Shown here piece by piece: positions 1 to 64,000 of a stretch of 64,000 bases of DNA; the first letter of the stretch is position 1, and the number at the start of each line of letters is the position of its first letter. The notes beneath the pieces were generated by a model that saw only the letters and a list, made by a program, of their open reading frames with translations, did not search any database and was not told the origin of the DNA. Origin of the DNA: Streptomyces echinatus (lineage in GTDB: Bacteria > Actinomycetota > Actinomycetes > Streptomycetales > Streptomycetaceae); NCBI RefSeq assembly GCF_014203595.1, contig NZ_JACHJK010000015.1, positions 62,001-126,000 on the forward strand. The letters run 5' to 3'. The translations under genes and the position numbers were made by a program.

Positions 1-360
1 GCCCGCCTCGACGACGTCGCCGGCTGGCCGGGCGCCCGGCTGACCGCCGTACTCGCCGCCGTGGCCGGACCCGATCCGCGCGGCGCCCTGCGCGCCTGGA
101 AGGCCGACGCCCGCAGGCACCCCAGCCCCAACGCCGGGCCCGTTGAGGCCTCCTTCGCCGGTGCCCTCGGCGTCCGGCTGGGCGGGACGCTCTCCTACGG
201 CGGCCGGGTCGAACACCGGCCCGTGCTCAACGGCGCCTCCGGACGGCCGGTCCGGGTCACCGACATCGACCGGGCCGTACGGCTCTCCCGCCGGGTCGGG
301 CTGCTCGCGCTCGGCACCACGGTCGCCGCCCGCGCACTCCTGAAGGGACGTGGCAAGTGA
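1..360 (+). CDS. cobD: Adenosylcobinamide-phosphate synthase CobD/CbiB, C-terminal end only
   Basis: The reading frame is open from base 1, so the gene begins upstream of the window and only the last 119 residues are seen. They contain the CobD/CbiB signature RRHPSPNAGPVEA and the LGGTLSYGG region. The family is an integral membrane enzyme that joins the aminopropanol arm to adenosylcobyric acid to give adenosylcobinamide (phosphate). The TGA stop overlaps the GTG start of cobQ, so the two are co-translated in the B12 operon. The first GTG in this piece at 61 is internal and not a real start. Confidence 0.9.
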   Translation, partial: ARLDDVAGWPGARLTAVLAAVAGPDPRGALRAWKADARRHPSPNAGPVEASFAGALGVRLGGTLSYGGRVEHRPVLNGASGRPVRVTDIDRAVRLSRRVGLLALGTTVAARALLKGRGK

Positions 361-1861
361 ACGGTGGTCTGCTCGTCGCCGGCACCACCTCCGACGCCGG
401 CAAGAGCGTCGTGACGGCCGGCATCTGCCGCTGGCTGGTGCGCCAGGGCGTGAAGGTCGCGCCGTTCAAGGCGCAGAACATGTCCCTCAACTCCTTCGTC
501 ACACGGGAGGGCGCGGAGATCGGCCGGGCGCAGGCCATGCAGGCCCAGGCGTGCCGGATCGAGCCGACCGCGCTGATGAACCCGGTGCTGCTCAAGCCCG
601 GTGGCGAACAGAGCAGCCAGGTCGTGCTGCTGGGCAAGCCGGTGGGCGAGATGAGCGCGCGGGGGTACCACGGCGGGCGCCAGCAGCGGCTGCTCGGCAC
701 GGTGCTGGACTGCCTGGCCGAGTTGCGGGGCACGTATGACGCGGTGATCTGTGAGGGGGCGGGAAGTCCGGCCGAGATCAATCTGCGCCGGACCGACATC
801 GTCAACATGGGCATCGCGCGGGGTGCGCGGCTGCCCGTCCTCGTGGTCGGCGACATCGACCGCGGGGGCGTCTTCGCCTCGTTCTTCGGGACCGTGGCCC
901 TGCTCTCCCGGGAGGACCAGGAACTGGTCGCCGGTTTCCTGGTGAACAAGTTCCGCGGGGACGTCTCCCTGCTGGAGCCCGGCCTGGACATGCTGCACGG
1001 GCTCACCGGGCGGCACACGTACGGAGTGCTCCCCTTCCGGCACGGGCTCGGCATCGACGAGGAGGACGGACTGCGCGTCTCGCTGCGCGGCACGGTCCGG
1101 GAGTCCACCGTGGCGCCCCCGGTCGGCGAGGACGTGCTGCGGGTCGCCGTGTGCGCGATCCCGCTCATGTCCAACTTCACGGACGTGGACGCGCTGGCCG
1201 CCGAACCGGGGGTCGTGGTGCGGTTCGCGGACCGCCCGGAGGAGCTGGCGGACGCCGACCTCGTGGTGGTCCCGGGCACCCGCGGGACCGTACGGGCCCT
1301 GGAGTGGCTGCGCGAACGCGGGCTGGCGCAGGCGCTGGTACGGCGGGCCGCCGAAGGACGTCCGGTCCTCGGCATCTGCGGCGGCTTCCAGATCCTCGGC
1401 GAGCACATCGAGGACGAGGTCGAGTCGCGCGCCGGCGCGGTCGACGGGCTCGGGATGCTGCCCGTGCGGGTGCGGTTCGCCCGCGAGAAGACCCTCACCC
1501 GGCCGAGCGGGGAAGCCCTCGGCGAGCGGGTCGACGGCTACGAGATCCACCACGGGGTGGCCACCGTCGAAAGCGGCGAACCCTTCCTGGACGGCTGCCG
1601 GGCCGGCCAGACCTGGGGCACCCACTGGCACGGTTCGCTGGAGTCGGACGGTTTCCGGCGGGCCTTCCTGCGCGAGGTGGCCGCCGCCGCGGGCCGCCGC
1701 TTCGTGCCCGCGCCGGACACCTCCTTCGCCGCGCTGCGCGAGGAGCAGCTCGACCGGCTCGGCGACCTGATCGAACAGCACGCGGACACGGACGCGCTCT
1801 GGCGGCTCATCGAGTCGGGCGCGCCGCAAGGACTGCCTTTCATTCCACCGGGAGCGCCCGC

Positions 1862-1865
<4 letters not shown>
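357..1865 (+). CDS. cobQ: Cobyric acid synthase CobQ (glutamine-hydrolysing)
   Basis: This 502-residue protein has the usual CobQ length. The N-terminal dethiobiotin-synthetase-like ATPase domain has a P-loop variant GTTSDAGKS at residues 9-17. The C-terminal class I glutamine amidotransferase domain has the nucleophile in GICGGFQ (Cys341) and the catalytic His in THWHGS (His425). The family amidates carboxylates b, d, e and g of adenosylcobyrinic acid a,c-diamide using glutamine and ATP. The GTG start at 357 overlaps the cobD stop, and the stop overlaps the cobN ATG, so it sits inside a tightly coupled operon. Confidence 0.96.
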
Positions 1866-5508
<3,643 letters not shown>

Positions 5509-5512
<4 letters not shown>

Positions 5513-7515
5513 CCACCCCGTTCCCCTTTACGGCCGTCGTCGGTCAGGACGACCTGCGGCTCGCGCTGCTGCTGAACGCCGTGTCGCCGGCGGTCGGCGG
5601 TGTGCTGGTGCGGGGCGAGAAGGGCACCGCCAAGTCGACGGCCGTGCGCGCCCTTTCGGCGCTGCTGCCCGAGGTGGCCGTGGTGCCAGGCTGCCGGTTC
5701 TCGTGCGACCCGGCCTCCCCCGACCCGACCTGCCCGGACGGACCGCACGAGGCCGGCAGCGGCGGCGAGCGGCCCGCGCGGATGGTCGAGCTGCCCGTCG
5801 GCGCCTCCGAGGACCGGCTGGTCGGCGCGCTCGACATCGAGCGGGCGCTCGCCGAGGGCGTGAAGGCGTTCGAGCCGGGCCTGCTGGCCGACGCGCACCG
5901 CGGGATCCTGTACGTCGACGAGGTCAACCTCCTCCACGACCACCTGGTCGACCTGCTGCTGGACGCGGCGGCGATGGGTGCCTCGTACGTCGAGCGCGAG
6001 GGCGTCTCGGTGCGGCATGCGGCCCGCTTCCTGCTCGTGGGCACCATGAACCCCGAGGAGGGCGAGCTGCGCCCGCAGCTGCTGGACCGGTTCGGGCTGA
6101 CCGTGGAGGTCGCGGCCTCGCGGGAGCCCGAGCAGCGGGTCGAGGTGGTGCGCCGCCGGCTGGCGTACGACGACGACCCGGCCGCGTTCGCGGCCCGGTG
6201 GGCCGAGGAGGAGGCCGCCGTACGGCAGCGGATCGTGGCGGCACGGCGGCTGCTGCCGCAGGTGCGGCTCGGCGACGGCGCGCTGCGGCAGATCGCGGCG
6301 ACCTGCGCGGCCTTCGAGGTGGACGGCATGCGGGCCGACATCGTGATGGCGCGGACCGCCACCGCGCTGGCGGCGTGGGCCGGGCGGACCGAGGTGCTCG
6401 CGGAGGACGTACGGCAGGCTGCGCTGCTGGCGCTGCCGCACCGGCGCCGGCGCAACCCCTTCGACGCGCCGGGCCTGGACGAGGACAAGCTGGACGAGAC
6501 GCTGGAGGAGTACTCCGGCGAAGGCGATGGCGAAGGCGACGACGACCCCGGTCCGGACGGTCCCGGGGGCGGCGGCGGACAGCCGGCGCCGGACAGCGGC
6601 CCGGGGGCCGACGGCGGCTCCGCCGCGCAGCCCGAGGCCGGTGAGGACGGGCAGCCGCAGGCGTCCGGCGCGCGGGAGCAGTCGGCGGTACGCGCCGCCG
6701 AGCCGTTCCGGGCCAAGGTGCTGAGCGTGCCCGGGATCGGCGAGGGCGCCGCCGGGCGGCGGTCGCGGGCGCGGACCGAGCACGGCAGGACCACCGGGGC
6801 CCGGCGGCCCCGCGGGACGCTGACCAAGCTGCACCTGGCCGCCACCGTGCAGGCCGCGGCCCCGCACCAGCGGGCGCGCGGCCGGTCCGGGCCGGGGCTG
6901 GTGATCCGCCGGGACGATCTGCGGCAGGCGGCCCGCGAGGGGCGCGAGGGGAACCTCGTGCTGTTCGTGGTGGACGCCTCCGGATCGATGGCCGCGCGGC
7001 AGCGGATGAGCGCCGTCAAGGGTGCCGTCCTGTCGCTCCTCCTCGACGCCTACCAGCGGCGGGACAAGGTCGGTCTGGTGACCTTCCGGGGCTCCGCCGC
7101 GGACGTGGCGCTGCCGCCGACGTCCTCCGTCGACGCCGCCGCCGCGCGGCTGGAGTCGCTGCCGACCGGTGGCCGTACGCCGCTGGCCGCCGGGCTGCTG
7201 AAGGCGCACGAGGTGCTGCGGGTGGAGCGGCTGCGGGATCCGGCGCGGCGGGCGCTGGTCGTGCTGGTGACCGACGGGCGGGCCACCGGTGGCCCGGAGC
7301 CGGTCGCCCACGCGGGGCGGGCGGCACGGCTGTTCGCGGCCGAGGGGATCGCCTCGGTGGTCGTGGACTGCGAGTCGGGTCCAGTGCGGCTCGGGCTCGC
7401 CGGGCAGCTCGCGGGTGAGCTGGGCGGTACGGCGGTGACGCTGGACGAGCTGCGGGCCGACTCGATCGCCGGGCTGGTCAGGAATGTGCAGGGGACGTCG
7501 AGGAGGGCCGCGTAA
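5509..7515 (+). CDS. ChlI/ChlD-type chelatase subunit (AAA+ ATPase plus VWA), partner of CobN
   Basis: This 668-residue fusion starts with an AAA+ ATPase domain of the magnesium chelatase ChlI type, with Walker A GEKGTAKST at residues 36-44 and a Walker B near LYVDEVNLL. A Gly/Pro/acidic linker runs through roughly residues 330-440. The C-terminal von Willebrand A domain carries a MIDAS motif DASGSM beginning at Asp489. The position directly after cobN suggests it replaces CobS and CobT as the ATP-driven motor for cobalt insertion; that role is inferred from context. The GTG start at 5509 overlaps the cobN stop and the stop overlaps the cobO ATG. Automatic annotation may call it magnesium chelatase. 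Confidence 0.92.
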
Positions 7516-8114
7516 TGCCGCAGGGACAGCCGAGTGTCGTACCGGACGACGGCCTGACGACCCGTCAGCGGCGGAACCGGCCACTCGTCGTCGTGCACAC
7601 GGGCGTCGGCAAGGGCAAGTCGACGGCCGCGTTCGGGCTCGCGCTGCGCGCCTGGAACCAGGGGTGGCCCATCGGGGTGTTCCAGTTCGTCAAGTCGGCG
7701 AAGTGGAAGGTCGGCGAGGAGAACGCGCTACGGGTGCTCGGCGCCTCCGGCGAGGGCGGCACCGTCGACTGGCACAAGATGGGCGAGGGCTGGTCGTGGG
7801 TCCAGCGGGACGCCCAGATGGACAACGAGGAGAAGGCCCGGGAGGGCTGGGAACAGGTCAAGCGGGACCTGGCCGCCGAGACGTACCGGCTGTACGTGCT
7901 GGACGAGTTCGCGTACCCGATGCACTGGGGCTGGGTCGACACCGACGAGGTGGTCGAGGTGCTGCGCGGCCGGCCGGGCACCCAGCACGTGGTGATCACC
8001 GGGCGGAACGCACCGGAGAAGCTGGTGGACCTCGCGGACCTGGTCACCGACATGTCCAAGGTCAAGCACCCCATGGACGTGGGGCAGAAGGGCCAGAAGG
8101 GCATCGAGTGGTGA
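7515..8114 (+). CDS. cobO: Corrinoid adenosyltransferase CobO/BtuR
   Basis: The 199-residue protein matches the CobA/CobO/BtuR family in length and sequence, with the P-loop GVGKGKST at residues 30-37 and the conserved VLDEFAYPMHWGWVD segment. It transfers the 5'-deoxyadenosyl group from ATP to the reduced cobalt of cob(I)yrinic acid a,c-diamide. The ATG at 7515 uses the last base of the previous TAA stop, and its own stop overlaps the cobB start, so it lies inside the same operon. Confidence 0.95.
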   Translation: MPQGQPSVVPDDGLTTRQRRNRPLVVVHTGVGKGKSTAAFGLALRAWNQGWPIGVFQFVKSAKWKVGEENALRVLGASGEGGTVDWHKMGEGWSWVQRDAQMDNEEKAREGWEQVKRDLAAETYRLYVLDEFAYPMHWGWVDTDEVVEVLRGRPGTQHVVITGRNAPEKLVDLADLVTDMSKVKHPMDVGQKGQKGIEW

Positions 8115-9568
8115 CTGCCGTTCCCCGGCTGGTCGTCGCCGCGCCCTCCTCGGGCAGCGGCAAGACCACCGTCGCCACGGGGCTGATGGCCGCGTTCGCC
8201 GCGCGGGGGCTCGCCGTGTCCCCGCACAAGGTCGGACCGGACTACATCGACCCCGGCTATCACGCCCTCGCGACCGGGCGGACGGGGCGCAACCTGGACG
8301 CGTACCTGTGCGGGCCGGAGCTGATCGCTCCGCTGTTCCTGCACGGGGCGCGGGGCTGCGACCTGGCCGTGGTCGAGGGCGTGATGGGGCTGTACGACGG
8401 GGCCGCCGGGGAGGGCGAACTGGCGTCCACCGCCCATGTCGCCAAGCTGCTGCGCGCGCCGGTCGTGCTGGTCGTGGACGCGTCCTCGCAGTCGCGGTCG
8501 GTGGCGGCGCTGGTGCACGGGTTCGCGTCCTGGGATCCGGAGGTGCGGGTCGGGGGCGTGATCCTGAACAAGGTGGCGTCCGACCGGCACGAGGAGCTGC
8601 TGCGGGAGGCGCTGGATTCCGCCGGGGTGCCGGTGCTGGGGGTGCTGCGGAGGGTTCCCCAGGTGGACACGCCGTCCCGGCATCTGGGGCTGGTGCCGGT
8701 CGCCGAGCGGCGGTCGGCCGCGGTCGACGCCGTCGCGGCGATGGCTGCGCAGGTGGCCGCCGGGTGTGACCTGGACGCCGTCGAGGCGCTGGCCCGGGCT
8801 GCCGGGGACCTCCCAGGGGGCTCCGCCCCCTGGACCCCCGCCGGCCCACCCATCCACCCGACTCGCTCGGCTGAACGGCGGGACGAGGAGTCGGCCCGGT
8901 CGGCCGAAGGGCGGGACGGGCAGCGGGGGCAGTCCGCCGAGGGGCGGGGGGTGTCGTCGGTCCGGGGGCCTGTTGTCGCCGTCGCCGGGGGGGCCGCGTT
9001 CACCTTTTGCTATGCCGAACACACCGAGCTGCTCGTCGCCGCCGGTGCCGAAGTGGTCACCTTCGATCCGCTGCGGGACGAGCGACTGCCCGAGGGTACG
9101 GCCGGGCTGGTCATCGGCGGCGGCTTCCCCGAGGTGTACGCGAGTGAGCTGTCCGCCAACGAGCCGTTGCGCAGGGCCGTCGCCGAACTGGCGCTCTCCG
9201 GGGCGCCGGTGGCGGCGGAGTGTGCCGGACTGCTCTACCTGTGCCGGGAGCTGGACGGCCGCCCCATGTGCGGTGTGCTGGACGCCACCGCGCGGATGAG
9301 CGAGCGGCTGACCCTCGGCTACCGGGACGCCGTGGCCGTCGGCGACAGCGTGCTGGCGGTGGCCGGGACACGGATGCGCGGGCACGAGTTCCACCGCACC
9401 GTCGCCGAGCCGGGCGCCGGTGCCGCTCCCGCCTGGGGCGTACGGGCCCCGGTCCGGCGGGTCGAAGGTTTCGTACAGCAGGGCGTGCACGCGAGTTATC
9501 TGCACACGCACTGGGCGTCCGAGCCCGGTGTCGCCCGTCGGTTCGTGGAGAGGTGCCGGACGTCATGA
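8111..9568 (+). CDS. cobB: Cobyrinic acid a,c-diamide synthase CobB/CbiA
   Basis: The 485-residue protein has an N-terminal ATPase domain with APSSGSGKTT at residues 11-20 and a C-terminal glutamine amidotransferase domain with the nucleophile in AAECAGLLY (Cys371). It amidates carboxylates a and c of the corrin ring. Residues of about 233-284 form a low-complexity Pro/Gly/Ser/Arg linker whose DNA includes a 21-base palindrome (8813-8833), which makes the protein longer than usual. The GTG at 8111 overlaps the cobO stop; a second GTG three bases upstream is an alternative start. Confidence 0.94.
   Translation: MTAVPRLVVAAPSSGSGKTTVATGLMAAFAARGLAVSPHKVGPDYIDPGYHALATGRTGRNLDAYLCGPELIAPLFLHGARGCDLAVVEGVMGLYDGAAGEGELASTAHVAKLLRAPVVLVVDASSQSRSVAALVHGFASWDPEVRVGGVILNKVASDRHEELLREALDSAGVPVLGVLRRVPQVDTPSRHLGLVPVAERRSAAVDAVAAMAAQVAAGCDLDAVEALARAAGDLPGGSAPWTPAGPPIHPTRSAERRDEESARSAEGRDGQRGQSAEGRGVSSVRGPVVAVAGGAAFTFCYAEHTELLVAAGAEVVTFDPLRDERLPEGTAGLVIGGGFPEVYASELSANEPLRRAVAELALSGAPVAAECAGLLYLCRELDGRPMCGVLDATARMSERLTLGYRDAVAVGDSVLAVAGTRMRGHEFHRTVAEPGAGAAPAWGVRAPVRRVEGFVQQGVHASYLHTHWASEPGVARRFVERCRTS
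8813..8833. repeat. Perfect 9-bp-arm palindrome inside cobB linker
   Basis: The arms CCAGGGGGC and GCCCCCTGG are perfectly complementary around a TCC loop. The element is read through in frame inside cobB and encodes part of the interdomain linker. From memory, hairpins built on GGGGGCTCCGCCCCC are very common between Streptomyces genes, so this looks like a repeat inserted into, or expanded within, a tolerant linker. Confidence 0.7.
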
Positions 9569-10296
9569 GCAGCAGGCTGGTCGGAGTCGGGGTCGGTCCC
9601 GGTGACCCGGAGCTGGTGACCGTCAAGGGGGTCAACGCCCTGCGGGCCGCCGACGTCGTCGTCGTACCCGTGATGGACACCCTCGAGCGGGGGCGGGCCG
9701 AGGCGACCGTGTTGCACTACGTGCCCGCGGAGAAGGTCGTCCGGGTGGTGTTCGCGCTGAACGAGCGGACCGACCGGGCACGTCGGGAGGCGGCCTGGGA
9801 CGCGGCCGGTGCGCAGGTCGCCGAGCTGCTCGGCCGGCACGGGTCCGTCGCCTTCGCCACCATCGGCGACCCGAACGTGTACTCCACGTTCACCTACCTC
9901 GCGCAGACCATCGTGGAGCTGGTGCCCGGCGTCGCCGTGGAGACCGTGCCCGGGATCACCGCGATGCAGGATCTCGCGGCGCGGTCCGGGGCCGTGCTGA
10001 CCGAGGGCACCGAGCCGCTCACCCTCGTACCGGTCACCGCCGGGTCCGCCGTGCTGAAGGAGGCGCTCGCCGGGCCGGGGACGGTCGTGGCGTACAAGTT
10101 CGGCCGGCAGGCCGCCGAGGTCGCCGAGGCGCTCGCGGAGACCGGACGGCTCGGCGGCGCCGTGTGGGGCTCGGCACTCGGGCTGCCGGAGGAGTCCGTG
10201 CGGCCGGCCGCCGAGCTGGACGGGACGCCGCTGCCGTATCTGTCGACGCTGATCGCGCCGCCGCGGCGGGACGGCGGCCGGGGCGGGAAGCTGTGA
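9565..10296 (+). CDS. cobI: Precorrin-2 C(20)-methyltransferase CobI/CbiL
   Basis: This 243-residue SAM-dependent tetrapyrrole methylase has the N-terminal GVGVGPGDPELVTVKG motif (residues 7-22) and the GDPNVYSTF segment typical of CobI/CbiL. It methylates C20 of precorrin-2 or cobalt-precorrin-2. The ATG overlaps the cobB stop. It is the last gene of the first cob transcription unit: the next gene is convergent, 14 bases away, with no obvious terminator between them. Confidence 0.93.
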   Translation: MSSRLVGVGVGPGDPELVTVKGVNALRAADVVVVPVMDTLERGRAEATVLHYVPAEKVVRVVFALNERTDRARREAAWDAAGAQVAELLGRHGSVAFATIGDPNVYSTFTYLAQTIVELVPGVAVETVPGITAMQDLAARSGAVLTEGTEPLTLVPVTAGSAVLKEALAGPGTVVAYKFGRQAAEVAEALAETGRLGGAVWGSALGLPEESVRPAAELDGTPLPYLSTLIAPPRRDGGRGGKL

Positions 10297-10310
10297 CACC
10301 GTCCGCGGGG

Positions 10311-11042
10311 TCAGCCGGAGATGCCGACCACCAGCCAGATGAACGCGGCGCCGGCCACCGTGCACAGCAGGGTGGAACGGGCCGGGTGCTCGTGGTGGGC
10401 CTCGGGCAGGATCTCGGCGGCGGCGAGATAGAGCAGTACGCCGCCGAAGAGGCCGAGATAGCCGCCGAGCACCGGCTCGGGGATGTGGAAGAAGGCCGTG
10501 GACAGCGCGCCCAGCACCGGTGCGCAGGCGTCGGCGACCAGCATCCCGATGGCCCGGCGGCGCGCGTTGCCGTACAGGCTGGTGATGGTGAAGGTGTTGA
10601 AGCCGTCGGCGAAGTCGTGGGCGATCACGGCGAGCGCCACGGCCGTGGCCATGCCGCCGCCCACCTGGAAGGCCGCGCCGATGGCCACGCCGTCCATGGC
10701 GCTGTGGCCCACCATCGCGCCGGCCGCCGCGAGCCCCACCTCGGGCGCCCGGTGGTGGTGTCCCTCGGCGCCGCCGTGCGCCGCCTGGCGCGCGGCCAGG
10801 GTGCGCTCCACCAGGTGGGCCAGCAGAAAGCCGGCCACGAAGAGCAGCAGGGCGGCGGGGACGCCGAAGATCTCGCGGTCGGCCGCGTGCAGTGCCTCCG
10901 GCAGCAGGTCCAGGCCGACCACGCCCAGCATCAGCCCGCCGGCCAGGCCCAGGACCAGGTGGCGGCGGTCGGTCACGCGCTGTGCCGTCCAGCCGCCGGC
11001 CAGCGTCATCAGGAACGCGCCGAGCGCGACGAAGACCGCCAT
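10311..11042 (-). CDS. ZIP-family divalent metal transporter
   Basis: This 243-residue membrane protein has about seven or eight hydrophobic segments. It carries the ZIP signatures HSAMDGVAIG and AHDFADGFNT, with metal-binding His and Asp/Asn in the paired helices, and a His-rich cytoplasmic loop (EGHHHR, around residue 105). ZIP proteins move Zn, Fe, Mn or Co into the cytoplasm. It is encoded against the cob genes, converging on cobI and diverging from cobM, which splits the cluster into two transcripts. Supply of cobalt for corrin synthesis is a reasonable inference from position, but the metal cannot be read from sequence. The ATG at 11042 is chosen because upstream residues are not membrane-like. 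Confidence 0.85.
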   Translation of the reverse strand: MAVFVALGAFLMTLAGGWTAQRVTDRRHLVLGLAGGLMLGVVGLDLLPEALHAADREIFGVPAALLLFVAGFLLAHLVERTLAARQAAHGGAEGHHHRAPEVGLAAAGAMVGHSAMDGVAIGAAFQVGGGMATAVALAVIAHDFADGFNTFTITSLYGNARRRAIGMLVADACAPVLGALSTAFFHIPEPVLGGYLGLFGGVLLYLAAAEILPEAHHEHPARSTLLCTVAGAAFIWLVVGISG

Positions 11043-11133
11043 AGGCCCTTGGTATCCGATGGACCGGCGTCCGCGCATATCCGACCGCAGCAGCCGCAGT
11101 ACTCGTAGCACTTGTAGGAGAGGACCGATTCCC

Positions 11134-11952
11134 ATGGCCGATGCCCCCACCGGCAAGGTGACCTTCGTCGGTGCCGGCCCCGGCGCCGCCGACCTGCTGA
11201 CGTTCCGGGCCGCCCGGGCCATCGCCGAGGCCGACGTGGTGATCTGGGCCGCGAGCCTGGTCCAGGCCGAGGTGCTGGAACACGCCCGGGAGGGCGCCGA
11301 GATCCTGGACTCGGCGACGATGTCGCTGGAGGACGTCGTCGCCGTGTACCGGCGTGCGCGCGAGGAAGGGCTGAAGGTCGCCCGGATCCACTCCGGCGAC
11401 CCGGCGCTGTGGGGCGGCACCCAGGAGCAGCTGGACCGCTGTCACGAGATCGGCATCGCGACCGAGGTCGTGCCGGGGGTGTCCGCCTTCTCCGCGGTGG
11501 CCGCGCTCGCGCAGCGCGAGCTGACGATCCCGGAGGTCGCGCAGTCCGTGGTGCTGACCCGGCTGGGCGGGGGCAAGACGCCGATGCCGCCCGGTGAGGA
11601 GGTGCGCGAGTTCGCCCGTCACGGCACCACGATGGCGGTCTTCCTGTCGGCGGCGCGCAGCGGGCAGCTGGTGCGGGAGCTGCTGGAGGGCGGCTACCCC
11701 ACCGACACCCCGGTGGTGGTGGCGTACCAGGCGACCTGGCCGGAGGAGCTGGTCGTGCGGTGCACGGTCGGCACGCTGGAGGAGACGGTCAAGGAGCACA
11801 AGCTCTGGAAGCACACCCTGTTCCTGGTCGGCCCGGCCCTGGACGCGCGCGGCACCCGTTCGCACCTGTACCACCCGGGTCACTTCCACGGGTACCGCAA
11901 GGCCGACCCTCAGGCGCGGCGGGCCCTGCGTGAGCAGAGGGCGAAGAGTTGA
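11134..11952 (+). CDS. cobM: Precorrin-4 C(11)-methyltransferase CobM/CbiF
   Basis: The 272-residue SAM-dependent methylase opens with VTFVGAGPGAADLLTFRA and contains HSGDPALWGG and VVPGVSAFSA, all diagnostic of CobM/CbiF. The family methylates C11 of precorrin-4. The ATG at 11134 has a GGAGAGG ribosome-binding site at 11118-11124. It is the first gene of the second cob transcription unit, so a promoter should lie in the 91-base divergent gap 11043-11133. No clear hexamers were found there. Confidence 0.95.
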   Translation: MADAPTGKVTFVGAGPGAADLLTFRAARAIAEADVVIWAASLVQAEVLEHAREGAEILDSATMSLEDVVAVYRRAREEGLKVARIHSGDPALWGGTQEQLDRCHEIGIATEVVPGVSAFSAVAALAQRELTIPEVAQSVVLTRLGGGKTPMPPGEEVREFARHGTTMAVFLSAARSGQLVRELLEGGYPTDTPVVVAYQATWPEELVVRCTVGTLEETVKEHKLWKHTLFLVGPALDARGTRSHLYHPGHFHGYRKADPQARRALREQRAKS

Positions 11953-13181
11953 TCACGGTCGTCGGGACGGGGACGGGGGCGCCGGTCGCGGAGGACGTCC
12001 TCGCGGGGGCCGCGCTGGTCGTGGGCGGGCGGCGGCACCTGGACTCCGTGCGGGTGCCGGAGGGCGCCGGACGGATCGTGCTCGGGCCGCTGGCGCCCGC
12101 CCTGGACACCGTCGCGGAGTACGTCGGCAAGGAGCTGCCGGTCGTCGTGCTGGCCTCCGGTGACCCGGGGTTCTTCGGGATCGTGCGGGCGCTGGCCGAG
12201 CGGTTCGGTACCGGGCTGCTGGACGTACGGCCCGGGGTGTCCTCCGTGGCCACCGCCTTCGCCAGGATCGGGCTGCCCTGGGACGACGCGGTCGTGGTCA
12301 GCGCGCACGGCCGGGACCTGCGTACGGCGGTGAACGTGTGCCGGGCGCGGCCGAAGGTGGCCGTGCTGACCGGCCCGGGGGCCGGTCCCGCCGAGCTGGG
12401 CGGCGCGCTGCCCGGTGACCGGGTCCTGGTCGTGGCGAGCGCCCTCGGCGACCCGGAGCGGGAGCGCGTGGAGCGGGTGACGGCCGCCGAGGCGGCTTCC
12501 CGGGACTGGGGTACGGCGGTGAGCGTGGTGCTGTGCCTGGACGAGGCCCGGGCGCTCGGCGCGGTGCGTACGGTGGCCGGGGTGCCGCAGGCGCCGGACC
12601 GGTGGGCGCTGGACGAGGACGGGTTCACGCACCGGGACTCGATGATCACCAAGTTCGAGGTGCGGGCGCTGGCCCTGGCCCGGCTGGGGCCGCGCCTCGG
12701 CGACCTGGTGTGGGACGTGGGCGCCGGGTCGGGCTCGGTCGCGGTGGAGTGCGCGCGGCTCGGCGCGGCCGTCGTCGCCGTGGAGAAGGCCGCGGACGGG
12801 GTCGAGCGGATCCGTGCCAACGCGGACGCCCACGGCGTGGACGTGGACGTGGTGCACGGTTCGGCACCGTCCGCTCTGGCGGAGCTGGCGGATCCGGACG
12901 CGGTGTTCGTCGGCGGCGGGGGCCGGGAGCTGCCCGCCGTCGTCACCGCGTGCGCGCGGCGGGCCCGGCGGACGGTCGTCGTCGCCATGGCCGCGCTGGA
13001 CCGGGTGCCGGCGGCGCGTGCGGCGCTGACGTCGGCCGGGTTCACCTGCGACGGGGTGCTGCTGCAGTCCTCGCGTCTGGCGCCGTTGCCGGGGGACGTG
13101 ACCCGGCTGGCGGCGACCAATCCTGTGTTTCTGCTGTGGGGCGACAGAACCCCTGCCTCTAGTGAAGGAGTTGCCCAGTGA
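11949..13181 (+). CDS. cobL: Precorrin-6Y C5,15-methyltransferase (decarboxylating) CobL
   Basis: The 410-residue protein fuses a CbiE methylase domain (about residues 1-200) to a CbiT domain (about 215-410). The CbiT part has the Rossmann SAM motif VWDVGAGSGS near residue 256. CobL methylates C5 and C15 and decarboxylates the C12 acetate side chain. Translation starts at a TTG (11949) that overlaps the cobM TGA; no better start lies nearby. The stop overlaps the next GTG. Confidence 0.94.
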   Translation: MITVVGTGTGAPVAEDVLAGAALVVGGRRHLDSVRVPEGAGRIVLGPLAPALDTVAEYVGKELPVVVLASGDPGFFGIVRALAERFGTGLLDVRPGVSSVATAFARIGLPWDDAVVVSAHGRDLRTAVNVCRARPKVAVLTGPGAGPAELGGALPGDRVLVVASALGDPERERVERVTAAEAASRDWGTAVSVVLCLDEARALGAVRTVAGVPQAPDRWALDEDGFTHRDSMITKFEVRALALARLGPRLGDLVWDVGAGSGSVAVECARLGAAVVAVEKAADGVERIRANADAHGVDVDVVHGSAPSALAELADPDAVFVGGGGRELPAVVTACARRARRTVVVAMAALDRVPAARAALTSAGFTCDGVLLQSSRLAPLPGDVTRLAATNPVFLLWGDRTPASSEGVAQ

Positions 13182-14869
13182 TCGGCCTCATTTCCGCCAC
13201 CGCGGCGGGAGCGGCGGCGCGGGACCGGCTGGCCGCGGCCTGGCCGGACCGTACGCGCGTGTACGAGGGTCCTGTCGGGGAGGCCGTGCGCGCCGCGTTC
13301 GCCGAGTGCGAGCAGGTGGTGTGCTTCCTGGCGACGGGGGCGGTGGTACGGCTGCTCGCGCCGCTGCTCGGCGACAAGGCGGCCGACCCGGGCGTGGTGT
13401 GCGTGGACGAGGGCGGCCGCTTCGCGGTGTCGCTGGTCGGCGGGCACGGTGGCGGGGCCAACGAACTGGCCCGCGAGGTCGGGGACCTGCTGGGCGCGGA
13501 GCCGGTGGTGACGACGGCGACGGACGCGGCCGGACTGCCCGGCCTGGACACGCTCGGGCTGCCGTACGAGGGATCGGTGGCCGTGGTCTCCCGCGCGCTG
13601 CTGGACGGCGAGCCGGTCGCGCTGGAGGCGGAGGTGGCGTGGCCGCTGCCGCCGCTGCCCCTCGCGGCCGAGGGGCGCTACACCGTGCGGCTCACCGACC
13701 GGGCCGTCGCGCCCGGCGAACGCGAGGTGCTGCTCAGGCCGCCGTCGCTGGTGGTCGGGGTCGGCGCGTCGAAGGGCGCGCCGGAGGCCGAGGTGCTGGG
13801 CCTGATCGAGGAGGCGCTGGCGGAGGCGGGGCTCTCGCCGAAGTCCGTGGCCCTGCTCGCCACCGTGGACGCCAAGGCCGGGGAGCCGGGCATCGTCGCC
13901 GCCGCCGAGCGGCTCGGGGTGCCCCTGGTGACGTACTCCGCCGAGGAGCTGGCCGGCGTCGCGGTGCCCAACCCGTCGGACGCGCCGCTCGCGGCCGTCG
14001 GTACGCCGTCGGTGGCGGAGGCCGCCGCGCTGGCGCAGGGCGGTGAACTCGTCGTCCCCAAGCGGAAGTCGGAGCGGGCGGACGGGCGGCCGGCGATGGC
14101 GACCTGTGCCGTGGTACGGCGTCCGGGGCGCGGGCGGCTCGCGGTGGTCGGGCTCGGGCCGGGCGCCCGGGACCTGCTCACCCCGCGCGCGGCGGCCGAG
14201 CTGCGGCGGGCGTCGGTGCTGGTCGGGCTCGACCAGTACGTGGAGCAGATCCGCGATCTGCTGCGGCCGGGCACCCGGGTGCTGGAGTCGGGGCTCGGCG
14301 CGGAGGAGGAGCGGGCCCGTACGGCGGTCGCGGAGGCCCGCAAGGGGCACGCGGTGGCGCTGATCGGCAGCGGGGACGCGGGCGTCTACGCGATGGCCTC
14401 CCCGGCGCTCGCGGAGGCGTCGGACGACATCGACGTGGTCGGGGTGCCCGGGGTGACGGCCGCGCTGGCCGCCGGGGCGATCCTGGGCGCGCCGCTGGGC
14501 CACGACCATGTCTCCATCAGCCTGTCCGACCTGCACACGCCGTGGGAGGTCATCGAGCGCCGGGTGCGCGCGGCGGCCGAGGCGGACCTCGTCGTCACCT
14601 TCTACAACCCGCGGTCGCGGGGCCGCGACTGGCAGCTGCCGAAGGCGCTCGGCATCCTCGCCGAGCACCGCACGCCGGCGACGCCCGTCGGCGTCGTCCG
14701 CAACGCGTCCCGGCCGGACGAGTCGAGCCGGGTCACCACGCTCGCCGCACTGGACCCGGCGACGGTCGACATGATGACGGTCGTGACCGTGGGCAACACC
14801 GCGACCCGGGACATCGCGGGACGCATGGTGACCCCGCGCGGCTACCGCTGGCAGGAGGAGCCGAAGTGA
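13178..14869 (+). CDS. CbiG-CobJ fusion: cobalamin biosynthesis protein CbiG plus precorrin-3B C(17)-methyltransferase
   Basis: The 563-residue protein has two parts. Residues 1-290 are CbiG-like (FLATGAVVRLLAP near the start, then VVGVGASKGAP); in the anaerobic route CbiG opens the ring-contraction lactone. From about residue 318 a SAM-dependent methylase domain begins (LAVVGLGPGARDLLTPRA) and shows CobJ/CbiH features such as GSGDAGVYAMASP and VTFYNPRSRGRDWQ. Fusion of the two ring-contraction-stage enzymes is known in actinobacteria. No CobG-type monooxygenase is visible in the window. The GTG at 13178 overlaps the cobL stop. Confidence 0.93.
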   Translation: MIGLISATAAGAAARDRLAAAWPDRTRVYEGPVGEAVRAAFAECEQVVCFLATGAVVRLLAPLLGDKAADPGVVCVDEGGRFAVSLVGGHGGGANELAREVGDLLGAEPVVTTATDAAGLPGLDTLGLPYEGSVAVVSRALLDGEPVALEAEVAWPLPPLPLAAEGRYTVRLTDRAVAPGEREVLLRPPSLVVGVGASKGAPEAEVLGLIEEALAEAGLSPKSVALLATVDAKAGEPGIVAAAERLGVPLVTYSAEELAGVAVPNPSDAPLAAVGTPSVAEAAALAQGGELVVPKRKSERADGRPAMATCAVVRRPGRGRLAVVGLGPGARDLLTPRAAAELRRASVLVGLDQYVEQIRDLLRPGTRVLESGLGAEEERARTAVAEARKGHAVALIGSGDAGVYAMASPALAEASDDIDVVGVPGVTAALAAGAILGAPLGHDHVSISLSDLHTPWEVIERRVRAAAEADLVVTFYNPRSRGRDWQLPKALGILAEHRTPATPVGVVRNASRPDESSRVTTLAALDPATVDMMTVVTVGNTATRDIAGRMVTPRGYRWQEEPK

Positions 14870-15462
14870 ACCGTGTGGCCCGTGTGGTCCATCCCATCGA
14901 GCAGGAGTCCTACCGGCGGCTGCGCACCCGCCTGGACACCTCGCACTTCCCGCCGCTGACCCGGGCGGTGGTGGAGCGGGTCATCCACTCCGCGGCCGAC
15001 CTGGAGTACGCGACCGACCTGGTCATGGCCGAGGACGACCTGGTGAAGGCGCACGCCGCGCTGCACGCCGGGGCGCCGGTCGTCGTGGACGTCGAGATGG
15101 TCGGCGCCGGCATCACGCGCCGGGAGACCGTCTGCCGGCTCGGGGACGCCACGGCCGGCCCCGGACTGACCCGTTCGGCGCACGGGATCCGGCTCGCCTA
15201 CGAACAGGTCGGGCCCGGCGCCCTGTGGGTGATCGGCAACGCCCCGACCGCCCTGGAGGAGCTGCTGACCCTGGACGCCTCCCCCGCGCTCGTCATCGGC
15301 CTGCCCGTCGGCTTCGTCGGCGCGGTCGAGTCCAAGGAGGCGCTGCGCGCGAGCGGGCTGCCCGCCGTGAGCAACGTGTCCGAGAAGGGCGGGTCGGCGG
15401 TCGCCTCCGCCGCGCTCAACGCCCTGCTGTATCACCCCGTTTCGTCTGAGGAGACCCCGTGA
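14866..15462 (+). CDS. cobH: Precorrin-8X methylmutase CobH/CbiC
   Basis: The 198-residue protein has the family's normal length. It includes the catalytic-His region RVIHSAAD (His41) and GLPVGFVGAVESKEAL near the C-terminus. It moves the methyl group from C11 to C12, producing hydrogenobyrinic or cobyrinic acid. The GTG at 14866 overlaps the upstream TGA, and its stop overlaps the start of the CbiX gene. Confidence 0.95.
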   Translation: MNRVARVVHPIEQESYRRLRTRLDTSHFPPLTRAVVERVIHSAADLEYATDLVMAEDDLVKAHAALHAGAPVVVDVEMVGAGITRRETVCRLGDATAGPGLTRSAHGIRLAYEQVGPGALWVIGNAPTALEELLTLDASPALVIGLPVGFVGAVESKEALRASGLPAVSNVSEKGGSAVASAALNALLYHPVSSEETP

Positions 15463-16376
15463 CCACGCCGCCCGCCCTGCTGATCGCCGGACACGGCACC
15501 CGTGACGACGCCGGAGCCGAGGCGTTCCGCGACTTCGTCCGGGAGCTGGGCCGCCGCCACCCCGAGCTGCCCGTCGCGGGCGGCTTCATCGAGCTGTCCC
15601 CGCCGCCGCTGGGCGAGGCCGTCACCGAGCTGGTCGAGCAGGGGGTGCGCCGGTTCGCCGCGGTGCCGCTGATGCTGGTGTCCGCCGGGCACGCCAAGGG
15701 TGACATCCCGGCCGCGCTGGCCCGCGAGAAGGAGCGGCACCCGGGCATCTCGTACACCTACGGCCGCCCGCTGGGCCCGCACCCGGCGCTGCTGAACGTG
15801 CTGGAGCGGAGGCTGGACGAGGCGCTGGGCGACCTGGACCGCTCGGAGGTGACCGTGCTGATGGTCGGGCGCGGCTCCACCGACCCCGACGCCAACGCCG
15901 AGGTGTACAAGGCCGCCAGGCTGCTGTGGGAGGGCCGCGGGTACGCCGGGGTGGAGACGGCGTTCGTGTCGCTGGCGGCGCCGGACGTGCCGAGCGGCCT
16001 GGACCGGTGCGTGGCGCTGGGGGCGCGCAGGGTCGTCGTCCTGCCCTACTTCCTGTTCACCGGGATCCTGCCGGACCGGGTGCGGCGGCAGACCGAGGAG
16101 TGGGCCGCCGCGCACCCGGGGACCGAGGTGCGGTCGGCCGATGTCATCGGGCCCGAGCCGGAGCTGCTGGACCTGGTGATGGAGCGGTACGCGGAGGCCG
16201 TCAAGGGCGATCTGCGGATGAACTGCGACTCGTGCGTGTACCGGATCGCGCTGCCGGGCTTCGAGGACAAGGTCGGGCTGCCGCAGCAGCCGCACTTCCA
16301 CCCGGACGACGACGGTCACCACCACGGGCACGGGCACCACCATCACGGGGGGCACTCGCACAGTCATGCGCACTGA
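15459..16376 (+). CDS. cbiX: CbiX/SirB-type sirohydrochlorin chelatase with His-rich tail
   Basis: The 305-residue protein has two CbiX-like half domains. AGHGTRDD (metal-binding His12) and SAGHAKGDIP are in the first half; the second half has LMVGRGSTDPDAN and a C-terminal metal-binding-like MNCDSC segment. The last 25 or so residues are an extreme His/Gly tail. The family inserts Co(II) or Fe(II) into sirohydrochlorin. Its presence beside CobN means the cluster encodes both an early and a late chelatase. The tail may store or hand over metal, which is inference. The start is the GTG at 15459; the 3' end overlaps cobC by 11 bases. Confidence 0.92.
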   Translation: MTTPPALLIAGHGTRDDAGAEAFRDFVRELGRRHPELPVAGGFIELSPPPLGEAVTELVEQGVRRFAAVPLMLVSAGHAKGDIPAALAREKERHPGISYTYGRPLGPHPALLNVLERRLDEALGDLDRSEVTVLMVGRGSTDPDANAEVYKAARLLWEGRGYAGVETAFVSLAAPDVPSGLDRCVALGARRVVVLPYFLFTGILPDRVRRQTEEWAAAHPGTEVRSADVIGPEPELLDLVMERYAEAVKGDLRMNCDSCVYRIALPGFEDKVGLPQQPHFHPDDDGHHHGHGHHHHGGHSHSHAH

Positions 16377-17460
16377 GGACACCGGCGCGGCCGGGCTGGA
16401 TCTGCGGCATCACGGGGACGCCGAAGTGCGGGACGACGGGGCCGAGTTGGTGGACCTCGCCGTCAACGTCCGCGCCGACACGCCCCCGGCCTGGCTGCGG
16501 GAGGAGATCGCCGGGTCCCTGTCGTCCCTCGCGGCCTACCCGGACGGGCGGGCCGCGCGGGCGGCGGTGGCGGCGCGGCACGGGCTGCCGGTGGAGCGGG
16601 TGCTGCTGACGGCGGGGGCCGCGGAGGCGTTCGTGCTGCTCGCCCGCGCGTCGAAGGTGCGCCGGCCGGTGGTGGTGCATCCGCAGTTCACGGAGCCGGA
16701 GGCCGCGCTGCGGGACGCCGGGCACACCGTGGAACGGGTGCTGCTGCGGGAGGAGGACGGGTTCCGGCTGGATCCGGCGGCCGTGCCGGAGGAAGCCGAT
16801 CTGGTCGTGATCGGCAACCCGACCAATCCGACGTCGGTGCTGCATCCGGCGGAGACGGTCGAACGACTGGCCCGGCCGGGGCGGACGCTGGTGGTGGACG
16901 AGGCGTTCATGGACGCCGTGCCGGGTGAGCGGGCGGCGCTGGCCGGGCGGACCGACGTGCCGGGGCTGGTCGTGCTGCGCAGCCTCACCAAGACGTGGGG
17001 GCTGGCCGGGCTGCGCATCGGGTACGTGCTGGCCGCGCCCGAGGTGATCGCCGAGCTGGAGCGGGCGCAGCCGCTGTGGCCGGTGTCCACGCCGGCGCTG
17101 GCCGCGGCCCGGGCGTGTGTGGCGCCGCGGGCGCTGGCCGAGGCGGGGCACGCGGCGCACCGCATCTCCGCGGACCGGGCGTATCTGGTGGCCGGGCTGG
17201 CGTCGTTCGCCGACCGGGGGGTACGGGTGGTGGCGCCCGCGGAGGGGCCGTTCGTGCTGATCCGGGTGCCGGACGCGGCCGGGGTACGGCGGCGGTTGCG
17301 CGACCTCGGCTACGCGGTGCGGCGTGGGGACACGTTTCCGGGGCTCGGTGCGGAGTGGGTACGGGTGGCCGTGCGGGACCGCGCGACGGTGAACGCCTTC
17401 CTGAAGGCCCTGTCGGCGGCCCTCACTCCGCCCACCGCCCCACCCGTCCCGCCTGGCTGA
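16366..17460 (+). CDS. cobC: CobC/CobD-like threonine-phosphate decarboxylase family aminotransferase
   Basis: This 364-residue fold-type I PLP enzyme resembles histidinol-phosphate aminotransferase. It has DLAVNVRADTPPAWL near the N-terminus, NPTNPTSVLHP, VDEAFMDAVPG and the Schiff-base Lys209 in SLTKTWGLAGLRIGY. In B12 pathways this family makes or loads the (R)-1-aminopropan-2-ol arm used by CobD/CbiB. The ATG lies inside the end of cbiX, so it is translationally coupled and is the last gene of the second cob operon. The distinction from a plain histidinol-phosphate aminotransferase rests on context. Confidence 0.85.
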   Translation: MRTEDTGAAGLDLRHHGDAEVRDDGAELVDLAVNVRADTPPAWLREEIAGSLSSLAAYPDGRAARAAVAARHGLPVERVLLTAGAAEAFVLLARASKVRRPVVVHPQFTEPEAALRDAGHTVERVLLREEDGFRLDPAAVPEEADLVVIGNPTNPTSVLHPAETVERLARPGRTLVVDEAFMDAVPGERAALAGRTDVPGLVVLRSLTKTWGLAGLRIGYVLAAPEVIAELERAQPLWPVSTPALAAARACVAPRALAEAGHAAHRISADRAYLVAGLASFADRGVRVVAPAEGPFVLIRVPDAAGVRRRLRDLGYAVRRGDTFPGLGAEWVRVAVRDRATVNAFLKALSAALTPPTAPPVPPG

Positions 17461-17519
17461 GAGGCCGGACTACGGGCACACCACCGCCCAAGAGCCCGAG
17501 CCCTGCGCGGCCGAGGCGG

Positions 17520-18374
17520 TTACGAGATCGCTCTGAGTCTCGGGCGTTCCCGGAGGCGGGCGATGGCCGTCTCCGTCTCCTCGTCGGCCGGGAGGAACAC
17601 CACGATCTGCTGGGCGTCCGCCGGGACGTCCAGCGTCTCGCGGGTGAGCCGGAGTCCGGGGCCCGCCGGGTGGTTCAGCCGGAGTGTTCCCCGCCGCGGC
17701 ACCACATGCCGGTTCAGGCGGCTGGTGAAGTCGGGGCCGGCCACGGGGGCCAGTTCCGCGCTGAGCCACTCGGAGTTCTCGACGGACGGGCCGAGCCACA
17801 GGTCGAAGGCCTGCTCGTCGGCGACGTCGTCCCAGTCGGCGAAGAACGCGCGGGCGCGCGGATCGGTGAAGACGTACCGGGTGAGGTTCGGGACGCCGTC
17901 GCCGTCGCCGGCGTGGGCGTGGGCGTCGAGCAGCCCGGTGCCGCCGGTCAGCGTCGCGTAGCCGGTGGTGTGGGCGAGGATGTCGCCGAGCCGGTTCGTG
18001 ACCACGGCGATGCCCGGTTCCAGCAGGTGCAGGGTCCGCAGGACCGAGGGGCGGACGTCCCGCCGGGGCGGGGCCGGGCGGGCGTGCGCGGTGCACTCGC
18101 CGCCGGTGATCTTCGCGAGGTAGCGCAGATGGCCGCGCTCCGCCGCATCGAGGCTGAGCGCGTCCGCGAGGGCGTTGATCACCGCGATCGAGGGGTTGCG
18201 GTCCCTGCCCTGCTCGATCCGGGTCAGGTACTCGACGCTGATCCCGGCCCGCGCGGCCAGGTCCAGCCGGCGCAGTCCCGGCGACCGGCGGCGGCCGCGC
18301 TCCGGCAGCCCCAGCGTCTCCGGCTGGATGCTGTCGCGCTTGGTCCGGACGAAGTCCCCCAGTGGTGTGCCCAT
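17520..18374 (-). CDS. XRE-family regulator with MmyB-like ligand domain
   Basis: The 284-residue protein has an N-terminal helix-turn-helix (LAARAGISVEYLTRIEQGRD, about residues 39-58). The C-terminal domain is of the MmyB/PAS-like type common in actinobacteria (residues of about 110-270). It is divergent from the flavin reductase gene at 18488 across a 113-base gap. Such pairs usually form a regulator-target unit, so it probably controls that gene; this is inferred from arrangement. It converges with cobC. Confidence 0.88.
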   Translation of the reverse strand: MGTPLGDFVRTKRDSIQPETLGLPERGRRRSPGLRRLDLAARAGISVEYLTRIEQGRDRNPSIAVINALADALSLDAAERGHLRYLAKITGGECTAHARPAPPRRDVRPSVLRTLHLLEPGIAVVTNRLGDILAHTTGYATLTGGTGLLDAHAHAGDGDGVPNLTRYVFTDPRARAFFADWDDVADEQAFDLWLGPSVENSEWLSAELAPVAGPDFTSRLNRHVVPRRGTLRLNHPAGPGLRLTRETLDVPADAQQIVVFLPADEETETAIARLRERPRLRAIS

Positions 18375-18487
18375 GGGGCGAGGGTAGTGGGGCCCTCCGG
18401 CTCCGGTGGAGGGCTCAGCGTGGCCCTGCGGGGGCCAGCCTGAGCCCGGCCTGGCTACCGGGAGCCCGGGGCTCGATCGTGGTCGGC

Positions 18488-19084
18488 ATGGAGAACACCA
18501 CGCACAAGCTGCTGATCATCGTCGGAAGCGTCCGGGAGGGCCGGTTCGGTCCGGTCGTGGGCTCATGGGTGGCCGAACAGGCCCGGACCCACGGCGGGTT
18601 CGAGGTGGACGTCGTCGATCTCGCCGACATCGAACTGCCGTTGGCGCTGCCGGCCGCCCCGCCGAAGTTCGCCGGCGCCGGCTACCCCCGGCCCGCCGGG
18701 ATGGCCGCGCTGACCTCGGCCCTGGAGGAGGCCGACGCGTTCGTCGTCGTCACCCCGGAGTACAACCACAGCTACCCCGCCTCCCTGAAGGCGGCCATCG
18801 ACTGGCACTTCACCCAGTGGACGGCCAAGCCCGTCGCGTTCGTCAGCTACGGCGGCGCGGCCGGCGGCCGGCACGCCGTCCTGCACCTGGAGAACGTGCT
18901 GAGCGAACTGCACGCGGTGACCGTCCGCGACGGACTGGCCTTCCCGAACTACTTCACCGCCTGGCAGGACGGCGAGCCGCTCGACACCGAGGCCCCGGGG
19001 TACGCCAAGGCCCTGCTGGACCAGCTGGCCTGGTGGTCCGCCACGCTCCGGGCGGGCCGGGAGGCCGCTCCCTATCCGGGGTGA
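18488..19084 (+). CDS. NADPH-dependent FMN reductase
   Basis: The 198-residue flavodoxin-fold protein has the phosphate-binding loop IIVGSVREGRFGP near the N-terminus and TPEYNHSYPASLKAAIDW, the flavin-contact signature of the NADPH-dependent FMN reductase/azoreductase family. It is cytosolic and would reduce FMN, quinones or similar acceptors with NAD(P)H. The ATG at 18488 fits the family N-terminus; the longer frame upstream (from 18362) is not conserved-looking. It is likely a target of the divergent XRE regulator. Confidence 0.88.
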   Translation: MENTTHKLLIIVGSVREGRFGPVVGSWVAEQARTHGGFEVDVVDLADIELPLALPAAPPKFAGAGYPRPAGMAALTSALEEADAFVVVTPEYNHSYPASLKAAIDWHFTQWTAKPVAFVSYGGAAGGRHAVLHLENVLSELHAVTVRDGLAFPNYFTAWQDGEPLDTEAPGYAKALLDQLAWWSATLRAGREAAPYPG

Positions 19085-19111
19085 CGCCGGACGGGAGCGG
19101 CCGGGGGGACG

Positions 19112-20020
19112 TCAGCCCTTGCGGCGGCGGGCCACCGTCACCGCTCCCCCGCCGGCCAGCAGCAGGGCCAGCGCGCCGCCCGCGAGATAGGGGGTCGCCG
19201 AGCTGCCGCCGGTCTCCGCGAGGTCGGCCTGGGCCGGGGCGCCCTGCGGGCGGACGTCGGCGGCCGGGTCGTGGCTCGGCACCGGCTTCCCGGTGGGCGG
19301 GACCGCCGGGGACTCACAGGTGGCCCTGGCCAGGGTGACGGTGCCCTCGACGTCGGCCACGTTGAGCTTCAACGGGTTGACGGAGACCTTGAGTTCGAGG
19401 GCGGTGGCGGCGGCCGTACGGGTCGTGGTGGTGCGCTGGGCGAGGTCGAGGCGGACCTCGCCGACGCCGGGGACCTTCACCTCGGTCGGGCCGCCGGCGG
19501 TGAGCGTGACACGCTTGCCGAGGACGGTGACGGTGCCGAGGACGTCCGCGGCGGCGGCCGGTGCCCTGCCGGCCTCGCAGGTGGCCTTCGCGGTGATCGT
19601 CTCGGCCTCGATCAGGGACAGCAGGGGCAGGCCGGGGACGTGCAGCTTGGCGTGGGCGAGCCGGACCGAGCCCTCGGCGCGCTTCGCCGTGACGGTGGCC
19701 CTGGCCTCGGCGACGTCCGCGCCGAGGACGGTGAACGGCTTGCCGCCGTTGATGCCGTCGAGCCGGGCGGAGAGCGCGGTTCTGTCGGCGCTGTGCGGTG
19801 CCTGGACCTCGTTCAGGGTGACCGCGAGCGGGACGTTCACGGTCTTGTCGAGCAGGGACACGTCGAGCCCGGTGCGCAGGACGACGGCGGATGCGCGGCC
19901 GTGCGCGCCGGTGGCGTGCGCCGCGCCCGCGCCCAGGACCACGGGCGCCGCGGTGAGGGCGGTGACCGTCGCGAGGGCGGCGAGGCGGCGTGCGGGCATA
20001 CGGAAGTTGTTGCTGTTCAA
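19112..20020 (-). CDS. LAETG-anchored surface protein (SCO1860 family)
   Basis: The 302-residue secreted protein has a cleavable signal peptide (Arg-rich start, hydrophobic LAALATVTALTAAPVVLG, AHA cleavage region). The extracellular part is rich in Thr/Val/Ala with a few cysteines. The sorting signal is LAETG, a hydrophobic helix and an RRRKG tail. LAxTG is the class E sortase motif of Streptomyces. NCBI has a family described as an SCO1860-family LAETG-anchored protein, and the location next to the cob genes fits that memory. I prefer the TTG at 20020, which has a GGGGG run upstream; an ATG at 20047 is the alternative. Function unknown. Confidence 0.85.
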   Translation of the reverse strand: MNSNNFRMPARRLAALATVTALTAAPVVLGAGAAHATGAHGRASAVVLRTGLDVSLLDKTVNVPLAVTLNEVQAPHSADRTALSARLDGINGGKPFTVLGADVAEARATVTAKRAEGSVRLAHAKLHVPGLPLLSLIEAETITAKATCEAGRAPAAAADVLGTVTVLGKRVTLTAGGPTEVKVPGVGEVRLDLAQRTTTTRTAAATALELKVSVNPLKLNVADVEGTVTLARATCESPAVPPTGKPVPSHDPAADVRPQGAPAQADLAETGGSSATPYLAGGALALLLAGGGAVTVARRRKG

Positions 20021-20155
20021 GGCGGTGGGACCCCCCAGACGGGACATGCTTGGGACCCGTCAACCTTGTACGCACTGCGGGTGAACGGTCAGCGTTCCTG
20101 GGTCACTTCACTCAAACGTGGATAATCAGCACGCCGATTCGAATCACGGGCACAT

Positions 20156-21247
20156 CTACTCGATGACATGTCCGTTGAGCACCACCCGTCGCGGCGCCGC
20201 GAGCACCCGTACGTCCGCCCGGGGATCGGCCTCGTACACCACCAGGTCGGCCGGGGCGCCCTCCTCCAGACCCGGCCGGCCGAGCCAGGCGCGGGCGCCC
20301 CAGCTCGTCGCCGAGAGGGCCTCGACGGGCGGAATGCCGGCCGTGACCAGCTCGGCGACCTCCTCGGCGACCAGGCCGTGGGCGAGCGAGCCGCCGGCGT
20401 CCGTGCCGACGTAGACCGGAATGCCCGCGTCGTAGGCGCCGCGGACCGTGTCGTAGCGCCGCTCGTGCAGCCGGCGCATATGGGCCGACCAGCGCGGGAA
20501 CTTCTGGTCGCCGCCGTCCGCGAGCCGGGGGAAGGTGGCGATGTTGACCAGGGTGGGGACGATCGCGACGCCCCGCTCTGCGAACAGCGGGATCAGGTCC
20601 TCGGTGAGGCCCGTCGCGTGCTCGACGCAGTCGATGCCCGACTCGACCAGGTCGCGCAGGGAGCTCTCGGCGAAGCAGTGGGCGGTGACGCGGGCGCCGA
20701 GCCGGTGGGCCTCGGCGATGGCCGCCCGCACCGCCTCGCGGGGCCAGCAGGGAGACAGGTCGCCGAGGTCGCGGTCGATCCAGTCGCCGACCAGCTTGAC
20801 CCAGCCGTCGCCGCGCCGGGCCTCCTGGGCGACGTACGCCACCAGGTCGTCGGGCTCGATCTCCCAGGCGTAGTTGCGGATGTAGCGGCGGGTGCGGGCG
20901 ATGTGCCGGCCCGCGCGGATGATCTTCGGGAGGTCGTCCCGGTCGTCGACCCAGCGGGTGTCGGAGGGCGAGCCCGCGTCGCGGATCAGCAGGGTGCCGG
21001 CCTCCCGGTCGGTGAGTGCCTGCTTCTCGGCGGTCTCCGCGTCGACCGGGCCGTGCGCGTCGAGGCCCACATGACAGTGGGCGTCGACCAGGCCGGGCAG
21101 CGCCCAGCCCTCGACGGTCCGGACGTCCCGGGCACCGGCGGGGCGGTCGTAGGAGACCCGGCCGCCCACCACCCACAGTCCGTCACGGACGTCGTCCGGC
21201 CCCGCCAGGACCCGGCCCTTCACGTGCAGCACCGTGCGATCGCTCAT
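20156..21247 (-). CDS. Amidohydrolase family protein
   Basis: The 363-residue TIM-barrel metal-dependent hydrolase has the HxH metal site in DAHCHVGLDAHG, a candidate bridging Lys in GWVKLVGDW, His residues in ARVTAHCF and CVEHATGL, and the metal Asp in VYVGTDAGGS. The set resembles imidazolonepropionase or Xaa-Pro dipeptidase-like amidohydrolases that cleave cyclic amides or peptides in the cytoplasm. The substrate cannot be assigned. The ATG at 21247 precedes MSDRTVLHVKG. The gene stands between the LAETG gene and the ABC importer, all on the minus strand with gaps of 79-135 bases. Confidence 0.85.
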   Translation of the reverse strand: MSDRTVLHVKGRVLAGPDDVRDGLWVVGGRVSYDRPAGARDVRTVEGWALPGLVDAHCHVGLDAHGPVDAETAEKQALTDREAGTLLIRDAGSPSDTRWVDDRDDLPKIIRAGRHIARTRRYIRNYAWEIEPDDLVAYVAQEARRGDGWVKLVGDWIDRDLGDLSPCWPREAVRAAIAEAHRLGARVTAHCFAESSLRDLVESGIDCVEHATGLTEDLIPLFAERGVAIVPTLVNIATFPRLADGGDQKFPRWSAHMRRLHERRYDTVRGAYDAGIPVYVGTDAGGSLAHGLVAEEVAELVTAGIPPVEALSATSWGARAWLGRPGLEEGAPADLVVYEADPRADVRVLAAPRRVVLNGHVIE

Positions 21248-21326
21248 GTACCGCACCTTAGGGCCTCCCGTTCGGACCGTGCCGGGCCCGGGGGCCCGGT
21301 CCGCACGAGAGGCCCTGGTGAGCGGG

Positions 21327-22117
<791 letters not shown>

Positions 22118-22121
<4 letters not shown>

Positions 22122-22951
22122 CGGATCGCCTCCTGGGCCTTGGACTCCATACGGCGGACGACGAAGCTGAGCGGGACGGTGACCAGCAGGTAGCACAGGC
22201 CCGCGACCAGGATCGGCGTGGAGTTGGCGGTCGTACTGGCGAGGTCCCGGCCGAACTTGGACAGTTCCCGCTCCTCCAGGGTGACGCCGAGGAACAGCAC
22301 CAGCGAGGAGTCCTTGAAGAGCAGGACGAGTTCGTTGGTGAGCGGCGGCAGGATGATCCGGAAGGCCTGCGGAATGATGATCGAGACCATCGCCTTCGCC
22401 GGTGAGAAGCCGAGCGAACGGGCCGCCTCCATCTGCCCCTTGGGCACGGCCTGGATGCCGGCGCGGATGGTTTCGGCCATGTAGGCGGCCGAGACCAGGC
22501 CGAGCGCGAGGGCGACCTTTCCATAGGTCCCGCCCGGGATCTCCGTCCCCGGGAACGCGAGCGGGACGGCCACGCCGACGAAGATGAAGATCAGCAGCGC
22601 GGGCAGGCCGCGGAAGATCTCGATGTAGACGCCCGCCAGCCAGCGGTACGGGCCCACGGAGGACAGCCGCATCAGCGCGATGACCATGCCGAGGACGAGT
22701 CCGACGACGAAGCCGGACAGCGTGTACAGCACGGTGTTCTTCAGCGCCAGCGTGATGACGTCCGGGAACATCTGCTTGGCGATGTCGGCCTGGGCGAACT
22801 GGTTCTGCAGCCGGTCCCAGTCCGCCGAGACCGCGAACGCGATCACGGCGGCGGCGAAGACGGCGTACTGCACGCCGCGCGACAGGCTGCGCTTCTGGCG
22901 CCTGGTCAGTCCCTTTTTCTTCGGCTGGAGGTCTACGTCCGTATCGGTCAT
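22118..22951 (-). CDS. Polar amino acid ABC transporter permease
   Basis: The 277-residue inner-membrane permease of the His/Glu/Gln/Arg/opine family has [19 protein letters not shown] in an early helix and the EAA-type loop [22 protein letters not shown]. About five or six membrane helices are predicted by eye. Only one permease gene is present, so it probably forms a homodimer. The ATG at 22951 overlaps the stop of the binding-protein gene (ATGA); the ATPase gene follows with a 4-base overlap. Confidence 0.93.
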
Positions 22952-23796
22952 GAGGCGGCGGGAGAGGCGACGGAGGCGTCGTACGGGCCGATCCACTGCT
23001 CGTAGATCTTCTTGTAGGTGCCGTCGGCCTTGGCGGTCTTGAGCGCCTTGTTGACGGCGTCCAGCAGCGCCTTGTTGCCCTTCTTCACGGTGAAGCCGTA
23101 CTGCTCACCGGTCTTGAGGTTGTCGACGACCTTGAACTTGTCCGCGTTGGCCTTGTCCTTCAGCCAGCCCTGGACGACCGGGTAGTCGATGACGACGGCC
23201 TGGACCTGGCCGGTGCGCAGGCCGTTGAGGACGGCGTCGGAGGACTCGAAGGAGATCGGGTCGTAGCCCTTGCCCTTGACGTAGTCCTCGCCGGTGGTCT
23301 GTGCCTGGGCGCCCAGCTTCTTGCCCTTGGCCTTGACGTCGGCGAGCGAGTTCACGCCGCTGCTCTTGTCGACCAGGACGGCCTGGGTGGCCTCGAAGTA
23401 CGGGTCGGAGAAGTCGACGTTCTTCTTGCGCTCGGCGGTGATGGTCATGCCGGCGGCGGCCAGGTCGCACTGCCCGGAGTTGAGGAAGGCGCCGGTCTTG
23501 AAGTTCTCGAAGGGCGTGTCGAGGATCTGCTGCTTGACGCCGAGGTCCTTGGCGACCAGGTCGATGAGGGAGACGTCGAAACCCTGCACCTTGCCGTCGA
23601 TCTCCGACTGGAACGGCGGGTACGGCAGGTGGGTGCAGGTGGTCAGCTGACCGGCCTTGGCGAGGTGGACGCCCTTGACGGTGGTCTTGCCGCTCCCCGA
23701 GTCGCTGGAGGAGCAGCCGGCCACGACGAGCACGAGCGCGGCGGTCGTGGTGGTGGCGGCCAGAAGGCGGGCCCGGCGCCCTGCGAGCGTTTTCAT
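22948..23796 (-). CDS. Glutamate-type ABC transporter substrate-binding lipoprotein
   Basis: The 282-residue family 3 solute-binding protein has a lipoprotein signal peptide with lipobox VVAGC (Cys28). Typical segments are [20 protein letters not shown] and [14 protein letters not shown]. It should sit outside the membrane and deliver glutamate or a related amino acid to the permease; the ligand is inferred from family resemblance. It is the first gene of the importer operon. Its promoter and operator-like palindrome lie at 23830-23866. Confidence 0.92.
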
Positions 23797-23829
23797 GGGG
23801 AGATCTCCTGTGGGGAACTGTGGCTTCCG

Positions 23830-23857
23830 ATTATAAGGAAGGGTTTGAGTCTCTCAA
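23830..23857 (-). promoter_or_regulatory. Promoter of the amino-acid ABC importer
   Basis: On the minus strand a perfect -10 TATAAT (23830-23835) lies 16 bases downstream of TTGAGA (23852-23857), which matches the -35 consensus in five of six bases. Transcription would begin about 30 bases before the binding-protein ATG. This is an unusually consensus-like vegetative promoter for such GC-rich DNA. Confidence 0.7.
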
Positions 23858-23866
23858 ATCAAACCC
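23841..23866. promoter_or_regulatory. Operator-like nested palindrome over the importer -35
   Basis: TTTGA (23844-23848) and TCAAA (23854-23858) form a perfect inverted repeat around GTCTC. A second, overlapping pair, GGGTTTG (23841-23847) and CAAACCC (23860-23866), encloses it. The palindrome covers the -35 of the importer promoter, which is where a repressor would bind. The binding protein is unknown. Confidence 0.6.
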
Positions 23867-23933
23867 ATGGTTACGAAGCCTTTCGACCTAAGATCGGTGG
23901 AGCCGACCCTCCGAGAGCGAAGAGAGCACCGCC

Positions 23934-25034
23934 GTGACCCACCCCTTCCTCGACCTGCCCCCGCTGAGTGCCGAGCGCTTCGCCGCCATCGAGGACGCGG
24001 TGGCCCGGCTGCTGGACACCCGGCAGGACGTCCTGATCACCCAGGGCGAGGCACTGCTGCCGCTGGAGGGCGCGATCCGCGCGGCGGCCGGTCCGGGCAC
24101 GGTGGCCCTGAACGTGATCACGGGCCCGTACGGCCAGACCTTCGGCAACTGGCTCCGGGACGCCGGCGCCACCGTGCACGACCTCTCCGTCCCCTTCCAC
24201 ACGGCGGTGACGGCCGAGGAGATCCGCGAGGCGTTCGCCCGGTATCCGGAGATCGACTTCGTGTCGCTGGTGCACGCCGAGGCGGCGACCGGCAACACCA
24301 ACCCGGTCGCGGAGATCGGCGAGGCGGTACGGGAGCAGGGCGCCCTCTTCTACCTGGACGCGGTGGCCTCCGTGGGCGCGGAGCCGGTGCTGCCGGACGC
24401 GTGGGGCGTGGACCTGTGCGTGATCGGAGCACAGAAGGCGATGGGCGGCCCGGCGGGCGTTTCGGCGATCTCGGTGAGCGAGCGGGCGTGGGCCCGGATG
24501 GCCGCCAATCCGAACGCCCCGCGCCGGTCCTACCTCTCCCTCCTGGACTGGAAGGAGCGCTGGACCGACGCCGGCCGCAAGGCGCTGCCGCACGCTCCGG
24601 CGCAGCTGGAGATGCTGGCGCTGGAGGCGTGCCTGGAGCGGATCGAGTCGGCCGGCCCGGAGACGGTGATGGCCCGGCACCGCAGTGCCGCGCTGGCCAC
24701 GCGGGCCGGGGCGGTGGCGCTGGGCGGGGGCCTGGAGCCGTATGTGCGCCAGGAGCGGGACGCGGCACCGGTCGCCACGACGCTGCGGGTGCCGTCCGGT
24801 GCGGTGGCCTCGGAACTGGTGGCGCGTGCGCTGTCGAGCGACCCGGCGCTGCCGCTGGCGGCCGGTGGCGGCGCCCTGGCCAAGGAGATGATCCGGGTCA
24901 ACCACTACGGGCCCGACGCGACCCCGGGCGCGGTGCAGGGTTCCCTCGCGGCACTCGGCACTGCTCTCGCCGAGAAGGGTCTGACGGTGGATCCGGCCGC
25001 CGCCCGCCGGGCCGCGGAGGACGCCTGGCGTTAG
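23934..25034 (+). CDS. Class V aminotransferase (alanine-glyoxylate aminotransferase family)
   Basis: The 366-residue PLP enzyme has the class V pattern ITGPYGQTFGNW, then FYLDAVASVGAEP (PLP-contact Asp) and the Schiff-base Lys in VIGAQKAMGGPAG. The family includes serine/alanine-glyoxylate aminotransferases. It is divergent from the amino-acid importer across a 137-base control region, which hints at shared use of an amino acid substrate. The GTG at 23934 follows GAGAG-type purine-rich sequence. A strong hairpin follows the stop. Confidence 0.85.
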   Translation: MTHPFLDLPPLSAERFAAIEDAVARLLDTRQDVLITQGEALLPLEGAIRAAAGPGTVALNVITGPYGQTFGNWLRDAGATVHDLSVPFHTAVTAEEIREAFARYPEIDFVSLVHAEAATGNTNPVAEIGEAVREQGALFYLDAVASVGAEPVLPDAWGVDLCVIGAQKAMGGPAGVSAISVSERAWARMAANPNAPRRSYLSLLDWKERWTDAGRKALPHAPAQLEMLALEACLERIESAGPETVMARHRSAALATRAGAVALGGGLEPYVRQERDAAPVATTLRVPSGAVASELVARALSSDPALPLAAGGGALAKEMIRVNHYGPDATPGAVQGSLAALGTALAEKGLTVDPAAARRAAEDAWR

Positions 25035-25040
25035 GGCCTT

Positions 25041-25068
25041 GTTTCCCGGGGGCCGCGCCCCGGGAAAC
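25041..25068 (+). terminator. Hairpin after the class V aminotransferase gene
   Basis: The 11-bp arms GTTTCCCGGGG and CCCCGGGAAAC are perfectly complementary around a 6-base loop, starting 6 bases after the TAG stop. There is no T-run, as is usual for Streptomyces terminators. Confidence 0.75.
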
Positions 25069-25352
25069 CTTCCGCCCGGAGAACCGGCGAACACCGAATT
25101 CAATTCACTTTCACAATTCCCGCCAATTTCCCGTACGATAGCTTCCCGTCTTCTTCTGCCCGCTTTTTGCAGGGCTAAACGGGGGAGTTTTCCGGCAGAT
25201 TTCCCGGGCGCTTCCGGCTGTGACACACTCCACAGCGGGGGCGATTTGCCCCCATTTTCCATAGGGCAAGGCGGACATTTCACTCAGTCGCTGGAGCAGT
25301 GCCGCGTCGACTCCCGTGCATTTTCGAATTTGCCTCGCTAAATTCGTGCCGC
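25069..25352 (+). promoter_or_regulatory. AT-richer leader/promoter region of ectABCD
   Basis: This stretch has no convincing gene and is markedly AT-richer than its surroundings. One candidate promoter is TTCACA (25110-25115) and TACGAT (25134-25139) with an 18-base spacer, which would give a leader of about 200 bases. That leader contains a hairpin GGGGGC-GATTT-GCCCCC (25237-25253) followed by ATTTT, which could attenuate transcription. It also contains a CRP-like TGTGA-N6-CCACA at 25219-25234. A second candidate -10, TAAATT at 25339-25344, lies so close to the ectA ATG that its transcript would be leaderless. Confidence 0.5.
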
Positions 25353-25871
25353 ATGACTGCCGCACCCGCAGACCTTCTCATCGACCGACCGGCGATGACC
25401 GACGGAGCCTCGCTCTGGCGTCTCGCCAAGGACTCGAAAACCCTCGACCTGAACTCTTCGTACAGCTATCTGCTGTGGTGCCGGGACTTCGCCGGCACCT
25501 CGGCGGTGGCGCGCGGTGCGGACGGAGAGCCGGTCGGCTTCATCACCGGCTATGTGCGACCGGACCACCCCCGGACACTGCTCGTCTGGCAGGTGGCCGT
25601 CGACTCCGCCCACCGGGGTCACGGCATCGCCGCAAAGCTGCTGGACGGACTGACCGCACGGCTCGTCACCGAGCGCGGCATCACGGAGGTGGAGACCACC
25701 ATCACCCCCGGCAACACCGCCTCCGAGCGCCTGTTCACCTCGTTCGCCGCCCGGCACGGCGCACAGGTCGAGCGCGAGGTGCTGTTCGGCGCCGAGCTGT
25801 TCCCGGACGGCCCGCACGACCCCGAAGTCCTGTACCGCATAGGCCCGCTGACCGACTCCACCCCCCACTGA
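25353..25871 (+). CDS. ectA: L-2,4-diaminobutyrate N-gamma-acetyltransferase EctA
   Basis: The 172-residue GNAT enzyme acetylates 2,4-diaminobutyrate with acetyl-CoA, the second step of ectoine synthesis. It has the family segment LDLNSSYSYLLWCRDF near the N-terminus, the acetyl-CoA loop VDSAHRGHGIAAKLLDGL, and TTITPGNTASERLF. The ATG at 25353 is chosen because MTAAPADLLIDRP resembles other EctA starts. No clear ribosome-binding site precedes it, which fits a leaderless message. It is the first gene of ectABCD. Confidence 0.96.
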   Translation: MTAAPADLLIDRPAMTDGASLWRLAKDSKTLDLNSSYSYLLWCRDFAGTSAVARGADGEPVGFITGYVRPDHPRTLLVWQVAVDSAHRGHGIAAKLLDGLTARLVTERGITEVETTITPGNTASERLFTSFAARHGAQVEREVLFGAELFPDGPHDPEVLYRIGPLTDSTPH

Positions 25872-25884
25872 GGAGCGAATCACC

Positions 25885-27156
25885 GTGACCATCACCCAGC
25901 CCGACCTCAGCGTGTTCGAGACCCTCGAGTCCGAGGTGCGCAGCTACTGCCGCAACTGGCCCACCGTCTTCGACCAGGCGCGGGGCAGCCGGATGTACGA
26001 CGAGGACGGCCATGCGTACCTCGACTTCTTCGCCGGTGCCGGCTCACTCAACTACGGCCACAACAACCCGGTGCTGAAACGGGCGTTGCTCGACTATCTG
26101 GAACGGGACGGCGTCACGCACGGCCTCGACATGTCGACCACGGCCAAGCGGACCTTCCTGCGGACCTTCCAGGATCTGGTGCTGCGTCCGCGTGATCTGC
26201 CGTACAAGGTCATGTTCCCGGGCCCGACGGGGACCAATGCGGTGGAGTCGGCGCTGAAGCTGGCGCGGAAGGTGAAGGGACGCGAGGCGATCGTGTCGTT
26301 CACCAACGCCTTCCACGGCATGTCGCTGGGCTCGCTCGCCGTGACCGGCAACGCCTTCAAGCGGGCCGGAGCGGGCATTCCGCTGGTGCACGGCACGCCG
26401 ATGCCGTTCGACAACTACTTCGACGGCCAGGTCGCGGACTTCCTGTGGTTCGAGCGGCTGCTGGAGGACCAGGGGTCGGGCCTGAACAAGCCGGCCGCGG
26501 TGATCGTGGAGACCGTGCAGGGCGAGGGCGGCATCAACGTCGCCCGGCCCGAGTGGCTGCGCGCGCTGAAGGAGCTGTGCGAGCGGCAGGACATGCTGCT
26601 GATCGTCGACGACATCCAGATGGGCTGCGGCCGTACCGGTGCCTTCTTCTCCTTCGAGGAGGCGGGCATCACCCCCGACATCGTCACGGTGTCGAAGTCG
26701 ATCAGCGGCTACGGGCTGCCGATGTCGCTGTGCCTGTTCGCGCCGGAGCTGGACGTGTGGGAGCCGGGCGAGCACAACGGCACCTTCCGCGGCAACAACC
26801 CCGCCTTCGTCACCGCCACCGCCGCGCTGGAGACGTACTGGACCGACGGCTCGGCCATGGAGAAGCAGACCCGCACCCGCGGCGAACAGGTCGAGCAGGC
26901 ACTCGTCTCCATCACCGAGGAGAACCTCGCCGACGTCAAGGAGTACCGCGGCCGCGGCCTGGTCTGGGGCCTGGAGTTCCACGACAAGGCACGCGCCTCA
27001 CGGGTCGCCCGGCGCGCCTTCGAGCTCGGACTGCTCATCGAGACGTCCGGCCCGGAGAGCGAGGTCGTCAAGCTGCTGCCCGCCCTGACCATCACGCCCG
27101 ACGAGCTGGACGAGGGTCTCAGCGTCCTCTCCCGCGCCGTCCGCGAAACCGTCTGA
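25885..27156 (+). CDS. ectB: Diaminobutyrate-2-oxoglutarate transaminase EctB
   Basis: The 423-residue class III aminotransferase has the cofactor-binding region [18 protein letters not shown] and the Schiff-base Lys271 in [15 protein letters not shown]. It transfers an amino group from glutamate to L-aspartate semialdehyde to form 2,4-diaminobutyrate, the first committed ectoine step. It starts at a GTG 13 bases after ectA; GAGGAG just upstream is the likely ribosome-binding site. Confidence 0.97.
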
Positions 27157-27188
27157 ACCGCCCGCATCGCAAGGAGGAGACACAGCAC

Positions 27189-27593
27189 GTGATCGTCCGA
27201 TCGTTCAAGGACATCGAAGGCACCGACCGGCACGTCAAGGCCAAGTCGGGGACCTGGGAGAGCAAGCGGATCGTCCTCGCCAAGGAGCGGGTCGGCTTCT
27301 CCCTGCACGAGACCATCCTGTACGCCGGGACCGAGACGTCGATGTGGTACGCCAACCACATCGAGGCCGTCGTCTGCACCAGGGGCGAGGCCGAACTCAC
27401 CGACCACGAGACCGGCGAGACGCACACCATCACGCCCGGCACCATGTACCTCCTCGACGGGCACGAGCGGCACACGCTGCGTGTCAAGGAGGACTTCCAC
27501 TGCCTCTGCGTGTTCAACCCGCCGGTCACCGGACGGGAGGACCACGACGAGAACGGCGTCTACCCGCTGCTCACCGAGCCCGAGGAGGTGTGA
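27189..27593 (+). CDS. ectC: L-ectoine synthase EctC
   Basis: The 134-residue cupin closes N-gamma-acetyl-diaminobutyrate to ectoine. Conserved features are [12 protein letters not shown] (metal and substrate region), the central [12 protein letters not shown] and [13 protein letters not shown]. The GTG at 27189 has a near-perfect AAGGAGGAGA ribosome-binding site at 27171-27180. Length and position match the ect operon norm. Confidence 0.97.
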
Positions 27594-27598
27594 CACCC

Positions 27599-28486
27599 AT
27601 GACCACTGTCACCGACCTGTACCCCACCCGCGGCGCCGGCGAGGTGACCGTCCCCCGCCAGGACCCGGTCGTGTGGGGTTCCCCGGACGCGCCCGGCCCG
27701 ATCGCGACGGCCGACCTCCAGTCCTACGAGCGCGACGGCTTCCTCGCCGTCGACCAGCTGATCACCCCGGACGAGGTCGAGGTGTACCGGCGTGAGCTGG
27801 AGCGGCTGGTCACCGACCCGGCGATCCGCGCCGACGAGCGCTCCATCGTCGAGCCGAAGTCCAAGGAGATCCGCTCGGTCTTCGAGGTGCACCGGATCAG
27901 CGAGGTGTTCGCGAAGCTGGTGCGCGACCCGCGCGTGGTCGGCCGCGCCCGGCAGATCCTCGGCTCGGACGTGTACGTCCACCAGTCCCGGATCAACGTC
28001 AAGCCGGGCTTCGGCGCGAGCGGCTTCTACTGGCACTCGGACTTCGAGACCTGGCACGCCGAGGACGGCCTGCCGAACATGCGCACGGTGTCCGTCTCGA
28101 TCGCGCTGACCGAGAACCTCGACACCAACGGCGGGCTCATGATCATGCCCGGCTCGCACAGGTCCTTCCTCGGCTGCGCCGGGGAGACGCCGAAGGACAA
28201 CTACAAGAAGTCCCTCCAGATGCAGGACGCGGGCACGCCGTCGGACGAGGCGCTGACCAAGTTCGCCAGCGAGCACGGGATCCGGCTGTTCACCGGCCGG
28301 GCCGGTTCGGCGACCTGGTTCGACTGCAACTGCATGCACGGCTCCGGCGACAACATCACGCCGTTCCCGCGCAGCAATGTCTTCATCGTCTTCAACAGCG
28401 TGGAGAACACCGCCGTCGAGCCGTTCGCGGCGCCGGTGCGGCGGCCGGACTTCATCGGGGCGCGGGACTTCACTCCCGTGCGGTGA
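27599..28486 (+). CDS. ectD: Ectoine hydroxylase EctD
   Basis: The 295-residue non-heme Fe(II)/2-oxoglutarate dioxygenase hydroxylates ectoine to 5-hydroxyectoine. The iron ligands appear as WHSD (His146, Asp148) and the distal CMHGSGDN (His247). The ectoine-family segments GFYWHSDFETWHAEDGLPNM and FDCNCMHGSGDN are intact. The ATG at 27599 sits five bases after the ectC stop with GAGGAGGTG in front. The operon ends at the hairpin at 28535-28580. Confidence 0.97.
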   Translation: MTTVTDLYPTRGAGEVTVPRQDPVVWGSPDAPGPIATADLQSYERDGFLAVDQLITPDEVEVYRRELERLVTDPAIRADERSIVEPKSKEIRSVFEVHRISEVFAKLVRDPRVVGRARQILGSDVYVHQSRINVKPGFGASGFYWHSDFETWHAEDGLPNMRTVSVSIALTENLDTNGGLMIMPGSHRSFLGCAGETPKDNYKKSLQMQDAGTPSDEALTKFASEHGIRLFTGRAGSATWFDCNCMHGSGDNITPFPRSNVFIVFNSVENTAVEPFAAPVRRPDFIGARDFTPVR

Positions 28487-28534
28487 GCCGATGACGGCGT
28501 CCGGCGCTTCGCCCCGGTGAAGCGCCCGTGAGCC

Positions 28535-28580
28535 ACCGGGCCGGGGCCTCCTCGTGTGGGACGGGAGGCCCCGGCCCGGT
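28535..28580. terminator. Bidirectional terminator hairpin between ectD and the class V enzyme gene
   Basis: Arms at 28535-28551 and 28564-28580 pair perfectly over 17 bp around a 12-base loop (CCGGGCC and GGCCTCC against GGAGGCC and GGCCCGG). It lies between two convergent stop codons, so it can serve both. There is no T-run. Confidence 0.85.
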
Positions 28581-28584
28581 CGTG

Positions 28585-29646
28585 TCAGCCGGACAGGGCG
28601 TCCAGCAGGCGGTCCACGTCCGCGGCCGTGTTGTTGACGTGGAAGGCCGCGCGCAGGTTGCCCGCGCGGTCGGAGACCTCGATGCCCGCCTCGCTCAGGG
28701 CGGGCTGCCGGGAGCCGAGCCCGGGGACCGAGACGATCGCCGAGCCGGGTGCGGGCACCGGCTCGTGGCCGAGGTCGGCGAGACCCGCGCGGAACCGGTC
28801 GGCGAGGGCGACGTCGTGGGCGTGGATCGCCGGCACGCCGAGTTCCTCGACGAGTTCCAGGGAGCGGCGCAGGCCGGCGAAGGTGAACAGGGCGTGGGTG
28901 AGGTCGAAGCGCCGCGCGGAGCGGGCGAGTTCGGCCACCGGGCCGTAGCAGCTGTCCCACGGCCGCTCGGCCGCGACCCAGCCCGCGAGCAGCGGGGACA
29001 GTCCGCCGAAGTCCTCGGGCACGGTGAGGAAGGCCGCGCCGTGCGGGCCCAGCAGCCACTTGAAGGAGACGCTCGCGGTGAAGTCGTACGCGCCGGCGTC
29101 CATCGGCAGCCAGCCGGCGGCCTGGGAGAAGTCGACGTAGGTGCGGGTGCCGTGGGCGCGGGCGGCCTCGCGCAGGGCGGACAGGTCGGCGACCCGGCCG
29201 TCGGCGGACTGCGCGGCGCTGACCGCGACGAGTGCGGTGCCCGGCCGGACGGACTCGGCGATCCGTTCCAGCGGGACGGTGCGGACCTTGAGGTCGCCGC
29301 GGACGTGGAACGGGTTGAGCACGGAGGTGAAGTCGTCCTCGGCGGTGAGGACTTCGGCACCCGCGGGCAGCGAGGCCGCGATCACGCCGGTGTGCGCCGC
29401 GACCGAGGCGCCCGCGGCGACCCGGGTGGCCGGGACGCCGGCGAGCCGGGCGAACACGGCCCGGCTCGTCTCCACGTCCTCGTACAGCGGGGTCAGCGGC
29501 CGGCCCTCGGCCCGCAGCAGTGCCGCCTCCTGGAGGGCGGCGACGGTGCGGGCCGGCAGCAGGCCGTTGCTCGCGGTGTTGAGATAGATGCTCTTCGGGC
29601 GGAACTCGGCGCGGACGAGGCTGTCGAACGTCTCCGTGGTGTCCAT
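28585..29646 (-). CDS. Class V-fold PLP-dependent aminotransferase
   Basis: The 353-residue enzyme resembles the cysteine desulfurase/kynureninase/isopenicillin-epimerase group. It starts with SIYLNTASNGLLPART, has TYVDFSQAAGWLPMD for PLP contact, and the Schiff-base Lys in ASVSFKWLLGPHGAAFL. No conserved catalytic Cys loop is visible, so cysteine desulfurase activity is unlikely. The reaction is unassigned. It converges on the ect operon; no link to ectoine is shown beyond position. Confidence 0.82.
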   Translation of the reverse strand: MDTTETFDSLVRAEFRPKSIYLNTASNGLLPARTVAALQEAALLRAEGRPLTPLYEDVETSRAVFARLAGVPATRVAAGASVAAHTGVIAASLPAGAEVLTAEDDFTSVLNPFHVRGDLKVRTVPLERIAESVRPGTALVAVSAAQSADGRVADLSALREAARAHGTRTYVDFSQAAGWLPMDAGAYDFTASVSFKWLLGPHGAAFLTVPEDFGGLSPLLAGWVAAERPWDSCYGPVAELARSARRFDLTHALFTFAGLRRSLELVEELGVPAIHAHDVALADRFRAGLADLGHEPVPAPGSAIVSVPGLGSRQPALSEAGIEVSDRAGNLRAAFHVNNTAADVDRLLDALSG

Positions 29647-29741
29647 GGGTCCACTCTGCGTCCCAGGGAACTACCCGTCCATTGCGATTCTTTACGTGGT
29701 TTCCCTTAGGAACGCTTATACGACCTCGCCGACCTGCGGTT

Positions 29742-30461
29742 TCAGTGGTTCTGCGGGACCGCGCACCCGTCCGGGCCGCAGGCTTCGGTGTCACCCCCGC
29801 CGACCAGCCGCAGCGGGGAGCGGTCGCCCCAGGCCTGGGTGAGCGCCTGGGTGAAGACCTCGGCGGGCTGGGCACCGGAGACGCCGTACGCCCGGTCGAG
29901 GACGAAGAAGGGCACCCCGTTCGCGCCGAGCTGGGCGGCCTCCCGCTCGTCGGCGCGGACCGCGTCGGCGTAGGCGTCCGGGTCGGCGAGCACCGCGCGG
30001 ACGGCCCCCTCGTCCAGTCCGGCCCCGACGGCCAGCTCCACCAGGCGTTCGTCGCCCTCGGTGAAGACGGACCGCTCCTCGGCGAAGTTGGCCCGGTAGA
30101 AGGCCTGGATCAGCTGGTCCTGCCTGCCGTGCTCCTTGGCCAGGTGCAGCAGGCGGTGCATGTCGAAGGTGTTGCCGTGGTCGCGGTCCCGCGTGCGGTA
30201 GTCCAGGCCCTCCGCGGCGGCCTGGGCGCCCAGGTTGTCCTCGCCGGCCTGGGCCTGCGCCTCGCTCATGCCGTACTTCCTGGTCAGCATGGTGATCACC
30301 GGCTGGACGTCGCCCTTGGCGCGATCCGGGTCCAGCTCGAAGGAGCGGTGCACCACCTCGACCTCGTCGCGGTGCGGGAAGGCAGCGAGCGCCTTCTCGA
30401 AGCGGGCCTTGCCCACATAGCACCAGGGGCAGGCGATGTCGCTCCAGATCTCGACGCGCAT
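29742..30461 (-). CDS. DsbA-family oxidoreductase, FrnE-like
   Basis: The 239-residue protein has the thioredoxin-fold active site CPWCYVG near the N-terminus (Cys12 and Cys15 of MRVEIWSDIACPWC) and the alpha-helical insertion of the FrnE/polyketide-isomerase type. It has no signal peptide, so it is cytosolic. The C-terminal tail has two extra cysteines (EACGPDGCAV). Family members act as disulfide oxidoreductases or isomerases. The ATG at 30461 leaves a 62-base gap to the upstream regulator gene, which is on the same strand and may be co-transcribed. Confidence 0.88.
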   Translation of the reverse strand: MRVEIWSDIACPWCYVGKARFEKALAAFPHRDEVEVVHRSFELDPDRAKGDVQPVITMLTRKYGMSEAQAQAGEDNLGAQAAAEGLDYRTRDRDHGNTFDMHRLLHLAKEHGRQDQLIQAFYRANFAEERSVFTEGDERLVELAVGAGLDEGAVRAVLADPDAYADAVRADEREAAQLGANGVPFFVLDRAYGVSGAQPAEVFTQALTQAWGDRSPLRLVGGGDTEACGPDGCAVPQNH

Positions 30462-30523
30462 GTCTTCGGCTCTCTCCAGGTCGTACGGGTGCGGGGGCCT
30501 TCCCCCCGCCGATGCGTGAACGT

Positions 30524-31501
30524 TCAAGCAGGCTGCTTCATTCCCGCGGCGGACGCGGCCGTGTGCCTGCTGAACTGGGCGCGGTAGGCGCTCGGGGTGA
30601 GGCCGGTGCGGCGGACCAGGTGGGCGCGGAGCGAGTCTGCGGTGCCGAGACCGCTGGCGGCGGCCACCTGGTCCATGGGCAGCCGGGTGGTCTCCAGCAG
30701 TTCCCTGGCGCGCTCGATGCGCTGGTGCAGCAGCCACTGCAGCGGGCTGACCCCGCTCTCCGCGTGGAAGCGCCGGGTGAGGGTGCGGACGGAGACCCCG
30801 GCGTGCCGGGCCAGGTCGGTCAGGGTGAGGGGCTTGTCCAGGTTGCGCATGGCCCAGCCGCGGGTGTCGGCGCAGGCGGTGCCGCGCTCGGGCGGCAGCG
30901 GGGTCCGGGTGAACTGGGTCTGGCCGCCGGGCCGGACCGGCGCGACCAGGGCGAGCCGGGCGACCTCGTTGGCGACGGCGGCGCCGTAGTCGGTGCGGAT
31001 GATGTGCAGGCACAGGTCGATGCCGGCGGCGTAGCCGGAGGAGGTCAGGAACTGGCCGTCCTGCGCGTAGAGGACATCGCCCCGGACGTCGACGTCGGGG
31101 TGGCGGCGGCGCATCTCCTCGGCGTGTTCCCAGTAGGTGGTGGCCTTGCGGCCCTTGAGCAGGCCGGCCTCGGCGAGCGAGAAGGCGCCGGAGCAGATGG
31201 AGGCGATGCGTACGCCCGTCGCGGCGGACTCGCGCAGGGCCTCCAGGACCCGCGGGTCCGGGGCGAAGGGCTCGCCGGTGCCGGCGACGATCACGGTGTC
31301 CGCCTCCCGCAGGGCCTCCAGGCCGTGCGGCACATGGAGCGCCAGCGCGCCGGTGGTGGGCACGGGCCCGGGGTCGGGCGCGCAGATCACCACCTGGTAG
31401 CCCGGCTCTCCGTCGACCCGCACCTTGTCGAACAGCAGCTCGGGGATGGCGAGGTTGAACATCGACACGGGCGGGGACGCGACGACCGCGACACGCAGCA
31501 T
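30524..31501 (-). CDS. GlxA-type transcriptional regulator (DJ-1/PfpI plus AraC domains)
   Basis: The 325-residue protein has a DJ-1/PfpI domain (about residues 1-180, with ASICSGAFSLAEAGLL at the elbow) and a C-terminal AraC-type double helix-turn-helix. The latter is seen in LTDLARHAGVSVRTLTRRFH and MDQVAAASGLGTADSLRAHL. The ATG at 31501 has a GGAGG site eight bases upstream and is preferred over the ATG at 31522. It is divergent from the MFS exporter gene across 62 bases and is the natural candidate for its regulator. Confidence 0.9.
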   Translation of the reverse strand: MLRVAVVASPPVSMFNLAIPELLFDKVRVDGEPGYQVVICAPDPGPVPTTGALALHVPHGLEALREADTVIVAGTGEPFAPDPRVLEALRESAATGVRIASICSGAFSLAEAGLLKGRKATTYWEHAEEMRRRHPDVDVRGDVLYAQDGQFLTSSGYAAGIDLCLHIIRTDYGAAVANEVARLALVAPVRPGGQTQFTRTPLPPERGTACADTRGWAMRNLDKPLTLTDLARHAGVSVRTLTRRFHAESGVSPLQWLLHQRIERARELLETTRLPMDQVAAASGLGTADSLRAHLVRRTGLTPSAYRAQFSRHTAASAAGMKQPA

Positions 31502-31563
31502 GGCCAGAACCTCCGGATGCATGGCATTCAGGTCACTACTGTACGCCGGGAAAGATCAGCAGC

Positions 31564-32958
31564 ATGGGGGGCATGTCAACGAACAGCACCACGCGCACAC
31601 CACAACTCCCCTCACAATCAACTGATTTGGCGCCGCCCAGCAGCACTCCCACCCTGGTCGCCGCCGTGCTCGGCTTCGCGCTGATCACCCTCGACGCCTC
31701 CGTGGTGACCGTGGCCCTGCCCTCGATCGGCTCCGCGCTCGGGGGCGGGCTGTCCGGGCTGCAGTGGGTCGTGGACTCCTACACGCTGGTCTTCGCCGCC
31801 CTGATGCTGTCCACCGGGGCCTTCGCGGACCGGGCCGGGGCGAGTCGGGCCTACGCCCTGGGCATCACGGTGTTCGCGCTCGCCTCGGCCGCCTGCGGTC
31901 TCGCGCCGGACCTCCCGGCGCTGATCGGCGCGCGGGTGGTGCAGGGCGCGGCGGCGGCCGTCGTGCTGCCCGCCTCGCTGTCCCTGGTGCGGCAGGCCTG
32001 CCCCGACCCCGGGCGGCGGGCCGGGGCCGTGTCCCTGTGGGCGGCCGGCGGCTCGGTCGCGGTGGCGCTGGGCCCCGTGGCGGGCGGCGCGCTGACCACG
32101 GCCTGGGACTGGCGGGGGATCTTCTTCATCAACCTGCCGCTGGGTGTCCTCGCCCTGCTCCTGCTGCTGCGGGCGCCGCGTTCGGTCCGCCGGCCGGCGC
32201 CGCTGGACGTACCCGGGCAGCTGACGGCCGTGGTCGCCCTGGCCGCCCTGACGTTCGCGGTGATCGAGGGCGGCGCGACGGGCGCCGCGGCCCTCGCCGT
32301 GGCCGTGGTGGCCGGCGCCGTGTTCGTGCGGATCGAGGGCAGGCAGCCGCATCCGGTCGTTCCGCTCGGGCTGTTCCGGGACCGGGCGGTGCGCGTGGCG
32401 GTCGCGACGGGAGCCGCGTGCAGCGTGGCGTTCTACGGGACGGTGTTCGTCTTCGCCCTCTTCTTCCAGCAGGTGCAGGGCCGTTCGGCGCTGTTCGCCG
32501 GGCTGATGTTCCTGCCGATGTCCGGACTGATCCCGGTGACGAACGTGGTGTCCGGGAAGCTGGCCGGACGGTACGGCCCGCGCCTGCCGATGCTGGTGGG
32601 GCAGACACTGACGCCGGTGGGCCTGCTGGGGCTGCTGTACGTCGACGCCGGCACGTCCGCCGTCGTGGTGGCCGTGCTCCTCGTGCCGATGGCGCTCGGC
32701 TGCGCGCTGACCGTCCCGCCGTTGACGGCGGTGATGATGGACGCCGTGCCGGCCGAGCGGACCGGACTGGCGGCCGGGGTGCTCAACGCGGCACGGCAGG
32801 TGGCCGGCGGACTGGGCATCGCGGTGTTCGGGGCGCTGGTGAACGACGGCTTCGAGGCGGGGTTGCGGGCGAGCCTGGCCGGCTCCGCGGCCCTGTTCGC
32901 CCTGACGCTGTTCCTGAACCGCCGCCCCCTGGGCCCTACCGCTGCAACGCCCCGTTGA
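31564..32958 (+). CDS. MFS transporter, DHA2-type drug exporter family
   Basis: The 464-residue membrane protein has the MFS/DHA2 motifs LDASVVTVALPSIGSALG and QWVVDSYTLVFAALMLSTG near the N-terminus and motif-C-like LGPVAGGALTTAWDWRGIFFINLP. About 14 hydrophobic helices are expected. Family members export drugs or metabolites with protons. Start choice is uncertain between the ATGs at 31564 and 31573. The 3' end overlaps the convergent aldehyde dehydrogenase gene by 23 bases. Likely regulated by the divergent GlxA-type protein. Confidence 0.88.
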   Translation: MGGMSTNSTTRTPQLPSQSTDLAPPSSTPTLVAAVLGFALITLDASVVTVALPSIGSALGGGLSGLQWVVDSYTLVFAALMLSTGAFADRAGASRAYALGITVFALASAACGLAPDLPALIGARVVQGAAAAVVLPASLSLVRQACPDPGRRAGAVSLWAAGGSVAVALGPVAGGALTTAWDWRGIFFINLPLGVLALLLLLRAPRSVRRPAPLDVPGQLTAVVALAALTFAVIEGGATGAAALAVAVVAGAVFVRIEGRQPHPVVPLGLFRDRAVRVAVATGAACSVAFYGTVFVFALFFQQVQGRSALFAGLMFLPMSGLIPVTNVVSGKLAGRYGPRLPMLVGQTLTPVGLLGLLYVDAGTSAVVVAVLLVPMALGCALTVPPLTAVMMDAVPAERTGLAAGVLNAARQVAGGLGIAVFGALVNDGFEAGLRASLAGSAALFALTLFLNRRPLGPTAATPR

Positions 32959-34465
32959 ACCGCCGCGGAAGGCCCAGCGGGTTGTCGTCCCGCAGCTCGG
33001 CCGGCAGCAGTGCCTCGGGCGCGTTCTGGTAGACGACCGGCCGCAGCCACCGTTCGATGGCCGTACCGCCCACGGAGGTGGACGTGGAGGTGGTCGCCGG
33101 GTACGGCCCCCCGTGGTGCTGGGCCGGTGCCACGGCGACACCGGTCGGCCAGCCGTTGACCAGCACGCGCCCGGCCAGCGGGGTCAGCTCGGCGAGGAGC
33201 TCCGGGCCGCGGCCGCGGCCGGCGGCCTCGTCCGAGGACAGCTGGACCGTCGCCGTGAGGTTGCCCGGCAGCCGCGACAGGACGGTCCTCGCCTCGTCCT
33301 CGTCGGCGTAGCGGGCCACCACGGTCACCGGCCCGAAGCACTCCTCCAGCAGCAGGTCGTACGCGCCCTCCGCGGCCAGCCGCTGCGCCGGCACGGTGAG
33401 GAAGCCCGCGCTGACCGCGTGCTCGCCGCCCGCGCCCGGGGTGACCGGGGAGTCCACGTCCGGGAGCTGCGCGCGCTCGGCCACGCCCGCGAGGAAGTTG
33501 TCCCGCATGCGGTGGTCCAGCAGCACTCCCGCGTCGGTGTCGCTGACGGCGTCGGTCAGGGACTTCACCAGCCGGTCGCCCGCCCCGCCGGACGGCACCA
33601 GCACCAGGCCGGGCTTGACGCAGAACTGGCCGACGCCGAGGGTCATCGACCCCGCGAGGCCGCCGCCGATCTCCTCGGCCCGCTCGGCCGCGGCGGCCTC
33701 GGTCACCAGGACCGGGTTCAGCGAACCCAGTTCGCCGTGGAAGGGGATCGGCACCGGGCGCGCGGCGGCGGCGTCGAAGAGGGCCCGTCCGCCCCGTACC
33801 GAACCGGTGAAGCCCGCGGCGGCGACCAGCGGGTGCCCGATCAGCCCGACGCCCGCCTCGAACCCGTGCACCAGCCCGATCACGCCCTCGGGGATCCCGT
33901 GTTCGGCGGCGGCCCGGCGCAGCACCTTGGCGACCAGCTCGGACAGGGCCGGGTGGTCGGGGTGGGCCTTGACGACGACCGGGCAGCCCGCGGCCAGCGC
34001 GCTCGCGGTGTCGCCGCCGGCGACGGAGAAGGCGAAGGGGAAGTTGGAGGCGGAGTAGACGGCGACGACGCCGAGCGGCACCTTGTAGCGGCGCAGGTCC
34101 GGGACGGGCGGGGTCGCCGTGTCGTCGGGGTGGTCCACGACGACGTCGAGGAAGGCGCCCTCGTCGACGATGCCGGCGAAGGACCGCAACTGGTACGTCG
34201 TACGGGCGAGTTCGCCGGTCAGCCGGGCCGGGCCGAGCGCCGTCTCGGCGTCGGCGGTCTCCACCAGGCCGTCCCGGGCCGCGTCCAGGCCCGCGGCGGC
34301 GGAGCGCAGGAAGGCGGCGCGGACCGCGCGGTCGGCGAGGGCGCCGCGCGCGGCGTGGGCCGCCCGGACGGCCTCGTCCACTTCCTCGGCTGTGGCCTCC
34401 ACCGCAACCTGTTCACGCTGCTTCCCGGTGCGCGGGTCGACACTCCAGACTGGTGCTGCTGCCAC
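32936..34465 (-). CDS. Alpha-ketoglutarate semialdehyde dehydrogenase-type aldehyde dehydrogenase
   Basis: The 509-residue NAD(P)-dependent aldehyde dehydrogenase has the catalytic Cys282 in VGQFCVKPG and the general base Glu245 in PFHGELGSLNPV. The asparagine of YSASNFPFAF is at about 141. The HGELGSLNP and GQFCVKPG pattern is typical of 2,5-dioxopentanoate (ketoglutarate semialdehyde) dehydrogenases, which finish oxidative uronate, aldarate and pentose routes. I chose the GTG at 34465, which has GGGAGGG seven bases upstream; frames further upstream give non-family residues. It is divergent from an IclR regulator. Confidence 0.88.
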   Translation of the reverse strand: MAAAPVWSVDPRTGKQREQVAVEATAEEVDEAVRAAHAARGALADRAVRAAFLRSAAAGLDAARDGLVETADAETALGPARLTGELARTTYQLRSFAGIVDEGAFLDVVVDHPDDTATPPVPDLRRYKVPLGVVAVYSASNFPFAFSVAGGDTASALAAGCPVVVKAHPDHPALSELVAKVLRRAAAEHGIPEGVIGLVHGFEAGVGLIGHPLVAAAGFTGSVRGGRALFDAAAARPVPIPFHGELGSLNPVLVTEAAAAERAEEIGGGLAGSMTLGVGQFCVKPGLVLVPSGGAGDRLVKSLTDAVSDTDAGVLLDHRMRDNFLAGVAERAQLPDVDSPVTPGAGGEHAVSAGFLTVPAQRLAAEGAYDLLLEECFGPVTVVARYADEDEARTVLSRLPGNLTATVQLSSDEAAGRGRGPELLAELTPLAGRVLVNGWPTGVAVAPAQHHGGPYPATTSTSTSVGGTAIERWLRPVVYQNAPEALLPAELRDDNPLGLPRRFNGALQR

Positions 34466-34528
34466 CGCGGGTCCCTCCCATAAAAGGCCGCACTGTCCCA
34501 GAACTATCCGGTTCACCCATCAGTCGCG

Positions 34529-34544
34529 TTCGATATACTGAACA
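34529..34544. promoter_or_regulatory. Candidate operator between aldehyde dehydrogenase and IclR genes
   Basis: GTTC (34529-34532) and GAAC (34541-34544) form an inverted repeat with a TATA core in an AT-rich divergent intergenic stretch. IclR regulators bind short imperfect palindromes of this size, so this could be the control site for both genes. The arms are only four bases, so support is modest. Confidence 0.35.
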
Positions 34545-34618
34545 CTGTCTCTGATGATGAATACGCTGCTCGGAGACTATATATCTCAGGTCCTCGTCGA
34601 ACGAAGGGGTCAAGGGCG

Positions 34619-35392
34619 ATGACGGCAGCCGACGCAGGGGGCGGGGCGCAGGTCAAGTCCGCGGTACGGACCGTGGAACTGCTCGAATATTTCGCCGGAC
34701 GGCCCGGTATGCACTCCCTCGCGGCCGTGCAGGAGGCCGTGGGCTATCCGAAGTCCAGTCTGTACATGCTGCTGCGCACGCTGGTGGAGCTGGGCTGGGT
34801 GGAGACGGACGCCACGGGCACGCGATACGGCATCGGGGTGCGGGCGCTGCTCGTGGGCACGTCGTACATCGACGGCGACGAGGTGGTGGCCGCCGCCCGC
34901 CCGACCCTGGACCGGCTCTCCGACGACACCACGGAGACCATCCACCTGGCCCGGCTCGACGGCACCAACGTGGTCTACCTGGCCACCCGCCAGTCCCAGC
35001 ACTACCTGCGGCCCTTCACCCGGGTCGGCCGCCGGCTGCCGGCCCACTCCACCTCCCTCGGCAAGGCGATCCTGGCCAGCTACCCGGACGAGCAGGTGCG
35101 CAAGCTGCTGCCGGAGACGCTGCCCGCGCTCACCGAGAACACCCTCACCGACCGGGAGGAGCTCATCGAGGAGCTGCACCAGGTCCGGGAGCAGGGCTTC
35201 GCCGTCGACCGCGAGGAGAACACGCTGGGCCTGCGCTGCTTCGGTGTCGCCATCCCCTACCGCACGCCCGCCCGGGACGCCATCAGCTGCTCGGTCCCGG
35301 TGGCCCGGCTGACCCCGGCGCACGAGCAGATGATCAAGGACGCGCTGTTCGACGCGCGGGACCGGCTGACGCTGGCGACGCGCAGGCTCTGA
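34619..35392 (+). CDS. IclR-family transcriptional regulator
   Basis: The 257-residue regulator has an N-terminal winged helix (SAVRTVELLEYFAGRPGMHS, then EAVGYPKSSLYMLLRTL) and a C-terminal IclR effector domain with LPAHSTSLGKAILAS. IclR proteins usually regulate neighbouring catabolic genes in response to the pathway substrate. Here the divergent partner is the ketoglutarate semialdehyde dehydrogenase gene. The ATG at 34619 has a purine-rich AAGGGG upstream. Confidence 0.93.
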   Translation: MTAADAGGGAQVKSAVRTVELLEYFAGRPGMHSLAAVQEAVGYPKSSLYMLLRTLVELGWVETDATGTRYGIGVRALLVGTSYIDGDEVVAAARPTLDRLSDDTTETIHLARLDGTNVVYLATRQSQHYLRPFTRVGRRLPAHSTSLGKAILASYPDEQVRKLLPETLPALTENTLTDREELIEELHQVREQGFAVDREENTLGLRCFGVAIPYRTPARDAISCSVPVARLTPAHEQMIKDALFDARDRLTLATRRL

Positions 35393-35431
35393 GCTCTCCG
35401 GAGCACGGGTCCGGATCGTAGGCTCGGAGCC

Positions 35432-35917
35432 ATGGAGATCGCGCTGCGGGCCGTCCGGGACAGTGACCTGCCGGAGTTCCACCGGCAGATGACCGACCCG
35501 GAGGCCGCCCGGATGGCCGCGTTCGGCCCGGCGGACCTCGGCGGCCCGGGCGCCTTCCGGGACTACTGGAAGCGCCTGCGGGACACCTCCCACGTGCTGC
35601 GCACGGTCGTGGCCGACGGGACGGTGGCCGGCACCGCGGCGGTCTACGGCGTGGCCGGCGAGCGCGAGGTGACGTACTGGATCGACCGTGCGTACTGGGG
35701 CCGGGGCGTGGCGACGGCCGCGTTGCGGGCCCTGCTCGCCGAGGTTCCCGAACGGCCGCTGTACGCGCGTGCGGCGGCCGACAACGCCGGCTCGCTGCGC
35801 GTGCTGGAGAAGTGCGGGTTCCACGAGACCGCCCGGGCGCGGGGGTTCGCCGACGCGCGCGGGCGTGAGATCGAGGAGGTCGTACTCATCCTGGAGGCCC
35901 GGACCGGCGGTCGGTGA
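35432..35917 (+). CDS. GNAT-family N-acetyltransferase (RimJ/RimL-like)
   Basis: The 161-residue GNAT protein has the acetyl-CoA loop in YWIDRAYWGRGVATAALRAL and the C-terminal VLEKCGFHETARARG motif of the RimJ/RimL group. The acceptor is not predictable. It stands 39 bases after the IclR gene on the same strand and may be read through from it, but no functional link is evident. Confidence 0.88.
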   Translation: MEIALRAVRDSDLPEFHRQMTDPEAARMAAFGPADLGGPGAFRDYWKRLRDTSHVLRTVVADGTVAGTAAVYGVAGEREVTYWIDRAYWGRGVATAALRALLAEVPERPLYARAAADNAGSLRVLEKCGFHETARARGFADARGREIEEVVLILEARTGGR

Positions 35918-36031
35918 GCCGGGCGGACCGGCGGGCGGTGAGCCGGGGCGGGGCGGGTCTCCTCCCCTCGGGGGAGGGAGATCGTCACGGGGCAGGACGC
36001 GGATCGGCCGTCCGTGCGGGAACCTTCGGCC

Positions 36032-37276
36032 ATGACCGCCTCGACTGTGTCCCTGTTCGGCCGGCGGGCGCGGCGGCGCTGGGTGCATCTGATCCTGGGC
36101 GGTGCGCTCGCCATGCCGTACGTCTTCCTCGGCTCGGTGATCCTCGGGCCGTTCACCGGCTCCGCCGGCGTCTTCACCTCGCTGCCGCTCCAACTGGCCT
36201 CGTTCGCCATCGGGTTGCCGGTCGCGGCCGTCACCTCCCTGTTCCCGCCGACCCGCCCGCTGGAGTCCGGTGCGGTCCGCGCCCTGTGCGGGACCGACGG
36301 GGACGCCCTGGCCCACGGTCCGGCCCGGACCCGGGGCGAACGGGCGCGCACCGCCGCCTGGTTCACGCTCCACCTGGGACTCGGCGGGATCGTCTCCGGG
36401 ATGTCGCTGGCCGTACCGTCGCTCGCGGTCTTCCTGATCGTCCTGCCGCCGTTCGCCTGGCTGGGCGGCACCCGGCTCGGGCTGCCCGGAGCGCTCGACG
36501 CGTGGTGGGTGCGGGCCCTCACGCCGGTCGCCGGTGTGGCCATGCTGCTGGCGCTCGCCGCCTGTGCCGCCGGCTGCGGGGCGCTGCTGGCCCGCTGGGC
36601 GCCCGTGCTGCTCGGGCCCAGCCCGCGGGACCGGCTGGCCGCCGCCGAGGCCCGCGCCGCCGACCTCGCCGTGCGCAACCGGCTCGCCCGTGAGCTGCAC
36701 GACTCCGTCGGCCACGCCCTGAGCGCGGTCACCCTCCAGGCGAGCGCCGCCCGCCGGCTGCTGGACACCGACCCGGGGTTCGTCCGGGAGGCGCTCGCCG
36801 CCATCGAGGACACCACCCGCCGCACGGTCGGGGAACTCGACGCCGTCCTGGGCGTGCTGCGGGACGGCGACGCGCCCGGCACCGCTCCCGCCCCGACCCT
36901 CGCCGCCGACCTGGACGGGCTGCTGCGCCGCACCCGCGCCGCCGGGCAGCGGGTGACGGCCGTCGTCGGCACCGACCCCGCCACGCTGCCCCCGCTGGTC
37001 TCCCGTGAGGCGTACCGGATCGTGCAGGAGGGCCTCACCAACGCCCTCAAGCACGCCGGTGAACCGGTCAGCGTACGGATCGGCAGCGCCGGCGGCCGGC
37101 TGGAGATCACCGTGGAGAACCCTCTCGCCACCGCCCCGGCCCCCCGCCGTCCCGGTGGCGGCCACGGGCTGTCCGGCATCGCCGACCGGGTGCGGCTGCT
37201 GGGCGGCAGCGCGCACGCGGGGGCCGCCGGCGGACTCTGGCGGCTGCGGGTGCTCCTGCCCCTCGGCACCACGTGA
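36032..37276 (+). CDS. Two-component sensor histidine kinase (HisKA_3/NarL class)
   Basis: The 414-residue kinase has about five or six N-terminal membrane helices (residues 10-200), a dimerisation domain with the phospho-accepting His in RELHDSVGHALSAV, and a HATPase domain with the N box EGLTNALKHAG and the G box GGGHGLSGIADRV. It would phosphorylate the response regulator encoded 69 bases downstream. I use the ATG at 36032. The signal is unknown. Confidence 0.93.
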   Translation: MTASTVSLFGRRARRRWVHLILGGALAMPYVFLGSVILGPFTGSAGVFTSLPLQLASFAIGLPVAAVTSLFPPTRPLESGAVRALCGTDGDALAHGPARTRGERARTAAWFTLHLGLGGIVSGMSLAVPSLAVFLIVLPPFAWLGGTRLGLPGALDAWWVRALTPVAGVAMLLALAACAAGCGALLARWAPVLLGPSPRDRLAAAEARAADLAVRNRLARELHDSVGHALSAVTLQASAARRLLDTDPGFVREALAAIEDTTRRTVGELDAVLGVLRDGDAPGTAPAPTLAADLDGLLRRTRAAGQRVTAVVGTDPATLPPLVSREAYRIVQEGLTNALKHAGEPVSVRIGSAGGRLEITVENPLATAPAPRRPGGGHGLSGIADRVRLLGGSAHAGAAGGLWRLRVLLPLGTT

Positions 37277-37344
37277 CCGCACCGGCACCCCGTGACCCCG
37301 GCCGCCCCGGCGGCCCTTCCGCACCCCGACCGTGAGGAACCCCC

Positions 37345-38004
37345 ATGCCCCAGCCCGCCATCCGGATCGTCCTCGCCGACGACGAGCGCATGGTCCGCAC
37401 CGCCCTGCGCGCCATCCTCGCCGCCGAGCCCGGCCTGGATGTGGTCGGCGAGGCGGCGACCGGCGCCGAGGCCGTGTCCGTGGTCCGGGAGCTGCGGCCC
37501 GACGTCGTGCTCATGGACGTCCGGATGCCCGGGACCGACGGCATCCGGGCCACCGAGCGGATCGTCGGCACGATGGCGGACCCGCCGCGGATCGTCGTCG
37601 TGACGACCTTCGAGAACGACTCCTATGTGTACGACGCCCTGCGCGCCGGCGCCGCGGGCTTCCTGCTCAAGCGGTCCGACGCCGACACCCTCGTGCAGGC
37701 GGTACGGCTGGTCGCCCGCAGCGACAGCCTGCTGTTCCCGTCGGCGGTACGGGCCCTCGCGGCCGAGCACGCCCGGGCGGACGCCCCGCCCGCGCCCTGG
37801 GTGAGCCGGCTCACCGGCCGCGAGGGCGACGTGCTGCGGCTCATGGCCGCGGGGCTGGCCAACGCGGAGATCGCCCGGCGCCTGGACGTGGGACCGGCCA
37901 CGGTGAAGACGCACGTGGCGGCCGTGCTCGCGAAGACCGGCACCCGGGACCGCACCCAGGCGGTGATCGCGGCGTACCGGGGCGGCTTCCTGAACGCCGG
38001 ATGA
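37345..38004 (+). CDS. NarL/LuxR-family response regulator
   Basis: The 219-residue protein has a receiver domain with the acidic pair ADDE near residue 13 and the phosphoacceptor Asp in PDVVLMDVRMPGTDG. The C-terminal LuxR helix-turn-helix is in TGREGDVLRLMAAGLANAEI. A GAGGAA site precedes the ATG. It is the cognate partner of the preceding histidine kinase. The next gene, a penicillin-binding protein, follows 53 bases later on the same strand, so a cell-wall-related role is possible but unproven. Confidence 0.95.
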   Translation: MPQPAIRIVLADDERMVRTALRAILAAEPGLDVVGEAATGAEAVSVVRELRPDVVLMDVRMPGTDGIRATERIVGTMADPPRIVVVTTFENDSYVYDALRAGAAGFLLKRSDADTLVQAVRLVARSDSLLFPSAVRALAAEHARADAPPAPWVSRLTGREGDVLRLMAAGLANAEIARRLDVGPATVKTHVAAVLAKTGTRDRTQAVIAAYRGGFLNAG

Positions 38005-38057
38005 GAAAGCCGGGCGTACGGGAACGATTGCCCCCTACCGATCGTCTTCCGGGCGGG

Positions 38058-39512
38058 ATGAACAAGACGATCAGGCGGGCGTCCGTCTTCGCGCTGCTGC
38101 TCGTGCTCGCCCTGTTGGCCAGGGCGACATGGGTGCAGTACTACGACGGCAAGGCCCTCGCAGAAGACAACCACAACCGGCGGAACGCGATCGACACGTA
38201 CTCGGCGCCGCTCGGGAACATCATCGTGGCCGGGAACGCCATCACCGGTTCGGCGCGGACGAAAGGCGGCGACCTCGCCTACAAACGCACGTACAAGGAC
38301 GGCAAGCTGTACGCGGCGGTGACCGGTTACGCCTCGCAGGCCTACGCGCCCACGCAGCTGGAGGGCATCTACGCGGACCTGCTCAACGGCACGGACACCC
38401 GGCTGAAGACGATGATGGACACCGTCACGGACCGGCGCGCCGACCCGGGCAACATCCTCACGACGATCGACCCGGCCGTGCAGAAGGCGGCCTACCGGGC
38501 GCTCGGCGGCAACAAGGGCGCGGCCGTGGCGATGGACCCCAAGACCGGCAGGATCCTCGCGGTCGTGTCCACCCCGTCGTACGACCCCGCCACGCTCACC
38601 GACGCGAACGAGGCCGGATCGGCCTGGAAGGCGCTCAACGCGGACAAGGACAAGCCGCTGACCAACCGCGCGCTGCGGCAACCGCTGCCGCCGGGCTCGA
38701 CGTTCAAGCTGGTCGTGGCGGCGGCCGCGCTGGAGGACGGGCTGTACAAGAACGTGGACGCGCACACCGACAGCCCGGACCCCTACATCATGCCGGGCAC
38801 GGTGCGCCCGCTGCCGAACGAGAGCAAGTCGGCGCCGTGCAGGAACGCCTCGATCCGGGTCGCCCTGCGGTACTCCTGCAACAACGTCTTCGGTCACATG
38901 GCCGTGGAGCTCGGGCAGGAGAAGGTGAAGGCGATGGCCGAGAAGTTCGGCTTCAACGACCAGGAGCAGGACGTTCCGGTGCGGGCGTACGCGAGCGTCT
39001 ACCCCTCCGACATGGACAAGGCCCAGACCGCGCTGTCCGGCATCGGCCAGTTCGACGTCACGGCGACCCCGCTCCAGATGGCCATGGTGTCCGCTGCCAT
39101 TGCCAACGGCGGCAAGCTGGTCTCGCCGCACATGGTGTCGCAGATCACCGACAGTGGCGGCGATGTGCTGGAGGACTACGACGAGAAGGCCGGCGCCGAG
39201 GAGATCATCAGCTCCACCACCGCCGAGCAGCTCCAGTCGGCGATGGAGACGGTGGTGAAGGACGGCACCGGTACGAACGCGCTGATCGACGGCGTGACCG
39301 TCGGCGGCAAGACCGGTACCGCGCAGCACGGCGAGAACAACAGCAAGACGCCGTACGCCTGGTTCACGTCCTACGGCAAGTCCGACTCCAACGGCAAGGA
39401 GGTCGCCGTGGCGGTCATGGTCGAGCAGTCGGACGCGGCCCGCTCGGAGGTCAGCGGCAACGGGCTGGCGGCGCCGGTGGCCAAGGCGATGATGCAGGCG
39501 GCGCTCAAGTAG
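38058..39512 (+). CDS. Penicillin-binding protein (class B transpeptidase, PbpA-like)
   Basis: The 484-residue protein has one N-terminal membrane anchor (ASVFALLLVLALLA, residues 8-21), a dimerisation region and a transpeptidase domain. The three active-site motifs are S214-T-F-K217, S273-C-N275 and KTGT in VGGKTGTAQHG. It cross-links peptidoglycan outside the membrane. Length and sequence resemble the small PbpA-like proteins of actinobacteria. GGGCGGG lies directly before the ATG at 38058. Two hairpins follow the gene. Confidence 0.94.
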   Translation: MNKTIRRASVFALLLVLALLARATWVQYYDGKALAEDNHNRRNAIDTYSAPLGNIIVAGNAITGSARTKGGDLAYKRTYKDGKLYAAVTGYASQAYAPTQLEGIYADLLNGTDTRLKTMMDTVTDRRADPGNILTTIDPAVQKAAYRALGGNKGAAVAMDPKTGRILAVVSTPSYDPATLTDANEAGSAWKALNADKDKPLTNRALRQPLPPGSTFKLVVAAAALEDGLYKNVDAHTDSPDPYIMPGTVRPLPNESKSAPCRNASIRVALRYSCNNVFGHMAVELGQEKVKAMAEKFGFNDQEQDVPVRAYASVYPSDMDKAQTALSGIGQFDVTATPLQMAMVSAAIANGGKLVSPHMVSQITDSGGDVLEDYDEKAGAEEIISSTTAEQLQSAMETVVKDGTGTNALIDGVTVGGKTGTAQHGENNSKTPYAWFTSYGKSDSNGKEVAVAVMVEQSDAARSEVSGNGLAAPVAKAMMQAALK

Positions 39513-39561
39513 CGCCGCTCGCTTCCTCCGCGTCCCGTCGTCGAGTGGGGCCGGTCAGGCG

Positions 39562-39636
39562 CCCGGCCCCCGCCACGGCACGATGCTGCCGGTGACGGGG
39601 GCCGGGTGGGAGCGGCTCTCCGGACGTCTGTCCGGA
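39562..39636. terminator. Two consecutive hairpins between PBP and HAD phosphatase genes
   Basis: The first hairpin pairs CCCGGCCCCCG (39562-39572) with CGGGGGCCGGG (39596-39606), and its loop contains further pairing (CAC, GGCA). The second pairs TCCGGAC (39619-39625) with GTCCGGA (39630-39636) around a four-base loop. They sit between convergent stops and probably terminate both genes. Confidence 0.7.
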
Positions 39637-39641
39637 CGGGC

Positions 39642-40439
39642 TCAGCTGACGAAGTACGTCGGGTTCGGCAGCTTGTACGTGCGGTCGGCGTGACCGCCGT
39701 CCAGGTCCGAGTACTGGTCGCCGAAGTTGGCGATGATCTCGTAGCCGAGGTCGCGCTCGATGTGCCCCCGCGTCCCGCCCTTGTACTGCACGGTCGTGCA
39801 GTTCCAGGTGCCCGGGGAGGCGCAGTCCTTCAGGTAGGCCGGCGGGTTGGCCTTGTCCTTGAGGAACATGTGGTCGGCGTCGAGGTTCACATCGGCGCCG
39901 ACCTTCTTCAGGTTCTCGACCGCGCCGGCGCGCTGCGCCTCGCTCAGGCCGGAGTTGTAGAAGACCTCGACGCCCTTGGACTCGGCGTACCGCACCAGCT
40001 CCGGGCTGCCGAAGACGGCCGGGCGGTCGGCCTTGTTCACGTAGTCGCTCCACGTGGTGGAGTTGTACGTGTAGTTGTAGCGCTTCTCGTAGTCGAGGCT
40101 GAGCAGCAGCGTGTCGTCGATGTCGAAGACGACGGCCGGCTTCTCGCCCCGGTGGTGCGCCTTGCGGGCGGCCTTGTCGATGTAGCGCTTGGCGTCGGCG
40201 TCGATGCGCGCCAGGTCCTCGGCGTACGGGCTGTCCGGGGACGCCTGGTAGACGCCGTTGCCGTCGGCGGTGGTGCCGTAGTAGGTGTCGATGTCCTTCA
40301 CCAGGAGACCGATGTTGTACGGCTCGTGGGTGGAGTTCGCCGTCGACTGACCGGCGGTGGCCGCGCCCGCGCCGTACAGCGCCGCACCGGCGACGACACA
40401 GGCGGCGCCGGCCGCGACCGCCTTGAGGGACTTCCGCAT
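39642..40439 (-). CDS. Secreted HAD-family acid phosphatase (class B-like)
   Basis: The 265-residue exported protein has a signal peptide (MRKSLKAVAAG, hydrophobic core, AxA region near residue 30). The HAD domain has motif I AVVFDIDDTLL (nucleophile and acid Asp), motif II in EVFYNSGLS and motif IV in IIANFGDQYSDLDGG. It resembles the acid phosphatase class B/5'-nucleotidase group that removes phosphate from organic esters outside the cell. A GGAGA site precedes the ATG. It is monocistronic by position. Confidence 0.9.
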   Translation of the reverse strand: MRKSLKAVAAGAACVVAGAALYGAGAATAGQSTANSTHEPYNIGLLVKDIDTYYGTTADGNGVYQASPDSPYAEDLARIDADAKRYIDKAARKAHHRGEKPAVVFDIDDTLLLSLDYEKRYNYTYNSTTWSDYVNKADRPAVFGSPELVRYAESKGVEVFYNSGLSEAQRAGAVENLKKVGADVNLDADHMFLKDKANPPAYLKDCASPGTWNCTTVQYKGGTRGHIERDLGYEIIANFGDQYSDLDGGHADRTYKLPNPTYFVS

Positions 40440-40629
40440 GGATTCTCCGGATCTGATGGTGAGAGTGATGTGCCAGCTCAGAGATTGTCTACGCGCATAA
40501 CACCCGGCTCTGCGAGGGCTGTTATCCGATCGATACGCACGTCTGTTCCACTCACGCCGGAGCCTTACCCTCCGGTTTCGCCCCGTCAGCGCTCCCTCCA
40601 GGGCGTCGTCTCGACCGCACAGCGCCGTG

Positions 40630-41660
40630 TCATGAGCGCGGAGCCGGGGTGCGGGTCCACTCCGCCCTGCGGCGCGCCAGTTCGTCGTCCACGTCGAGCC
40701 GGAAGGTGCGCGCCCGGACGTCGAGCGTGACGGGGTCTCCGGTGCGGACGAGGGCCATCGGACCATCGACGTGGGACTCGGGCGCCACGTGCAGCACGCA
40801 CGCGCCGTGACCCGTGCCGCTCATCCGGGCGTCGGAGATCCGGACCATGTCCCGCACCCCCTGCTTGAGCAGGGGGTCCGGGAGGGGAAGCATGCCGTAC
40901 TCGGGCATGCCCGGTCCGCCCTTGGGACCGGCGCCCCGCAGCACCAGCACGCTGTCGGCGGTGATGCCGAGCGCCGGGTCGTCGATGGTGCGCCGCATGG
41001 TCCGGTAGTCGTCGAAGACGACGGCCGGGCCGGTGTGCCGGAGCAGACGGGGCTCGGCGGCGATGTGCTTGATGACCGCACCGTCCGGGCAGAGGTTGCC
41101 GCGCAGCACCGCCACCCCGCCCTCGCTCGCGACCGGGTTGTCCCGGGGGCGGATGACGTCGTCGTCGTGCACCCGGGCGCCCGCCAGCTGTTCCCGCAGG
41201 GTGTCGTGGGAGACCGTCGGCCGGTCCAGGTGGAGCAGGTCGGTGATCCGGGAGAGGAAGCCGGGCAGGCCGCCCGCGAAGTGGAAGTCCTCCATCAGGT
41301 ACCGCTGTCCGCCGGGCCGGACGTTCGCCGGCACGGGACCGTGCGGGCGATCCGGTCGAAGTCGTCCAGCGTGAGCCGTACGCCCGCCCGGCCGGCCATG
41401 GCGATCAGATGGATCACGGCGTTGGTGGAGCCGCCGAGGCCGAGCACGGTGGTGACGGCGTCCTCGAAGGCCTCCCGGGTGAGGATGCCGGAGAGCTTCC
41501 GGTCCCGCTGGACCAGTTCGACGACGGTCAGGCCCGCCCGTGCGGCCATCCGGTCGTACCCGGAGTCCACCGCCGGGATGCTGGACGCGCCCGGCACGGT
41601 CACGCCGAGGGCCTCGGCCGCCGCGACAAAAGAACTCGGGGCCGCCGACGGGCGGTTCAC
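40630..41660 (-). pseudogene. IlvD/Edd-family dehydratase remnant, 5'-truncated and frameshifted
   Basis: Two frames together cover only the C-terminal two thirds of an IlvD/Edd dehydratase. From 41660, one frame reads AAEALGVTVPGASSIPAVDSG through LTLDDFDRIARTVP; near 41335-41337 the sense switches to the next frame, continuing ANVRPGGQRYLMEDFHFAGGLP down to the conserved SDARMSGT near the C-terminus. A single missing C in a C-run at that point explains the shift. About 200 N-terminal residues, including the iron-sulfur cysteine region, are absent. The remnant begins exactly at the stop codon of the MBL gene (GTGA overlap). The family dehydrates dihydroxy-acids, aldonates or gluconate. Confidence 0.85.
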
Positions 41661-42418
41661 ACGGTCCGGATGTCACCCTCGACGGCGGCGTAGGTGGGCC
41701 GGCCGGAGATCTGCGCCGCGCGGACGGTGGCCGCCTCGCGGCTGAGCGTGGGGCCGACATGGGTGACGAGCAGCTCGCGCACCCGGGCGTCCCGGGCGAT
41801 ACGGCCGGCGTCCTCGGGCGTCAGATGGACCTGCCGGGGGTGTTCGCCGTCGCGATGCTCGTCGATGTCGGCCTCGCACAGGAACAGGTCGGCGCTGGAG
41901 GCGAGTTCGGTCAGCGCGGGGCAGGGTCCGCTGTCCCCCGAGTACGCCAGCACGCTGCCCTGGCACTCGGCGCGCAGCCCGTACGCCTCGGTGTCGTGGG
42001 CGACGGCACGGGCGGTCAGGCGCAGGTTCCAGTGCCGGACGTCGTGGCCGTCGTACAAGGTCCGGAAGTCGAAGACGCCCTTCAGGAACCCGACGTCCGG
42101 GCGGCCGAAGAAGCCGGCGAGGCGGGGCGCGCACTCCTGGGGCGCGTAGACGGGCACCGGCGCGGGCGGGGTCATGCCGCCGAAGGCGAACGCGTAGGCG
42201 GCGGCGAGCAGGTCGGCGCTGTGGTCGGCGTGCAGATGGGAGATCCAGATCGCGGTGAGCCGGGCGGGATCCGTGTGCCGCTGCAACGCGGCGAACGAAC
42301 CGGGGCCGGCGTCCACCCACACCTCGGCGCCGCCGCCGGACACCAGGTACCCCGAGCAGGGCCGGTCCGGGCCCGGGTGCGGGGAGGCGGTACCGAGGAC
42401 GGTGAGGGTGAGCGGCAT
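41657..42418 (-). CDS. MBL-fold metal-dependent hydrolase (ribonuclease Z-like group)
   Basis: The 253-residue metallo-beta-lactamase-fold protein has the zinc motif SHLHADHSADL, VWVDAGPGSF before it, VLAYSGDSGPCPAL, a later EADIDEH and the distal His in LLVTHVGP. This set matches the RNase Z-like/ElaC-type single-domain hydrolases common in actinobacteria. The substrate is not predictable. I start it at the ATG at 42418 (MPLTLTVLGTASPHPG); the longer open frame upstream is spurious. Its 3' end adjoins the decayed dehydratase. Confidence 0.88.
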   Translation of the reverse strand: MPLTLTVLGTASPHPGPDRPCSGYLVSGGGAEVWVDAGPGSFAALQRHTDPARLTAIWISHLHADHSADLLAAAYAFAFGGMTPPAPVPVYAPQECAPRLAGFFGRPDVGFLKGVFDFRTLYDGHDVRHWNLRLTARAVAHDTEAYGLRAECQGSVLAYSGDSGPCPALTELASSADLFLCEADIDEHRDGEHPRQVHLTPEDAGRIARDARVRELLVTHVGPTLSREAATVRAAQISGRPTYAAVEGDIRTV

Positions 42419-42447
42419 AGCAGGGAGCGTACGGTGCCCGGCGGCCC

Positions 42448-42539
42448 GCTCCGGCTCGTTTCGGCAAGGTGGGACCGGGCCGGCGGGTTCCGGGGCGCTC
42501 CGGCTCGTTCCGGCTCTCTCCGGCGCGGTGGGACCGGGC
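42448..42539. repeat. Imperfect direct repeat in the gap before the MBL gene
   Basis: The segment 42448-42480 (GCTCCGGCTCGTT, then GGTGGGACCGGGC) recurs at 42497-42539 with a ten-base expansion (GCTCCGGCTCGTT, then GGTGGGACCGGGC). It fills most of the 143-base gap between the MBL gene and the small gene at 42562. No function is evident. Confidence 0.55.
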
Positions 42540-42561
42540 TCGCGGGGCTGCGGGTGGCGGG

Positions 42562-42831
42562 TCAGGTCTCCATCACGTCGTCGCAGTCGGGGCAGACCAG
42601 GGACGCGTGCTCGGCGGGGTACCACGACGCCGGGGCGGCGTCGGAGGGTGCCGGGCCGGCCGTCTCCATGGCGAAGGTGTCCTTGCCGCACAGGGTCCGT
42701 GGTCCCGCGGCGTCGGTCCGGCCGGGGGCGGTGGGCGCCGCGTGCACCCGGCGGGGGTGAGGCCGGGCGTCGGCCGCCGGCCGGTCCAGCTCGTACACGA
42801 CGACGATCCCGCTCATGTCGGCGTCGTTCAC
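42562..42831 (-). CDS. Small hypothetical protein with CxxC motif
   Basis: The 89-residue protein contains LCGKDTF and a C-terminal LVCPDCDD pair. Three cysteines and nearby His residues could bind zinc, and ASWYPAEHASLVCPDC resembles short uncharacterised actinobacterial proteins I have seen. The GTG at 42831 overlaps the stop of the monooxygenase gene (GTGA), suggesting translational coupling; the ATG at 42816 is an alternative. Function unknown. Confidence 0.6.
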   Translation of the reverse strand: MNDADMSGIVVVYELDRPAADARPHPRRVHAAPTAPGRTDAAGPRTLCGKDTFAMETAGPAPSDAAPASWYPAEHASLVCPDCDDVMET

Positions 42832-43133
42832 CCGCGGCCGACGCCCGGGAGGCTGAGTTCACGGCCGCGGTAGAAGCCTTCGCGTTCCTCGACGACGTAC
42901 GGGGCCATGGCCGCCCGCCGTCGCGCCTCCGGCTCGGAGGAGCGCCAGGAGTCGCAGGCGTCCCGGGAATCCCAGAAGGACACCCCGGTGACCTCCTGTC
43001 CGTCCTCCGACCAGTACGCGTAGGCACGGAGCATGCCCTGCGGGGCGGGGGCCGGACGCCACGCGTTCTCGAACTCCTCCAGCCTGCCCGGCTGCAGGCG
43101 GCGCGTCGTCACCCACACGTAGTGCTCCTCCAT
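42828..43133 (-). CDS. Antibiotic biosynthesis monooxygenase (ABM)-fold protein
   Basis: The 101-residue dimeric alpha/beta-barrel protein shows HYVWVTTRRLQPGRLEEFENAW and a GVSFWDSRDACDSW segment typical of ABM/YgiN-like proteins. Such proteins act as small cofactor-free monooxygenases or as structural homologues without known chemistry. The ATG at 43133 has a strong GGAGGAAG site. It is the first gene of a two-gene unit with the small CxxC protein. Confidence 0.8.
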   Translation of the reverse strand: MEEHYVWVTTRRLQPGRLEEFENAWRPAPAPQGMLRAYAYWSEDGQEVTGVSFWDSRDACDSWRSSEPEARRRAAMAPYVVEEREGFYRGRELSLPGVGRG

Positions 43134-43385
43134 TGCGGCTTCCTCCGTAGTTCTGGGGCCGGCCGATGCTGGTGCAGGCCAGGGGTCGAAGGCCGGTCGC
43201 GGCCCTGCTCCGGGACGACGAGGGTCCGGTCGTCCGATCATGCCCGCCCGCCGGCGACGGCGCTCGTCCGAGGACTCCGTTCAGGCGTGCTCCCGCCGGT
43301 CCCGCACCCCTGGTCCCCCTCGGGACGGGACCGGAACACGGAGCGGTGTCGGGCGCGCGGGCCCGGCGTGATCGAACGAGAGGCC

Positions 43386-43967
43386 CTACGGCCGCCACCC
43401 CGGGTCGCGTCCGCTCAGCCCCACGGCCCGGTCCAGCGACGACGCTCCCGGCGGGACGGGCACGACGGGGCCGAAGAGGCCGTTGCCGCGGTCCGGGTCG
43501 TCGGCCGCGGCCAGCAGGAAACCGTGCGCCGAGGCCAGGGCGGCCGGATCGGGGGTGTAGTCCTGGCCGGTGGCGCGGGCCAGGTCCCAGCCGTGGATCA
43601 CCAGTTCGTCGGCGACGACCGCACCGGCCACCGCGCCCGGCAGGTCCACCCCGCCGGCGCGGGTGTCACCGGTCCAGGCGGCCGGCTCGCGCCAGGCGGC
43701 GGCCAGCTCCTCCAGCGCCTCGGGCAGCCGCTCGCGCCAGCCGGGACCGAGTTCCCAGGCCGCGGAGTCCGGGCTGGTGTCGGTCGTCGCGCCGAGGTCC
43801 TTGCGGGCGGCGTCCCGGAAGGCCACGGACAGGCCCAGCAGGTGGGCCAGCAGGTTGTGCACCGCGCAGTCCGGGCACGGTGTGGCGGCCGTCAGCTGCT
43901 CCTGGGTGACGGCCTCGGCGAGCCGGGCCACGACGGCGGTCTGCGGGCCGAGGTCCACGAGGGTCAT
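43386..43967 (-). CDS. TIGR03086-family metal-binding protein (DinB/MDMPI fold)
   Basis: The 193-residue protein has the N-terminal DLGPQTAVVARLAEAVTQEQLTA helix and CPDCAVHNLLAHLLG. The conserved His residues that bind metal in the DinB/maleylpyruvate-isomerase-like fold are seen there and in DELVIHGWDLARATG. The family is widespread in actinobacteria, and its biochemical role is mostly unknown (some members are mycothiol-dependent). GGAGGAATG precedes the ATG. It stands alone. Confidence 0.85.
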   Translation of the reverse strand: MTLVDLGPQTAVVARLAEAVTQEQLTAATPCPDCAVHNLLAHLLGLSVAFRDAARKDLGATTDTSPDSAAWELGPGWRERLPEALEELAAAWREPAAWTGDTRAGGVDLPGAVAGAVVADELVIHGWDLARATGQDYTPDPAALASAHGFLLAAADDPDRGNGLFGPVVPVPPGASSLDRAVGLSGRDPGWRP

Positions 43968-44258
43968 GACTCATTCCTCCAGCGGTGTGCCTACCCGTAC
44001 GAAGGACTGACCGGCCGGCTCCCGCGAACTCATCGGTGCCGCCCGCCGCACGCGCCGCGGACGGCCGTCCCGGGCACCACCGCGGGGACTCCACCGCCCC
44101 CCGCCGGTGCCGTGGCGCCACCGTCGCACCGACCTGGCACGCCCTGTCGCCGCCCCGCCCCGGCCTAGGGCGCCTTTTCTCCGCCGCCCTGCCCGGTGCC
44201 GGAAACCGGGCATCCTCCCGATCCGCGCGCCCCTGCCTTAGACACACGATGACCAGCC

Positions 44259-45482
44259 ATGACGACTTCCCTGACCGTGCTGCGGGACCGCAATGCGGGG
44301 CTGTACCTCACGGGTGTGGTGGTGTCCGCGTTCGGCACCACCTCGCTGTCGCTGGCCGTGGGCGTGTGGGTCAAGGACCTGACCGGGTCCGACAGCCTGC
44401 CCGCCCTGTGCATGCTCGCCGCGTGGGCGCCCACCTTCGCCGGCCCGCCGCTGGGCACGATCGCCGACCGCGTGCGCCGCAGGCCCCTGCTCATCGCCCT
44501 GAACCTGGGGCTCGCCGCCGCGCTCGCGACGCTCTTCACCGTCCGCTCGCCGGACGGGCTGTGGCTGCTGTTCACCGTTCTGCTCCTGTACGGCACCGTC
44601 GGCGTCGTCGCCGAGGCCGCGGAGTCCGCCCTGGTCACCGCGGCCGTCCCGGGCCGGCTTCTGGGCGACTTCAACGGGCTGCGGATGACCGCCGCGGAGG
44701 GCACGAAGCTCGTCGCCCCGCTGGCCGGCGCGGCGCTGTACGCGGCCTTCGGCGGGCCGGCCGTGGCCTGTCTGGACGCGGTCACCTTCGTGCTCGCCGC
44801 CGGGCTGTGCGCGCTGCTGCGGGTGCACGAGGAGCGGCCCGTCCGGTCCGGCGCCGGCTGGTCGAAGGAGACCGCCGAGGGCGTCCGGCACCTGTGGGGC
44901 GACCCCGAGCTGCGCACGCTGGTCCGGGCGGGCGGTACGACGATGCTGTTGACCGCGCTGAGCAGCACGACGACGTACGCCGTCGTGGACCGCCTCGGCC
45001 ACTCCCCCGCCTGGACGGGTGTGCTGTACGCCGCCCAGGGCGCCGGTTCGGTGACGGCCGGGCTGGTCTCGGGGGCCGCGCTGCGGCGGCTCGGCGGGCG
45101 CCGGTTCGCGGCGGCGGGGACGGCGCTGACGGCGTGCGCGGTCGCCGCGCGGGCGCTGCCCTGCGACGCCGTCGTGCTCGCCTCCGCCGCCGGGATCGGC
45201 CTGGGCCTGCCCTGTGTGCTCGTCGCGGCGTTCACCGCCGTCCAGCGGCGGACGCCCGGCCCGCTGCTGGGCCGCGCCACGGCCACCGCGAACACCCTCG
45301 TGTTCACGCCCAACATCGTCGGGCTGGGCGCGGGCGCCGGGCTGGTCGAACTGGCCTCCCCCGCGCTGCTGTTGCCGCTGTACGGCTGCGGGCTGCTGGT
45401 GACGGCCGCCGCGCTCGCTCAGCGCGCGGACAGCGCCTCCCGCACCGCCACCAGGTCCCCGTCCGACGCCAACCCGGCGTGA
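44259..45482 (+). CDS. MFS transporter, enterobactin-exporter/DHA3-like
   Basis: The 407-residue membrane protein has about 12 hydrophobic segments and an MFS-like opening (GLYLTGVVVSAFGTTSLSLA), with the loop motif ADRVRRRPLLIALNLGLA. Its layout suits the DHA3/EntS-type exporters. The substrate is unknown. The last 64 bases overlap the convergent gene at 45419, so the C-terminal RADSASRT tail is encoded opposite the end of that gene. Confidence 0.86.
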   Translation: MTTSLTVLRDRNAGLYLTGVVVSAFGTTSLSLAVGVWVKDLTGSDSLPALCMLAAWAPTFAGPPLGTIADRVRRRPLLIALNLGLAAALATLFTVRSPDGLWLLFTVLLLYGTVGVVAEAAESALVTAAVPGRLLGDFNGLRMTAAEGTKLVAPLAGAALYAAFGGPAVACLDAVTFVLAAGLCALLRVHEERPVRSGAGWSKETAEGVRHLWGDPELRTLVRAGGTTMLLTALSSTTTYAVVDRLGHSPAWTGVLYAAQGAGSVTAGLVSGAALRRLGGRRFAAAGTALTACAVAARALPCDAVVLASAAGIGLGLPCVLVAAFTAVQRRTPGPLLGRATATANTLVFTPNIVGLGAGAGLVELASPALLLPLYGCGLLVTAAALAQRADSASRTATRSPSDANPA

Positions 45483-46582
45483 TACAGCCGCAGTTCCGTC
45501 GCGCCTTGGGCACGCGCGCGTGCCGCGTCCGCCGCGAGCGTGCCGGGGCTGCCGCCCATGCCCGTGACGACGGTGAGGTTGGCGGCCAGCACCGTCCCCT
45601 CCCGCGCGTGCCCGGCGAAGGGCGCCAGCAGGGCCGTACCGCCCGTGCAGGGGACCACCACGCCATCGGCCACGGACAGGATGCGGGCGGGGTCGACGCC
45701 AGCGTTGGCGCCGCAGTGGTAGGAGACGGGGTCGGCGTGCAGCAGGACACGGAAACCGGCGGGCGCGGCGGCGCGGACGGCGGCGACGGCCTCCTCCTGG
45801 AGGGTGCGGGCGGTGCTGTCGCGCCACGCGCGCGTGGCGGCCGCCGTCTCATCGCCGAGCAGTTTCACGGCCGTCGGCCAGCCCTCGTCACCGGCCGTGC
45901 CCCGCCACAGCGGCTCCAGCGCCTCCCGCACCGCCGCCGCGAGGGCGTCCGCGTCCAGGCCCCGGTCGCCGTAGCCGGCCCGGCAGGACGGGCAGAAGCA
46001 CAGGGACATCAGGTACTGGCCGGCGTCACCGAGGCCCACGCCGGCCGTCTTGTCGTGGGCGTGCAGGTGCTGCAGCCCGTACCAGCCGAGGGACTCCAGT
46101 TCGGTGCCGTGCGCGCCGGGGCGTACCGCGGCCTCGGCGGCCAGGTCGACCAGGTACGCGCGCGTGGCGGGCTGGGCGATGCAGGGCGCCCATGGGTAGC
46201 GGTCGCCGTAGGCGTTGACGACCGAGGTGTCGGGGTGTTCGGCGCCCAGCCGGGAGTTGTGGGCGAGGACGACCCAGGTGTGCACCTCCAGGCCGGCCGC
46301 GGCGAGGGCCTCGGCCGCCTCGCCGTAGGCGTTGCCGGGTGCCCAGCGGCCGGCCGGATAGGGGCGCAGGCCGCGGCCCGCCCAGCGGTCGCCCGGCGGG
46401 TAGAGGACGGCCGCGTACTCGGCGGTGACGATGCGGTGCCGGGGGTGGCGGGGGGTCAGCGCGCGGGTGGAGTGGTAGGCGGCGGCGAGGGTGACCTGAC
46501 CGACGCCGAGTCCGGCGATGCGCGCGGGGGCCGCGGGGTCCCCGTTGACGTCCCAGGGGTAGACGAACGCCGATGCCTTCAC
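45419..46582 (-). CDS. Unrecognised 387-residue protein, TIM-barrel-like, next to kdgD-like gene
   Basis: I do not recognise a named family. The protein is soluble, without signal peptide or membrane segments. It begins ASAFVYPWDVNGDPAAPARIAGLGVG and has VLAHNSRLG, YGLQHLHAHDK, an unusual LCFCPSCRAGYG cysteine cluster, and a repeating beta-alpha pattern ending in TELRLYHAGLAS. Together these suggest a barrel related to sugar-active proteins. Its ATG follows the kdgD-like stop by 34 bases on the same strand, so the two are probably one operon and it may act on the same acid sugar. Similar Streptomyces proteins are often just labelled alanine-rich. It overlaps the convergent MFS gene by 64 bases. 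Confidence 0.75.
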   Translation of the reverse strand: MKASAFVYPWDVNGDPAAPARIAGLGVGQVTLAAAYHSTRALTPRHPRHRIVTAEYAAVLYPPGDRWAGRGLRPYPAGRWAPGNAYGEAAEALAAAGLEVHTWVVLAHNSRLGAEHPDTSVVNAYGDRYPWAPCIAQPATRAYLVDLAAEAAVRPGAHGTELESLGWYGLQHLHAHDKTAGVGLGDAGQYLMSLCFCPSCRAGYGDRGLDADALAAAVREALEPLWRGTAGDEGWPTAVKLLGDETAAATRAWRDSTARTLQEEAVAAVRAAAPAGFRVLLHADPVSYHCGANAGVDPARILSVADGVVVPCTGGTALLAPFAGHAREGTVLAANLTVVTGMGGSPGTLAADAARARAQGATELRLYHAGLASDGDLVAVREALSAR

Positions 46583-46616
46583 GTGTCGTCCCCGTCCAGC
46601 GCCGTGGCGTGCTCGC

Positions 46617-47558
46617 TCACGCGTCCTCCTCCAGCAGGGCGTGGCCCCGCTCGATCAGCTGGGCCAGTTGTCTGACGTGCTCCTCCGCAGGCTCGTGCAG
46701 CGGGGGCCGGACCTCGCCTACGTCCAGTCCGCGCAGCCGTACGCCCGCCTTGACGAGGGAGACGGCGTAGCCGTGGCCCTGGGAGCGCAGCTCGACGAAC
46801 GGGAGGTAGAAGCCGTCCAGGAGGCGCCGCAGGGCCGCCCGGTCGCCCGCGGTCAGGACCCGGTGGTAGGCGAGGGCGATCTCGGGGGCGAAGCAGAAGA
46901 CGGCCGAGGAGTACAGGGTGACGCCGAGGGCGTGGTAGGCGAGCTGGGTCTGCTCGGCGGTGGGCAGTCCGTTGAAGTACAGGAAGTCGCCCGGGACCCC
47001 GGTGCGCACGGCGCTCACGATCCGCTGCATCAGGCCGAGGTCGCCGAGGCCGTCCTTGAGCCCGGTGATCCCCTCGGTGCGGGCGAGCTCCACCACCGTC
47101 CGCGGGGTGAAGACGGCGTTGTCGCGCTGGTAGACGATGACCGGCAGCGCGGTGGCCGCGGCGATCTCGCGGTAGTGCCGCAGCAGGCCCTCCTGGCCGG
47201 CGTGCACGAGGTACGGCGGCATCGCGAGGAGGCCGTCGGCGCCCGCGTCCGCGGCGAGGCGGGCGTAGCGGACGGCGAGCGCGGTGCCGTAACCGGCGCC
47301 CGCGACGACCGGGACGCGGCCCCCGGCCGCCTCGACGGCCACCCGGACGCAGGCCTCGAACTCCTCGGGCAGCAGCGCGTGGAACTCCCCCGTGCCGCAG
47401 CAGGCGAAGACGGCGGCGGCACCGGCCTCGACGCCCTGGCGCACATGGGTGCGGTAGACGTCCGGGTCGAGCGAGCCGCCGGGGCCGTAGGCCGTCACGG
47501 GGAAGAAGAGCGGCCCGCTCGGCTCGCGGAGCCGGGCGGCGAGAGGGGCTGGCGTCAC
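46617..47558 (-). CDS. kdgD: 5-dehydro-4-deoxyglucarate dehydratase-like protein (KdgD, DapA superfamily)
   Basis: The 313-residue class I aldolase-fold enzyme has the DHDPS-family active site Tyr143 in VYQRDN and the Schiff-base Lys168 in GLKDGLGD. GPLFFPVTAYG, CCGTGEFHALLPEE and LPTAEQ fit the KdgD subgroup rather than DapA. KdgD dehydrates and decarboxylates 5-dehydro-4-deoxy-D-glucarate to 2,5-dioxopentanoate. I choose the GTG at 47558 with AGGGAG five bases upstream; the ATG at 47579 is an alternative. It is divergent from a uronate dehydrogenase-like gene, which supports the assignment. Confidence 0.85.
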   Translation of the reverse strand: MTPAPLAARLREPSGPLFFPVTAYGPGGSLDPDVYRTHVRQGVEAGAAAVFACCGTGEFHALLPEEFEACVRVAVEAAGGRVPVVAGAGYGTALAVRYARLAADAGADGLLAMPPYLVHAGQEGLLRHYREIAAATALPVIVYQRDNAVFTPRTVVELARTEGITGLKDGLGDLGLMQRIVSAVRTGVPGDFLYFNGLPTAEQTQLAYHALGVTLYSSAVFCFAPEIALAYHRVLTAGDRAALRRLLDGFYLPFVELRSQGHGYAVSLVKAGVRLRGLDVGEVRPPLHEPAEEHVRQLAQLIERGHALLEEDA

Positions 47559-47693
47559 AGGCGCTCCCTGTCGGTGCATGCTTCTGATCGGCGTCTATAT
47601 TTCTGAACGACTTCACGCTACGGGCCGGTATCGGAGCGGGTCAAGCGGACGAACGAGCAACACACCAGCGGATTTACCCCGGTCGGCGCACAC

Positions 47694-47722
47694 TTGACGG
47701 GGCCCGTCACCGCTTCTAGCGT
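47694..47722 (+). promoter_or_regulatory. Promoter of the uronate dehydrogenase-like gene
   Basis: TTGACG (47694-47699) and TAGCGT (47717-47722) are separated by exactly 17 bases, a good match to the Streptomyces vegetative promoter. Directly downstream GTCCACG occurs twice (47723-47729 and 47742-47748), 19 bases apart. That is close to two helical turns and would suit a dimeric regulator. Confidence 0.7.
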
Positions 47723-47787
47723 GTCCACGAATGTGAATGCTGTCCACGCATACGGCCGCTGGCTAGAGCACACAAGGAGATCGAAGG

Positions 47788-48597
47788 ATGCCCGCTCCCC
47801 GCACCGTCCTGCTCACCGGCGCCGCCGGCGGGCTCGGCACCCTGATGCGGTCCCTGCTGCCGGAGTACGGCTACACGCTGCGCCTGTTCGACGTCCGTCC
47901 GGTCGAGGGCGAACCGGACGCGATCACCGCGGACCTCGCCGACCGGGACGCGCTGCGCGAGGCCGTCCGGGGCGTGGACGCGGTCCTGCACCTCGCGGGC
48001 ATCTCCCTGGAAGCGCCCTTCGAGAAGATCCTGAGGTCGAACGTCGAGGGCACCTACCACCTGTACGAGGCCGCCCGCCAGGAGGGTGTGCCGCGGATCG
48101 TCTTCGCCTCCTCCAACCACGCGGTCGGCTTCACCCCCGCCCCGCGCGCGGGCGAGCCGCTCATCCCCGTCGACACCCCGCGCCGGCCGGACACCTTCTA
48201 CGGCCTGTCGAAGTCCTTCGGCGAGGACCTGGCCCAGCTGTACTGGGACAAGCACGGCCTGGAGACCGTCTCCGTACGCATCGGCTCCTGCTTCCCCGAG
48301 CCCACCAGCGTCCGCATGCTCTCGGTGTGGATGAGCCCGGCCGACGGCGCCCGCCTCTTCCACGCGGCCCTGACCGCCGAGGAGGTCGGCCACACGGTCG
48401 TCTACGGCTCCTCCGCCAACACCCGCCTGTGGTGGGACCTGACCAGCGCGCGGGCGCTCGGCTACGAGCCGCGCGACGACTCCGAGCCGTACGCCGGGAA
48501 ACTCGTCGCCGAGCAGGGCGAGCTGGACCCGGAGAACCCGGCCCACAGCCACCTGGGCGGGCACTTCGTGAACGACCCGCCGATCTGGCCGCACTGA
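47788..48597 (+). CDS. Uronate dehydrogenase-like NAD-dependent SDR
   Basis: The 269-residue extended short-chain dehydrogenase has the dinucleotide motif TGAAGGLG (residues 10-17) and the catalytic Tyr138-xxx-Lys142 in FYGLSKSFGED. VFASSNHAVGF and VRIGSCFPEPTSVRML match uronate dehydrogenases, which oxidise galacturonate or glucuronate to the aldarolactone. AAGGAGAT precedes the ATG. Together with KdgD and the ketoglutarate semialdehyde dehydrogenase it supplies steps of an oxidative uronate route. A plain NAD-dependent epimerase label is the cautious alternative. Confidence 0.82.
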   Translation: MPAPRTVLLTGAAGGLGTLMRSLLPEYGYTLRLFDVRPVEGEPDAITADLADRDALREAVRGVDAVLHLAGISLEAPFEKILRSNVEGTYHLYEAARQEGVPRIVFASSNHAVGFTPAPRAGEPLIPVDTPRRPDTFYGLSKSFGEDLAQLYWDKHGLETVSVRIGSCFPEPTSVRMLSVWMSPADGARLFHAALTAEEVGHTVVYGSSANTRLWWDLTSARALGYEPRDDSEPYAGKLVAEQGELDPENPAHSHLGGHFVNDPPIWPH

Positions 48598-48628
48598 CCC
48601 TTCCGGCGGCCTCCGGCGGCCGGAAGGG
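48598..48628 (+). terminator. Hairpin after the uronate dehydrogenase-like gene
   Basis: CCCTTCCGGC (48598-48607) and GCCGGAAGGG (48619-48628) form a perfect 10-bp stem with an 11-base loop that begins right after the stop codon. Confidence 0.75.
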
Positions 48629-48871
48629 AAACCCCCACGCGTACGGGCGGGCACCGATCGGGCCCGGCCGCCGTCATGTCCGGGCATCCGCCGTGCCCGA
48701 TCACACTCCCTCCCGGACAGCCGCGCAGGTCCGCGCCGGGCACGGCCCCCGCGGAACGGGCACAAGCGGGCACTACCGGGCACCCGGCAGGCCTGGCCAG
48801 CGTCGCGCACCGACGGTAGAACTTCCTCCATGAGCCCGAACGGGCAGTTCCACAGGGAAGTGGGTGACGAC

Positions 48872-49642
48872 ATGAGCATGTGGACCACGGAGGAACGCCG
48901 ACGCGAGATCGTGCGGGCCGCGCGCGCCACCGGCTCGGTGGACGTCACCGCACTCGCCGCCGAACTGGGCGTGGCCAAGGAGACCATCCGGCGCGACCTG
49001 CGCGCTCTGGAGGACCACGGCCTGGTCCGCCGCACCCATGGCGGCGCCTATCCGGTGGAGAGCGCCGGCTTCGAGACGACGCTCGCCTTCCGCGCCACCA
49101 GCCATGTGCCGGAGAAGCGCCGGATCGCCGCCGCGGCGGCCGACCTGCTGGGGGACGCCGAGACGGTCTTCGTCGACGAGGGCTTCACCCCGCAGCTCAT
49201 CGCCGAGGCGCTGCCGAAGGACCGGCCGCTGACCGTGGTCACCGCGTCCCTGCCGGTCGCGGGCACCCTCGCGGAGTCCGACCGGATCTCCGTGCTGCTG
49301 CTCGGCGGCCGGGTCCGCCCGGGCACCCTGGCCGCCGTCGACCACTGGACCACGAAGATGCTGGCCGGCTTCGTGATCGACCTCGCCTACATCGGGGCCA
49401 ACGGCATCTCCCGCGAGTACGGCCTGACCACCCCCGACCCGGCGGTGAGCGAGGTCAAGGCACAGGCCGTCCGGGCAGCGCGCCGTACGGTCTTCGCCGG
49501 CGTGCACACCAAATTCGGCGCGGTCAGCTTCTGCCGCTTCGCGGAGATCGGCGCGCTGGAGGCGATCGTGACCAGCACCCTCCTGCCGGCCGCCGAGGCC
49601 CACCGCTACTCCCTGCTGGGCCCCCAGGTCATCCGGGTCTGA
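48872..49642 (+). CDS. DeoR/GlpR-family transcriptional regulator
   Basis: The 256-residue regulator has the DeoR helix-turn-helix (VTALAAELGVAKETIRRDLRA, about residues 20-40) and the sugar-phosphate-binding DeoRC domain with VDEGFTPQLIAEAL and YIGANGISREYGLTT. DeoR proteins usually repress sugar or polyol catabolic operons until a phosphorylated intermediate binds. The ABC/dehydrogenase operon begins 109 bases downstream on the same strand. I choose the ATG at 48872 after GGGAAGTGGG; the ATG at 48830 is the alternative. Confidence 0.92.
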   Translation: MSMWTTEERRREIVRAARATGSVDVTALAAELGVAKETIRRDLRALEDHGLVRRTHGGAYPVESAGFETTLAFRATSHVPEKRRIAAAAADLLGDAETVFVDEGFTPQLIAEALPKDRPLTVVTASLPVAGTLAESDRISVLLLGGRVRPGTLAAVDHWTTKMLAGFVIDLAYIGANGISREYGLTTPDPAVSEVKAQAVRAARRTVFAGVHTKFGAVSFCRFAEIGALEAIVTSTLLPAAEAHRYSLLGPQVIRV

Positions 49643-49701
49643 CCGGCCCGGCCCCCTCCGCCGCCCCCACCCTCAGGGCACCCCGGCCCCAAAAGCCCAT
49701 T

Positions 49702-49711
49702 ATGTCCACAT
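49702..49711. promoter_or_regulatory. Small inverted repeat upstream of the sugar ABC operon
   Basis: ATGT-CC-ACAT lies 40 bases before the binding-protein start in an AT-richer patch. It shares the core TGTCCAC with the two repeats behind the uronate dehydrogenase promoter. It is a candidate DeoR operator; support is only by motif similarity. Confidence 0.35.
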
Positions 49712-49750
49712 GTCTCCCTATTCATGCCCTCATACCTCCAGGAGCGATCC

Positions 49751-51121
49751 ATGCGCACCCCGAGCCGACGGAGGCCGCGAGCCACGCTCGCCGCGGCCGC
49801 CGCAGGGACGCTGCTCGCCCCGCTGCTCTCCGGCTGCTGGGCCGGTGCGGGCGGGACCGGTTCCGGCGGCGACGCCATCAACGTCCTGATGGTCAACAAC
49901 CCGCAGATGACCGAGTTGCAGAAGCTGACCGCCGCGCACTTCACCAAGGAGACCGGCATCAAGGTCAACTTCACGGTCCTGCCCGAGAACGACGTCCGCG
50001 ACAAGATCAGCCAGGACTTCGCCAACCAGGCCGGCCAGTACGACGTGGCCACGCTGTCCAACTACGAGATACCGATCTACGCCCGCAACGGCTGGCTGCA
50101 CGAGATGAACCCGTACGTCGCGAAGGACCCGGCCTACGACGAGCAGGACGTCCTCCAGCCGATGCGCGAGTCCCTGACCGGCGACGACGGCAAGCTCTAC
50201 GGCCAGCCCTTCTACGGCGAGTCGTCCTTCCTGATGTACCGCAAGGACGTGTTCGCTGCGAAGGGCCTGACCATGCCGGCCCACCCCACCTGGCGGCAGG
50301 TGGCCGACCTCGCGGCGAAGGCGGACGGCGCCCGGCCCGGCATGCGGGGCATCTGCCTGCGCGGACTGCCCGGCTGGGGCGAGGTGATGGCACCGCTGAC
50401 CACCGTCGTGAACACCTTCGGGGGCACCTGGTTCGACAAGGACTGGAAGGCCCGGCTCGACTCCCCCGCCTTCCGCGAGGCGACGGAGTTCTATGTCGGC
50501 CTCGTCCGCGAGCACGGCGAATCCGGCGCCGCCCAGTCGGGTTTCGCCGAGTGCCTGAACAACATGACCCAGGGCAAGGTCGCCATGTGGTACGACGCGA
50601 CCTCCGCGGCCGGCCTGCTGGAGGCGGACGACTCACCGGTCAAGGGCAAGCTCGGCTACGCCCCCGCGCCCGTGGAACGGACCAGGTCCTCGGGCTGGCT
50701 GTACACCTGGGCCTGGGGCATCCAGCAGGCCTCCCGCAATCCGGACAAGGCCTGGAAGTTCGTCTCCTGGGCGTCGGGCAAGGGCTACGAACGGCTCGTC
50801 GGCGAGACCAGCGGCTGGTCCGACGTGCCGGCGGGCAAGCGGGCGTCGACGTACACCAACGCCGCCTACCGCGCGTCCGCCGCCGCCTTCCAGGAGATGA
50901 CCCGGGAGGCCATCGAGAACAGCCGCCCGAACGACCCCGGCGTACAGCCGCGCCCCGCGCCCGGCATCCAGTTCGTCGGCATCCCCGAGTTCACCGACCT
51001 CGGCACCAAGGTCTCCCAGGAGATCAGTTCCGCCATCGCCGGACGGCAGTCCACGGACTCGGCCCTGAAGAAGTCGCAGGCGCTCGCCGAGCGCATCTCC
51101 GAGGAGTACGAGGGACGATGA
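49751..51121 (+). CDS. Sugar/polyol ABC transporter substrate-binding lipoprotein
   Basis: The 456-residue family 1 solute-binding protein has an Arg-rich signal peptide and lipobox LLSGC. Mature-domain features are AHFTKETGIKVNFTVLPEND, GQYDVATLSNYEIPIYARNGW and FYGESSFLMYRKDVF, resembling SmoE/mannitol- or sorbitol-type binding proteins. It should capture a sugar or polyol outside the membrane. The ATG at 49751 has AGGAG upstream. It is first in an operon of binding protein, two permeases and a dehydrogenase. Confidence 0.92.
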   Translation: MRTPSRRRPRATLAAAAAGTLLAPLLSGCWAGAGGTGSGGDAINVLMVNNPQMTELQKLTAAHFTKETGIKVNFTVLPENDVRDKISQDFANQAGQYDVATLSNYEIPIYARNGWLHEMNPYVAKDPAYDEQDVLQPMRESLTGDDGKLYGQPFYGESSFLMYRKDVFAAKGLTMPAHPTWRQVADLAAKADGARPGMRGICLRGLPGWGEVMAPLTTVVNTFGGTWFDKDWKARLDSPAFREATEFYVGLVREHGESGAAQSGFAECLNNMTQGKVAMWYDATSAAGLLEADDSPVKGKLGYAPAPVERTRSSGWLYTWAWGIQQASRNPDKAWKFVSWASGKGYERLVGETSGWSDVPAGKRASTYTNAAYRASAAAFQEMTREAIENSRPNDPGVQPRPAPGIQFVGIPEFTDLGTKVSQEISSAIAGRQSTDSALKKSQALAERISEEYEGR

Positions 51122-52050
51122 CCGCGACGACACCCTGCGCGGCGACACCGGCACGCGCCACACGTCGGCCCCCGGCCCGGCTGCGCGCCTGGGCCACCCG
51201 GGCCCCCCTCCTGCCCGCCCTCGTCTTCATGATCGTCGTGACCCAGCTGCCGTTCGTCGCCACGCTGGTGATCTCCTTCTTCGACTGGAACGCCCTCTAC
51301 CCGAAGGCCCGCCACTTCACCGGCCTCGACAACTACCGCCAGGTCCTGACCGACGCGGACCTGCGCCATTCGGTGTGGACGACCGTGCTGCTGACGGTGA
51401 CGGTGGTGCTCGTCAGCCTGGTCCTCGGCCTGGCGCTGGCGCTCCTGCTGAACCACAGGTTCCGCGGCCGGGGCGTCGTCCGCACCCTGCTGATCGCCCC
51501 CTTCCTGGTGGTCCCGGTGGCCGCCGCCCTGCTCTGGAAGCACGTCCTCTACAACCCCGAGTACGGCCTGCTCAACGGCCTGTTGCACTACGTCGGCGGC
51601 CCGCAGCCCGACTGGATCTCCCGTATGCCGCTGCTGGCGGTCGAGGCCTCCCTGGTGTGGCAGTGGACGCCGTTCATGATGCTGATCCTGCTGGCCGGTC
51701 TGCAGAGCCGTGACCCCGAGCAGATCGAGGCCGCGCGGGTGGACGGCGCGAACGACTGGCAGGTCTTCCGCCATCTGACGCTCCCGCACCTGCGCCGCTA
51801 CCTGGAACTCGGCGCCCTGCTGGGCTCGATCTACATCGTCCAGAACTTCGACGCCGTCTTCACGATCACCTCCGGCGGGCTGGGCACCGCCAACCTCCCC
51901 TACACCGTCTACCAGAGCTTCTACCAGGCCCACGAGAACGGCCTCGCCTCGGCCGCCGGCGTCCTGGTGGTCATCGGCTCCATCGTCATCGCGACCTTCG
52001 CCCTGCGCGTGGTGTCGTCCCTGTTCCGCGAGGAGGCGTCCCGCGCATGA
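51118..52050 (+). CDS. Sugar ABC transporter permease (MalF-type)
   Basis: The 310-residue permease has six expected membrane helices (for example TVLLTVTVVLVSLVLGLALA) and the EAA loop EAARVDGANDWQVFRHLTLP. The extended N-terminus is Ala/Arg/Pro-rich. The ATG overlaps the binding-protein stop. It pairs with the following permease. Confidence 0.94.
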   Translation: MTATTPCAATPARATRRPPARLRAWATRAPLLPALVFMIVVTQLPFVATLVISFFDWNALYPKARHFTGLDNYRQVLTDADLRHSVWTTVLLTVTVVLVSLVLGLALALLLNHRFRGRGVVRTLLIAPFLVVPVAAALLWKHVLYNPEYGLLNGLLHYVGGPQPDWISRMPLLAVEASLVWQWTPFMMLILLAGLQSRDPEQIEAARVDGANDWQVFRHLTLPHLRRYLELGALLGSIYIVQNFDAVFTITSGGLGTANLPYTVYQSFYQAHENGLASAAGVLVVIGSIVIATFALRVVSSLFREEASRA

Positions 52051-52892
52051 GCGACATCGCCCTGAGGGTCAGAAGGCACCGGGGCCTGGGCTTCGGCCTG
52101 GTGGCCTGGCTGGCCGGCATCGTCTTCTTCCTGCCCATCGCCTGGATGGCGCTGACGTCCTTCCACTCCGAGGCGGACGCGGCGGCCAATCCGCCGTCCT
52201 TCGGCGCCTCCCTCACCCTGGACGGCTACCGTGAGTTCTTCGGCAGCGGCGGCGGGGCGAGCCCCTGGCCCGCGCTGATCAACTCGACGGTCGCCTCGCT
52301 GGTCTCGACGCTGTGCGTCCTCCTCCTCGCCCTGCCGGCGGCGTACGCGCTGTCGATCCGCCGGGTGCGGAAGTGGACGGACGTCCTGTTCTTCTTCCTG
52401 TCCACGAAGATGCTGCCGGTCGTGGCCGGCCTGCTGCCCATCTACCTGTTCGCGAAGAACACCGGGATGCTCGACAACATCTGGCTCCTGGTCGTCCTCT
52501 ACACCTCCATGAACCTGCCGATCGCGGTGTGGATGATGCAGTCCTTCCTCGCCGAGGTCCCGGTCGCGGTGATCGAGGCGGCGCAGATCGACGGCGCCCG
52601 GCTGCCGACGATCCTCGCGCGCGTGGTGGCCCCGATCGCCCTGCCCGGCATCGCCGCCACCGCCCTGATCTGCTTCATCTTCAGCTGGAACGAGCTGCTC
52701 TTCGCCCGGGTCCTGACGGGTGTGGTCGCCGAGACCGCCCCCGTCTTCCTGACCGGCTTCATCACCAGCCAGGGCCTGTTCCTGGCCAAGGTGTGCGCCG
52801 CGTCGCTCGTCATCTCCCTGCCGGTGCTCGCCGCGGGGTTCGCCGCCCAGGACAAGCTGGTCCAGGGCCTGTCGTTGGGAGCCGTGAAATGA
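52047..52892 (+). CDS. Sugar ABC transporter permease (MalG-type)
   Basis: The 281-residue permease has the EAA loop EAAQIDGARLPTILARVVAP and MalG-like helices starting with GLVAWLAGIVFFLPIAWMAL. It overlaps the genes on both sides by four bases. No ATPase gene lies in the operon. In Streptomyces such importers often share the multi-sugar ATPase MsiK encoded elsewhere, so that is the likely motor (known of the group, inferred here). Confidence 0.94.
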   Translation: MSDIALRVRRHRGLGFGLVAWLAGIVFFLPIAWMALTSFHSEADAAANPPSFGASLTLDGYREFFGSGGGASPWPALINSTVASLVSTLCVLLLALPAAYALSIRRVRKWTDVLFFFLSTKMLPVVAGLLPIYLFAKNTGMLDNIWLLVVLYTSMNLPIAVWMMQSFLAEVPVAVIEAAQIDGARLPTILARVVAPIALPGIAATALICFIFSWNELLFARVLTGVVAETAPVFLTGFITSQGLFLAKVCAASLVISLPVLAAGFAAQDKLVQGLSLGAVK

Positions 52893-53878
52893 AGGCCGCC
52901 GTCATCGAGTCCGTGGGCCGGGCCGTCGTCACCGAGGTCCCCGACCCGACGCCAGGGCCCCGCGAGGTCGTCGTCGAGGTCGCCGCCTGCGGCCTGTGCG
53001 GGACGGACCTGCACATCCTCCAGGGCGAGTTCGCGCCCAAGCTGCCGATCGTCCCCGGCCACGAGTTCGCGGGCGAGGTGGTCGGAGTCGGCACGCAGGT
53101 CACCGAGGTGGCGGTCGGCGACCGGGTGGCCGTCGACCCCTCGCTCTACTGCTACGAGTGCCGGTACTGCCGCACCGGACATAACAACCTGTGCGAGCGG
53201 TGGGCCGCGATCGGCGTGACGACGGCGGGCGGGGCCGCGCGGTACGCCCTCGCCCCGGTGGCGAACTGCGTGAAGCTGCCCGAGCACGTGCGCACCGAGG
53301 ACGCGGCCCTGGTGGAGCCGCTGTCCTGCGCGGTGCGCGGCTATGACGTCCTGCAGTCCCGCCTCGGCGCGCACGTGCTCATCTACGGCTCCGGGACCAT
53401 GGGCCTGATGATGCTGGAACTGGCCAAGCGGACCGGAGCGGCGAGCGTGGACGTGGTCGACGTGAACCCGGCCCGCCTGGAGACGGCGCGGCGCCTCGGC
53501 GTGTCCGGCTCGGCGGCGAGCGCGGACGAGCTGGACCGGCCGCGGGGCTGGGACGTCGTGGTGGACGCGACCGGCAACGCGGCGGCGATCCAGGACGGCC
53601 TGGACCGGGTGGCGAAGGCGGGCACGTTCCTGCAGTTCGGGGTGGCCGACTACGCGGCCCGGGTGACGATCGACCCGTACCGGATCTACAACCAGGAGAT
53701 CACGATCACCGGTTCGATGGCCGTGCTGCACAGCTTCGAGCGCGCGGCGGAACTGTTCGCGAACGGTGTCCTGGACCCCGAGGTGTTCATCAGCGACCGG
53801 ATCCCGCTGGAGCGGTACCCGCAGGCGCTGGAGCAGTTCGCGGCGGGGGTGGGGCGGAAGATCGTGGTGGTGCCGTAA
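52889..53878 (+). CDS. Zinc-dependent medium-chain dehydrogenase (sorbitol dehydrogenase-like)
   Basis: The 329-residue MDR enzyme has the catalytic zinc site CGLCGTDLHI and PGHEFAGEVV, a structural-zinc Cys cluster CYECRYCRTGHNNLC, and the NAD motif YGSGTMGLMML. It oxidises an alcohol of a polyol or sugar with NAD(P). As the last gene of the DeoR-linked ABC operon it probably handles the imported substrate; sorbitol, mannitol, xylitol or similar are options. The ATG overlaps the permease stop. Confidence 0.92.
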   Translation: MKAAVIESVGRAVVTEVPDPTPGPREVVVEVAACGLCGTDLHILQGEFAPKLPIVPGHEFAGEVVGVGTQVTEVAVGDRVAVDPSLYCYECRYCRTGHNNLCERWAAIGVTTAGGAARYALAPVANCVKLPEHVRTEDAALVEPLSCAVRGYDVLQSRLGAHVLIYGSGTMGLMMLELAKRTGAASVDVVDVNPARLETARRLGVSGSAASADELDRPRGWDVVVDATGNAAAIQDGLDRVAKAGTFLQFGVADYAARVTIDPYRIYNQEITITGSMAVLHSFERAAELFANGVLDPEVFISDRIPLERYPQALEQFAAGVGRKIVVVP

Positions 53879-53929
53879 GCCGTTCGGCCGGTAAGGGAAC
53901 GGTAAAGGGGTGTCGTTCGTTCACCCGGC

Positions 53930-55111
53930 ATGACAGCTATGACCCCTGGCTCGAACATCCCTCTCTCGGCCGCGCGCGTGACGGTGGACGTCTCCGCCCC
54001 GGTGCGGCTCGACGTGTCGGGCCTGCTGCTCACCGGCGACGGCAAGGTGCGTTCCGACGACGACTTCATCTTCTACAACCAGCCCACGGGCCCGGGTGTG
54101 ACGTACCGCTCCGGCGGCGGCACCGCCCCCGACGCGGTCACGGTCGACACCGCCGCCGTGCCGCCGGACATCGAGAAGATCGTCGTCACGGCCAGCCCGG
54201 ACGCCGCAGGGCAGACCTTCCAGGGCATCGAGCCGACCGCCACGATCCGGGACGCGGACGGCGGTGCCGTGCTGGGGTCGTTCACCCCGCCGCAGCTCGG
54301 CACCGAGACCGCGCTGGTGGTCGTGGAGATCTACCGCAGGGGCGGCCAGTGGAAGGCGCGGGCCGTCGGCCAGGGGTACGCCAACGGGCTCGCGGGCATC
54401 GCGACCGACTTCGGTGTGACGGTGGAGGAGCCGGCCGCCGCCCCGGCCGCCCCCGCGGCCCCGCCGCAGCCGGCCGCCGCCCCGCCGCGGCCGAGCGCGC
54501 CGCCGCAGCCGGCCGCGCCGGCGCCGGGGGCCGGGAAGATCAACCTGGACAAGGGCCGGGTCAGCCTGCAGAAGAACCAGACGGTGTCCCTGGTCAAGGG
54601 CGGCCGGCCGCTGCTGTCCCAGGTGCGGATGGGCCTCGGCTGGGAGCCGGCCTTCCGCGGCAAGGACATCGACCTGGACGCCTCGGTCATCGCCTACGGA
54701 CCGCAGCGCAACCACATCGACAGCTGCTACTTCGGCAAGCTGACGATCCTGAACGGCGCGGTCAAGCACTCCGGCGACAACCTGACCGGCGAGGGCGGCG
54801 GCGACGACGAGGTGATCGTGGTCGACCTCGGCCGCCTCCCCCAGGACGTCACCGGGCTGGTCTTCACGGTCAACTCCTTCTCCGGCCAGAAGTTCACGGA
54901 GGTCGCCAAGGCGTACTGCCGCCTGGTCGACGCGGCCACGGACGAGGAACTGGTCCGCTTCGACCTCACCGGCGCGCAGCCCCAGACGGGCGTCATGATG
55001 GCCAAGCTCGTCCGCCAGTTCTCCGGCGAGTGGGACATGACGGCGGTGGGCGAGTTCGTGAAGGCGCGGACGGTACGGAACATGGTGGAGCCGGGGGCGA
55101 GGGCGCTGTAG
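53930..55111 (+). CDS. TerD-family protein with two TerD domains
   Basis: The 393-residue cytosolic protein has an N-terminal TerD domain (about residues 5-165, with DDFIFYNQ and NGLAGIATDFGV) and a Pro/Ala linker (about 167-200). The second, complete TerD domain (about 203-393) has MGLGWEP, DLDASVIAYG and the calcium-binding HSGDNLTGEGGGDDE. The first domain lacks the GDNLTG calcium motif. TerD proteins bind Ca2+ and occur in stress and tellurite-resistance loci; Streptomyces has many, linked to development and stress. MTAM at 53930 could be replaced by MTPG at 53939. Confidence 0.9.
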   Translation: MTAMTPGSNIPLSAARVTVDVSAPVRLDVSGLLLTGDGKVRSDDDFIFYNQPTGPGVTYRSGGGTAPDAVTVDTAAVPPDIEKIVVTASPDAAGQTFQGIEPTATIRDADGGAVLGSFTPPQLGTETALVVVEIYRRGGQWKARAVGQGYANGLAGIATDFGVTVEEPAAAPAAPAAPPQPAAAPPRPSAPPQPAAPAPGAGKINLDKGRVSLQKNQTVSLVKGGRPLLSQVRMGLGWEPAFRGKDIDLDASVIAYGPQRNHIDSCYFGKLTILNGAVKHSGDNLTGEGGGDDEVIVVDLGRLPQDVTGLVFTVNSFSGQKFTEVAKAYCRLVDAATDEELVRFDLTGAQPQTGVMMAKLVRQFSGEWDMTAVGEFVKARTVRNMVEPGARAL

Positions 55112-55448
55112 GACCGACATGAACCGGAGTCGGGCCGGCACCGGAGTCGGCCGGCACCGGAGTCGGCCGGCACCGGAGTCGGCCGGCACCGGAGTCGGGC
55201 CGGGGACGCGCCGTCGCGCTGACGGCCGTCACCCGGCTGCGGCGCCGTCGTGGCCGGGCGCGCAGTTCCCCGCGCCCCTTGGCGGGCGCTGCTGTGCCGT
55301 CGGCTTCGTCGTGGGCGTCCGCCACTGGGGACGGCCGTCACCCAGCTGCGGCGCCGTCGTGGCCGGGCGGCAGTTCCCCGCGCCCCATTTGGGCGCTCGC
55401 TCAGCCTGTCGGGGCGGGTGAGGCCCACCGCGTGACGGCAGACCAGCC
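55112..55448. repeat. Gene-free stretch made of two repeat types
   Basis: No gene is supported here. From 55124 to about 55205 a 16-bp unit (GGAGTCGGCCGGCACC) is repeated five times in tandem, the outer copies carrying an extra G. Then a roughly 57-60-base element (GACGGCCGTCACCC to CAGTTCCCCGCGCCCC) occurs twice in direct orientation, at 55221-55280 and 55330-55386. From memory the second is one of the commonest intergenic repeats of Streptomyces genomes. Confidence 0.8.
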
Positions 55449-56018
55449 TCAGCCGGACCGCAGACCCTCGTGCAGCAGGCCCAGGTAGCGGCGGATCTCG
55501 CGCTCCCCCGTTCCCGCCAGCTCCACGGCCGAGGCGACGCCGTGCGCCAGCCGCAGCACCTCGATCGGCTCCACGTCCCCCCGCAGCGCCCCCGCCGCCT
55601 GCGCGGCCCCGACCAGCCGGGCCACCGCGCCCTTCACCACGTTCCCGCACACCGTCAGCGCCGCCGCGCTGCTCTCCGTCACCGCCGAGCTGAGCAGCGC
55701 CTTCATCCCCCGCACCTGAAGGGTGCCGACGGCCAGTTCGTACAGCCACTCCCCGAGCGCCTCGCCCGGCGGCAGCTCCTTCGCCAGCTCCTCGGCGCGC
55801 ACCCCCAGCGCTTCGATGCGGTCCAGGTACGCCGCCTCCAGCAGTGCCTGCCGGGTCGGGAAGTGCCGGTAGAGCGTGCCCGAGCCGACGCCCGCCCGCT
55901 TGGCGATGTCGTCGAGCGACGCCTTCTCCCCATGCTCCGCGAAGGCCTGCGCCGCCACCTCCAGCAACCGCTCGTAATTCCGCCGAGCGTCCGCGCGCAT
56001 GGGCCTGCCCTGCGTCAT
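55449..56018 (-). CDS. TetR-family transcriptional regulator
   Basis: The 189-residue protein has the TetR helix-turn-helix ASLDDIAKRAGVGSGTLYRHF (about residues 33-53) and an all-helical ligand domain. It probably represses its own gene through the large palindrome just upstream (56038-56086). No divergent partner exists, because the upstream neighbour (the TROVE gene) runs in the same direction. The target is unknown. Confidence 0.9.
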   Translation of the reverse strand: MTQGRPMRADARRNYERLLEVAAQAFAEHGEKASLDDIAKRAGVGSGTLYRHFPTRQALLEAAYLDRIEALGVRAEELAKELPPGEALGEWLYELAVGTLQVRGMKALLSSAVTESSAAALTVCGNVVKGAVARLVGAAQAAGALRGDVEPIEVLRLAHGVASAVELAGTGEREIRRYLGLLHEGLRSG

Positions 56019-56037
56019 CCACCCACTCCTTGCAAAC

Positions 56038-56086
56038 CGGGGACCCTCTCCGTATCCTATCGAACACTAAACGGAGACATTCCCCG
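56038..56086. promoter_or_regulatory. 49-base two-tier palindrome upstream of the TetR gene
   Basis: The arms are CGGGGA (56038-56043) with TCCCCG (56081-56086), and TCTCCGT (56047-56053) with ACGGAGA (56071-56077). Equal 3-base gaps separate the tiers and the centre is 17 bases of AT-richer sequence. On the minus strand the centre contains TAGGAT, a good -10 for tetR. This looks like an operator for a TetR dimer pair rather than only a terminator. Confidence 0.65.
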
Positions 56087-56132
56087 CTTATCGCCGTGGT
56101 GCTCTGCGGACGGACGCACGGCCCGCGGACGG

Positions 56133-57716
56133 TCAGGCGAGCCAGGGCCAGCGGCCGTCCCGGCCGCTCTCCAGCAGCGCGACCATGCGGAACGCGGCGT
56201 CGGTGAGCCCGCCGAAGGTGTGCCGGTTCCCCGTGCCCGACGGACCGTGGCCCGCCCGGTAGCCCTCCAGGTTCCAGGTGTACACCGGGACGTGGTCCGG
56301 GACCTGGGCCGTGGGGCCGCCGTGCCGGTGCGGGGAGTACTGCTCGTCGGTGACGATCAGCACCCGGTCGTGCCGCCTGTAGTGCCGGCGCACCGCCTCG
56401 GTGGTGTCGGTGCCCCCCAGGTCGCCGAAGCGCTCCAGGACCTTCAGCACCGACTCGCCCGTGCGGAACCGGACCGTGTCACTGGTCGAGCCGAACTGGA
56501 CCAGGTCGGCGTCCGCCGCCCGCAGCGCGAGCGCCGTACCGAAGACCGCCGCCGCGTCCGCCCGGCTGAGCTGGGAACGCGCCGACACCTTCGACCAGAA
56601 CATCGAGCCCGAGCGGTCGACCAGGATCAGCGTCCGGCCCGGCAGCGCGGGCACGTTGGCCAGCGAGTGGCCGAGCGCCTGCTCCAGCGGGTAGGACCAG
56701 CGCAGCGAGGGCGCGTGCTGGTAGGCGGCCAGGTAGCGGAACGGGAACTGCCGCGAGCGGCGCACCTGCTCCGGGTCGCTGATCCTCGCCGCGACCTGGG
56801 CGGCGACCTCGTCCGAGACGCCGGCCTCGTCGAAGTTCCGCAGGTTGCGGACCAGCGCCATCGGGCCCATGGACGGAATCACCGCCTCCCAGGCCGCCTT
56901 GTCCAGCGGGCCCTGGAGCCAGCCGGCCAGCGCCTCCCAGGTGACGCCCGCCGCCGCCAGCCGCTCGGCACCGTCGGCCGAGGTGACGACTGCCCGCCGT
57001 GCCTCGACGGGCAGCGCCATCAGCTCGCGGTGCAGGGAGAGCGCCGGGAGCGACGCGGGCGGCACGGCGGTGTCCGGGTGGTGGCGCCGGTCGAGCGCGT
57101 ACCGGAAGAGGTCGCCCTGCCACGGCTTGTCCGGGTCCGGGGAGGCGTGCACCAGGTTGAGGATGTCGCCGAAGCGGTAGCCCTTGGACGCGGTGTCGTA
57201 CTTGAGCAGCGACCGGGCGTGGTAGAGCCGTCGTACGGCGTCGGCGACACCGCGCTTGACGGGCTTGGGCACGGCGCGGCCGTACGCCGACGTCCAGTAC
57301 GCGAGCAGCTCGCCGGGCTCGTCCGGGCGCTGCAGCACGGAGGCCACGACCTGCCGGTTCGACGGGCCGTCGGTCGCCCCGGCCGCCAGCCGTGCGTGCA
57401 CGTACTCGGCGGCGCCCACGAGGGAGGCCGTGCGCATGTTGCCCTCGCCGCGCAGCCAGCCCAGCAGTCCGGCCGTCCACTGCGGGTCCGCGACGGCGAG
57501 GTCACGGACGAGCCGGGCGAACCGGTCGTCACGGTCCTCGGCCTTCTCGTAGAAGGTGTCCTGCGAGACGAAGTCGGCGACGGCGAGCAGGAACAGCTCC
57601 GAGCGCGGGTCGCGCTCCTGGCCCCGGCCGCCCTCGTGGGTCCGCAGGACGCGGCCGGTCGATGCCACCGCCGACTTCGGCTGCGCCTTGGCGGTACGCG
57701 TGTTGAATCGCGCCAT
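56133..57716 (-). CDS. rsr: TROVE-domain protein, bacterial Ro60 homologue (Rsr)
   Basis: The 527-residue protein has the TROVE HEAT-like ring (about residues 30-350, for example LLGWLRGEGNMRTASLV and HPDTAVPPASLPALSLHREL) and a C-terminal VWA domain with the MIDAS D367-x-S-x-S371. Ro60/Rsr proteins are ring-shaped RNA-binding proteins that hold misfolded RNA and Y RNAs, and in bacteria they work with PNPase and exoribonucleases in RNA quality control and stress. The ATG at 57716 follows a GGGGGAA site. Three Y-RNA-like units lie immediately upstream on the same strand, as expected of an rsr locus. Confidence 0.93.
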   Translation of the reverse strand: MARFNTRTAKAQPKSAVASTGRVLRTHEGGRGQERDPRSELFLLAVADFVSQDTFYEKAEDRDDRFARLVRDLAVADPQWTAGLLGWLRGEGNMRTASLVGAAEYVHARLAAGATDGPSNRQVVASVLQRPDEPGELLAYWTSAYGRAVPKPVKRGVADAVRRLYHARSLLKYDTASKGYRFGDILNLVHASPDPDKPWQGDLFRYALDRRHHPDTAVPPASLPALSLHRELMALPVEARRAVVTSADGAERLAAAGVTWEALAGWLQGPLDKAAWEAVIPSMGPMALVRNLRNFDEAGVSDEVAAQVAARISDPEQVRRSRQFPFRYLAAYQHAPSLRWSYPLEQALGHSLANVPALPGRTLILVDRSGSMFWSKVSARSQLSRADAAAVFGTALALRAADADLVQFGSTSDTVRFRTGESVLKVLERFGDLGGTDTTEAVRRHYRRHDRVLIVTDEQYSPHRHGGPTAQVPDHVPVYTWNLEGYRAGHGPSGTGNRHTFGGLTDAAFRMVALLESGRDGRWPWLA

Positions 57717-57749
57717 GGTGAATTCCCCCGAATTCGTGAGCGTTTCGGA

Positions 57750-57929
57750 GGGAGGCGCAGCAAATGGAGGGTGCCCGAGGTCGAGAGTCGGCGGCGGTTC
57801 ACATACGGCTGCTCTACCCGCTGAGCTACGGCGTCCCGAAGACGCCGACGGGATTCGAACCCGCGCTCTGCCGTCCAAGGAAGTAACCGCTGCCTGCGCA
57901 CCGGACACCCACCATGTGCTGCGCCTCCC
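57750..57929 (-). promoter_or_regulatory. Long-range 18-bp helix enclosing Y-RNA unit C
   Basis: On the minus strand GGGAGGCGCAGCA (57929-57917) is perfectly complementary to TGCTGCGCCTCCC (57762-57750). After one mismatch, ATGG (57915-57912) pairs with CCAT (57767-57764). The helix would enclose unit C and end 33 bases before the rsr ATG. Its 5' strand shares GGGAGG with the closing stem of unit B, so the two structures exclude each other. It would be a natural RNase III substrate or a switch. Confidence 0.7.
57768..57909 (-). ncRNA. Y-RNA-like unit C, with permuted tRNA-like (YrlA-type) domain
   Basis: The ends pair as GGTGTCCG (57909-57902) with CGGGCACC (57777-57770). Inside, GCGGTT pairs with AACCGC, flanked by the conserved CGCCGA strand. 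The tRNA-like part runs in permuted order: T arm with loop TTCGAAT (57848-57864), an acceptor helix CGGCGTC/GACGCCG closed by a TTCGG loop (57829-57847), the TA linker, then a D arm GCTC-8-GAGC (57811-57826). Sequence between these is not a normal anticodon arm. This is the organisation described for bacterial YrlA RNAs. It lies directly before rsr. Confidence 0.85.
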
Positions 57930-57998
57930 GAGATCAGGTCGGCGGCGGTCGTGGATTCTTTGCAAAAGAAGTAACCGCAGCCTGCGCACCGGGAGGTG
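57921..57998 (-). ncRNA. Y-RNA-like unit B, minimal form without tRNA-like domain
   Basis: The 7-bp closing stem is CCTCCCG (57996-57990) with CGGGAGG (57930-57924). Inside, CAGG pairs with CCTG, CT faces CGCCGA, and GCGGT pairs with ACCGC. The apex is TTCTTT-TGC-AAAGAA. The 5' strand GGTGCGCAGGCTGCGGTTACTTC is almost the same as in unit C, and CGCCGACCTGATCT matches unit A, so it is a related RNA lacking the T arm, acceptor and D arm. Its ends overlap the long-range helix. Confidence 0.7.
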
Positions 57999-58011
57999 CG
58001 AAGTTCTTGGT

Positions 58012-58151
58012 GTCCAGAGATCAGGATCGGCGGAACCGACGTACGGTGCTCTGCCCCTGAGCTACACCGGCCTGTCGGAGCCGGTGGCGGGATTCGAACC
58101 CGCGGCCTCCCCATGATGAGTGGAAGTAGGTCCTGCCTGTCGCACCTGGAC
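58012..58151 (-). ncRNA. Y-RNA-like unit A, with permuted tRNA-like (YrlA-type) domain
   Basis: The closing stem is GTCCAG (58151-58146) with CTGGAC (58017-58012). Next come CAGG with CCTG, CA facing CGCCGAT, and GGACC with GGTTC. The tRNA-like part has a T arm GCGGG-TTCGAAT-CCCGC (58087-58103), an acceptor helix CACCGGC/GCCGGTG closed by 8 bases (58065-58086), TA, and a D arm GCTC-7-GAGC (58048-58062). The acceptor helix differs from unit C at most positions yet still pairs, which indicates selection on structure. It is the promoter-proximal unit. Confidence 0.85.
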
Positions 58152-58158
58152 GTGCACC

Positions 58159-58181
58159 ACTCTAGGAGGACGGCCGCGGGC
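58159..58181 (-). promoter_or_regulatory. Candidate -10 for the Y-RNA/rsr transcript
   Basis: On the minus strand TAGAGT (58164-58159) lies seven bases before the first base of the unit A closing stem, the spacing expected for a start at about 58151. Upstream is GC-rich and no good -35 exists at 17 bases; TTGGCC at a 19-base spacer is the closest. The short CGGCC-CGC-GGCCG hairpin in between may terminate the PhoX gene. Confidence 0.45.
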
Positions 58182-58198
58182 CGGGCCAACGAATTTGC

Positions 58199-59650
58199 TT
58201 ACCGCTTGTGCCGCTTCCAGGGACCGGTGATGGCGAGCATGATGCCGGGGGTCTGGATGTTGGCGAAGAGGGTCTTGCCGTCGGGCGAGAAGGTGACGCC
58301 GGTGAACTCGCTGTACTCCGGCTCCTCCTCGGTGCCGATGTTCAGCTCGTTGCGGGCGATCGGGTAGGTCCGGCCGCTCTCGGTGGCGCCGAACAGGTGC
58401 TGGACGCCCTCGCCGTCCTCGGCGATGACGAGGCCGCCGTAGGGGGAGACGGTGATGTTGTCGGGGCCGTCGAAGGCGCCGTCCTCGGCCGGGTCGGGGT
58501 TCACCCCGAGCAGCACCTTCAGGGTGAGCGTGCGGCGCCCCGGATCGTAGAACCAGACCTGGCCGTCGTGCTGGACCGGGCTCTCCTGGCGGGCGAAGGA
58601 GGAGACGACGTACACGCCGCCGTCGCCCCACCACATGCCCTCCAGCTTGCGGGCGCGGGTGACCTGGCCGTCGGTGAACTGCTTGCGCACCGAGACGGTC
58701 TTGGCGTCACGGTCCGGGACGTCCACCCAGTCGACGCCGTAGACAGTGCCGATCTTCGTGGCGCGGGACAGGTCGTCCACGAACTTGCCGCCGGAGTCGA
58801 AGCACTTGAACGCCTGGAGCACACCCGCGTCGTCGGCGAGGGTGCGCAGCTTGCCGCGGCCGTGGTGGAAGCCGTGCGGCGGGACCCAGCGGTAGAAGAG
58901 TCCGTTGGGACCGGCGGCGTCCTCGGTCAGGAAGAGGTGGCCGCGCTTGGGGTCCACGACGACGGCCTCGTGGGCGTAGCGGCCGAGGGCCTTGATCGGC
59001 TTGGGGTCGCGGTTGGCCCGGTGGTCCTCCGGGTCGACCTCGAAGACGTAGCCGTGGTCCTTGGTGAAGCCGTATCTGCCGGCCTTGTCCTCGGTCTCCT
59101 CGCAGGTCAGCCAGGTGCCCCAGGGGGTCCGGCCGCCCGCGCAGTTGGTGGCGGTGCCGGCGATGCCCACCCACTCGGCGACCTGGCCGCCGCGGCGGAC
59201 CTCCACGACGGTGCAGCCGCCGGCCGCCCCCGGGTCGTAGACGAGGCCCTCGGTCAGTGGCACCGGGTGCGGCCAGTTGGCGCGGGCGCCGGCCAGCTCG
59301 TGGTTGTTGACGAGCAGGGTGGCGCCGCGGGGGCCGTCGAAGGTGGCGGTGCCGTCGTGGTTGGACGGGGTGAACTCGCCGGACTCCAGCTTGGTCTTGC
59401 CGCTGTACGTGATGATCGTGTACTCGAAGCCGGCGGGCAGGGCGAGGATCCCGTCCGGGTCGGAGACCAGCGGGCCGTAGCCGACGCCGTGGTGGTGGCC
59501 CCCGTGGGCGGACTCGGCCTCGGCGCTCTCGGTGTCCGTGGCCGCCAGGGCGTTCGGCGCGGTGGCGAGGGCGCCGACGCTGCCCGCCAGGGCGACCCCG
59601 GCACCGGTGATCGCGGATTTTCTGGCGAAGTCCCTACGGGTGAGCGACAT
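58199..59650 (-). CDS. PhoX-family alkaline phosphatase (DUF839)
   Basis: The 483-residue protein has a Tat signal peptide (LTRRDFARKSA, Arg5-Arg6; AxA site near residue 36). The PhoX beta-propeller has NNHELAG, WGTWLTCEETEDKAGRYGF, GRYAHEAVVVDPKRGHLFLTEDA, MWWGDGGVYVVSSF and GPDNITVSPYGGLVIAEDG. PhoX enzymes are Ca2+/Fe-dependent secreted phosphomonoesterases made under phosphate limitation. The ATG at 59650 has AGGAGA upstream. A PHO box is present at 59723-59744, consistent with PhoP control. Confidence 0.9.
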   Translation of the reverse strand: MSLTRRDFARKSAITGAGVALAGSVGALATAPNALAATDTESAEAESAHGGHHHGVGYGPLVSDPDGILALPAGFEYTIITYSGKTKLESGEFTPSNHDGTATFDGPRGATLLVNNHELAGARANWPHPVPLTEGLVYDPGAAGGCTVVEVRRGGQVAEWVGIAGTATNCAGGRTPWGTWLTCEETEDKAGRYGFTKDHGYVFEVDPEDHRANRDPKPIKALGRYAHEAVVVDPKRGHLFLTEDAAGPNGLFYRWVPPHGFHHGRGKLRTLADDAGVLQAFKCFDSGGKFVDDLSRATKIGTVYGVDWVDVPDRDAKTVSVRKQFTDGQVTRARKLEGMWWGDGGVYVVSSFARQESPVQHDGQVWFYDPGRRTLTLKVLLGVNPDPAEDGAFDGPDNITVSPYGGLVIAEDGEGVQHLFGATESGRTYPIARNELNIGTEEEPEYSEFTGVTFSPDGKTLFANIQTPGIMLAITGPWKRHKR

Positions 59651-59722
59651 GGTGTCTCCTGTGACGACGGTGGTAGTGCCGTGGAGGGTGGGGGGCCTCG
59701 GCTCGGCGCACACGCTCCCGCC

Positions 59723-59744
59723 CACTCGTGAACGGGAGTTGAAC
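59723..59744 (-). promoter_or_regulatory. PHO box (PhoP direct-repeat pair) upstream of PhoX
   Basis: On the minus strand two abutting 11-base units read GTTCAACTCCC and GTTCACGAGTG. Both start with GTTCA, the conserved part of the Streptomyces PhoP repeat. They lie 73-94 bases before the PhoX ATG, facing it. Confidence 0.75.
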
Positions 59745-59834
59745 GCCGCGCTACCACCAGGGCGCCGGTTCCATGAATCCGTATGCGGCGGACCATGGCC
59801 CGCAAAAGCACCGGTCATTTGTGCGACACGACGG

Positions 59835-61262
59835 TCATCCGCCGTGCTGGGACCGCGCCTTGAACGCCGCCTTCCGCGCTTCCTTGGCCACCTTCTTGTC
59901 CGGGTGCAGCCGGCCCATCGCGTCCAGGACCTCCGCGGTGGCGGGGTGCCCCACCCGCCAGGCCGCCGCGAAGAACCCGCTGTGCTGAGCCGCCAGCCCC
60001 TCCACCAGGGCCTGCAGCTCGTCGGAGTTGCCCTCGGCCTGGAGCTGCGCGGCCAGGGTGTCGACGGTCAGCCAGAACACCATGTCCTGGGAGGGCGCCG
60101 GTACGCCCGCGGCCCCCCGCTCGCTCAGCCACACGCGGGCGAGGCCGCCCAGCTCGGGGTCGTCCAGCACCTCCCGCAGCGCGGGTTCGGCCTCGGTGCC
60201 GAGCAGCGACAGCGCCTGCTGGCAGCGCAGCCTGCGCAGCGGGGCGCCCGCGTCCGCTCCCCGGGCCGCCGCCAGCAACTCCCTTGCGGCCGCGAGGGGT
60301 TCGCGGCTGTCGAGCCACTGTTCGGTCTCGGCCCGGGCGGCGGACCGGCCGAACCGGGCGGTGCCGTCGAGCAGTGCGTCCGCGCCCTTGCCGGCCAGCT
60401 CGCCGACGGCCGGTGCCTCGAACCCGGCCTCCAGCAGCCGGGCCCGCAGGCCGTAGACGCCGAGCGGGGTGAGCCGGACGATGCCGTAGCGGGTGACGTC
60501 GGTGTCGTCCACGGGCGCCGCGGGCTCCTCGTCGGCGTCGGCCATCAGGGCCTCGTCCACCGGCTGGTACTCCACGAGTCCGATGGGCTCCAGCAGCCGG
60601 AACTGGTCGTCCAGCCGCATCATCGCGTCGGAGACCTGCTCCAGGACGTCGTTGGTGGGCTCGCCCATGTCGTCGGGCACGATCATGGAGGCGGCGAGGG
60701 CCGGCAGCGGGACGGGGGACTCTCCGGGGCCGTCCTCACCGACGGTCAGCAGGTAGAGGTTGCCGAGGACGCCGTCGAGGAACTCCGCCTCGGCCTCCGG
60801 GTCCCAGTCGAGTGACGAGAAATCGACCTCGCCGCCCGCGTCCAGCGCGCCGGCCAGCTCCTGAAGGTCGGGGACGGACGCGTCGGCGACGACGGTCTCC
60901 AGCGCGGCGAGCCAGACGGTGAGCACGTCGTGCGGGGAACCGCCGGTGAGCAGCCCCAGCTCCTCGCCCGCCCGGACGGTGCCGGCGTCCTCGTCCACGA
61001 TCTCCACCAGGCCGGCGTCCACGGCGACCCGCCAGGCCTCACTGGCGTACGCGGCGGCGTCGTCCCCGGTGAGTCCGAGCAGACCGGCGGCGGCCGGCAA
61101 CTGCTCCTCGACCAGCCCGCCGCCGGCGTCCACACGGGTCTCGGGGCCGGCCCAGCGGGCGAGGCGGGCGGCCCGGGAGAGCAACGGCGTGGACAGCGCG
61201 GCGCGCGCCAGCTCCGCTTCGGGGTGCAGCCGTACGGGCGGCAGGGGGGAGCTGTCTGACAT
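59835..61262 (-). CDS. Unrecognised 475-residue soluble protein
   Basis: I do not recognise a family. It is acidic, has no signal peptide or membrane helix, and has alternating helical segments. The N-terminal half (RLARWAGPETRVDAGGGL, LVEIVDEDAGTVRAGEELGLL) and the middle RYGIVRLTPLGVYGLRARLLE look like winged-helix modules. The C-terminal third is a HEAT-like helical repeat (CQQALSLLGTEAEPALREVL to HPATAEVLDAMGRLHPDKKVAK). Homologues in other Streptomyces are likely, since codon use is normal. It stands alone between the PhoX and nuclease genes. Confidence 0.75.
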   Translation of the reverse strand: MSDSSPLPPVRLHPEAELARAALSTPLLSRAARLARWAGPETRVDAGGGLVEEQLPAAAGLLGLTGDDAAAYASEAWRVAVDAGLVEIVDEDAGTVRAGEELGLLTGGSPHDVLTVWLAALETVVADASVPDLQELAGALDAGGEVDFSSLDWDPEAEAEFLDGVLGNLYLLTVGEDGPGESPVPLPALAASMIVPDDMGEPTNDVLEQVSDAMMRLDDQFRLLEPIGLVEYQPVDEALMADADEEPAAPVDDTDVTRYGIVRLTPLGVYGLRARLLEAGFEAPAVGELAGKGADALLDGTARFGRSAARAETEQWLDSREPLAAARELLAAARGADAGAPLRRLRCQQALSLLGTEAEPALREVLDDPELGGLARVWLSERGAAGVPAPSQDMVFWLTVDTLAAQLQAEGNSDELQALVEGLAAQHSGFFAAAWRVGHPATAEVLDAMGRLHPDKKVAKEARKAAFKARSQHGG

Positions 61263-61529
61263 CGGCTGGTTCTCCTCGGACCGTGAAACGGGCTCAGCCG
61301 CTCAGCCTAGACGGATTTCCACCCATGCCGCCCGGTTCATCTCCCCGTAGGCCGCCGTACATGGCCGAAACCTTGACAACTCCCCGGGCCAGGCAGGAGA
61401 TTGACGCGCGTAGAAGTTGGGGGGACAACTGTTCACTCGACTCTATGCGTGTCACAGAGGGCTACGAGCCCCGCACGCTCCCGTTCCACCCTCGTCCCGG
61501 CGCTCACGTACGTCCCCGGAGGGAATCCC

Positions 61530-63356
61530 TTGCCGAGCAGGTCTTCCGCGCGCCTCGCCGCGCTCACCGTCGCCGCCGTCTGCAGCGCGGCGTCCGCCGT
61601 CGTCCTCGCCTCTCCCGCGCACGCCGACTCGGTGCGCGTCCACGACATCCAGGGCACGACCCGGATATCCCCGTTCGCCGGGCAGAAGGTGACGGACGTG
61701 CCCGGCATCGTCACGGCCACCCGCACCTACGGCTCCTCCAAGGGCTTCTGGATCCAGGACGCGGCCCCGGACGACAACCCGGCCACCAGCGAGGGCGTGT
61801 TCGTCTTCACCAGCTCCACGCCGAAGGTCGCGGTCGGCGACTCGGTGACGGTGACCGGTACGGTCTCCGAGTACGTCCCGGGCGGCACCTCGTCCGGCAA
61901 CCAGTCGGTGACGGAGATCACCAAGCCGGCGATCACCACCGTCTCCACCGGCAACGCCGTTCCGGCGCCGGCGGTCGTCGACCGGCACTCGGTGCCGGGC
62001 GCGTACGCCCCCGCGGGCGACACGGCCGCCGCCGGCTCGGTCAACGGCCTGCCCCTGGACCCGTCGAAGTACGCCCTGGACTACTACGAGTCCCTGGAGG
62101 GCATGAACGTCCAGGTCGCCGACGCCCGTGTGGTCACCGCCACCGACCCGTACAGCGAGCTGTGGGTCACGGTGAAGCCGTGGGAGCACCGCAACCGCCG
62201 CGGCGGCACGGTGTACGGCTCCTACGACTCCCAGAACACCGGCCGGCTCCAGATCCAGTCGCTGGGCTCCACCGCCGGCTTCCCCAAGGCGAACGTGGGC
62301 GACACCCTGGAGGGCACCACCACCGGCCCGCTGGACTTCAACCAGTTCGGCGGCTACACCCTCGTCGCGTCCGAGCTGGGCACGCTGAAGAGCGGCGGTC
62401 TGCAGCGCGAGACCACGCGGAAGCAGTCGGACCGCGAGCTGGCCGTGGCGACGTACAACGTCGAGAACCTCGACCCGTCGGACGCGACCTTCGACAAGCA
62501 CGCCTCCTCGATCGTGCACAACCTGCAGTCCCCGGACATCGTGTCGCTGGAGGAGATCCAGGACGACAACGGCGCCAAGGACGACGGCACGGTCGGCGCG
62601 GGCGCGACCGTGAACAAGCTGATCGACGCGATCGTCGCGGCCGGCGGCCCGAAGTACGACTGGCGCTCGATCGACCCGGTCAACGACCAGGACGGCGGCG
62701 AGCCCGGCGGCAACATCCGCCAGGTGTTCCTGTTCAACCCGGAGCGGGTGTCCTTCGTGGACCGCGCGGGCGGCGACTCCACCACCGCGGTCGGCGTCAC
62801 CAAGGTGCACGGCAAGGCGCAGCTGACGGCCTCCCCCGGCCGCATCGACCCGGCGAACGCGGCCTGGGCCCACAGCCGCAAGCCGCTGGCCGGCGAGTTC
62901 GCCTTCCGCGGCAAGACCGTCTTCGTGATCGCCAACCACCTCAACTCCAAGGGCGGCGACCAGGCGCTGACCTCGCAGTACCAGCCGCCGGTGCGCAGCT
63001 CGGAGGTCCAGCGGCACGCCCAGGCGACCGCAGTGAACGCGTTCGTCAAGGACATCCTGGCCGTGCAGAAGAACGCGGACGTCATCGCGCTCGGCGACAT
63101 GAACGACTTCGAGTTCTCCGGCACCGCGGAGATCCTGGAGGGTGACGGCGCGCTGTGGTCGGCGATCAAGTCGCTGCCGAAGAGCGAGCGTTACACCTAT
63201 GACTACCAGGGCAACCAGCAGGTCCTGGACCAGATCCTGATCAGCCCGGCGATCCGGCGCGGCTGCGACTTCGAGTACGACAGCGTGCACGTCAACGCGG
63301 AGTTCAACGACCAGATCAGCGACCACGACCCGCAGGTGCTGCGGTTCCGTCCGTGA
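61530..63356 (+). CDS. Secreted endonuclease/exonuclease/phosphatase (EEP) family protein, NucH-like
   Basis: The 608-residue exported protein has a signal peptide ending near SPAHA-DS. An N-terminal OB/lamin-tail-like domain contains GIVTATRTYGSSKGFWIQD. The C-terminal EEP domain has ATYNVENLDPSD, SLEEIQD, ANHLNSKGGDQ, LGDMNDFEFSG and SDHDPQVL, the catalytic set of extracellular nucleases and phosphodiesterases. It probably degrades extracellular DNA/RNA or phosphodiesters. The TTG at 61530 has GGAGGG six bases upstream, the best start. A single PHO-like unit, GTTCACTCGAC, lies at 61431. Confidence 0.88.
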   Translation: MPSRSSARLAALTVAAVCSAASAVVLASPAHADSVRVHDIQGTTRISPFAGQKVTDVPGIVTATRTYGSSKGFWIQDAAPDDNPATSEGVFVFTSSTPKVAVGDSVTVTGTVSEYVPGGTSSGNQSVTEITKPAITTVSTGNAVPAPAVVDRHSVPGAYAPAGDTAAAGSVNGLPLDPSKYALDYYESLEGMNVQVADARVVTATDPYSELWVTVKPWEHRNRRGGTVYGSYDSQNTGRLQIQSLGSTAGFPKANVGDTLEGTTTGPLDFNQFGGYTLVASELGTLKSGGLQRETTRKQSDRELAVATYNVENLDPSDATFDKHASSIVHNLQSPDIVSLEEIQDDNGAKDDGTVGAGATVNKLIDAIVAAGGPKYDWRSIDPVNDQDGGEPGGNIRQVFLFNPERVSFVDRAGGDSTTAVGVTKVHGKAQLTASPGRIDPANAAWAHSRKPLAGEFAFRGKTVFVIANHLNSKGGDQALTSQYQPPVRSSEVQRHAQATAVNAFVKDILAVQKNADVIALGDMNDFEFSGTAEILEGDGALWSAIKSLPKSERYTYDYQGNQQVLDQILISPAIRRGCDFEYDSVHVNAEFNDQISDHDPQVLRFRP

Positions 63357-63361
63357 CCCGG

Positions 63362-63402
63362 CGGCGGGACCGGCCGGGCATCGTGCCCGGCCGGTCCCGC
63401 CG
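63362..63402. terminator. Bidirectional terminator after the nuclease gene
   Basis: Arms at 63362-63379 and 63385-63402 pair perfectly over 18 bp around the loop ATCGT. It sits between the nuclease stop and the convergent DUF3618 stop. Confidence 0.85.
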
Positions 63403-63410
63403 TGCGGTAC

Positions 63411-63977
63411 TCACCGGTTGCGGTCGATCCTGCGCCAGATCACGGCCGCGCCGAGGACGGCGGCGCCCGCCGCGCCCACGATCAGCACCGGCCGGGGATG
63501 CCGCATCGCGGTACCCATGGCCGTCCGCACCGGTCGCGGCACCCGCAGGTCGTGCTGCACGGTGTGACCGGCGTGCAGCGCCCGGTCCTGCAGCGCGTGC
63601 CCGCCGTGCCCGGCCCGCTCCTGCACCAGGTGGCCGGCCTTCGTCATCCGTTCCTGAGCGTCGTGGCCGGCCCGTACGGCACGGTCCTGCATCAGGTGCC
63701 CGGCCTTGGCCGCGCGGTCCTGCATCAGGTGCCCGGCCTTGGCCGCCCGGTCCTGCACGCCGTGCCCGGCGTGGGCGGCGCCGGAGCGCAGCTGGACGGT
63801 CATGGCGCCGGCCTTGTCCCTCAGGTCGGCTGCCCGGGCCCGGGCCCGGCCCTTCACATCGGCCCGGCCCACCAGCTGCGCGACGGTGTCGCCGAGCTGG
63901 CTGCGGGTGTGTTCGATCTGGCGTCGCAGTTCGTCGGGGCCCTTGGCGCCCGAGCCGTGCGGATTGCTGTGCCTCAT
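63411..63977 (-). CDS. DUF3618 protein with seven 11-residue repeats
   Basis: The 188-residue protein has the DUF3618 N-terminal helix (GPDELRRQIEHTRSQLGDTV, residues 13-32). Residues 70-146 are seven consecutive 11-residue repeats of the form AGHxxQ(D/E)Rxxx. A C-terminal membrane helix follows (VLIVGAAGAAVLGAAVIW) with an RRIDRNR tail. An 11-residue period suits an extended amphipathic helix, as in apolipoproteins and LEA proteins. A membrane-anchored helical rod or surface-binding role is inference; DUF3618 itself has no known function. Confidence 0.88.
   Translation of the reverse strand: MRHSNPHGSGAKGPDELRRQIEHTRSQLGDTVAQLVGRADVKGRARARAADLRDKAGAMTVQLRSGAAHAGHGVQDRAAKAGHLMQDRAAKAGHLMQDRAVRAGHDAQERMTKAGHLVQERAGHGGHALQDRALHAGHTVQHDLRVPRPVRTAMGTAMRHPRPVLIVGAAGAAVLGAAVIWRRIDRNR
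63540..63770 (-). repeat. 33-bp tandem repeat array inside the DUF3618 gene
   Basis: Seven 33-bp units encode the 11-residue protein repeats. Neighbouring central units are nearly identical at the DNA level, with the outer ones diverged, which points to recent unequal duplication in the middle. Confidence 0.8.
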
Positions 63978-64000
63978 CGGTGTGCCCTTTCCCTGATCAC

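What the first reader, a model, noticed from the sequence alone, without database searches (positions are those of the whole stretch)
57768..58151. Three tandem Y-RNA-like genes, two with permuted tRNA mimics, directly upstream of rsr
Seen: on the rsr strand two segments carry a T arm with the canonical TTCGAAT loop, then an acceptor helix closed into a hairpin, then a TA linker and a D arm. This is tRNA order circularly permuted, and each is embedded in a stem formed by the unit's own ends. A third, shorter unit lies between them. The acceptor helices of units A and C differ in sequence (CACCGGC/GCCGGTG against CGGCGTC/GACGCCG) but both pair perfectly, so structure has been selected. Known: bacterial Ro proteins work with Y RNAs, and YrlA-type Y RNAs mimic tRNA. 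Inference: a triple Y-RNA array serving one Rsr. I am not aware of a described array of two YrlA plus one minimal Y RNA, though single YrlA RNAs are known.
Basis: partly seen in the sequence, partly recalled or inferred. Interest (0 to 1): 0.92.

Follow-up and report, generated by a model that had tools for sequence, protein, structure and literature searches.

The report
Tandem tRNA-mimicking Y RNAs before rsr
Just before the gene for a ring-shaped RNA-binding protein (Rsr, the bacterial Ro60), this Streptomyces carries three small non-coding RNA genes in a row, two of them scrambled-order copies of a tRNA, and relatives show that this set is conserved, has been swapped and re-cut many times, and is one of several such sets.

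Summary
Confirmed and extended. Minus strand 58151-57770 holds three tandem Y RNA genes between a -10 box (58164-58159) and rsr (57716-56133). Units A (58151-58012) and C (57910-57770) carry circularly permuted tRNA modules; unit B (57998-57922) is a minimal Y RNA. All share one Ro-type core (own-end stem, GGUGCGnAGGC internal loop, UACUUC). Rfam YrlA hits C and A at E=1e-6 and 2e-5, below its gathering score. In 81 Streptomyces rsr loci the array is conserved with compensatory changes, tRNA tertiary pairs (U8-A14, 15-48) and fixed spacing. Among 61 Streptomyces genomes, Ro-core RNAs occur in 37 of 39 rsr+ and 0 of 22 rsr- genomes. New details: unit C swaps between class-I (often Arg-like) and tRNA-Leu-like heads, at least 16 switches by parsimony; unit A keeps a closed anticodon arm; further Y RNAs lie away from rsr (one Glu-type); other actinomycetes have 4-5-unit arrays and phages 4-unit arrays. 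Kind known (YrlA/Y RNA), architecture a new variant. Expression, Rsr binding and function are untested. Side find: DUF7873 genes are followed by Ro-independent permuted tRNA mimics.

The parts
58159..58164 (-). -10-like box TAGAGT of the array promoter
   Evidence: Position conserved: the TA[CG][AG][AG]T box ends 7 nt before unit A in 46 of 62 loci with A; where A is missing, mostly TACAGT sits 17 nt before unit B in 14 of 19. No -35 recognised.
58012..58151 (-). Y RNA unit A (YrlA-type, tRNA-Met/Thr-like module)
   Evidence: RF02553 33.6 bits; model R2 72.4 bits, E=7e-15; alignment A4 of 55 sequences, 91% mean identity.
58146..58151 (-). Unit A outer stem, 5' side GUCCAG (pairs with 58017-58012)
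   Evidence: Invariant in A4.
58012..58017 (-). Unit A outer stem, 3' side CUGGAC
   Evidence: Invariant in A4.
58129..58137 (-). Unit A inner stem 5' side GGCAGGACC (pairs with GGUUCCGCC 58037-58029)
58109..58125 (-). Unit A anticodon-arm hairpin UUCCA-CUCAUCA-UGGGG
   Evidence: 5-bp stem paired in nearly every cell of 59 sequences; 7-nt loop with U33 in nearly all.
58087..58103 (-). Unit A T arm GCGGG-UUCGAAU-CCCGC
   Evidence: 100% paired over 54 distinct sequences, G-C/A-U compensation.
58065..58086 (-). Unit A acceptor hairpin CACCGGC-loop-GCCGGUG
   Evidence: 99% paired.
58048..58062 (-). Unit A D arm GCUC...GAGC (UA = U8 A9 at 58064-58063)
   Evidence: 99% paired; G15-C48 in 54/54.
57922..57998 (-). 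Y RNA unit B (minimal Y RNA, no tRNA module)
   Evidence: Alignment A3 of 67 sequences; covariation score above all 500 shuffles; R1 96.2 bits (the window is in the model).
57941..57982 (-). Unit B inner stem GGCUGCGGU/ACCGCCGCC with UUCU..AGAA hairpin (57970-57956)
   Evidence: 5 pairs with two-sided changes in the inner stem; UA/GC/CG exchange in the hairpin.
57770..57910 (-). Y RNA unit C (YrlA-type, class I tRNA module)
   Evidence: RF02553 38 bits, E=1e-6; alignment A1, 0/500 shuffles reach the observed covariation.
57870..57874 (-). Unit C anticodon-stem-like helix, 5' side ACGGC (pairs with GCCGU 57809-57805)
   Evidence: 95% paired; 3 of 5 pairs with two-sided changes.
57848..57864 (-). 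Unit C T arm
   Evidence: 99-100% paired.
57829..57847 (-). Unit C acceptor hairpin CGGCGUC-UUCGG-GACGCCG
   Evidence: 98-99% paired; 3 pairs with two-sided changes.
57811..57826 (-). Unit C D arm GCUCA...GAGC
   Evidence: 100% paired; 15-48 pair A-U in 38 and G-C in 5 of 45 distinct modules.
56133..57716 (-). rsr, Ro60/Rsr orthologue, 527 aa
   Evidence: PF05731 TROVE 51.7 bits, cut-off 23; PDB TROVE proteins E=1e-28; DRSGS metal-site motif readable.

Best explanation
The stretch is a polycistronic array of three Y RNA genes serving one Rsr. One promoter starts just before unit A; A, B, C and rsr are transcribed together (inferred from 14-15 and 11 nt gaps with no promoter or terminator between) and the RNAs are cut out. 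Each folds on its own ends; the lower stem with its GGUGCGnAGGC internal loop is the Rsr-binding module (inferred by analogy to bacterial Y RNAs). Above it sit interchangeable effector heads: A a whole permuted tRNA opened between positions 26 and 27 and still holding an anticodon arm, C a permuted tRNA opened in the anticodon loop, B only a short hairpin. The heads give one ring protein three alternative RNP forms: A and C tether it to, or block, tRNA-recognising partners (PNPase in the known RYPER model, tRNA enzymes, possibly tRNA nucleases), while B makes a headless form. Shown: anatomy, covariation, co-occurrence with rsr, conserved order. Inferred: processing, Rsr binding, separate roles.
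For: Independent YrlA model hits; cross-unit homology A-C and B-C; covariation in B and C and tRNA-numbered pairing in A, C class I and C class II, with the 15-48 pair switching A-U/G-C (Fisher p=5.5e-6 within C, not corrected for relatedness). Ro-core RNAs in 37/39 rsr+ versus 0/22 rsr- Streptomyces (p=1e-14). Core pattern in 26/61 genomes, reversed control 0/61. Fixed spacing and a promoter that sits before whichever unit is first. Same architecture before rsr in other families and before phage rsr. Y RNAs with no rsr within 3 kb argue that the RNAs act in trans.
Against: No expression or binding data. Rfam gathering score not reached by any unit. Folding energy not better than shuffles. No -35 box or terminator recognised. 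The array could act partly in cis as the rsr leader. Division of labour between units is conjecture; units A, B or C are each lost or reduced in some species.
Confidence: 0.8

Rival explanations
1. Cis-acting leader: the three folds are one structured 5' leader of rsr that lets Rsr (or tRNA-processing enzymes) control rsr expression; no free RNAs matter.
For: The array lies between the promoter and rsr, mostly 48-60 nt before the start codon, without a terminator.
Against: Similar units occur away from any rsr (L126, L160, L161, L162, L163, L127); each unit closes on its own ends; single units come and go without loss of the rest.
Confidence: 0.12
2. Plain redundancy: tandem duplicates that raise Y RNA dose; the heads are functionally equal.
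For: Units A, B or C are missing or reduced in some species.
Against: Order and unit-specific outer stems are conserved, unit A is more conserved (91% mean identity) than B and C (78-86%), and B keeps no tRNA head.
Confidence: 0.25
3. Decayed tRNA genes or a tRNA array gone bad.
For: ARAGORN calls part of unit A tRNA-Met.
Against: Permuted order, compensatory changes, Ro core, link with rsr.
Confidence: 0.01

Closest known systems
YrlA bacterial Y RNA (Rfam RF02553; Salmonella YrlA, PDB 6CU1)
   Same: Stem of own ends with internal loop, tRNA module in order T arm - acceptor hairpin - D arm, gene next to rsr; circular permutation relative to tRNA documented for 6CU1 (PMC11472068; PMC8394870).
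   Different: Two heads per rsr here in one array with a minimal unit between; scores below the Rfam gathering line; unit A keeps a closed anticodon arm; unit C in relatives can have a tRNA-Leu-like head, some with a variable arm.
Salmonella rsr-yrlBA-rtcBA operon
   Same: Two Y RNA genes co-encoded with rsr (PMC7790460).
   Different: There the Y RNAs follow rsr in the operon name order; here three precede it. The genes around the array here are a TetR-type regulator and a PhoX-like gene.
Deinococcus radiodurans Rsr-Y RNA-PNPase (RYPER)
   Same: Proposed working model: Y RNA tethers Rsr to PNPase (PMC4726728, PMC8394870).
   Different: Not tested in Streptomyces.
Phage rsr with Y RNA arrays (BRock, GiJojo, VanLee)
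   Same: Four tandem Y RNAs before rsr, mixed tRNA-type and minimal (read).
   Different: Divergent cores; in two of the phages part of a unit is annotated as tRNA-Arg.

Membership tests
YrlA-type Y RNA (units A, C) | Encoded beside a Ro60/Rsr orthologue | tested here: met
   rsr starts 53 nt after unit C; TROVE above cut-off.
YrlA-type Y RNA (units A, C) | Lower stem from own ends with conserved internal loop | tested here: met
YrlA-type Y RNA (units A, C) | tRNA module in permuted order with tRNA-like T and D arms | tested here: met
YrlA-type Y RNA (units A, C) | Rfam RF02553 gathering score (69 bits) | tested here: not met
   38 and 33.6 bits. This is a curators' score line, not a biological feature, so membership is claimed for the kind, not for the Rfam family as drawn.
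YrlA-type Y RNA (units A, C) | Binds Rsr; modified by tRNA enzymes | not testable with these tools
   No experimental data.
YrlA-type Y RNA (unit B) | tRNA module | tested here: not met
   Unit B has only a short hairpin; it is filed as a minimal Y RNA, not YrlA.
Rsr/Ro60 orthologue | TROVE domain | tested here: met
   PF05731 51.7 bits vs 23; also two PDB TROVE chains.
Rsr/Ro60 orthologue | NCBIfam NF041674 equivalog cut-off (900 bits) | tested here: not met
   25.3 bits: a divergent branch, not the modelled equivalog.
RYPER degradation machine | Y RNA tethers Rsr to PNPase | not testable with these tools
   Needs pull-down or structure.

The most novel reading that the evidence does not exclude
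Actinomycete Y RNAs are modular chassis that keep recapturing tRNA bodies from different resident tRNAs (Met/Thr-like in A, Arg- or Leu-like in C of many relatives, Glu-like in a unit away from rsr), so one Rsr is loaded with a panel of different tRNA decoys, one with an anticodon arm, able to engage isoacceptor-specific enzymes, sensors or anticodon nucleases.
Probability: 0.35. Interest if true: 0.82.

Novelty: new variant of a known kind. Interest (0 to 1): 0.62.

Why it matters
Bacterial Y RNAs have been worked out on a few RNAs (Deinococcus, Salmonella, Mycobacterium smegmatis). An array in which one Rsr faces two different tRNA mimics and a headless Y RNA, with heads that swap tRNA type between sister species, makes the open question of what the tRNA mimicry is for directly testable in a genetically tractable genus. 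It also warns that tRNA finders misread parts of such arrays as tRNA genes, here and in phage records.

Tried and rejected
Minimum-free-energy folding as evidence: not significant in this G+C-rich DNA. Rfam at gathering level: nothing in the window or in eight further loci. Sigma-70 promoter and terminator scan: none. First reading of unit A as joined through an anticodon stem like unit C: only two pairs held; replaced by a closed anticodon arm. Model R2 hits covering only positions 20-118 or 31-112: taken as tandem ordinary tRNA genes read across the gap (checked for G000:C1:686931, which spans two tRNAs) and discarded. G000:C10 hit: looks like coding sequence, taken as chance. Donor tRNA of the window's own unit C: no isotype stands out (29 of 61 for several), so the Arg origin holds only for relatives such as L004 and L018. 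Chen et al. 2014 and the Sim and Wolin 2018 review are not held, so priority could not be checked in full.

Full report
WHAT IS THERE. On the minus strand between a PhoX-like gene (stop at 58199) and rsr (57716-56133) lie three units: A 58151-58012, B 57998-57922, C 57910-57770. Each closes on its own ends (A GUCCAG/CUGGAC, B CCUCCCG/CGGGAGG, C GGUGUCCG/CGGGCACC). Above that stem all three share an internal loop GGUGCGnAGGC (GGUGCGACAGGC in the window's A), an inner stem that begins GGC, and UACUUC. rsr is a divergent TROVE protein (PF05731 51.7 bits, cut-off 23; NCBIfam equivalog line not reached; nearest solved relatives are TROVE proteins 9kop and 9l5y).

IS IT MORE THAN CHANCE. Rfam YrlA, an independent model, finds C (E=1e-6) and A (E=1.9e-5) in the right register, though under its gathering score of 69 bits. 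A model built from unit C only finds A at E=7e-15 and B at E=1.2e-6 across the whole genome. Folding energy gives no support, so the case rests on comparison.

COMPARISON. 80 further Streptomyces rsr loci were fetched. In the alignment of 46 unit C class I sequences, 94.0% of cells pair, 12 pairs show changes on both sides, and none of 500 shuffles matches any of the five measures. Unit B: 90.4% paired, covariation score 0.087 against 0.043, 0/500. Counting by tRNA number, anchored on the T and D arms rather than fitted: T stems 100%, acceptors 98-100%, D stems 99-100%, anticodon-type stem of C 95% against a shuffle mean of 88% and maximum of 91%. Positions that matter only for the tRNA tertiary fold are kept: U8, A14, and the 15-48 pair, A-U in 38, G-C in 5 and neither in 2 of 45 C modules, G-C in all 54 A modules. 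Relatedness inflates such counts; the slid-partner control (at most 50% paired) keeps relatedness and still falls far short.

TWO WAYS OF OPENING A tRNA. In C the tRNA is opened in the anticodon loop: its anticodon stem (ACGGC/GCCGU in the window) joins head and Y body, as the short closing helix of the Rfam YrlA model appears to do. In A a closed hairpin with 5 pairs and a 7-nt loop (CUCAUAA in 22 of 59, CUCAUCA in the window) stands where the anticodon arm belongs, followed by a 5-nt variable loop, so the opening is between 26 and 27. The anticodon letters vary (CAU, GAU, CUU and others), so decoding is not what is conserved. That this hairpin descends from an anticodon arm is an inference from geometry and from likeness of the A module to tRNA-Met(CAU) (best in 35 of 59) or tRNA-Thr(CGU) (24 of 59).

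HEAD SWAPPING. At the unit C position 47 loci have a class I head and 29 a tRNA-Leu-like head (D arm UGGCGGAA...GACGCG, G26). In most of the 29 an extra stem-loop stands where class II tRNAs have their variable arm (for example GAGGG-AAAA-CCCUC in L076, UUCCU-GGGAAC-AGGAA in L030; read), while at least eight have a short variable loop with a Leu-type D arm. The closest tRNA of the window's genome is Leu for 28 of 29, and Arg(ACG) for 21 of 47 class I heads (46-47 of 61 points for L004 and L018, next isotype 26-32). On a tree of rsr DNA the head type changes at least 16 times, unit A presence at least 10 times and full/mini unit B at least 6 times; the window (class I) and its sister L001 (94% identical rsr) differ in head type. 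Exchange by recombination with tRNA genes or other Y RNAs is the likely route, not shown; recombination of rsr itself could inflate the count.

PROMOTER AND SPACING. A TAGAGT-like box ends 7 nt before unit A in 46 of 62 loci; where A is absent, a TACAGT-like box precedes unit B by 17 nt in 14 of 19. Gaps are 14-15 nt (A-B), 11 nt (B-C) and mostly 48-60 nt (C-start codon). With no terminator found, a single processed transcript is the simplest reading.

LINK WITH RSR. In 61 Streptomyces genomes rsr is present in 39. Full-length Ro-core hits occur in 37 of these and in none of the 22 others; hits in the latter are tandem tRNA genes or the Ro-less elements described below (Fisher p=1e-14). The two exceptions, G037 and G040, have an rsr only 70-73% identical, like the window genome's second copy. 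The core pattern itself occurs in 26 of 61 genomes, its reversed control in none.

MORE Y RNAs. The same genome holds a Y RNA with a Glu-type head (G000:C3:297841-297982, 83.5 bits), one with a non-tRNA head (G000:C15:214977-215143, 36.4 bits) and a minimal one before a second rsr (G000:C3:785756). No rsr lies near the first two in the 7 kb read around each. Similar units away from rsr, and two-unit arrays, occur in other genomes (L160-L164, L169). In the class, 54 of 297 sampled genomes have an R2 hit, some of them tandem tRNA artefacts; in other families arrays of five (L249, L250) and four units (L252, L253, L254, L255) precede rsr. Streptomyces and Gordonia phages carry rsr (86 phage records in all) with four-unit arrays in the three read.

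HOW IT MOST LIKELY WORKS. Shown: conserved anatomy and dependence on rsr across genomes. From the literature: Rsr binds the lower stem of bacterial Y RNAs and the Y RNA tethers Rsr to PNPase in Deinococcus (PMC4726728, PMC8394870); YrlA's tRNA-like domain is a substrate of tRNA-modifying enzymes (PMC8394870). Inferred: one Rsr, three exchangeable RNA subunits, two with tRNA-like heads and one without. Frequent swapping of tRNA type with an unchanged Y body suggests that being a well-kept tRNA mimic matters more than which tRNA is mimicked, or that different mimics are favoured in different strains.

KNOWN OR NEW. The kind is known (YrlA, Y RNA). Several Y RNAs per rsr is known in general (yrlBA in Salmonella, PMC7790460). 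I found no description of the tandem order seen here, of Leu-like heads with a variable arm, of an anticodon arm in a Y RNA, or of Y RNA arrays of four to five, but the most relevant papers are not in the held library, so this is absence of evidence. Hence: new variant of a known kind.

A SECOND SYSTEM, IN PASSING. Permuted tRNA modules without the Ro core that the model also picked up all lie just downstream of a DUF7873 (PF25283) gene. Reading 20 more DUF7873 loci, including the window's own genome, and two phages gave the same picture. This is a lead of its own and is not part of the array described here.

Noticed in passing
L173-L179 and L270-L289 (20 DUF7873 loci incl. own genome G000:C2:356416); phage loci L290, L291: A DUF7873 (PF25283) gene is followed within about 50-300 nt by one or usually two permuted tRNA-mimic RNA modules that lack the Ro core; seen in 7 of 7 loci first met by the RNA model, 13 of 20 further loci by a strict regex and the others by reading, and in Arthrobacter phage Racecar and Gordonia phage Phendrix. 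DUF7873 is in 31 of 61 Streptomyces and 73 phage records, has no PDB relative by sequence and no paper in the library. Looks like a second, Ro-independent protein plus tRNA-mimic RNA system.
   Followed up: partly
G000:C3:297841-297982 (L126), G000:C15:214977-215143 (L127): Y RNAs away from any rsr in the window's own genome: one with a tRNA-Glu-type head, one with a non-tRNA head.
   Followed up: partly
G000:C3:784059-785833 (L129): Second rsr (72% identical) preceded by a single minimal Y RNA.
   Followed up: partly
L268 2269-2343 (phage GiJojo), L269 2204-2275 (phage VanLee): Annotated phage tRNA-Arg genes overlap Y RNA units found by the models and are probably misannotations.
   Followed up: partly
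L012, L020, L042, L059, L067, L070, L076: Unit B reduced to a short hairpin (32-37 nt where measured) that keeps the outer stem and GGUGCG but loses the inner stem.
   Followed up: no
window 58189-58195 (minus strand) and relatives: An AATTCG-type motif (TTAAnnCG in relatives) starts about 46 nt before unit A in 42 of 62 loci; possibly a -35 or regulator site.
   Followed up: no

What the first reader, a model, noticed from the sequence alone, without database searches (positions are those of the whole stretch)
57750..57929. Competing long-range helix that could switch or process the Y-RNA/rsr transcript
Seen: a 13-bp perfect helix plus four more pairs joins sequence after unit B to sequence 33 bases before the rsr ATG, enclosing unit C. 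Its 5' strand contains the same GGGAGG that closes unit B with CCTCCCG, so unit B folding and the long helix are mutually exclusive. Inference: either a double-strand-specific RNase cuts here to free unit C from rsr mRNA, or Rsr binding to one unit shifts the balance and autoregulates rsr.
Basis: partly seen in the sequence, partly recalled or inferred. Interest (0 to 1): 0.8.

Follow-up and report, generated by a model that had tools for sequence, protein, structure and literature searches.

The report
Y-RNA leader switch before rsr
In Streptomyces, the RNA upstream of the gene for the RNA-quality-control protein Rsr (bacterial Ro60) can fold in two mutually exclusive ways, one exposing and one hiding the start site for making Rsr, which suggests that Rsr controls its own production through a Y RNA built into its own messenger.

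Summary
A 13-bp helix (57929-57917 with 57762-57750) joins the 3' strand of Y-RNA unit B to a segment 33 nt before the rsr ATG. It continues in register into unit C's own lower stem: 13+4+10 bp with two single mismatches. It shares GGGAGG with unit B's closing stem, so the two folds exclude each other.

The helix is conserved. In 136 Streptomyces leaders, 88.6% of pair positions pair. Its inner seven pairs covary beyond 1000 tree-based null alignments (0/1000 reach it); slid registers do not. The helix also persists, clearly in three leaders, where unit C is degraded or lost.

New here: the freed 3' arm (CCC, 57752-57750) can instead pair with the rsr Shine-Dalgarno sequence. In silico, unit B folding masks the SD (mean 5% unpaired) and the long helix exposes it (43%); this direction holds in 145/149 leaders, and controls lose it. 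The two states lie within a few kcal/mol.

Best reading: a cotranscriptional, Rsr-responsive translational switch giving negative autoregulation. Rsr is known to bind Y-RNA lower stems, so it should lock unit B and shut its own translation. RNase III processing remains possible. Rsr binding, direction of control and cleavage are inferred; no experiment was available.

The parts
58159..58189 (-). Promoter-like box TTGGCC-N19-TAGAGT upstream of the first Y-RNA unit
   Evidence: Consensus box (attAAtTcg.TcGC...CCtccTAgaGTGAT) aligned upstream of unit A in 117 leaders; in 48 leaders without unit A a related box (CCTCCTACAGTGAGAT) lies upstream of unit B; no such box between A and B. Inferred promoter; the sigma-70 scan finds none.
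58012..58151 (-). Unit A: Y RNA with permuted tRNA-like module (stem GTCCA/TGGAC)
   Evidence: Rfam YrlA RF02553 partial match, 33.6 bits, E 1e-4; ARAGORN mis-calls it tRNA-Met
57924..57996 (-). Unit B: Y-RNA-like stem without tRNA-like module; closing stem CCTCCCG/CGGGAGG plus GGTGCG..TGATCTC motif
   Evidence: Arms nearly invariant in 136 leaders; upper stem covaries, 1/1000 nulls
57985..58000 (-). Alternative hairpin CGCACC-TCCC-GGTGCG formed by unit B 5' arm when the long helix forms (breaks the presumed Rsr-binding motif)
   Evidence: MFE of the long-helix state; CACCTCCCGGTGCG almost invariant
57917..57929 (-). Long helix 5' arm GGGAGGCGCAGCA; first six bases shared with unit B
57750..57762 (-). 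Long helix 3' arm TGCTGCGCCTCCC; last CCC doubles as anti-SD
57769..57910 (-). Unit C: Y RNA with permuted tRNA-like module; stem 57910-57901/57778-57769 is continuous with the long helix
   Evidence: Rfam RF02553 38 bits, E 6e-6; stem covariation 0/1000 nulls
57912..57915 (-). Four extra pairs (with 57764-57767) between long helix and unit C stem
   Evidence: 21-35 two-sided changes at two of these pairs; the 57915-57911 set covaries, 0/1000 nulls
57725..57752 (-). SD-masking hairpin CCC(U)CCGAA (57752-57744) / UUCGGGGG (57732-57725); overlaps the long-helix 3' arm by CCC
   Evidence: Pairing above all 1000 nulls but no two-sided covariation; SD partners in the unit-B state at offsets -2..+3 of the arm end in most leaders
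57720..57735 (-). Near-invariant GAATTC-GGGG-GAATTC: alternative small hairpin with the SD in its loop
   Evidence: 97% paired against 57% in the null; seen in the long-helix-state MFE of L061 and L142
57725..57729 (-). rsr Shine-Dalgarno GGGGG
   Evidence: conserved in leaders
56133..57716 (-). rsr, Ro60-like protein, 527 aa
   Evidence: relatives in 147 of 295 Streptomyces genomes at E<=1e-100

Best explanation
The leader is a bistable, cotranscriptional translational switch for rsr. Unit B folds first (predicted). If nothing holds it, the later-transcribed 3' arm CCUCCC captures unit B's GGGAGG, forming the long helix at the base of unit C; this occupies the anti-SD bases and frees the rsr SD, so translation is ON. 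If Rsr binds the lower stem of unit B as it emerges, GGGAGG is locked, the 3' arm pairs with the SD through CCC(U)CCGAA/UUCGGGGG, and translation is OFF. The result would be negative autoregulation of Rsr by a Y RNA in cis. Shown: conserved mutually exclusive helices, the overlap of the 3' arm with an SD-masking hairpin, and the in-silico coupling. Inferred: Rsr as ligand, its preference for unit B, and the effect on protein output.
For: (1) The long helix covaries (inner seven pairs 0/1000 nulls; slid registers not), and unit B's upper stem covaries as well (1/1000), so both folds look selected. (2) Forcing unit B leaves the SD 5% unpaired on average and forcing the long helix 43%; the direction holds in 145/149 leaders with native downstream sequence. 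Controls: shuffling the linker cuts the difference from 0.38 to 0.12, and inverting the shared strands abolishes it (-0.02). (3) The states are close in energy: median -4.2 kcal/mol in favour of the long helix, 5-95% range -8.8 to +0.8, a range that protein binding could overturn. (4) Folding of growing transcripts gives unit B P=0.86 while unit C is being made and 0.00 once the 3' arm is complete. (5) Rsr binds the lower stem of bacterial Y RNAs (PMC4726728, PMC8394870), the very part disrupted in the long-helix state. (6) Leaders that lost unit C but keep the helix clearly: L016, L122, L157 (0, 2 and 2 of 500 shuffles as good). (7) Helix and anti-SD are lost together in L112, L123, L131 and L168. 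(8) In other families of the class, rewritten versions with a C-rich arm able to pair with unit B or with the SD appear (L196, L198, L199). (9) One conserved promoter-like box upstream of the first unit and none between A and B suggest one transcript.
Against: No experiment. Unit B's closing arms never vary, so that helix has no covariation of its own, and unit A's stem is almost as frozen, so invariance is not proof of dual pairing. The SD hairpin is conserved in pairing but shows no two-sided covariation in Streptomyces. In the window the SD is only 28% unpaired in the long-helix state. A near-invariant GAATTCGGGGGAATTC suggests a further constraint. Outside Streptomyces the coupling is clear in only some leaders (weak in L192, L199; L198 too stably masked). 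L028, L167 and L189 keep a helix that is not clearly better than shuffles (114, 90 and 43 of 500). Energies ignore tertiary structure, modification of the tRNA-like part and proteins.
Confidence: 0.5

Rival explanations
1. Processing site: RNase III (AbsB) cuts the long helix to free unit C as a mature Y RNA and separate it from rsr mRNA; overlap with unit B is incidental or sets the order of processing.
For: In the window the stem is 13+4+10 bp with only two single mismatches; RNase III needs about 20 bp (PMC5775266). Units and rsr appear to share one promoter-like box, so Y RNAs need some way to be released.
Against: The helix is kept in L016, L122 and L157, where unit C is degraded or lost. 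Internal loops are common between the helix and the unit C stem (40% and 34% pairing at two positions). It does not explain the SD coupling.
Confidence: 0.22
2. Structural extension: the helix is simply the lower stem of unit C, lengthening the Rsr-bound Y RNA and having no regulatory role; complementarity to unit B and the SD reflects shared G-rich and C-rich motifs.
For: Same register as the unit C stem (i+j=115679), and strong covariation of that stem. A CCUCCC strand would pair with any SD by default.
Against: Helix retained without unit C in some leaders. The SD coupling depends on the linker and on strand identity. The CCUCCC arm sits directly beside the SD-hairpin strand while the loop after it varies widely in length.
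Confidence: 0.2
3. Regulation of opposite sign or by another ligand: the SD hairpin is opened by Rsr binding to unit C, or tRNA-processing or -modification enzymes acting on unit C tip the switch.
For: Unit C carries both the Rsr-binding motif and the tRNA-like module and forms in both states.
Against: Unit C's stem is present in both predicted states, so its ligand would not choose between them; unit B's motif differs between states.
Confidence: 0.08

Closest known systems
Bacterial Y RNAs / YrlA (Rfam RF02553), partners of Rsr/Ro60 in Deinococcus, Salmonella, Mycobacterium
   Same: Next to rsr; lower stem with conserved motifs, permuted tRNA-like module in units A and C; Rsr known to bind the lower stem (PMC4726728, PMC8394870)
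   Different: Three units in tandem in the rsr leader, apparently cotranscribed; unit B lacks the tRNA-like part; the last unit's stem base competes with unit B and abuts an SD-masking hairpin. No report of cis control of rsr by a Y RNA was found in the held library
Autogenous translational switches of ribosomal-protein type (protein binds its own leader and hides the SD)
   Same: Works like one: protein-binding motif in the leader, alternative pairings, SD masked in one state
   Different: The binding motif would be a Y RNA of an RNA-surveillance particle; protein binding and the effect on translation are not shown
RNase III processing stems around operon-encoded stable RNAs
   Same: Long, collinear, covarying stem enclosing a stable RNA in an mRNA
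   Different: Persists without the enclosed RNA in some species; one strand shared with a neighbouring fold

Membership tests
Bacterial Y RNA (YrlA) | Encoded next to an rsr/Ro60 gene | tested here: met
   All three units lie within 440 nt upstream of rsr; same in relatives
Bacterial Y RNA (YrlA) | Long stem pairing 5' and 3' ends with conserved lower-stem motif | tested here: met
   GGTGCG/GATCTC-type motifs in all units; unit C stem covaries 0/1000 nulls
Bacterial Y RNA (YrlA) | tRNA-like domain (at least one unit per species) | tested here: met
   Units A and C match the tRNA-like part of RF02553, unit B does not
Bacterial Y RNA (YrlA) | Reaches the Rfam gathering score of RF02553 | tested here: not met
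   38 and 33.6 bits against a gathering score of 69; E 6e-6 and 1e-4. So described as Y-RNA-like rather than as RF02553 members
Bacterial Y RNA (YrlA) | Binds Rsr | not testable with these tools
   Needs a binding assay
Autogenous translational switch | Two mutually exclusive conserved folds | tested here: met
   Shared GGGAGG; long helix covaries, unit B upper stem covaries, unit B closing stem invariant
Autogenous translational switch | SD masked in one fold, accessible in the other | tested here: met
   In silico only: 0.05 against 0.43 unpaired, 145/149 leaders, controls
Autogenous translational switch | Gene product binds and selects one fold, changing expression | not testable with these tools
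   Needs reporter and binding experiments
RNase III processing stem | Near-perfect helix of about 20 bp or more | tested here: met
   13+4+10 bp with two single mismatches in the window
RNase III processing stem | Cleavage in vivo | not testable with these tools
   No transcript-end data for this locus were accessible

The most novel reading that the evidence does not exclude
A Y RNA (unit B) works in cis as the Rsr sensor of its own mRNA: Rsr binding during transcription stops strand exchange between unit B and the base of unit C, leaving the rsr SD masked. This would be a cis-regulatory Y RNA and a feedback loop for a Ro60-type surveillance particle.
Probability: 0.4. Interest if true: 0.8.

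Novelty: new variant of a known kind. Interest (0 to 1): 0.62.

Why it matters
How bacteria set the ratio of Rsr to its Y RNAs appears to be open (no answer found in the held library). If the switch works, Rsr that is not bound to free Y RNA would bind unit B in the nascent leader and turn off its own synthesis, tying protein supply to RNA supply. It would give Y RNAs a cis-regulatory role besides tethering and gating, and would make Streptomyces a tractable system: one leader, a few point mutations and a reporter decide it. It also cautions that Y-RNA arrays should be read together with the mRNA leader they lie in.

Tried and rejected
All-pairs covariation E-values were dominated by lineage differences in unit C's tRNA-like module and gave no usable ranking; replaced by helix-level tests against tree-based nulls. 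The first covariation sum had a coding error (boolean addition) and a wrong register for unit B's upper stem; redone. The first two-state folding wrongly used the window's first codons for all leaders; redone with native downstream sequence. The argument that unit B's stem is frozen because it must pair twice was dropped: unit A's stem is nearly as frozen, and leaders without the competitor keep it too. An upstream ORF starting at CATGG (57916) was considered and dropped: the ATG is not conserved. Intrinsic termination was rejected: no terminator-like site. A strict promoter pattern was too narrow; the consensus is used. Literature on RNase III targets (PMC5775266) does not mention this locus in its main text; Chen et al. 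2014 (RNA 20:1715) is not held.

Full report
What is there. The window is from a Streptomyces chromosome (nearest named relatives are Streptomyces species). On the minus strand, rsr (57716-56133, Ro60-like) is preceded by three Y-RNA-like units. Unit A (58151-58012) and unit C (57910-57769) have a permuted tRNA-like module and match Rfam YrlA below its gathering score. Unit B (57996-57924) has the same lower-stem motif (GGTGCG ... TGATCTC) but no tRNA-like module. ARAGORN reports unit A as tRNA-Met, an expected false call for such a mimic.

Check of the observation. GGGAGGCGCAGCA (57929-57917) pairs perfectly with TGCTGCGCCTCCC (57762-57750), 33 nt before the ATG. Four further pairs and then unit C's own 10-bp lower stem follow in the same register, so the long helix is the collinear base of unit C: 13+4+10 bp with two single mismatches. 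Its first six bases are the strand that closes unit B (CCTCCCG/CGGGAGG), so the two folds exclude each other.

Conservation. rsr leaders were collected from public genomes. In 136 leaders with the full architecture, 88.6% of long-helix cells are standard pairs, against 40-62% in slid registers; two-sided changes occur outside the shared GGGAGG (57920/57759 in 35 leaders, 57922/57757 in 11), and also in the linking pairs and the unit C stem. Against 1000 null alignments that replay the inferred substitutions along the tree, covariation of the inner seven pairs (0/1000), the linking pairs (0/1000) and the unit C stem (0/1000) is significant, and pairing of the shared six is too (0/1000); slid registers are not significant at that level. 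The tree was built from the leader alignment itself. Branch counting gives 10 double changes that keep pairing in the inner seven pairs, against 0-5 in slid registers. Some relatives have rewritten the middle of the helix entirely (L142 GGGAGGCACGCGTGCGGGAT with ATCCCGCACGTCACGCCTCCC). Unit B's closing arms are invariant; the competing 3' arm varies on one side, mostly C to U, which keeps G.U pairs.

The ribosome-binding site. Directly 3' of the arm lies UCCGAA, and CCC(U)CCGAA can pair with UUCGGGGG, which contains the rsr SD. The CCC of the long-helix arm thus has two partners: GGG of unit B's 3' strand, or GGG of the SD. With constrained partition functions and native downstream sequence, the SD is on average 5% unpaired when unit B is forced and 43% when the long helix is forced; the direction holds in 145 of 149 Streptomyces leaders. 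In the window the values are 0% and 28%. Shuffling the linker reduces the difference from 0.38 to 0.12, and inverting the shared strands abolishes it. The SD hairpin is conserved in pairing beyond all nulls but shows no two-sided covariation within Streptomyces, because the SD itself is invariant. In a divergent Streptomyces clade it is rewritten (CCCCUC ... GAGGGG). In another family of the class, arms such as L198 CCCCUCUC or L199 CCUCC can pair with either unit B or the SD, although the predicted coupling there is uneven.

Energetics and order of folding. The two states differ by a median of -4.2 kcal/mol in favour of the long helix (5-95% range -8.8 to +0.8). On growing transcripts unit B's stem is predicted at P=0.86 while unit C is being made and collapses to 0 once the 3' arm is complete. 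That gives a time window in which a unit-B ligand could decide the outcome.

Transcription. A conserved promoter-like box lies upstream of the first unit, whether that is A (117 leaders) or B (48 leaders), and none is seen between A and B. No terminator-like site is present. The units and rsr are therefore probably one transcript (inference).

Telling the explanations apart. If the helix only served to excise or extend unit C, it should vanish with unit C. In L016, L122 and L157 unit C is degraded or lost, yet the helix is kept better than shuffled sequence (0, 2 and 2 of 500 shuffles); L028, L167 and L189 keep a weaker version that shuffles can match. In L112, L123, L131 and L168 the helix and the anti-SD are both gone. 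This favours a role of helix plus anti-SD as a module, but the samples are few. Rsr is known to bind the lower stem of Y RNAs (PMC4726728, PMC8394870). In the long-helix state unit B's lower stem is dismantled and its 5' strand forms CGCACC-UCCC-GGUGCG instead. So Rsr should favour unit B and thereby the SD-masked state: negative autoregulation. This step is inferred.

Verdict. Observation confirmed and more than chance. The autoregulation idea is the best-supported reading, now with a concrete path to the SD. RNase III processing is possible and not mutually exclusive. The parts are of known kinds; the arrangement, a Y RNA as a cis switch on the mRNA of its own protein, was not found in the held literature, which lacks most subscription journals.

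Noticed in passing
57811-57828 and leaders L003-L171: Unit C's D-arm-like part comes in two types: GTAGCTCA..GAGC (about 90 of 136) and GTGGCGGAA..GACGC (about 44), the second resembling a tRNA-Leu-type D arm, often with an extra variable-arm-like insert.
   Followed up: partly
57720-57735: GAATTCGGGGGAATTC is almost invariant before the rsr ATG in most Streptomyces leaders; it could be a hairpin with the SD in its loop or a DNA/RNA-binding site.
   Followed up: partly
G000:C3:784059-785618 (L002): The same genome carries a second rsr-like gene (72% identity) with no tRNA-like Y motif detected upstream.
   Followed up: no
L189 upstream of rsr: Unit C is replaced by a perfect 18-bp hairpin (GGCAGCGGGGCCCGGCGG-GATA-complement) flanked by GGGAGGC/GCCTCCC.
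   Followed up: partly
58077-58149: ARAGORN reports a tRNA-Met (CAT) inside unit A; it is a Y-RNA tRNA mimic and a likely annotation error in public genomes.
   Followed up: partly
L014, L022, L061, L078: Unit B's upper stem is deleted down to a few bases while its lower stem and Rsr-type motif are kept.
   Followed up: no
Streptomyces genus: Only 147 of 295 Streptomyces genomes have an rsr relative at E<=1e-100, so the system is patchy.
   Followed up: no
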